A DNA stretch of 23,570 nt, taken from positions 1 through 23,570 of the IMG/VR virus record IMGVR_UViG_3300004282_000009; one strand, written 5' to 3'. A program made the position numbers and the translations under genes. The stretch comes from a virus. The notes beneath the pieces were generated by a model. That model saw only the letters and a program-made list of their open reading frames with translations. It was not told the origin of the DNA and searched no databases. Of the stretch, positions 1 to 23,570 are shown in pieces. Position 1 is the first letter of the stretch; each line of letters begins with the position of its first letter.

Positions 1-60
1 TTGGCAACATTGGCAACATTGGCAACATTGGCAACATTGGCAACATTGGCAACATTGGCA
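1..60. repeat. 9-bp tandem repeat (TTGGCAACA)
   Basis: Six full copies of TTGGCAACA followed by a partial copy start at the window edge, so the array may extend further left. The unit is a multiple of three, so copy-number change would not shift a reading frame. In frame 3 it encodes Gly-Asn-Ile triplets, which fits a coding repeat rather than an intergenic satellite. Confidence 0.95.
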
Positions 61-137
61 GCCCTGGGCAAGCTATCGGGAAGAATGGGAAGGCTGGCGG
101 GATTCGATGCCGTGGAAGGGGAATAGGTTGGAAATAA
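3..137 (+). CDS. C-terminal fragment of a Gly-X-Y (collagen-like) repeat protein
   Basis: Only the last 44 codons are present; the 5' part lies left of the window. Frame 3 reads six Gly-Asn-Ile triplets, then Gly-Ser-Pro and Gly-Gln-Ala, and ends in a basic tail (IRCRGRGIGWK) before TAA at 135-137. Gly at every third position with an early GSP is the pattern of collagen-like triple helices, which are common in phage tail fibres; that link is inference. The other two forward frames are also open across the repeat, and the frame was chosen for the Gly-X-Y pattern. A terminator hairpin begins 12 bases after the stop, which supports a real gene end. Coding on the opposite strand cannot be excluded. 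Confidence 0.5.
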   Translation, partial: GNIGNIGNIGNIGNIGNIGSPGQAIGKNGKAGGIRCRGRGIGWK

Positions 138-149
138 GGGCAAAGAAAA

Positions 150-185
150 GCTCCCGCCTCCCTTTCGGGAAACGGGAGCCGCTTT
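150..185. terminator. bidirectional rho-independent terminator
   Basis: GCTCCCG (150-156) pairs with CGGGAGC (173-179), and inside it TCCC (159-162) can pair with GGGA (167-170). On the minus strand the stem is followed by TTTTCTTT; on the plus strand it is followed by a weaker T-rich run. It lies between the convergent ends of the collagen-like gene (137) and the leftward operon (197), where a shared terminator is expected. Confidence 0.8.
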
Positions 186-196
186 GCTTTTATTGT

Positions 197-544
197 CTAT
201 TCTTCTCGCATTTTTGGCAGATTCTTAAAGTGATTCCTAGCTTGCGAAACTACCTCCCGTACCATGTCGGAAAAATAGCTTCCCATATTCGTGCCTTGTT
301 TCTTGATTCCTATATTGTCTCGGAAATCGCGGAAATCTGCATAGATGCAGCCTCCGAGATAGTCGCATCCTATTTCCTCCCCTCTGAACTCGATTGTAGC
401 AGATACAGCGAAGCAATCCCATTCCCCGTTTGTTACCTTCTCCAATGTTTCGCCGGTTTCATCAAAAGACAAATCGGCACAGAAATCGTCCATCCTATCA
501 ACTGACACTTTGAAGTTTTTTGTTTCGAATGCGTAGATGTTCAT
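197..544 (-). CDS. small acidic protein of unknown function
   Basis: 115 residues, beginning MNIYAFETKNFKVSVDR. I recognise no family. It is rich in Asp/Glu and aromatic residues and has no signal peptide or membrane segment, so it is probably a small cytosolic globular protein. The frame is open further upstream, but the start at 544 is chosen because GGGGAGGA sits about 8 bases before this ATG and because the longer version would overlap the upstream gene. It follows the 549-857 gene by 4 bases, so the two are cotranscribed and probably translationally coupled. It is the last gene of the leftward operon and ends just before the shared terminator. Confidence 0.75.
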   Translation of the reverse strand: MNIYAFETKNFKVSVDRMDDFCADLSFDETGETLEKVTNGEWDCFAVSATIEFRGEEIGCDYLGGCIYADFRDFRDNIGIKKQGTNMGSYFSDMVREVVSQARNHFKNLPKMREE

Positions 545-548
545 GGCG

Positions 549-857
549 TTATTCCTCCCCTTTCCAAGCTGAAAACTTTCCTTTTGGAATTGTGAAAACA
601 AATCCCTGGTCATTTTCAACAAGCACCCATTCCGACTCTTCAACTTGAAATGCCTCCATTTCATGACCAAACAATGAGAATCCATAGGCATGGAAAGAAT
701 CCTGTTCTGGATCGCTTAAAAGCTCCCCATCCCCATTCATGCTTTGCTCATAAAGGTAGGGAGTAAGGGGGGATTCCCCATCAAACTTTCCAGGCCTTTG
801 CGTTTCGCTTTTCCAATGTTCAATGTTAATTCCTGTTTCTTCTTTTATGTTTTCCAT
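549..857 (-). CDS. acidic protein of unknown function
   Basis: 102 residues, starting MENIKEETGINIEHWKSE and ending GKFSAWKGEE. It is strongly acidic, with no Cys pairs, membrane segment or recognisable catalytic motif. The stretch EESEWVLVENDQGFVF looks like paired beta strands. There is no Shine-Dalgarno; the leader is A-rich with three copies of ACAACAT leading into the ATG. The last codons overlap the strong ribosome-binding site of the next gene (197-544). Function unknown; early or accessory phage role inferred only from position. Confidence 0.7.
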   Translation of the reverse strand: MENIKEETGINIEHWKSETQRPGKFDGESPLTPYLYEQSMNGDGELLSDPEQDSFHAYGFSLFGHEMEAFQVEESEWVLVENDQGFVFTIPKGKFSAWKGEE

Positions 858-888
858 GTTGTTTTTTATGTTGTTTTTATGTTGTTTT

Positions 889-1047
889 TTACCTAAAAAG
901 AATCATCAATCCCGCGCAATAAAGCGCGATAATTAGCAGGAAAGCGAGAGAAGCGACAAGGAACCGATAGGCGGAAGCTATATCGGAGGCAATGCGCTTT
1001 TGCTTTGCGTGTTGGATTAGTTCAATAGGGATGTCTTTTGCTGTCAT
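889..1047 (-). CDS. small single-pass membrane protein
   Basis: 52 residues: a basic, helical N-terminus (MTAKDIPIELIQHAKQKRIA) followed by one strongly hydrophobic segment (about residues 28-50, AYRFLVASLAFLLIIALYC). The start at 1047 is preferred over the longer frame because AAAGGAAA precedes it at good spacing and the upstream extension overlaps the 1061-1225 gene. The preceding gene stops 13 bases upstream. Topology is probably N-in with a short periplasmic end. Function unknown. Confidence 0.65.
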   Translation of the reverse strand: MTAKDIPIELIQHAKQKRIASDIASAYRFLVASLAFLLIIALYCAGLMILFR

Positions 1048-1060
1048 CGTGTGGTTTCCT

Positions 1061-1225
1061 TTATTTTGCTCCCCATGCCTTGCAAGGCCGAGAGGATAAG
1101 TAATAATTAGCGGAAGGATCACTTATGCGATATTCCGCCAGCATCTTGCGAGCCTCCTTCCTGCTATCTAATTCGTCCACGGTTTCAAGATAACGGGAGT
1201 CTTTACGTTGAATGTAAGTTTTCAT
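1061..1225 (-). CDS. 54-residue phage protein with a Tyr/Arg/Cys-rich end
   Basis: The reading frame is MKTYIQRKDSRYLETVDELD, then SRKEARKMLAEYR, then ISDPSANYYLSSRPCKAWGAK, closing with TAA at 1061-1063. The core pattern ETVDE-x-x-x-RKEA-x-x-ML-x-EYR, then SD-x-SA-x-YY-x-SSR-x-C, is one I recall as a recurring small hypothetical protein in phages and bacteria; that recall is from memory, not a search. It sits tightly between its neighbours (13 bases to the next start, 19 bases from the upstream stop). The leader is A-rich without a clear Shine-Dalgarno and shares AACATAAAAACAA with the leader of the 549-857 gene. Function unknown. Confidence 0.75.
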   Translation of the reverse strand: MKTYIQRKDSRYLETVDELDSRKEARKMLAEYRISDPSANYYLSSRPCKAWGAK

Positions 1226-1244
1226 TTTTTGCTTTGTTTTTATG

Positions 1245-2165
1245 TTATTTATTCAAAAGGTTTCCGAAGGCCTTCACTTCTTCAATGGTAAAGCGATGGC
1301 ATCCTACAACAACGGCTTCAGAATCAATAGAAACAAGTGAGAAAGGGCCGACGGGGCACGTTTCCCCATTCCTATGCCATTCCTTTCCTTCCTCAATCTT
1401 CTTTCCAATAAATGCAAATGCTTTCCGCGCATCTTCCAAGTCAACTACGGCCCCATGGGAAGTCTCCACCTTGTCTCCATTGATTCGGAGCATGGGGGGG
1501 AGGATTCGGAGAGAGTAATATCCAGAGCCTTGCCATCCATCCCGCCATTCTTGCGCTTTCTCTTCCGCGCTGAGTCGCAAGATGCGATTGTTTTCCTCAA
1601 TCCTGGCTTGTCTCTTAACCTCCCGCGCTTCCCGTTGCGCTTGCTTCTTATCTGTAGCATCTTGCCAAGCCTTTGCATTTTCATTCATAACGCCAAAGGC
1701 TCTCCCCTCAATCGCATAAAAGGAGTTAAGCGCGGAAGAAACTTCAAGCGATGGATCAATTTTTGTGAGGTGAGAAATCAAATCCCTTCGATTTTCACAA
1801 TAATCGGCAAGACCTTTCGCTTTTTCATACCTATAGAATGCTTGCTTGTGAGGCTCTCGCTTTTCCTCCTTGAATGCCCTATCAACTGATTGATCAACAA
1901 TTCCCTGCAGCGAATGCTTGGGATTCTCCACTAGAAAAACTTTCGCAAAACTAGGAATTGCCCTATAAACCAGGCTCTTGTGCTTCGCTGTTGTCATGGA
2001 ATAACCACGATCTGTAACGAGATAAAGATTCTCACCCACTCGCCTAGCAATCGGGAAGTGGTTGCCGTAGGAGTATATCGTGCCCCCTTCAAAATAGAAG
2101 TTCGAACCTTTTCCGTTTTCCTTGTTTCCGCTTGCCCATAGGTGCGCTACTTGCTGATTGTTCAT
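1245..2165 (-). CDS. conserved phage/plasmid-type hypothetical protein (NNQQVAHLWAS family)
   Basis: 306 residues and first gene of the leftward operon. The N-terminal part (NNQQVAHLWASGNKENGKG, then NFYFEGGTIYSYGNHFPIAR, then YLVTDRGYSMTTAKHKS) matches a widespread phage and plasmid hypothetical family in my memory, in which a short aromatic GTIYSYG..FPIAR segment is the hallmark. The middle (about residues 170-220) is a charged helix of Lys/Arg/Glu/Gln, probably coiled coil. The C-terminus (VGCHRFTIEEVKAFGNLL) is globular. The frame could begin at 2231, but the ATG at 2165 is used because homologous-looking sequence starts there. No Shine-Dalgarno; the leader is CAACAACAAC plus an A-run. 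Function unknown. Confidence 0.75.
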   Translation of the reverse strand: MNNQQVAHLWASGNKENGKGSNFYFEGGTIYSYGNHFPIARRVGENLYLVTDRGYSMTTAKHKSLVYRAIPSFAKVFLVENPKHSLQGIVDQSVDRAFKEEKREPHKQAFYRYEKAKGLADYCENRRDLISHLTKIDPSLEVSSALNSFYAIEGRAFGVMNENAKAWQDATDKKQAQREAREVKRQARIEENNRILRLSAEEKAQEWRDGWQGSGYYSLRILPPMLRINGDKVETSHGAVVDLEDARKAFAFIGKKIEEGKEWHRNGETCPVGPFSLVSIDSEAVVVGCHRFTIEEVKAFGNLLNK

Positions 2166-2587
2166 GGTGTCTTTTTTGTTGTTGTTGCGCTGGCGGGATT
2201 GCCAGCTTGCGGAACCATACCCATTCCCCATTTTTGCTCAATCTTTATTTTGCATCCCCTCAAAAAAACTTTCACCCATTGCCAATCTTCATCCCCTCCA
2301 ATCTCCCGCAATCCCTTTGTTTATGCGCTCCTGCAGCCGATCAAGGAAGTCAATCAAAAATCTTTCAGCGCATCAAAATAGACTCATCCCGCAATCATGG
2401 CACAATCAATCCCGCCCCATTTCTCCCCCCTGCACAATCCCTCAAAATCTCCCCATGTCATCACCCTGCCCATGTCACAAAAACGATTTATAGGGCATCC
2501 TCACGCGCTCCTAGTTTAGAATCATTCTAAATAAGCATTGATTTTAGCCTTCTACCATGTCACGCTTCGAAAATCACTTTTTAAATC
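2166..2587. promoter_or_regulatory. divergent intergenic control region with CCATGTCA repeats
   Basis: No convincing gene is present in these 420 bases. They separate the leftward operon from the rightward terminase-small-like gene, so at least two promoters are expected, but I cannot name a convincing -35/-10 pair. The plus strand is C-rich and G-poor. CCATGTCA occurs three times (2453-2460, 2470-2477, 2555-2562), the first two 17 bases apart, and a palindrome lies between the second and third. This arrangement could bind a regulator or a packaging protein. Confidence 0.4.
2515..2531. promoter_or_regulatory. 17-bp perfect palindrome, possible operator
   Basis: TTTAGAAT, one central C, then ATTCTAAA, 56 bases before the ATG at 2588. 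AT-rich dyads of this size upstream of a phage gene are typical operator sites for dimeric regulators. No run of T follows it, so it is not a terminator. The binding protein is unknown. Confidence 0.45.
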
Positions 2588-3097
2588 ATGGCATCAAAGC
2601 TTGCAATCAATCGGAAGGAAGTAAGGGCAACCTATCTCGCCACGGGATCATTAACAGAAGCAGCAACCCTCCACGGCATCAAACCAGCTACCGTCAGACA
2701 ATGGGCAAAACGCTATAATTGGGAAACCAGCAGGAACGCGGAAAAGCTCGTGGAGAAGAGTATGGAGATTCAGCAGATTAAAAGAGAGAAGGGGCATCCT
2801 GACGCTGTGGCTATTTGTCACGCTGATGATGCTTTGGAAGTGTCTTTAGAGGCGAATAAAAAAGCTTTTGTGTCGTCTATGGCAGGAAGCCTGGCAAGGG
2901 CATCGCAGGAGATTGCATCTTCACCCTCAGCCCTTGAACACTCGCGCCGCATGGTTGACCTTGCTGGTGCTGCTAAGACCATTCTGGGTATCGGGGCTGA
3001 TTCAGATGCCCCTCGGCTCTCTGTCAACGTCCTCTCTCTTGATGCGTCTGCCCTGTCCATTGTTCCAGGACCGTCTAGTAACACGCTTTCTCTGTAG
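2588..3097 (+). CDS. helix-turn-helix protein, probable terminase small subunit
   Basis: 169 residues. Residues 6-45 (RKEVRATYLATGSLTEAATL, then HGIKPATVRQWAKRYNWET) form a clear helix-turn-helix, with LTEAATLHGIKPATVRQW as the helix-turn-recognition helix. The pattern ending in W-x-K-R-x-x-W is shared by many phage terminase small subunits, which recognise packaging-start DNA. The middle (about 50-130) is helical and could be the oligomerisation region; the C-terminus is a loose Ser/Pro-rich tail. No terminase large subunit lies in the window, so packaging function is inferred from the fold and the phage setting. A generic transcription regulator is the alternative. No Shine-Dalgarno is seen before the ATG. 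Confidence 0.55.
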   Translation: MASKLAINRKEVRATYLATGSLTEAATLHGIKPATVRQWAKRYNWETSRNAEKLVEKSMEIQQIKREKGHPDAVAICHADDALEVSLEANKKAFVSSMAGSLARASQEIASSPSALEHSRRMVDLAGAAKTILGIGADSDAPRLSVNVLSLDASALSIVPGPSSNTLSL

Positions 3098-3136
3098 ATC
3101 GGCCCATAAGATCAGATAACGCACAGAATAAATAGT

Positions 3137-3157
3137 TGTAACATCCCGATGTTTACA
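3137..3157. other. inverted repeat downstream of the terminase-small-like gene
   Basis: TGTAACATC (3137-3145) and GATGTTTACA (3148-3157) are near-perfect inverted arms around CC. No T-run follows, so it is more likely a protein-binding dyad or an mRNA 3' hairpin than a terminator. Confidence 0.35.
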
Positions 3158-3212
3158 GAGTAAAAAAAGACTTATTCATTTTTCTGAATGGTCATTGATG
3201 AATTTCAGATAT

Positions 3213-3241
3213 GTTAGAAGCAAATCTAACAATCCTTTTTT
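3213..3241 (+). terminator. rho-independent terminator after the terminase-small-like gene
   Basis: GTTAGA (3213-3218), loop AGCAAA, TCTAAC (3225-3230), then AATCC and seven T. The stem is perfect but AT-rich, so moderately strong. It lies 116 bases after the stop at 3097. Confidence 0.6.
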
Positions 3242-3254
3242 GGGAAAATTGACC

Positions 3255-3279
3255 TGACGGACACCACCCCTTTGACGGA
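3255..3279 (+). repeat. short direct repeat TGACGGA x2
   Basis: TGACGGA occurs at 3255-3261 and 3273-3279, 18 bases apart, in non-coding DNA after the terminase-small-like gene. Each copy follows or overlaps a TTGAC. It could be part of a promoter or a packaging-protein site; two copies are thin evidence. Confidence 0.25.
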
Positions 3280-3338
3280 AATTTTTCGGGCGACTCACCC
3301 GTAAAAGTCCCCACACAATTTTTCCTAAAAATCCCGTG

Positions 3339-3548
3339 TCACTTTTTCGAGTGCTTTGTCTTCACCCAATGAGCTTTTCCGAATATCGTCTTTCTCGCTA
3401 GTTCCTCTGGTAGTGAGAGGAGGTGGCATTTGAGGATTAGGTAGTTGTTTGGAGAGAGTAGGGATGGTAGGTTGGTTGGGTCTTCTCCGTTTGATAGGCA
3501 AGCTTTCGCTTGGGATAGGAGGAGTTTTTGGTTGGATTCGTAGTCCAT
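3339..3548 (-). CDS. possible small basic protein, unknown function
   Basis: 69 codons, reading MDYESNQKLLLSQAKACLSN onward and ending in a basic WVKTKHSKK. The predicted protein alternates polar and Leu-rich helical segments and looks protein-like (LPSLLSPNNYLILKCHLLSL). A purine-rich AAAGAAAAG lies just before the ATG and a TATAAA-like -10 about 16 bases upstream. Against it, the plus strand over the same bases also folds (CCTCT 3404-3408 with AGAGG further on; CAAGC with GCTTG around a 4-base loop near 3498-3512), so this DNA could belong to the neighbouring structured RNA. No family recognised. Confidence 0.4.
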   Translation of the reverse strand: MDYESNQKLLLSQAKACLSNGEDPTNLPSLLSPNNYLILKCHLLSLPEELARKTIFGKAHWVKTKHSKK

Positions 3549-3584
3549 CTTTTCTTTTCTTTTTATACTTTTTCTTTTCTTTTC

Positions 3585-4440
3585 AATTGCGCTTGGCTTG
3601 CGGCTGGGGCCGCGCCTCGCTTGAACGGCTTGCTCTGTGGAGCTTCGCCTACTTCAGCACCTTCGGTGGGATTCTACGAGAGAATAATTCGTTAGGAGGG
3701 CTGCTGGCGCAGGGCTTGATATTGCTTCGCAAAGAATGTGAAGTCTTGTTAAAGACGGCCCCCCAAACCCCCCAAGACGAAACTGGAGGGTTGTAGCAAG
3801 AAGCGGAGGATGGTATCCGATTCTTCGCGGGGGGTAGGTTTTGATTCCTACTCGCCGTTTGTCTCAAGCCTTCCGTGGTACGCATTCACGCTTGGCTTTC
3901 AGTTCCTTTTTGGAACGAGGAGATTATGGCATGGGGGAGAGTTAGTGTCAAGAGGGAGGGGGTTTAGGTTGTGGTCTAATCTTTGGTGGATTTGTTTAGG
4001 CTGGAGGCTAAAGATGAATAGGAAGTTTATTTGCCGACTTTATCGCAAACGATAAACTGAGCGAGTGGATGTCTATGAACGGCGACATTTCGTGGATGTT
4101 CAGTATCGTTGACATATGCCTCAAGAATTATCACTGGAGGTTATAAAGGTGGTTATTCGGGTATCTTTCAGCTTATTCCCCAAGTTGTTTAAGAAGGCGG
4201 CACTCACCGCTTTTCCCCGAATAAAAAATGGTCGTGGGAGGGTCAGGTCGCTACGAGTGTCTGGATCGTAGCCAATGGCTAACTCCACCAGATTCGTCCC
4301 TCAATGCCTCCCACGAGATAAGCGGCAACCGAGGCTCTTTGAAGAGCGTGTCAGTCACCGCATCCAGTTCGCCTAAGCTAGGCTGGAGCAGTACGGAGCC
4401 GCGCTATGCGAGACTCCGATACAAATACTAGGCATTTTTT
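3585..4440 (+). ncRNA. giant structured non-coding RNA (GOLLD/ROOL-like candidate)
   Basis: About 850 bases with no credible coding frame but dense pairing. Examples: GCGGC 3600-3604 with 3609-3613; GTCTT 3743-3747 with 3752-3756; GTAGG 3834-3838 with 3847-3851; AAGCC 3866-3870 with 3894-3898 enclosing CGTG/CACG; GTTCC 3902-3906 with 3912-3916; AGTTTAT 4024-4030 with 4052-4058 enclosing TTGC/GCAA; a 9-bp helix 4153-4161 with 4216-4224; a 10-bp helix 4232-4241 with 4307-4316 enclosing a 7-bp hairpin 4250-4256/4266-4272; GCTCT 4334-4338 with 4343-4347 inside GCGG/CCGC; GCCTA 4371-4375 with 4379-4383; CGGAG 4394-4398 with 4414-4418. It ends in six T (4435-4440). Several stems extend by G-U pairs only when read on the plus strand. 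A TATACT box at 3564-3569 could be its promoter. The 5' end is approximate. GOLLD and ROOL RNAs are of this size and occur in phages beside tRNA genes; class membership is inference. Confidence 0.6.
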
Positions 4441-4452
4441 GAAATGTGTCAA
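4425..4452 (-). promoter_or_regulatory. possible leftward promoter at the ncRNA 3' end
   Basis: On the minus strand TTGACA (4452-4447) is followed after 16 bases by TAGTAT (4430-4425). The -35 is perfect and the -10 matches four of six. If active it would make an antisense transcript across the structured RNA toward the small leftward frame at 3548. It could be a chance match. Confidence 0.3.
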
Positions 4453-4473
4453 GCATTAGTAAATTATAGTGAG

Positions 4474-4546
4474 CTACGGAGGTAGGACTCGAACCTACAA
4501 CACTCAGAGCCAAAATCTGATGATCTACCGATTGATCTACTCCGTA
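4474..4546 (-). tRNA. tRNA-Gln (anticodon UUG)
   Basis: Full cloverleaf on the minus strand: acceptor TACGGAG/CTCCGTA (7 bp), D arm GATC/GATC around AATCGGTA, anticodon stem TCAGA/TCTGA with loop TTTTGGC (anticodon TTG), a 5-base variable region, T arm GTAGG/CCTAC with loop TTCGAGT, and discriminator G. CCA is not encoded, so host CCA addition is needed. It decodes CAA, a codon used heavily in the giant virion gene of this phage. The 5' ten bases overlap the end of the FkbM methyltransferase gene. Confidence 0.97.
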
Positions 4547-5196
4547 CTGCTTTTGGGAAGACAAAGGATGTCGTATTGATTCCCTCCCTCATCTGGGAAA
4601 GGCTCAACGTCATATCCAGCATCAATGACCCATCTCAAGACATCCGCAGGGCGGCATCCTTGGCGCGACAATGCCCAAGAATTGATTTCTACCCATAGGA
4701 TGGGCATATGGCACAGAATCGTGCTTTTGGCTCCATATAGGGCTTTTAATTCGTATCCCTCCACATCTAGCTTTAGGAAGTCGAGGCGCGGAAGGTTAAG
4801 GGAGTCGAGAGTCACCACCTTGATAGACCCGCTTTCTTGGGAAAGATGAGAGGCTCCCGCATTGCTGCTTTGGTTGAATTGAATGGATTCCTCCTTGTCC
4901 CCTAGTGCAATGTTAAGAGAAATGGCATCTGGGCAGTTATGCACAAGGCATTCATGCGCTTGCGGGTTAGGTTCAATGGCAATAACCTTGCCTTCTGCTC
5001 CAACTGCCTTGAGGTATGCTGCTGTGTGGTCGCCAATAAAGGCTCCAGAATCAACAACATGATCGCCTTCATTGATATGACCAAGTATGATTGGAAGAGC
5101 ATACTGATCGTGATCCAGTCTCCCCGATTCCTCCACCCACTTCGAGATATGGGTATCACCTTCAATGACGGCAATACCAGACGGTAGGATTTTCAT
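4537..5196 (-). CDS. FkbM-family SAM-dependent methyltransferase
   Basis: 219 residues from the ATG at 5196. Motif I (VVDSGAFIGDHTAAY, residues 47-61) is the SAM-binding glycine loop. AIEPN (73-77) supplies the acidic residue for SAM ribose. LKLDVEGYELKAL (141-153) is the signature of FkbM-type (Methyltransf_21) enzymes, which O-methylate sugars or small molecules. Length is typical of the catalytic domain. Longer starts exist, up to 5274, but they would overlap the divergent glycosyltransferase gene; no clear Shine-Dalgarno marks any of them. Its stop TAG forms bases 8-10 of tRNA-Gln. Next to a glycosyltransferase, a role in glycan methylation is likely; the substrate is unknown. Confidence 0.85.
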   Translation of the reverse strand: MKILPSGIAVIEGDTHISKWVEESGRLDHDQYALPIILGHINEGDHVVDSGAFIGDHTAAYLKAVGAEGKVIAIEPNPQAHECLVHNCPDAISLNIALGDKEESIQFNQSSNAGASHLSQESGSIKVVTLDSLNLPRLDFLKLDVEGYELKALYGAKSTILCHMPILWVEINSWALSRQGCRPADVLRWVIDAGYDVEPFPDEGGNQYDILCLPKSSTE

Positions 5197-5254
5197 GACA
5201 GAAAGTTTTATGCATTTTCTTTCCATTTGGCAAGCAATATGTAAAGAAGGAGGA
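5197..5254. promoter_or_regulatory. 58-bp divergent promoter region
   Basis: Separates the leftward methyltransferase from the rightward glycosyltransferase-like gene if the preferred starts are right. AAGGAGG at 5247-5253 lies only one base before the ATG at 5255, unusually close for a Shine-Dalgarno. No convincing -35/-10 pair was found. Confidence 0.3.
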
Positions 5255-5938
5255 ATGGTTGTTGACATATTCATTCGCTCCTACAAGGAAGACTTCCCGT
5301 GGCTTGTCTATTCCTTGAGATCCATTCAGAAGTATGCGAGTGGGTTTGGGAAGGTTCATATTGCTGTTCCAGCACAGGATATTGGCGAAATGCCAAATGT
5401 GGGCGCAGCAGAGGTGCATTTAGTGCATGACTCTGGAAAAGGGTATCTTGAGCAGCAGATTACAAAGATGATGGCAGAGAAGTATTGTAATGGGAATTAT
5501 GTGCTGCACATGGATAGCGACTGCCTTTTTACAAAGCCAGTATTACCAGATGACTTCTTCATTGACGGGAAGCCAATTATGCTACGCGAGAATGGCGTAG
5601 AATCGCCCTGGAATGACATTAGCGCAGTCTCGCTAGGGTGGAGGGATGAATATGAGTATATGAGGCGTTTGCCGATTATCTATCCGAGGTGGATCTATCG
5701 GGAGTTTCGAGGATGGCTGCATAACTATCACGGGATGCCTGTTGATCAGTGGGTGATGAGGCAACCAGATAATAAGTTTAGCGAGTTTAATACGATGGGG
5801 CAATGGGCGCATAAGTTCTATCCAGAGGAGTTTCATTGGGCGCATCCATGTGAAATTCAGCCAGTTGCACGACAATTCTGGTCATGGGGAGGAATCACAC
5901 CAGAGGTGCAGGTGGAAATTAACACTATTCTCGCATGA
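5255..5938 (+). CDS. glycosyltransferase-like protein (GT-A type, DUF6492-like)
   Basis: 227 residues. The N-terminal strand VDIFIRSYKEDFPWLVYSLR (3-22), then VHIAVPAQD, and the metal/sugar-nucleotide motif HMDSDCLF (85-92, DSD at 87-89) make a GT-A-type nucleotide-sugar transferase fold. The later Trp/Tyr-rich part would form the acceptor site. I recall this arrangement from DUF6492 glycosyltransferases; the name is from memory. The frame is open 30 codons further up, but homologous-looking sequence begins at this Met and AAGGAGG lies immediately before it. The stop overlaps the next gene (ATGA). With the FkbM gene it suggests modification of a phage or host glycan. Confidence 0.75.
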   Translation: MVVDIFIRSYKEDFPWLVYSLRSIQKYASGFGKVHIAVPAQDIGEMPNVGAAEVHLVHDSGKGYLEQQITKMMAEKYCNGNYVLHMDSDCLFTKPVLPDDFFIDGKPIMLRENGVESPWNDISAVSLGWRDEYEYMRRLPIIYPRWIYREFRGWLHNYHGMPVDQWVMRQPDNKFSEFNTMGQWAHKFYPEEFHWAHPCEIQPVARQFWSWGGITPEVQVEINTILA

Positions 5939-6174
5939 ATGTGCAGAATATGTCAGAGTATGACCCAGAGTTTGATGAAGTGGATAAAGCACTTGATCAA
6001 CTCAAGGCTATTGCATCAGAGCATTTTGACGTTGGCATCATCATGCTTTCCAGAGAAAAAGATGGAAGCACTTCTTACCACAGCACCGAGTTTGGAAATA
6101 AATTTGCCATTCGCGGGATAGTTGAGAGTTATGTTGGTGGAGAGCTTGATTCGGAAGAAATAGATGATGATTAG
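5935..6174 (+). CDS. small acidic conserved phage protein
   Basis: 79 residues, start codon overlapping the previous stop in ATGA. The pattern HFDVGIIMLSREKDG, then GNKFAIRGIVESYVGGELDS and an acidic DSEEIDDD tail, is one I recall from other phage genomes without a function. One compact alpha/beta domain is likely. A start at the internal Met (MSEYDPEF) is possible. No membrane or signal sequence. Confidence 0.7.
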   Translation: MNVQNMSEYDPEFDEVDKALDQLKAIASEHFDVGIIMLSREKDGSTSYHSTEFGNKFAIRGIVESYVGGELDSEEIDDD

Positions 6175-6202
6175 ATGATTCAATTAAACAAAATTATTGC
6201 CC

Positions 6203-6210
6203 TTGACCAA
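6203..6210 (+). promoter_or_regulatory. TTGACCAA element before the virion block
   Basis: TTGACCAA followed by CTTAG lies 40 bases before the ATG at 6243, in the 68-base gap that opens the structural block. It resembles TTGACGCAA found at 18381 and 20442 upstream of two other rightward genes. No good -10 is at standard spacing. Possible phage promoter or activator site. Confidence 0.3.
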
Positions 6211-6242
6211 CTTAGTTAAAAAAACTACTCCTTAAAGCTGAT

Positions 6243-6971
6243 ATGGCATCCCTTACATTTGCACAGGCTAAAACATTGCTGGCTCCGTATGTTACGAGTC
6301 AAGGCAGCACCGATCCTGTGGTAGCAGATGCAATTAACTTTGTCAACGAGAGGTTCATCACGTCTGGTCAGTGGAGGGGCAATAGGTTCTTGATGAGCTT
6401 TACTTGTTCCGTTGATTCTAATGGGAACTATTACTTTGACACGGTTTCAGGCGTAGAAAGCGTGATGAAGGCAATGGCTATTAATACCGATAGTCTTTCT
6501 GGAGACATCGCTGAGATTATGCCAGATTGGTATCCCTGGGTGGATGGTGGTCTTGGATGGCTCCCTCCTTCTTATGTGGGAGACACGCAGATTATCAGAA
6601 TGGGGCCATCTGTTGCGTATCCTCTTCCTTCTGGAAATGGTTCTGGCTCATTCACCGCCGACACGCAGAGGTATAGAGTGATTGGAAAAGTTCCCGAGGA
6701 TAGGACGATTTACTGCATCGTGCGCAGGGGATATGTTCCTCTTGTCAATGACACGGATCGACTTGTTCCCTCCAATAGAAACGCATATCGCTATGGCGTA
6801 CAGGCATATAACTACGAAAATGCCAACGAACTTGAGAGAGCGAATGTGTATTGGGGGCTTGCCTATCAATGCTTGAATGATGAGACTCAAGCAATGCTTG
6901 AAGGAGAGGATGCACAAGTCGATATTCAAACCAAGGCATTCGCTGGTGGATCAATTCAAAATCTAATCTAA
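6243..6971 (+). CDS. probable head-tail adaptor (connector) protein
   Basis: 242 residues, first gene of the tightly packed virion operon. It begins with a helical segment (FAQAKTLLAPYVTSQG), has a central beta-rich part, and ends with RVIGKVPEDRTIYCIVRRGY, DTDRLVPSNRNAYRYGVQAY and a helix ELERANVYWGLAYQCLND. The arrangement of a beta core with two long helices, Tyr-rich and ending in an A-x-x-Y/W-x-x-A-x-x-x-L pattern, resembles T7 gp11-type adaptors that connect portal and tail. That match is by pattern, not search. It sits directly upstream of internal-virion-type genes as adaptors do. No Shine-Dalgarno; the leader is A-rich. Confidence 0.5.
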   Translation: MASLTFAQAKTLLAPYVTSQGSTDPVVADAINFVNERFITSGQWRGNRFLMSFTCSVDSNGNYYFDTVSGVESVMKAMAINTDSLSGDIAEIMPDWYPWVDGGLGWLPPSYVGDTQIIRMGPSVAYPLPSGNGSGSFTADTQRYRVIGKVPEDRTIYCIVRRGYVPLVNDTDRLVPSNRNAYRYGVQAYNYENANELERANVYWGLAYQCLNDETQAMLEGEDAQVDIQTKAFAGGSIQNLI

Positions 6972-6974
6972 TCT

Positions 6975-7988
6975 ATGGAAGAGGATAATATATTTCAATC
7001 ACTTGGCGGGTTCGGTCAGTTCCAAAAAGCCTTTCTTGGCGCAATGGGACAAGAGCCGAAATTTCAGTTTTCAAGCGGTGCTTCTACTGGCCCACTCAAG
7101 GATCAAGTCGCTAATGTTTATGGAGGCATTCCTTCTTCATCTACCGTGATGGCAAATCCGAACAGGATGAATACTGCACAGTCAACGCAAAAGGCGAGCA
7201 ATGCACTAGTTAGCGCATCCGAAGCAGTTAAGAATCTTATGCAAGCTGGCAAGGCTATCCCTCAAGGATTATCTGAAAAGATGAATCTAGCTGCATATTC
7301 TCGCGTCGAGAGGGACAGCAGTGGTAATATCATTGGTCTTACTGGAAAGAAAAAAGTTGGTGCTGCTGGCACAATCGCAGGAGAGCTTGCGCAAGACTGG
7401 AGTGCTACAGCTCCTTTTGATCGTATTGATGCATTCAAGCAAAGCCAAAATCAACCAACTGCGATTGAGAAGCAATCTGATCCTGCGACAATGATGAAGG
7501 CTCAATCAAATAGAGACGCTTTCATGGAAAGGATTCAAAGGGAGGCGGTTCAAAAAGTAAAAGATCAAAAGCTGGCTGCTGGAATAAATCCAGAAACAAA
7601 TGAGGTTATTGGAGGGCCAGAGGTAAGCACTGAATATGATTCAAGTATATTTGTTCCAGCGTTGAAAAAAGCAGAGAGAGAGGCATCACAAAAATACTTG
7701 AGTGAAGGAACCTCATATTTGAAACAAAAGGAATCAATACAACAAACAATGCAAAACCTTGCGGCTAAAGGCCAGCTTACTATGGATAAGGCAAAAACCC
7801 TAATTTCTGGGCGCGATGCCTTGGACGCTAAAGTAGAAAAACTTCTTGTTGATGATGAACGTGCATATGAAAAATTAAATAAAGCAGAAAAAGACAACAC
7901 TGTTACTAAAGTCACAATGACTCCATATGGGTTTATTGAATCAAAAAGAAAGCGTCCTGTTGCTTCTCCAGAAAATCAAGGTGCATAA
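6975..7988 (+). CDS. helical virion-associated protein, unknown function
   Basis: 337 residues. The N-terminus is low-complexity and Gly/Ser/Ala/Gln-rich (to about 90); the rest is predominantly helical and charged, with long Lys/Glu/Gln runs (about 160-310) suited to coiled coil. No enzyme motif, signal or membrane segment. It starts three bases after the adaptor stop. Position and composition fit a scaffold or internal virion protein of a podovirus-like phage. The C-terminal basic patch ESKRKRPVASP is unusual. Confidence 0.6.
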   Translation: MEEDNIFQSLGGFGQFQKAFLGAMGQEPKFQFSSGASTGPLKDQVANVYGGIPSSSTVMANPNRMNTAQSTQKASNALVSASEAVKNLMQAGKAIPQGLSEKMNLAAYSRVERDSSGNIIGLTGKKKVGAAGTIAGELAQDWSATAPFDRIDAFKQSQNQPTAIEKQSDPATMMKAQSNRDAFMERIQREAVQKVKDQKLAAGINPETNEVIGGPEVSTEYDSSIFVPALKKAEREASQKYLSEGTSYLKQKESIQQTMQNLAAKGQLTMDKAKTLISGRDALDAKVEKLLVDDERAYEKLNKAEKDNTVTKVTMTPYGFIESKRKRPVASPENQGA

Positions 7989-8000
7989 TAACATCTAATT

Positions 8001-9047
8001 ATGCAAGGTACACCAGACTACGCACAGGCAAAGACATTCCAAATCGGCGTTGGTGGAGGTGGAGGCGGGAGATCCAGCTTTGGCCCTAGTGGATATGCAG
8101 CTGCCTATCTTGAGGGGCAAGGCATCATGGAGATGCTTGATTGGGAGGACAAGCGCAGGAGGCAAGCTCAAGAAGAGGAGTATGCCGCGCAGCGTTCTGA
8201 ATTTGCTCGCAATGCAGAGCTTAGGGCACAACGAGATCAGCAGCTTCAAGAGATGGCGGCAGTTAATGCTGCAAAGAAGGCGCAGGATCAAGAAAGGCTT
8301 GAATCACTAAAAGCGCAAAGGGCACAAGACCTGGAGGATCAATTTGGCAAAGTCACGGCAATGCTGGAGATTATCGACCCGCTTGATAAAGACGCTGCCA
8401 AAAAGATTAAAGACATCCACCAGAGTAATGAATTTCTTTCCTTGATTGCGAATCGCAACATGAGGCCAGCCGCAATGGAGGCGTTCAAGGGCAAGGAATC
8501 CGAAGTTGCAGAGGTGAGAAGCGGATTACAGCAGATTGCAAAGGATGAATATGGTATTGGTGGATTTGATTTTGACAGCATTCCAGCCACCAAGGAGGGG
8601 CAGATTGACTATCGTGGATTCCACTCCATGATGCAGCAGCAAGCTGATGAGATGAAGCGCAGGGCAGAGCAAGAGGTGGAGCAATACCAAGCTCCAGCTG
8701 GATATATTCCAGAGATTGCAACTGATCCTTATGGTCGTCCTTTTGTTAAGGGTAAGATTAAAGCTCCTGTGACTCCAGAGGAGGAAGAGGATAAGGTTGC
8801 AAAGAAGCTGCAATTAGATGAATACTTGGCACAAAAGAGGATTGGAATGCCAGCATCAATGCGTCCATTGTCTTCCATCAAGGAGGAATTGCGTAAGGCC
8901 CGTGAGACTCAGCAAGCTGCACCAGAAGAAGCTCCCGCTGCATCACCATCTCCACAAGCACAAACTCCTTCCCAAACTACTGAGCCATCTGCTACAACTG
9001 ATTCCACCACCACGAAGAGAATCCCTCTTGGTGAAATCTTTAAGTAG
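8001..9047 (+). CDS. coiled-coil internal virion-type protein
   Basis: 348 residues. After a Gly-rich N-terminus (IGVGGGGGGRSSFG) there is a long Glu/Arg/Gln/Ala coiled coil (about residues 45-120), then a helical middle, and a disordered Pro/Ser/Thr/Gln-rich tail ending KRIPLGEIFK. No catalytic motif is visible. It lies between another helical protein and the giant 1631-residue protein, where T7-like phages keep internal core proteins. Two bases separate its stop from the next ATG. The core role is inference. Confidence 0.6.
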   Translation: MQGTPDYAQAKTFQIGVGGGGGGRSSFGPSGYAAAYLEGQGIMEMLDWEDKRRRQAQEEEYAAQRSEFARNAELRAQRDQQLQEMAAVNAAKKAQDQERLESLKAQRAQDLEDQFGKVTAMLEIIDPLDKDAAKKIKDIHQSNEFLSLIANRNMRPAAMEAFKGKESEVAEVRSGLQQIAKDEYGIGGFDFDSIPATKEGQIDYRGFHSMMQQQADEMKRRAEQEVEQYQAPAGYIPEIATDPYGRPFVKGKIKAPVTPEEEEDKVAKKLQLDEYLAQKRIGMPASMRPLSSIKEELRKARETQQAAPEEAPAASPSPQAQTPSQTTEPSATTDSTTTKRIPLGEIFK

Positions 9048-9049
9048 CC

Positions 9050-12000
9050 ATGCCATTCAATCAAGACGCTTTAGATCAAGCAAGAAGCCAAGGGTATTCC
9101 GATGAAGAGATATTCTCGCACCTTGCAAGTAGCGACAAACGATTTAGCGTTGCAAAACAGCAAGGGTACTCCTTGGATGAAATTGCCACGCAATTAACCA
9201 AAGGAGGTGAAACAAATGAACAAGTCCAAAATCAGCCACAAGCCGACCAAAATCGCAATGCGGAACGAGAGCCTTTACAAGAAGACCAGCTGCAAGCAGC
9301 AGATGTCGGGCAGCGTAATGAGCAAGGATTGCTGCCACAAGACCAAGGCCAGCGTCGAGGGAATGACCAAGCCGATCTAACAGGAGGTGAGTCAATTGAA
9401 GGACAAACGCAAGATGCCCAAGGAGGAATCCAAGGGGCGCAAGAAAGGCAAGGCGTACCAAGCCAAGTCCCTACGGGGAACCAAGCGGAAATAGCACAAG
9501 CGGTTAAGATGGAGCAAGGCGTTCAACCCGCCGCTCCTGCAAAGCAGCAAGTTGGTGGATTGGCGGCATTTGGAAGGGGTATCACTCAATCTCTCGCCGC
9601 AACCAATGAACTTCTTGCTGATGCAGTCGGATTGTTCCCATATTTAGAGGATAAGGCAGCTAGGGCATTCGGGATTGACAGCAATCTCTACAACCGATGG
9701 AAAGATGCGGTTCATTCAACTGGACTAGGAAAGCCAGGTGTTGAGGCTGCTGCAATCAAGCCTACAGAAGAACTGACAACTGCTGGTCAAATTACCCAAC
9801 CAATCGGAACTATGGTTGGCGATTTGGCGTTTATTCTTGGAACTGGTGCTATGGGAGAGTCCGCTGCTGGATCAAAGATGATCGCCCAAGCGGAGCCTAC
9901 AATCATTCAAGCCGTTAAGGATTCACTTCCCCAAATTCAGCGTGGATTGCAAGCCATGTCAGTTCCAGCGGCAAAGTCTGGAGTTGATGCCATTCAGCGT
10001 TCTGCTGATAAGGGAGATGACACAATCACCCAAATGGCAAAGGGCATGGCAAGCGCAATTGCTACAGACGTAATTGGAGCAATGCCTCTTGCTGCACAAA
10101 GCAAATTGACAAACCCCGTGTTGCGATTCTTGGAGCAAGGAGCTTATGGGTTTTTGACATCTATTCCTGCAACTGAATTCCAGAAGCAAGTTGAGTCATG
10201 GTCTGAAGGAAAGCCTTATGTTCCTAGTGAATTTAAGGATATGGTTATTCAAGCAATTCCAATGGGATTGATGAGTGGCGTTTTTGGAATTGCCCATGCC
10301 CCTCAGAACGTAAAGATCAAGAGGGAGATTGAAGAAGCTGGACTTCCTCAAACCGCTGAAGTGGTTTCTGAAACAATGGCAGAAGAGCCAGTTGCGGCGG
10401 AAGCATCCAATGAACCTCCCGCTGAGATTCCAGCCGAACCACTAACTGAAATTCCCGCTGAAGCACAACCAACCAAACCAAGTGAAACAGAAATCCCAGA
10501 AACAAGTCGCGTATCTCCTGTCGAAAGTGTCGCCCCTTTCGCAGAAGCAGCAGTCAAAGCTGAAGAAGGAGTTGCACCAAGGCAAGGTGAAGGTGAAAAA
10601 GAAGTAGCCGCTCCCGAAGGAGCCAGGGTCGCCGCTGCTGCCTATCTCGCTCCCGATGGAAAAACCTACGAAGGAGCGTCACATCTCGAAGCAATGGAGA
10701 ATGCCAAGAAAGCAGGAGCCATTACGCAAGCTGAAATTGACGCAAAGCAGACGGCAGAATCACGCAATACCGAGGAGTTCGGCTATGTCGTAACGCAGCC
10801 AGACGGAACTCGCGTTACCACAAACCGTGAGGCTGCTGGAAAAATAGCAAAGGCATCTGGTCAAGCTCTCAAGGAAGAGTTTGATTTTGGCGACAAGATG
10901 CACAGCAATGAGACGAAGCTAGATGATTTCCCGCAAGCTGGAGAGGTGAAGGAGCCTACATTCATGGAGCGAGCGGAATCATGGGCAGACCAAACGCTTG
11001 CTGATTTCGTCAAGCAATCTAGAAAGGCTGGAATCACACCAGGATTTGAAGGCCCGAATGCAGCTGAAGTAATTGCAGCAGCAGCCGTTAAAGGCGCAGC
11101 TATCATTGCCCGTGGTGCTAGGGAGTTTGGCGCATGGTCAAAAGAGATGGTTGCGCGATACGGCAACGCTATTGAGCCATACCTTTCCGACATCTGGGAG
11201 AAATCCAAGGCATATGCTGCTGGTGGCGAGAAGGCTATGGAGGATGTGCTTCCGTATCTCAAGGAAGGCAAAGGCCCGACCGTGATGCGAGGAATGTCAG
11301 AGCGCATTGCAGAACAGGCTCCTGAGTCGCTGCGTTATCAGATTGAGGCAGATGAGCTTGTCGGAAGGAAGAAAGTTTCCTTTATTGAGGCCAATGAGTT
11401 TGTCTCATCTCTCAAGGATGATGATGTTCTTGCTGAATACGAGCGCATCAAGTCCATGCCAAAGAGCGAGAGCCAAGGAGCCTACAAGGTTGCTCTTGGA
11501 CGAAGGGCAAGCGAGATCCTTCAAGAGCGTGGAGATGACGCTGCCTCTGGTCGCATCATCAACGAGATTTCAGAGGAAGGATCGTATGCTGGCGTTGTCT
11601 TGTCTGCTATCGGAAACTTCTTTGCAACTACTCCTAAAGGATTCCTAAACGATGTTATTTCCGCTGCTGAGAAGAAAGGTGTTAAACTCAGCGAGAAAGC
11701 CAAGCAAAAGACATCTGATCTTTATGGGTCTTATCTTGAGGCAAAGAAGAATCTTGAGCTTGCTACTGAAACGATGCTGAACATTGGCAGCGAAGAGGAG
11801 TTTAAGCAGGAATTGAAGATGCTGAAGTTCTGGGGGGATAAGGCACTTGATGCTCAAACTGCTGTTCAGAAATATGTTGGAGGATTGATGCCAAAGGATG
11901 TTCGCACGGAGATGTATCCCGCGCTGCAAAAGCTTGGGCTTATATCCACAAGATCGTCTGTTATCAACTATGAGCAAAACATCATTAAGGCACTTACAAT

Positions 12001-13945
12001 TGATATTCCAGCAAATTTAATTAGCTCTGGAGGTGATATGCTCAAGGCAATGGTTTTGGGAAGAGAAAGAACATTTGTATATGGCCCACAAGAGGCTGCT
12101 ATTCTAATTTCTACTATTGCAAAACACACGCCAGAAATGGCAGTAAATATCATTAAAGCAATCGCAGGAAAAGACTTGCGCATCTCTAACCCTGCTAACT
12201 CATTGGAAGTCAAGGCAGCATTTGATCCAAAGGCGGCAATAAAAAGGCTTAGAAATAACCCAGAGGATCTTGAATATGACTATTCAGTAAAGGAAAAGGT
12301 TAAAGATTTCGTGGAAGCTACTTATGGAAGAGTGGCAAATGTCATGGCAGGTTTCCTAATTGCCACAGACAGGCCGACTCGCGTTGGAGCCGAGAGGGCA
12401 GCGGCTTCCAGCATAGCCAGAAACCTTGGACTAAAAGGTTTGGAATACAAAAAGTTCCTTGAGGCTCCAGAGAAGGCTATTGAGTTTTTTGTTAGAAGGA
12501 CAGAAAAAGATCCAGCAGTAAGGGCTGAGAAAATTGCTGAATATAAGAAGCGATTGAATGACATGACGGCTGAAGCATTGATGGAGCAGGAGGGTAAAGC
12601 ATTTAAGGCATTAACAAAATTCACAAAGCTTATTGACGATTTATTTGCAACAGAAGGAGGAAAGGGTGCATTCACATCGGTTCCACCTTGGATCTCGACA
12701 ATATTTAATAATGTTGTTTTCCCGTTTGTTAGATATTCTGCCAACTTTGCAGCCTCAGTTTTCAAGCTTGCTCGACCAGAAGTTGCTGCGATTTCATTTG
12801 TGTCTAATGTTTTGCAGAAAAAAACCTATGCTGCGACAAGGGATTTTGGACTTCTTGGAGTTTCAATAACAACAGGCGTTATCGGATATTATTTATATAA
12901 AAACGGCATTATTAATGCTAGTTATAAACCGCAATCCAAAGAGCAGGATATTGGTCAAGAAACTGGAGATACTGGTGGAATGATTAACTTTTCTGCTATG
13001 TATCGTCACTTTAATGGCCAGGATTCCACATGGAGGAATGATGACAATATCCAAAAGCTCACTTCTCTTGGACTTGTTGGGGTAATGATGAACGCTCAAG
13101 CAGACGTTCAAAAAATCATGGATGACGCAAGAATCCAAGATCAGAATGCAAATGTTGCGTGGGCTAGGTTTGTTACTATCCCGAAGGTTATGCAGCTTGC
13201 ATTGAATGCATCAACAATGAAAGGGGTTTCCGATTTTCTTTCCGCTGTTTCAAAGGATCAATTGGATGGATGGTACAAATCTGTGTTTAAGACACTTGTG
13301 GCAGTTCCAGCACCAATGACTCTTGATCAAATATCAAGGGCAACTAGAAAATATACAATTGATGTTGATGGTGAAAATGTTCCATCAACTCTTTACAACA
13401 TTATAAATGCAAGATTTGGTTATGATGAATATCTTCCAAATAAATATGGAGTTTGGGGAGAGCCAATTCCGCAAACTCCAAAAGGAGAAAATCCATTCGT
13501 CTATAATCTTATCAATCCGTTCAACAGCAGGACATTAAACTACAAGCCAGCAACCGAACAGATGATGCTTCTTTACAAGCAAACGCTTGACAAGGAAGTT
13601 CTTCCATCCAAGCAAGACAATCAGATTACAGTTGGTCGCAGCACATACAAACTTGATACTGCGTCGAAACAACGAGTGCAGCAACTTGTTGGACAAGAGA
13701 GGCTAAAGCTTATCAACAACCTTATTGATGGAAAATACTTTGAGGGAGAATACGGGCAAGAAGTTCCTTGGGTGATGCTTACAGAAGAGAGCAAATTGAG
13801 AAAATGGAAGCGTAGTCTTGATTTGGGAAATGAGCGCGGGAAGAAAGCTTTCGTCAATGAGCGTGAAGCTAAAGGAATTGCGATTGGCAAGAAGATGTTG
13901 ACCACTCCAGAGAGAATAGAGAATATCAAAGCTCTGCAAAAATAA
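9050..13945 (+). CDS. giant internal virion / DNA-ejection-type protein
   Basis: 1631 residues, the largest gene here. Residues 5-50 are two copies of a short helical repeat (ARSQGYSDEEIFSHL and AKQQGYSLDEIATQL). Residues about 52-160 are a Gln/Gly/Asp-rich disordered region and about 440-530 a Glu/Pro/Ala-rich one. The C-terminal third is hydrophobic: FPFVRYSANFAASVFKLARP (about 1223-1242) recalls the P-F-x-R-x-x-x-N element of large polyvalent/ejection proteins, and FGLLGVSITTGVIGYYLY (about 1265-1282) is a likely membrane segment. Such giant proteins sit in podovirus cores and form a conduit through the cell envelope. I see no lysozyme, RNA polymerase or protease motif. A tape-measure protein is a less likely reading because no tail-tube or sheath gene is nearby. 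Confidence 0.7.
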   Translation: MPFNQDALDQARSQGYSDEEIFSHLASSDKRFSVAKQQGYSLDEIATQLTKGGETNEQVQNQPQADQNRNAEREPLQEDQLQAADVGQRNEQGLLPQDQGQRRGNDQADLTGGESIEGQTQDAQGGIQGAQERQGVPSQVPTGNQAEIAQAVKMEQGVQPAAPAKQQVGGLAAFGRGITQSLAATNELLADAVGLFPYLEDKAARAFGIDSNLYNRWKDAVHSTGLGKPGVEAAAIKPTEELTTAGQITQPIGTMVGDLAFILGTGAMGESAAGSKMIAQAEPTIIQAVKDSLPQIQRGLQAMSVPAAKSGVDAIQRSADKGDDTITQMAKGMASAIATDVIGAMPLAAQSKLTNPVLRFLEQGAYGFLTSIPATEFQKQVESWSEGKPYVPSEFKDMVIQAIPMGLMSGVFGIAHAPQNVKIKREIEEAGLPQTAEVVSETMAEEPVAAEASNEPPAEIPAEPLTEIPAEAQPTKPSETEIPETSRVSPVESVAPFAEAAVKAEEGVAPRQGEGEKEVAAPEGARVAAAAYLAPDGKTYEGASHLEAMENAKKAGAITQAEIDAKQTAESRNTEEFGYVVTQPDGTRVTTNREAAGKIAKASGQALKEEFDFGDKMHSNETKLDDFPQAGEVKEPTFMERAESWADQTLADFVKQSRKAGITPGFEGPNAAEVIAAAAVKGAAIIARGAREFGAWSKEMVARYGNAIEPYLSDIWEKSKAYAAGGEKAMEDVLPYLKEGKGPTVMRGMSERIAEQAPESLRYQIEADELVGRKKVSFIEANEFVSSLKDDDVLAEYERIKSMPKSESQGAYKVALGRRASEILQERGDDAASGRIINEISEEGSYAGVVLSAIGNFFATTPKGFLNDVISAAEKKGVKLSEKAKQKTSDLYGSYLEAKKNLELATETMLNIGSEEEFKQELKMLKFWGDKALDAQTAVQKYVGGLMPKDVRTEMYPALQKLGLISTRSSVINYEQNIIKALTIDIPANLISSGGDMLKAMVLGRERTFVYGPQEAAILISTIAKHTPEMAVNIIKAIAGKDLRISNPANSLEVKAAFDPKAAIKRLRNNPEDLEYDYSVKEKVKDFVEATYGRVANVMAGFLIATDRPTRVGAERAAASSIARNLGLKGLEYKKFLEAPEKAIEFFVRRTEKDPAVRAEKIAEYKKRLNDMTAEALMEQEGKAFKALTKFTKLIDDLFATEGGKGAFTSVPPWISTIFNNVVFPFVRYSANFAASVFKLARPEVAAISFVSNVLQKKTYAATRDFGLLGVSITTGVIGYYLYKNGIINASYKPQSKEQDIGQETGDTGGMINFSAMYRHFNGQDSTWRNDDNIQKLTSLGLVGVMMNAQADVQKIMDDARIQDQNANVAWARFVTIPKVMQLALNASTMKGVSDFLSAVSKDQLDGWYKSVFKTLVAVPAPMTLDQISRATRKYTIDVDGENVPSTLYNIINARFGYDEYLPNKYGVWGEPIPQTPKGENPFVYNLINPFNSRTLNYKPATEQMMLLYKQTLDKEVLPSKQDNQITVGRSTYKLDTASKQRVQQLVGQERLKLINNLIDGKYFEGEYGQEVPWVMLTEESKLRKWKRSLDLGNERGKKAFVNEREAKGIAIGKKMLTTPERIENIKALQK

Positions 13946-13946
13946 T

Positions 13947-15215
13947 ATGGCAGCACCGAATCAACCAACTTTTCCAAAGCCAGCACTTGATGTTGGAGTA
14001 GCGCAATACCCTACTCCTATTGTACCAGACTTTTATACAAAGAATGGAGACATTATCCTCGTTGTTAAAGAGAGCTTTGAGAAGGGAAGCTATAATCCTA
14101 AGCCTCTTGATGGATCAATCACCTATACTGGCAGGGATGCAAACAAATGGCCCGATACACTTTACTTGGTTGCCCAAAGGCCAACGGAGGACGGGGAGTA
14201 TGTCTATAACTTCTATGCGAATGATCGCTCCCTAGAGTCGCAAGACATTTATAACTACGGGGTAGAGTATAGCGAGAACAACCCAGACTACCCGATCACA
14301 TCGCGCCAATACATTGTTCCCCGCGAGCAATATGAGCCAGTTGAGCTTGGTGCTACCGACCCTGTATTCGGAGGGGATCAAATCATCTCTCAGCAGAAGA
14401 TGGTTGAGCTTCCCGATGAAAACCCGCTGCGATCTCGCTATGTAGCAGTTCAGAGGATTTATGAAACAATCCCTGGGCCAATCGTTGCTGGATACCAATA
14501 TGATGAGTTCTTTGAGGCAAACCTTGAGATCAGCAAGCAGATTGTTGCTGCTGGCGCACCTCCAATTGCAATTGAAAATGGATTGCTTTCTTACAAGGAT
14601 GAGCCAGTTGATTCGGCAAAGTCTCAGAGAGTTATTGTAACAACACCTAGTCTTCCTCCGACTCGCACGGAATATAAGACTGGAACGTATCAAAGCCCGA
14701 CTCTTGTATTCGGTATTGTTACAGAGGCAGTCAATATAGCTTGCTCTGGAGATCAACCAGACATTCGCGTTAGGCTAACACCAAACACAAGGGCGGCTCA
14801 GTCAAAGCAAACGACATTCAAGACAATTACATCGTATTCCTATGGGCCTCCAGAACCAGGTGATACAGACCTATTCAACCCCGTCCCAAAGTTGGTGGCA
14901 TATACTGGATATGTGATTAACTTTAATTTGGGCGGTGCGCTCTGTGATGAGATCCAATCACTATTCGCATACAAAACATGGAATGGCAGCGAGGTTATTA
15001 CTACTTATTTAGAGCAAATTCCTGCACACTATTGCAATGATGGGTTTGGGAATTTGGTTCCAAATGTGTACGAGAATTGGCTTATCGAACCTACTTCACC
15101 AACCGCAACTGAATATCTTGCTGTGATCGGAACGTATCAGAAAATTTCTTGGGAATCCCGTTACTGGAAATCTGGAATCTGGGAAAATAAAGAAATCTGG
15201 GTTAAGCTGATCTAA
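13947..15215 (+). CDS. beta-rich structural (tail-type) protein
   Basis: 422 residues, starting one base after the giant gene. It is Tyr/Pro/Thr-rich with regularly spaced beta-strand-like segments, and the C-terminus (YQKISWESRYWKSGIWENKEIWVKLI) is Trp-rich, as in tail or baseplate proteins that trimerise through aromatic contacts. No fibre repeat, peptidase or glycosidase motif is seen. Position after the ejection protein suggests a tail or receptor-facing component. Its stop overlaps the next start (TAATG). Confidence 0.6.
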   Translation: MAAPNQPTFPKPALDVGVAQYPTPIVPDFYTKNGDIILVVKESFEKGSYNPKPLDGSITYTGRDANKWPDTLYLVAQRPTEDGEYVYNFYANDRSLESQDIYNYGVEYSENNPDYPITSRQYIVPREQYEPVELGATDPVFGGDQIISQQKMVELPDENPLRSRYVAVQRIYETIPGPIVAGYQYDEFFEANLEISKQIVAAGAPPIAIENGLLSYKDEPVDSAKSQRVIVTTPSLPPTRTEYKTGTYQSPTLVFGIVTEAVNIACSGDQPDIRVRLTPNTRAAQSKQTTFKTITSYSYGPPEPGDTDLFNPVPKLVAYTGYVINFNLGGALCDEIQSLFAYKTWNGSEVITTYLEQIPAHYCNDGFGNLVPNVYENWLIEPTSPTATEYLAVIGTYQKISWESRYWKSGIWENKEIWVKLI

Positions 15216-15475
15216 TGGACTACTATCAATCAAGCCGACCTCCAGTTGATGACTCTGGATTATCTGGAGGAGTTGCATTTGCCTTTGATGGTCAGATTGC
15301 ATCATTCAATACTGGCACTGGTGGCAATCAACCATTTTACGACGACTCCGAAAATGACGGGCTTGGAAACGATCCTATTCAGTCTCCAGTAGTTTACACT
15401 CTTCAAATTTGCGTTGATGGCGTTACCATGAATCTTGATGTGTATGCCGCTGGTCAACCATATATGCCAGAATAG
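15215..15475 (+). CDS. small virion-block protein, unknown function
   Basis: 86 residues, reading MDYYQSSRPPVDDSGLSGGV onward. It is acidic, Gly/Asp-rich, and ends with a beta-like YTLQICVDGVTMNLDVYA. It overlaps the upstream stop by one base and precedes the next gene by two, so it is translationally coupled. No family recognised; small structural protein is a guess from position. Confidence 0.65.
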   Translation: MDYYQSSRPPVDDSGLSGGVAFAFDGQIASFNTGTGGNQPFYDDSENDGLGNDPIQSPVVYTLQICVDGVTMNLDVYAAGQPYMPE

Positions 15476-15477
15476 TT

Positions 15478-16128
15478 ATGGTTGCTAAACTGCTGCAATG
15501 CTGCTTGCCAGACAATTGCGGGAACGAATGCTGTGGTTGCTTTTTCGGATACGAGAGTAATAATTCAGCACCATTTCCATGCGGACTTTTAATTAGTTAT
15601 ATTTACGTTCCGACATCAGATGGTTTTCTTTACAATAACACAACTTTTATTGGACAGAACGTAGGGCCATCTTGCCCATACTCTCCACTGGACGGAATTC
15701 TTCCTGCATCATGGGTTCCATTTACCACAACTTATACATCTTGGTGGTTTAATCCAGAAAGCGGAAACGCACAAATTCTAACCGATAAAGCGCATGATGA
15801 TGGACTGATCGGAAGTTCTACAAACATTGAATTGTATGGAGATTATTCCACCAATACAATGATACCATTCTTTAATGAGGAGACGCAATCAACGGAATAT
15901 AGGCCCATTGAAAATGGAGACATAATACCATTTTCAATGGTTATATCATATTATGATAAGCCATCCGCAACATATGTTTCTAGGTACTATACAGTAAATG
16001 ATCTAACATATAAGTCATACGCTTGCGCCCAATCTCATCTTGCGACCGTCACTTGGTATGACACAATGCAGCCAGATGGAACATACTGGAGCATCACAAA
16101 CATAGAAGCTACCATCACTCCTTCGTAG
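15478..16128 (+). CDS. cysteine-rich structural protein
   Basis: 216 residues. The first 35 residues contain eight Cys (LLQCCLPDNCGNECCGCFFG, then PFPC), a dense cluster that suggests a metal site or disulfides. The remainder is a Tyr/Thr/Ser-rich beta region (YIYVPTSDGFLYNNTTFIGQ and onward) ending with YWSITNIEATITPS, similar in flavour to tail or head-fibre proteins. No signal peptide. Probably a virion surface protein by position. Confidence 0.6.
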   Translation: MVAKLLQCCLPDNCGNECCGCFFGYESNNSAPFPCGLLISYIYVPTSDGFLYNNTTFIGQNVGPSCPYSPLDGILPASWVPFTTTYTSWWFNPESGNAQILTDKAHDDGLIGSSTNIELYGDYSTNTMIPFFNEETQSTEYRPIENGDIIPFSMVISYYDKPSATYVSRYYTVNDLTYKSYACAQSHLATVTWYDTMQPDGTYWSITNIEATITPS

Positions 16129-16131
16129 GAA

Positions 16132-16536
16132 ATGAACTGTCAGTTTTTTGATAATGGAAAGTGCTTGTTGGGATTCCATAACTCAACTCCCAATGAAGGC
16201 AACTGCCGATCATGCATCAATGCTGGTGAGAACAATAATGAGTTTGCAGAACGACTAGAGAAGTCCAGAGCAACGATCCTATCCAATCCATCCACGTTTG
16301 CTAAGAAAATACAATCGCTTGTTGGAGATGTGAAAACATGGGCAGCAAGCGGAATGCCTATTTCAAAGCCAAGCGCATTTTCGCAGAGGATAGAAATTTG
16401 CAAAGCCTGTGAGTTTTGGAATCCGAAAGGATTTAAAGGAACTGGATCGTGTTCAAAATGCGGATGTTCCACGCAAGCCAAGCTGCGCATGGCAACCTCT
16501 AAATGCCCTATTGACAAATGGGGGCCGATAGTTTAA
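16132..16536 (+). CDS. zinc-ribbon-like protein with two Cys clusters
   Basis: 134 residues. The N-terminal cluster has Cys 3, 11, 25 and 28. The C-terminal cluster reads RIEICKACEFWN, then GSCSKCGCSTQAKLRMATSK, then CPIDKW; this pattern (C-x2-C, then C-x2-C-x-C, and a final C) is one I recall from many phage small proteins of unknown role. AGGA precedes the ATG by two bases. It probably binds zinc; function unknown. It sits between virion genes and a glycosyltransferase-like gene. Confidence 0.75.
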   Translation: MNCQFFDNGKCLLGFHNSTPNEGNCRSCINAGENNNEFAERLEKSRATILSNPSTFAKKIQSLVGDVKTWAASGMPISKPSAFSQRIEICKACEFWNPKGFKGTGSCSKCGCSTQAKLRMATSKCPIDKWGPIV

Positions 16537-16555
16537 TCCTATCGCCATTGAAAAT

Positions 16556-17509
16556 ATGAATGTATTTATTTCCTATCACCCCGACGACTATGCCCTCATG
16601 GAGCGTTGGGCAAAGCACACGGCAAAGCTTGGCTTTTATGGGTCGCATTCGATCTTTATCATGCCAGCACACGGAGCAGAGTCCGAAAAGATTGCTGCAA
16701 TTCTAAAGCCTTCCTTCTCTAAGGTTGATGTCCTTTCGTGCTACCATGAGCAGCGTGGGTGGCCCATCTCCTGCAATCTTGCATTTGAGCAAGCTGCATG
16801 GCACTCCTTTAATGTTACTAAAGCACCGTTCCTCTGGATGGAGCCAGATGCGGTTCCTCTCAAGGCATCCTGGCTAGATGATATTGCTTCTGCATATGCT
16901 TCTTGTGGAAAGCCATTCATGGGTGATTTTGTTGGCATCAAGAACATCATGCCTAATGGCATTGACCACATGAGCGGGGTTGCTGTTTATCCAGCAGACC
17001 TTCCCGCTTTTGCTGGATCAGCATTCAATAACGAGAACATTGCATGGGACATCGCAAGCGGAAGAGATGTTGTTCCCAAGATGGCTAGGACTTCCTTGAT
17101 TCATCACGATTGGATTCCAGACAAGAAGTGGCGCAGGGATGTCGTAACTCCAGACTGCGTTAAGGAAGGGGCCGTCATCTATCATCCCGACAAGAAGGGA
17201 GTTCTTTTTGCTGATGGCGAGACTAGAGTTGCGGGAGAGCCGCAAACGGGTGCGCCTGTGAGCGTTTCCTCATTTGAACAATCGCCATCAGCACAGAATT
17301 ATGAATACGACAAGAAAGCCGCGAACACTGAAGAAGACCTCATCAATCAGTTCAAAAACATCCTCCTCAATGCCGACTCCTCCCGTAGTTTCAAACGGGC
17401 AATCAAATCCTGCCTCATCGAAAGCGGGTGGATCAAAAAAGCCAAGAGTCCCAAGCAGCCTAGAAAGAAAGTTCGATCTTCTGTGGGCGAGCATCAACGG
17501 GCATACTGA
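16556..17509 (+). CDS. glycosyltransferase-like protein with C-terminal extension
   Basis: 317 residues. Residues about 1-200 look like a GT-A-type transferase: NVFISYHPDDY at the start, GWPISCNLAF (68-77), and FLWMEPDAVPL (92-102), where EPDA replaces the usual DxD metal motif. A second HMSGVAVYP stretch fits the acceptor-side loop. After about residue 230 comes a separate polar, Lys-rich tail. The last 236 bases overlap an ORF in the +1 frame, and the last 65 bases overlap the conserved nuclease core itself, so the tail end (KKVRSSVGEHQRAY) may be non-conserved or a frameshift product. Confidence 0.65.
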   Translation: MNVFISYHPDDYALMERWAKHTAKLGFYGSHSIFIMPAHGAESEKIAAILKPSFSKVDVLSCYHEQRGWPISCNLAFEQAAWHSFNVTKAPFLWMEPDAVPLKASWLDDIASAYASCGKPFMGDFVGIKNIMPNGIDHMSGVAVYPADLPAFAGSAFNNENIAWDIASGRDVVPKMARTSLIHHDWIPDKKWRRDVVTPDCVKEGAVIYHPDKKGVLFADGETRVAGEPQTGAPVSVSSFEQSPSAQNYEYDKKAANTEEDLINQFKNILLNADSSRSFKRAIKSCLIESGWIKKAKSPKQPRKKVRSSVGEHQRAY

Positions 17510-17783
17510 TCTCCTAACGGAGTATCGGTTTCATCCTACTAGAAAATGGCGAGCGGATTATGCCCATGAGACTAGTCGTGTTTTGATTGAAGTGGAAGGA
17601 GGGGCATGGGGTGGTCGCCATTGCAGGGGTGGTGGATTCCTTGCCGATGCAGAAAAGTATTTGGAAGCTGCCATGCTTGGATGGCTTGTTATTAGACTGA
17701 CATCGCCACTGATCACTTCAGATAATTTAGTTAGAATAAAAAATTTTATTTCGGATAGGTCAAATTTCTTATTGCTAAAATAA
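17370..17783 (+). CDS. PD-(D/E)XK-type endonuclease domain protein
   Basis: 137 residues from the chosen ATG; the frame is open from an earlier ATG at 17274 (169 residues). The core LERKFDLLWASI, YRFHPTRKWRADYAH, VLIEVEGGAWGGRHCRGG and FLADAEKYLEAAMLGWLVIR is the pattern of small phage endonucleases with D...E-x-E (the D of RADYAH, then IEVEGG). Metal-dependent DNA cleavage is expected. It overlaps the glycosyltransferase-like gene in the +1 frame, none of the three possible ATGs has a Shine-Dalgarno, and the residues before the core look non-conserved, so the true start or a frameshifted fusion is open. Confidence 0.7.
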   Translation: MPTPPVVSNGQSNPASSKAGGSKKPRVPSSLERKFDLLWASINGHTDLLTEYRFHPTRKWRADYAHETSRVLIEVEGGAWGGRHCRGGGFLADAEKYLEAAMLGWLVIRLTSPLITSDNLVRIKNFISDRSNFLLLK

Positions 17784-17806
17784 AACTGCCAAGATGTAAT
17801 GGCCAC

Positions 17807-18394
17807 ATGAGGCTAAAGCAAGGATTCATAAGGGATGATGGCAAGGTTTTCTCCCAGTATTTCAAGAGAAATGGCGTTGAAAAAGAGATGTGGTATTCAT
17901 ATGATGTATTTCAAAAAATAAAGAAAAAAAGAATTGCTAGAAACATTGATAGGCAAAAAAGAAATAGGGAGAAGCATTCCAAGAGCGTAATGGAGTGGAG
18001 AAAAAGAAATCCAGGGAAAGCAAGTAAATCAAGTAGGGAATCGTCCGTTTTGTGGAGAAAAAGAAATCCAGAGAAATCAAAAATAAAAAGCACAATAAGT
18101 AATTTTAAAAGAAGATCAATCAAGGCAAATCAGCTACACCCAGAGCATGATCAATCAAAAGAAATGCAACTTGTAAAGATTGCTAAATCTTTAAGCCTTC
18201 AAGTAGATCACATTATTCCATTAAGTCGTGGTGGATGGCATTGGCATGAAAACCTTCGACTGCTTCCAAAGAGCTTAAATTCAAGTAAAAATAATCGCCT
18301 TGATTCAGAGCTTCCATTGAATCATCAATACGATATTGAGTTTTGGAATAGCGTCACAAAGTTTTATTTACATTTTCCGCTTGACGCAATTTAA
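17807..18394 (+). CDS. HNH homing-type endonuclease
   Basis: 195 residues. HNH core: LQVDHIIPLSRGG (131-143) supplies the DH pair and NLRLLPKSLNSSKNN (149-163) the Asn and final residues of the beta-beta-alpha-metal fold. The N-terminal half is a basic DNA-binding region with a duplicated WRKRNPGK/WRKRNPEK motif (64-71 and 83-90). The gene is more A-rich than its neighbours, which suggests separate acquisition. It lies immediately before the capsid gene; free-standing phage HNH genes usually cut the corresponding site in rival genomes lacking the insert. Confidence 0.85.
   Translation: MRLKQGFIRDDGKVFSQYFKRNGVEKEMWYSYDVFQKIKKKRIARNIDRQKRNREKHSKSVMEWRKRNPGKASKSSRESSVLWRKRNPEKSKIKSTISNFKRRSIKANQLHPEHDQSKEMQLVKIAKSLSLQVDHIIPLSRGGWHWHENLRLLPKSLNSSKNNRLDSELPLNHQYDIEFWNSVTKFYLHFPLDAI
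17995..18071 (+). repeat. two copies of a 20-bp direct repeat inside the HNH gene
   Basis: Identical 20-base segments at 17995-18014 and 18052-18071, 57 bases (19 codons) apart, encode the duplicated WRKRNP motif. The exact DNA match suggests a recent internal duplication of a DNA-binding module. Confidence 0.8.
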
Positions 18395-18404
18395 TCAGTA
18401 TAAT
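18381..18404 (+). promoter_or_regulatory. promoter candidate for the capsid gene
   Basis: A perfect TATAAT (18399-18404) begins 4 bases after the HNH stop codon. TTGACGCAA (18381-18389) lies 12 bases before it, too close for a normal sigma-70 -35, so either the -35 is poor or a phage activator binds TTGACGCAA. The same element recurs at 20442. Transcription would start near 18411, giving a leader of about 145 bases. Confidence 0.5.
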
Positions 18405-18553
18405 AACGCTACTCATAGCGCAACAGTGGCAATACTGGCGGGTCGCTATCCGCAACATGGGCGTTTAAAACAAATTAAGAACCTCGCCTACTCTTAAAAA
18501 AAGGAAGAAGGCACAACGCATTCTTCAAAAACAATCCAACAATTTAATATCAC
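18405..18553 (+). other. structured leader of the capsid gene
   Basis: Hairpins: CGCTA (18407-18411)/TAGCG (18416-18420); CAGT (18424-18427)/ACTG (18434-18437); GCGG (18438-18441)/CCGC (18450-18453); TTAAGA (18475-18480)/TCTTAA (18492-18497). A second CGCTA at 18444-18448 can compete for TAGCG, so two exclusive folds are possible. The capsid ATG at 18554 has no Shine-Dalgarno nearby (AAGGAAGAAGG lies about 43-53 bases upstream). Confidence 0.4.
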
Positions 18554-19738
18554 ATGATTACTTGCTCCACCATCAACGATCTCTTCCAGCGCGAAACTGG
18601 TCGATTCTCCGTTGACATTCAGCAACGCTATCAAGTCGAGTCCCCTTGGGGCCGTCTTGTTCGTGTTGGCAAATTCCCCCTCGGAATGGGCACTTCCCTC
18701 AACGAAATCACCGTTGAGCGTGTTCTTTCGGGATCTATCGAAAACGACTGGTCGAATGTCTCGACCTCCAACGGAACCTCCAGCAACGGATGCGTCCCTG
18801 CCACCAGCGATCTCGCTTTTGGTCAGACCGTCCTCAACTGGAACCTCCAGACCAAGGCTTATCAGACCCCCTGCATCTGCCTTGACGATCTGAAGACCTC
18901 CTTCCAAGTTGAGTCGCAGGTTTCCAAGACCGTTGAGCAGCTTACCCAGCTGACCAAGACCGTTCTGGACAACCGCCGCCGCTCGGAATACCTCCGTCTG
19001 GTTCCCAAGATCCAAGCTGGTTATGCCACGGAATACACCAACCTCAACGGCGTTGGTGGCGTTCCCGTGCCGACCGTCCAACTCTCGCAGGATCAACTCG
19101 ACGTTATTCGCGTCCAGCTTATCCGCGATGGTGCTGGTCACAACCCGCTCGGTCGTGAGAACGGCGCACCTGTCCTCGGTCTGATCACCAGCCCTGAGAC
19201 TAGCCGCCAGCTCCTACGTAACAATAGCGAGCTTCGTCAGGATCTCCGCTTCGCCACTCCTAGCGAGCTGGTGCAGCCCCTCGGCGTTGACCGCAGCTAC
19301 GGTGGGTTCTATCACATGGTCGATTTCGAGGTTCCTCGTTTCACCTACTCCACCTCTGGAGGCGGCACTTACACGCAGGTTTATCCCTTCGTGCAGCAGT
19401 CCACTACCTCTGGCTTCAAGTGGGTTTCCAACCCCGCCTACAATGCCGCTCCTTACGAGGCCGCGTACATCTTCCATCCCGATGTGTACGAGGAGGCAGT
19501 GCAGCAGGTTGGCCCGAACATCCCTGGTGCTGCCTTTGATGACGCTCCCTACTACTACAGTGGGCAGTTCTTCTGGCTCAACATCCGTGATGCGGTGAAC
19601 AACCCCCTCGGCAAGAATGGTCGCTGGCTCGCCATCTTCCAGAGCGGAAGCCGTCCGCTTCAGCCTTGGCTTGGAAGGGTCGTGATCCACAAGCGGTGTC
19701 CTAATGATCTATCTTTCAGCTCTTGCACAAACAGCTAA
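18554..19738 (+). CDS. probable major capsid protein
   Basis: 394 residues. The N-terminal arm and extended loop (FPLGMGTSLNEITVERV), a long helix (VSKTVEQLTQLTKTVLDNRR, about 121-140) like the HK97 spine helix, and a central region with LDVIRVQLIRDGAG fit an HK97-fold shell protein. Length is right, with no enzyme motif. The strongest evidence is expression: codon use shifts sharply to C-ending, GC-rich codons (AAC, CTC, GTC, TCC) unlike every neighbour; it has its own promoter and leader; and a very strong terminator follows. It is flanked on both sides by HNH genes. A highly expressed tail or decoration protein is the alternative. Confidence 0.75.
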   Translation: MITCSTINDLFQRETGRFSVDIQQRYQVESPWGRLVRVGKFPLGMGTSLNEITVERVLSGSIENDWSNVSTSNGTSSNGCVPATSDLAFGQTVLNWNLQTKAYQTPCICLDDLKTSFQVESQVSKTVEQLTQLTKTVLDNRRRSEYLRLVPKIQAGYATEYTNLNGVGGVPVPTVQLSQDQLDVIRVQLIRDGAGHNPLGRENGAPVLGLITSPETSRQLLRNNSELRQDLRFATPSELVQPLGVDRSYGGFYHMVDFEVPRFTYSTSGGGTYTQVYPFVQQSTTSGFKWVSNPAYNAAPYEAAYIFHPDVYEEAVQQVGPNIPGAAFDDAPYYYSGQFFWLNIRDAVNNPLGKNGRWLAIFQSGSRPLQPWLGRVVIHKRCPNDLSFSSCTNS

Positions 19739-19768
19739 TAGCTGATTCTACAGAGTAAAATAGACTCA

Positions 19769-19814
19769 AAATCCCCCCAATCGGAGAAATCTGGTTGGGG
19801 GGATTTCTTTTTTT
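19769..19814 (+). terminator. strong rho-independent terminator after the capsid gene
   Basis: A perfect 12-bp stem, AAATCCCCCCAA (19769-19780) with TTGGGGGGATTT (19795-19806), a 14-base loop, then C and seven T. It ends the capsid transcript 30 bases after the stop codon and separates it from the downstream HNH gene. Confidence 0.97.
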
Positions 19815-19815
19815 A

Positions 19816-19844
19816 TTGATACTGAAATCATTTGTGCATATTCT
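19816..19844 (+). promoter_or_regulatory. sigma-70-like promoter of the second HNH gene
   Basis: TTGATA (19816-19821), exactly 17 bases, TATTCT (19839-19844). The expected start of transcription, about seven bases past the -10, falls on or next to the ATG at 19851, so the mRNA may be leaderless. It directly follows the capsid terminator. Confidence 0.55.
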
Positions 19845-19850
19845 AAACAA

Positions 19851-20429
19851 ATGAATACTCCATTGACTGAAGATCAAATTGCAAAAATCCACGAACTGAA
19901 GCAAAAACATTTTGGTAACACAACAATTGCAGCAATGGTTGGGTGCAATCGCAATACAGTTTTATACCACACAAGTGCAAAATACCGACATTCATGTTTG
20001 TCTGCTGGTGGCAGGAAACATGGAGTCAGATTAAGCGATGAAGAAAGGATGAGAATATTTCAGCTTCACAAAGAGGGAATGTCTGGATTACAGATTGCAA
20101 AAAAACTAGGCATCAACAATGCAACAGTTTACAGATATGTTTCTCATGGCAGGAGACAAAAAGACATAAATAGGCAGAGGAAATATCCAGCAAAAGAAAG
20201 GCCGCAATCAATAATCAAAAAAGAAAGGGGAGGGAGGTGCGAGCTGTGTGGATTTGACAAGCATTACAACTGCCTTGATTTCCATCACAAAGATCCATCC
20301 ACAAAGTCATTTGAGGTTGGCAGAAAATCTGGATTTCCAGTTGAGAAGCTTCGCATGGAAACAGACAAGTGTGCGCTGGTTTGCAAGAACTGCCATTACC
20401 TAATCCACGCTGGAGTTATTCAGCTATAA
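19851..20429 (+). CDS. HNH endonuclease with two N-terminal helix-turn-helix domains
   Basis: 192 residues. Residues 8-41 and 64-98 are two helix-turn-helix domains of the resolvase/terminase-like type (NTTIAAMVGCNRNTVLYH; MSGLQIAKKLGINNATVYRY). The C-terminal nuclease has CELC (130-133), DFHHKDP (143-149) and CKNCHYLIH (178-186), a zinc-stabilised HNH fold. The two DNA-binding domains presumably choose the site. The gene is AT-rich, has its own promoter, and lies directly after the capsid terminator, as expected for an inserted homing gene. Confidence 0.85.
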   Translation: MNTPLTEDQIAKIHELKQKHFGNTTIAAMVGCNRNTVLYHTSAKYRHSCLSAGGRKHGVRLSDEERMRIFQLHKEGMSGLQIAKKLGINNATVYRYVSHGRRQKDINRQRKYPAKERPQSIIKKERGGRCELCGFDKHYNCLDFHHKDPSTKSFEVGRKSGFPVEKLRMETDKCALVCKNCHYLIHAGVIQL

Positions 20430-20433
20430 ACTC

Positions 20434-20453
20434 TTTTCCCATTGACGCAACCT
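20434..20453 (+). promoter_or_regulatory. repeat of the capsid-upstream element
   Basis: TTTTCC, two bases, TTGACGCAA, two bases, TAA: the same spaced series as at 18373-18394. It begins 5 bases after the second HNH stop and 39 bases (TTGAC) before the ATG at 20481. A TATATT (20469-20474) follows 18 bases after the GCAA. Possible promoter or activator site, or a conserved HNH insertion flank. Confidence 0.4.
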
Positions 20454-20480
20454 AACAAATAGCCCAAATATATTATCACT

Positions 20481-20774
20481 ATGGCTATTGCATTCAAAAT
20501 CCCCGCTGATTATTCCGCTCCCGAAGGTGTTAAGGAGGGCAAGGAATTTAACGATCTCGCAACCTTCAAGATTGATGGAGGCGAGATTATGGTTATCGCT
20601 ATTGGGCAAGATAAGATCCCTCTTATGTCCCGCGAGGAGAAGATGAAGGAAGAGAAGGTCAAGGGCGGCAAGGATGCCATCAAGGAAAAGCTCCGTGCGC
20701 TGGAGAAGGAAGCTGGTGCGGGAGAGGTGGAAGTTGAGGTTGAGGAAGAGGATACTGAAGAGGAGATGGATTAA
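20481..20774 (+). CDS. small acidic-tailed protein next to the capsid gene
   Basis: 97 residues. The N-terminal half (MAIAFKIPADYSAPEGVKEG, then FNDLATFKIDGGEIMVIAIG) is a small beta domain. The middle is a Lys/Glu helix and the tail is almost all Glu/Asp (GEVEVEVEEEDTEEEMD). Such acidic tails occur on phage accessory head proteins and DNA mimics, but no family is recognised. The stop is two bases before the next start. Confidence 0.65.
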   Translation: MAIAFKIPADYSAPEGVKEGKEFNDLATFKIDGGEIMVIAIGQDKIPLMSREEKMKEEKVKGGKDAIKEKLRALEKEAGAGEVEVEVEEEDTEEEMD

Positions 20775-20776
20775 GA

Positions 20777-21217
20777 GTGTCCACCTACACTCCAGTTCTT
20801 GGATCTACCTACGACGATGATAAGCTCATCGCCCTTAAAACGCTTGATGTTTTAGGCGCGGTCGAGAGCTGGCTAAAGCGTTCTGAGAGCCAGCAGCCAT
20901 ATTCCTACGTTAGCACAGCCAGCGAGAATGCCACCGTTGTTAAGGCATCCGCTGGAACTATTTTCAACATGGCGTATACCAATACGTCAAATAACCACAT
21001 CTATATCAAGTTTTACAACAAGGCCACTACGCCTAATCCATCATTAGATGTTCCTGTTTTTATTTGGGCTGGCTCAAAGCTTGACCATGACTCCATTGCT
21101 TTTGGTTTGAATCCAGTAAGCTTTCCAATTGGTATTTCTTTTGCAATTGTTAGCACGGCAACTGATGGAGGAGCTATTGGTGCTGGTGATGTAATCCTTA
21201 ACTTTTCATACGCATAA
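20777..21217 (+). CDS. virion-associated protein sharing an N-terminal motif
   Basis: 146 residues, GTG start at 20777 two bases after the previous stop. The N-terminus (STYDDDKLIALKTLDVLGAV) matches the N-terminus of the 21274 gene (STYADDKLIALKSLDAVSAV). The rest is a beta-rich domain (VVKASAGTIFNMAYTNTSNN, then HIYIKFYNKATTPNPSLDVP, then FPIGISFAIVSTATDGGAIG) of the kind seen in head-fibre and decoration proteins. Function unknown; the shared N-terminus may be a docking sequence. An ATG start is not available near this position. Confidence 0.6.
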   Translation: MSTYTPVLGSTYDDDKLIALKTLDVLGAVESWLKRSESQQPYSYVSTASENATVVKASAGTIFNMAYTNTSNNHIYIKFYNKATTPNPSLDVPVFIWAGSKLDHDSIAFGLNPVSFPIGISFAIVSTATDGGAIGAGDVILNFSYA

Positions 21218-21256
21218 GTCATTGCTGAACGAAACTATTTGATTTAAATAATCTGA

Positions 21257-21262
21257 TATACT
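21257..21262 (+). promoter_or_regulatory. possible -10 element before the 21274 gene
   Basis: TATACT in the AT-rich 56-base gap, 11 bases before the ATG, with TTGATT 12 bases upstream at 21239-21244. That TTGA-box to -10 spacing is the same as before the capsid gene. Weak evidence alone. Confidence 0.25.
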
Positions 21263-21273
21263 AAAAAATCTTT

Positions 21274-21504
21274 ATGAGCATTACCACAACTCCCATTGTC
21301 CTTTCTACCTACGCTGACGATAAGCTTATTGCTCTCAAGTCGCTGGATGCAGTTTCTGCTGTTGGCTATGATTACGAGTTTTCTGACTACGCTGCTGCTG
21401 ATAAGCCTGGAACGATTGTCATCAAGGATGGAGATGTAGTTATCAAGACGCTGACTCTGACGTATGATGGGTCTGGCAACGTGACTTCTATCGTTCGCTC
21501 ATAA
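21274..21504 (+). CDS. small protein with the shared DDKLIALKxLD N-terminus
   Basis: 76 residues. Residues 12-31 (STYADDKLIALKSLDAVSAV) align with residues about 10-29 of the 20777 product, with no extra domain in common. The remainder is a small beta hairpin region (GTIVIKDGDVVIKTLTLTYD, then SGNVTSIVRS). The stop overlaps the next gene (TAATG). Paralogous N-termini on neighbouring genes suggest attachment to the same virion partner. Function unknown. Confidence 0.65.
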   Translation: MSITTTPIVLSTYADDKLIALKSLDAVSAVGYDYEFSDYAAADKPGTIVIKDGDVVIKTLTLTYDGSGNVTSIVRS

Positions 21505-22643
21505 TGGCACTTGTTGACAACATACTCGCCTACTGGAAGCTGGACGATGACGGCAGCGGTGCTGTGTCGCTTGTAGATTCTACTGGCAATTCCAACACGC
21601 TCACCAACTACAATGGCGTTACTCTAGGAACTGGAATCATTGCTGGCGATGCGATTTTGGATGGCAGCAACTCTTTATATTCTGGAAACATATTTACTGG
21701 TTCTGGAGATTGGTCAGTTTCAGCATGGGTTAAGCCTCAAGAAGTTGCATATTATTCAGCACTAATAACTGCAACTAATTTTAACTTTTATCTTAATACA
21801 GACAACTCTGTTAGTGTTAATGACAGATTTTCCCAATCTGATATTGAGTCGGTTGGAAATGTTCCAAATGGAGCTTGGAGTTATTTAACTATTATATCAT
21901 CAAGCGGAACAACATCACTTTATATTGATGGACTTTTTGTTGCATCAACAACTCAAGCAATCAATCCAATTGACTATGCATCTATTGGAACATTAAGCGA
22001 ATCACAATGGTTTTTAAGCGGACAAATTGACGAAGTCGGAATCTGGTCTAGATCGCTATCTATTTCTGAAATAACTGATCTCTATAACAGTGGATACGGA
22101 CTAACATATCCATTCATTCCATCTCTTTATTTTAGTGGTGGAAATCTATCCACTCTTTCAAATTGGTGGAAAGACCCTGGGTTTACTATTGCAGCAGACT
22201 CTCTTCCAGATGAAGATACTCCAGTTGTTATTTCAGAAAATGCCACATCTGGATCATTGATTTGTTCCACAGCAACAATTATTGATGCGTCGAATGCTGG
22301 AGATATTACTGGTGACTGCACATTTAATGGAACCTCCTCAAACTCTGGCAACATTACTGGAGATGCAGATGTCTATCACCCAGCACAGAATCCCCTTGGT
22401 GGCGATGTAAGTGGAACCATCTCGTATTTCTGGCCCAATGGAACTGGTATTTGGGGCGGGGATGTTTGGTTCAACGGAGATAATGTTGTTGTGATTCCAG
22501 CAGAAAACGAAGTAAAGGCAGGAGTTGTGTATGGATTCCCATCAGACCCGCTTACTGGTACTTATACTGGAAGCGGTGGTGGAGGCGGCAGCGATACCAC
22601 AATCTCCCGACTATTAAACCTTCCTTGGTTTATCAAAATCTAA
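21504..22643 (+). CDS. LamG/concanavalin-A-like adhesin
   Basis: 379 residues. Residues 1-200 have the LamG-like pattern: LAYWKLDDDGSGAVSLVDST at the start, WSVSAWVKP, LTIISSSGTTSLYIDGLFVA and SGQIDEVGIWSRSLS near the end. This beta-sandwich binds glycans and occurs in phage receptor-binding and head-decoration proteins. Residues 205-355 are a Gly/Thr/Asn/Ser repeat-like beta region (TSGSLICSTATIIDASNAG and similar). A flexible GSGGGGGS linker leads to a hydrophobic C-terminal motif (ISRLLNLPWFIKI). The start overlaps the upstream stop. Carbohydrate binding to the host is likely; target unknown. Confidence 0.75.
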   Translation: MALVDNILAYWKLDDDGSGAVSLVDSTGNSNTLTNYNGVTLGTGIIAGDAILDGSNSLYSGNIFTGSGDWSVSAWVKPQEVAYYSALITATNFNFYLNTDNSVSVNDRFSQSDIESVGNVPNGAWSYLTIISSSGTTSLYIDGLFVASTTQAINPIDYASIGTLSESQWFLSGQIDEVGIWSRSLSISEITDLYNSGYGLTYPFIPSLYFSGGNLSTLSNWWKDPGFTIAADSLPDEDTPVVISENATSGSLICSTATIIDASNAGDITGDCTFNGTSSNSGNITGDADVYHPAQNPLGGDVSGTISYFWPNGTGIWGGDVWFNGDNVVVIPAENEVKAGVVYGFPSDPLTGTYTGSGGGGGSDTTISRLLNLPWFIKI

Positions 22644-22652
22644 TCTGATAAG

Positions 22653-22838
22653 ATGAACCATCCAGACGCTACAGTTTCAAACGGAATAATCGGAACGGCA
22701 ACCTCTATTGGTGCTACCGTTGTTAGTCTGCTTCCTCATATTGAAACATGGATGCGGATCACATCACTCACCCTTGGATTGATTATCGCAGTATTGACAC
22801 TTGATAAAATCCTCAAGGAAAGAAAAAAGGACAAATGA
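22653..22838 (+). CDS. holin-like two-helix membrane protein
   Basis: 61 residues with two hydrophobic segments (about 11-29 NGIIGTATSIGATVVSLLP and 36-53 ITSLTLGLIIAVLTLDK) joined by HIETWM, then a highly basic tail KERKKDK. This is class II holin topology. It starts the lysis cassette, overlapping the next start by 4 bases, and precedes a spanin-like gene and a probable endolysin. Pore formation in the inner membrane to release the endolysin is the inferred role. No recognised sequence family. Confidence 0.65.
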   Translation: MNHPDATVSNGIIGTATSIGATVVSLLPHIETWMRITSLTLGLIIAVLTLDKILKERKKDK

Positions 22839-23200
22839 AAAAACTTCTTATTGTTTGTGCGTCCATTCTTCTTATTGGATGCGCGCACAAGCCAGTTGAG
22901 AAATATGTTGCTCCTTCCATTGTGCCTGTTCGCACAAGCGTGGAGAAGGTGCGTAAATATGTGCGTCCAGAAGGCACTGCTGCCGTGCAGGAGCTAACCT
23001 CTGCAATCTCCACATACGAGTTTCAAGTTGCAGAGCAAGCCAAGTCTCTCGCCAAGGCAGAGGCAGATGCCGTTTATTGGAATCAGAAACATGGTGAGGC
23101 ATTGCGAAAGTTGTGGTTCTGGCGCGGTCTTGCCATTCTCGGAGCCGCATTGATTTTGGCAGGAGTTGGACTCAAGACTGGATGGAAGTTCATGGTATGA
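22835..23200 (+). CDS. lipoprotein with C-terminal membrane helix, unimolecular spanin candidate
   Basis: 121 residues. The N-terminus (MKKLLIVCASILLIGC) is a type II signal with lipobox LIGC and acylated Cys16. Residues about 33-90 are a helical periplasmic domain and 94-114 (FWRGLAILGAALILAGVGL) a single transmembrane helix. An outer-membrane-anchored N-terminus with an inner-membrane C-terminus is exactly the layout of a u-spanin (as in phage T1 gp11), which fuses outer and inner membranes in the last step of lysis. AAAGGA precedes the ATG by three bases. It overlaps both neighbours, as lysis genes often do. Confidence 0.7.
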   Translation: MKKLLIVCASILLIGCAHKPVEKYVAPSIVPVRTSVEKVRKYVRPEGTAAVQELTSAISTYEFQVAEQAKSLAKAEADAVYWNQKHGEALRKLWFWRGLAILGAALILAGVGLKTGWKFMV

Positions 23201-23505
23201 ACAAGACAACTTGGCAACGCTTGCTGCTGTCAATACTTGGAATCATAACAATCCAAGTAAGCTGGAGGTGGGCCGTGGCCCATTTGTATTCCATGCCAGA
23301 ACCAGCAATCGCTGGGTTTGTCTCAATCACAACCAACAGCTTCTACATCATTGGGGCTATAGTCATCTTTATGGTGACGGGACGCTTGATTTACGAGTGG
23401 AAGATGGGAAGCCAGCAAGTCCAGCAAGTCGCATCCCATGTGGAGTATATCAGCGAGAAGTTGACCAAGAATGCCAAGGAGTCCGATTATGAGGCTTCCG
23501 TCTGA
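23197..23505 (+). CDS. second small membrane protein of the lysis cassette
   Basis: 102 residues from the ATG at 23197, which overlaps the upstream stop (ATGA); the frame is open further upstream but only through the spanin gene. Two hydrophobic segments (about 10-24 LLSILGIITIQVSW and 44-66 TTNSFYIIGAIVIFMVTGRL) are followed by a polar helical tail (about 67-102). It could be a second holin, an antiholin or a pinholin; no family recognised. Its stop overlaps the endolysin start by 17 bases. Confidence 0.6.
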   Translation: MNKTTWQRLLLSILGIITIQVSWRWAVAHLYSMPEPAIAGFVSITTNSFYIIGAIVIFMVTGRLIYEWKMGSQQVQQVASHVEYISEKLTKNAKESDYEASV

Positions 23506-23570
23506 GAATACGCTAAAGCTGATCTATGACTTTGAGGTTGGTGGAGGAGAGGCATACTACAATCGGTTTT
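23489..23570 (+). CDS. probable endolysin, 5' part only
   Basis: The window ends after 27 codons: MRLPSENTLKLIYDFEVGGG, then EAYYNRF. The IYDFEVGGG-x-x-YY-N pattern is one I recall from phage peptidoglycan hydrolases annotated as endolysins, where the Glu lies near the catalytic site; this is memory, not a search. It overlaps the upstream gene by 17 bases and follows holin and spanin genes, the normal place for an endolysin. Its catalytic class cannot be judged from this fragment. Confidence 0.6.
   Translation, partial: MRLPSENTLKLIYDFEVGGGEAYYNRF

Follow-up and report, generated by a model that had tools for sequence, protein, structure and literature searches.

The window, by which we mean the whole stretch of DNA analysed here, is an IMG/VR record of 23,570 bases that represents a phage fragment. 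Its genes include one for a small terminase-like protein, 2588-3097(+), and one for an FkbM methyltransferase, 4537-5274(-), and the interval of interest, 3585-4440, is situated between the small terminase-like gene and the tRNA-Gln/FkbM genes. The features recognised in and next to this interval are the following.

4473-4546, minus strand: tRNA-Gln(TTG) gene, on the same strand as the RNA and directly upstream of its promoter
4425-4452, minus strand: sigma70-like promoter TTGACA-N16-TAGTAT, then TTGTATCG, with 10 of 12 consensus matches
4223-4418, minus strand: the RNA as predicted from fold z and from homologous transcription units in other phages, ~196 nt
4394-4418, minus strand: 5' hairpin D1 (CGGAGUCUC...GGCUCCG), an interchangeable 5' module
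4363-4387, minus strand: hairpin D2 (UCCAG CCUAGCUUAGG CGAA CUGGA), counterpart of a widespread NNNN-GGAUCUUCGGUGAA-NNNN hairpin
4322-4361, minus strand: hairpin D3 (GCGGUGACUGA...UCGGUUGCCGC), interchangeable, with 18 sequence types among 52 distinct members
4232-4316, minus strand: conserved core domain, with a covariance model match of 82.6 bits and covariation
4307-4316 with 4232-4241, minus strand: P1 of the core, 10 bp
4298-4306 (CAUUGAGGG) and 4242-4252 (AGCGACCUGAC), minus strand: near-invariant internal-loop strands of the core
within 4232-4316, minus strand: P4, the variable tip hairpin of the core
4223-4231, minus strand: 3' tail CCAUUUUUU after P1, a terminator-like U-run
3585-4222, no strand given: rest of the interval, lineage-specific sequence outside the RNA

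The gap that adjoins this interval is otherwise non-coding in appearance and holds a 69-aa ORF, at 3339-3548(-), that is conserved at the protein level in many relatives (best tblastn E 3e-10), has no Pfam match and has a 79-aa counterpart in the close relative L124. Directly after the stop codon of the small terminase gene, ~70 bases (3104-3175) form a short conserved non-coding stretch with 82-83% identity to L124 and L125, a conservation that exceeds that of the adjoining genes. A 1631-aa protein encoded elsewhere in the window, at 9050-13945(+), has no PHROG or Pfam match.

Relatives were fetched through the proteins of the window and by an exact 14-mer scan, and were compared by blastn. 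The 14-mer scan yielded mostly noise, yet revealed the motif, and the blastn comparison revealed a shared element around 4225-4316. Members were collected by three pattern scans of the viral collection, filtered on P1, and the core domain recurs in 83 viral loci, 52 of them distinct. The sole family found with Rfam 15, both at the gathering threshold in the window and at E<=10 in 3000-4700, is tRNA. The region itself had no blastn match among GenBank phages and plasmids, and a search with the RNAs of three relatives against GenBank phages returned, among the matches listed, just the Gln/Asn tRNAs of one relative; a literature search found no described RNA that matches. By these searches, the RNA family is previously uncatalogued and its matches come from uncultured phage contigs alone. 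The exact core pattern has six matches in 84,980 bacterial and archaeal genomes, which we reject as chance because the other half of the motif is missing; the match in an isolate record, L216, is likewise attributed to chance.

Within the core, P1 (10 bp) is followed by 5' CA, AU pairs, a G.G mismatch and AGG-CCU, a 3' AGCGA bulge and the variable P4. Both strands of the asymmetric, purine-rich/AGCGA internal loop (GCANUGAGGG…AGCGACCUGAYC) are near-invariant, whereas the flanking helices vary. Covariation was assessed over 20 pairs in 33 diverse members, by five measures and against 500 shuffles. In this set, 93.3% of the cells pair, both sides change in 12 of the 20 pairs, the cells with changes on both sides number 78 (20.8 in shuffles), the covariation score is 0.369 (0.135 in shuffles), and not one of the 500 shuffles comes up to the real value on any of the five. 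When the partners are shifted by 1-3 columns, pairing falls from 93% to 38-58%, and RNAalifold, unaided, recovers the identical structure. P1 itself is rewritten yet remains complementary, as in UCCUAGGAGG/CCUCCUAGGA of L217 and L219 and GUUGGGGG/CCCCUAAC of L206. The search patterns demanded most of the loop letters, so that part of the loop conservation stems from how the members were selected; the covariation of P1 and P4 does not, because neither was constrained in the last two scans. The check proposed by the first-pass annotation of this DNA, a search for covariation in the homologous intergenic regions of other phages, thus succeeds, with covariation beyond that of shuffles.

The strand follows from the G-U pairs. 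Among 30 aligned distinct members, the minus-strand reading contains 45 G-U cells as against a single A-C cell (the equivalent of G-U on the plus strand), and in a wider set, changes on one side of a pair yield 50 G-U cells when read on the minus strand versus 5 on the plus strand; the RNA strand is therefore the minus strand. The minus-strand covariance model scores 67-95 bits on its own strand and does not exceed 21 bits on the other. Covariation combined with this asymmetry identifies an RNA, and we regard the presence of a structured minus-strand RNA element at this locus as practically certain. The GACCUGAYC strand, which is base-paired in the structure, may be complementary to the conserved loop of bacterial SRP RNA. 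Two other candidates were discarded. A small ORF from a conserved NUG through the core has no conserved reading frame: N is A, G or U across members, and in frames read by hand a stop falls inside the tip or at its end in L131 and L133, and the tip is read through in L132 and L086. An integron attC-like site is a misfit in polarity, and the G-U pattern requires RNA.

The first-pass annotation had proposed a giant GOLLD/ROOL-like RNA on the plus strand, some 850 bases long and extending over 3585-4440. The size of the intergenic gap, the tRNA neighbour, the phage origin and several perfect stems are all in line with such an RNA. The interval as a whole is more stable than shuffles on both strands (fold z -3.67 on the plus and -4.02 on the minus strand). 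The two long perfect stems on which that reading drew, of 9 bp (4153-4161/4216-4224) and 10 bp (4232-4241/4307-4316), are present, with evolutionary support limited to the 10-bp helix. The dozen stems do not clearly exceed chance, with 7 perfect stems of at least 7 bp compared to 3.65 in dinucleotide shuffles (P 0.06); in 3585-4222, there are 5 compared to 2.5 (P 0.12), and none of at least 8 bp. The fold energy of 3585-4222 is ordinary (z -1.73/-1.85 for the two strands, where background 150-nt windows have a mean of -0.55 and sd of 1.49), and this part has no homologue among the compared loci except for a weak ~40-nt match at 3962-4000. Unlike 3585-4222, the segment 4223-4416 folds exceptionally on the minus strand, and for 4223-4418(-) the fold z is -4.72, with 0 of 200 shuffles as stable. 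The predicted RNA is thus the ~196 nt at 4223-4418, the remainder being neither conserved nor unusually folded, and the plus-strand U-run in which the proposed RNA was to end, 4434-4439, falls inside the spacer of the minus-strand promoter. With Rfam 15, neither GOLLD nor ROOL is matched, be it in 3000-4700 up to E 10 or in the relatives, and part of the adjoining gap is the conserved small ORF at 3339-3548(-). With the G-U evidence across homologues favouring the opposite strand, a giant plus-strand RNA is almost certainly not what this interval encodes. What survives from that annotation is a structured non-coding RNA that lies beside a tRNA gene in a phage and matches no known family; its strand, size, extent and kind are revised.

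The promoter of the window was identified as a match to the consensus, with TTGACA-N16-TAGTAT ending at 4425. Near-identical blocks (TTGACA-N16-TAGAGT or TAGGAT, then TTGTA(A/T)CG) precede the RNA in L160, L164, L168 and L219, and TTGCCA-N17-GATAAC is a promoter-like site in other members. In L206, L207 and the L132 group, a promoter-like site immediately abuts P1, which implies that a core of ~70-95 nt can exist alone. A run of at least four U follows P1 in 39 of the 52 distinct members and is absent in the other 13. Judging from promoter and U-run, the transcript of the window would extend from about 4418 to about 4223.

The 16 types of P4 tip and the 18 types of D3, the stretch directly preceding P1, occur in 38 combinations among the 52 distinct members; the RNA is therefore a mosaic. 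The P4 type of the window is shared with L186 alone, and D1-like hairpins similar to that of the window are found in L167 and L201, other D1 modules including a tRNA-Trp called by ARAGORN, a tRNA-Met and unrelated elements. For the tRNA-Trp module of L137 and L138, Rfam gives a weak tRNA-Sec match, below threshold. The D2 motif GGYGAAC is present in 46 of 63 loci, and its closing stem varies compensatorily (GGGG/CCCC, GCGG/CCGC, CCGG/CCGG, GUGG/CCAC).

Several additional elements accompany the RNA. In L131, L130, L137 and others, the RNA promoter and the core are separated by a divergent tRNA-Trp (CCA), which scores too low for the Rfam tRNA threshold and weakly matches tRNA-Sec. The 5' modules AAAGGUUCCAUCUGAUUGAC... 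and GGAAUCAUUGCUGGUUGCAUUGG... recur in L125, L135, L140, L126, L129, L144 and L161; each is conserved across phages, and they are, perhaps, independent RNA families. Some 6-76 nt past the core, L172, L136 and L158 carry a tRNA-like element (tRNA-??? with a two-base anticodon according to ARAGORN), with similar sequence in L202, L209, L214 and L215; in L137, the Rfam tRNA model has a 27.1-bit match just behind the core. This post-core element is possibly another RNA module.

The RNA is mostly a single-copy element: once weak opposite-strand matches are set aside, one copy is found in 28 of 30 matching records and in 15 of 16 further records. The exceptions are G031, with a weak extra match, and G034, with a second, tandem copy (cores at 10715-10809 and 11009-11087, ~300 bp apart). 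A same-strand tRNA is located within 700 nt upstream in 27 of the 52 distinct members and an opposite-strand tRNA in none, so this is a non-coding phage RNA close to tRNA genes. The protein-coding neighbourhood differs among phages: the RNA lies beside the small terminase gene in the window, L008 and L015, directly behind the large terminase gene in L144 and L145, between a protease/scaffold-like gene and the major head protein gene in L138 and L155, and outside the packaging/head block in L143. At least three different types of large terminase accompany the core. Among the 19 RNA-bearing genomes sampled, no protein family occurs throughout, the most frequent one being present in 11, and co-occurrence reveals no universal protein partner in this sample. 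The record of L124 contains no RNA match; at the position of the RNA of the window (7741-8223 in L124), an ORF of 160 aa that includes an HNH-like motif is present instead, and the RNA site looks like an insertion hot spot.

Two classes of phage RNA invite comparison. GOLLD, a phage RNA with an unknown function that occurs near tRNA islands, has a conserved 3' part and a less conserved 5' part, and its transcript sometimes contains tRNAs; many GOLLD RNAs are longer than 800 nt, and GOLLD forms a 14-mer cage (PMC12286853). ROOL, found in phages and prophages, often near tRNA islands and also of unknown function, is exemplified by env-120, with 659 nt and multiple pseudoknots (PMC12286853). The RNA described here resembles both in its phage habitat, the tRNA island and the conserved 3' part combined with a less conserved 5' part. 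In contrast to GOLLD, its conserved unit measures ~196 nt in the window and consists of one core hairpin plus modules; compared to ROOL, it is much smaller and a linear row of hairpins; and it matches neither in Rfam. We set it apart from GOLLD and ROOL because it differs from them in sequence and size.

The strongest rival to an autonomous RNA is a specialised, possibly regulated intrinsic terminator or a 3' end-protection element of tRNA-island transcripts, in which P1 and the U-run would stop transcription and the loop would be read by a termination-control factor or by processing enzymes. Like an intrinsic terminator, the core, in the window as in the 39 members, is a GC-rich helix followed by a U-run, so its conservation could serve termination; tRNAs upstream are always on the same strand; and in L132 and L086 the core is close behind an ORF. 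Members directly behind an ORF or a tRNA array could be 3' UTR elements. However, the arm of ~85 nt is not called in a standard terminator scan (which covers loops of 3-8 only), the U-run is missing in a quarter of the distinct members (13 of 52), and there is usually one copy per genome rather than one at each of many operon ends. Furthermore, an intrinsic terminator needs no near-invariant loop sequence, and where a promoter-like site abuts the core there is nothing else to terminate. Altogether, we consider this reading quite possible, if short of probable.

The location in the head or packaging block in many lineages (such as those cited above, including the window) and the small size suggest a packaging or head-assembly RNA analogous to the pRNA of the phi29 family. 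Such a function is improbable, given that the same core occurs with several types of terminase and with tRNA arrays, that some members, such as L143, lie elsewhere, and that orientation relative to the genes varies; the sequence is not known to resemble phi29 pRNA. Finally, the imperfect palindrome with its variable tip and the clear exchange of cassettes between phages could reflect an element acting at the DNA level, namely, a recombination, packaging or origin hairpin whose invariant strands would be protein sites for cassette swapping. The G-U bias towards one strand (45 to 1 and 50 to 5) is not expected under selection on a DNA hairpin or duplex, and neither the upstream promoter and downstream U-run nor the constant strand of the tRNAs fits this scenario, which we regard as highly unlikely.

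The reading that we prefer, with about an even chance of being correct, is that of an autonomous small structured phage RNA that acts in trans and has a conserved loop binding a partner. Under this scenario, a sigma70-type promoter of its own, situated just behind the tRNA, would drive transcription of the RNA from the minus strand, and the transcript would end at the U-run behind the last hairpin. Exchangeable hairpins would stand in front of the conserved core hairpin, and in many relatives a tRNA takes the place of one of them. That the loop strands are near-invariant within a freely drifting helix points to a bound partner, whose putative binding site is most likely this invariant internal loop. 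The occurrence of the RNA in phages that differ in their packaging machinery points to either a host-derived partner or a self-sufficient RNA; a host protein or RNP component is the probable partner, as no phage protein co-occurs throughout, and we infer that the RNA would act in trans during infection. In most members, the core hairpin probably also ends the transcript, with P1 doubling as the terminator, and the swapped tips and 5' modules would tune or diversify the RNA. More tentatively, and with some doubt on our part, the family could be a new, cassette-type class of phage regulatory RNA, in which an invariant core that binds a ligand or protein is retained by phages from several unrelated terminase lineages and the tips, preceding hairpins and 5' modules, whole tRNAs included, are exchanged among phages in rapid re-assortment, perhaps to counter recognition of the RNA by a host factor or defence.

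In summary, comparative evidence strongly supports a structured RNA family that has no match in Rfam 15 and no detected occurrence among GenBank phages. Its core is conserved nearly letter for letter across different packaging machines amid shuffled surroundings, so that what binds a single short internal loop becomes a directly testable question. The family is a small, tractable addition to the poorly understood RNAs of phage tRNA islands, such as GOLLD and ROOL.
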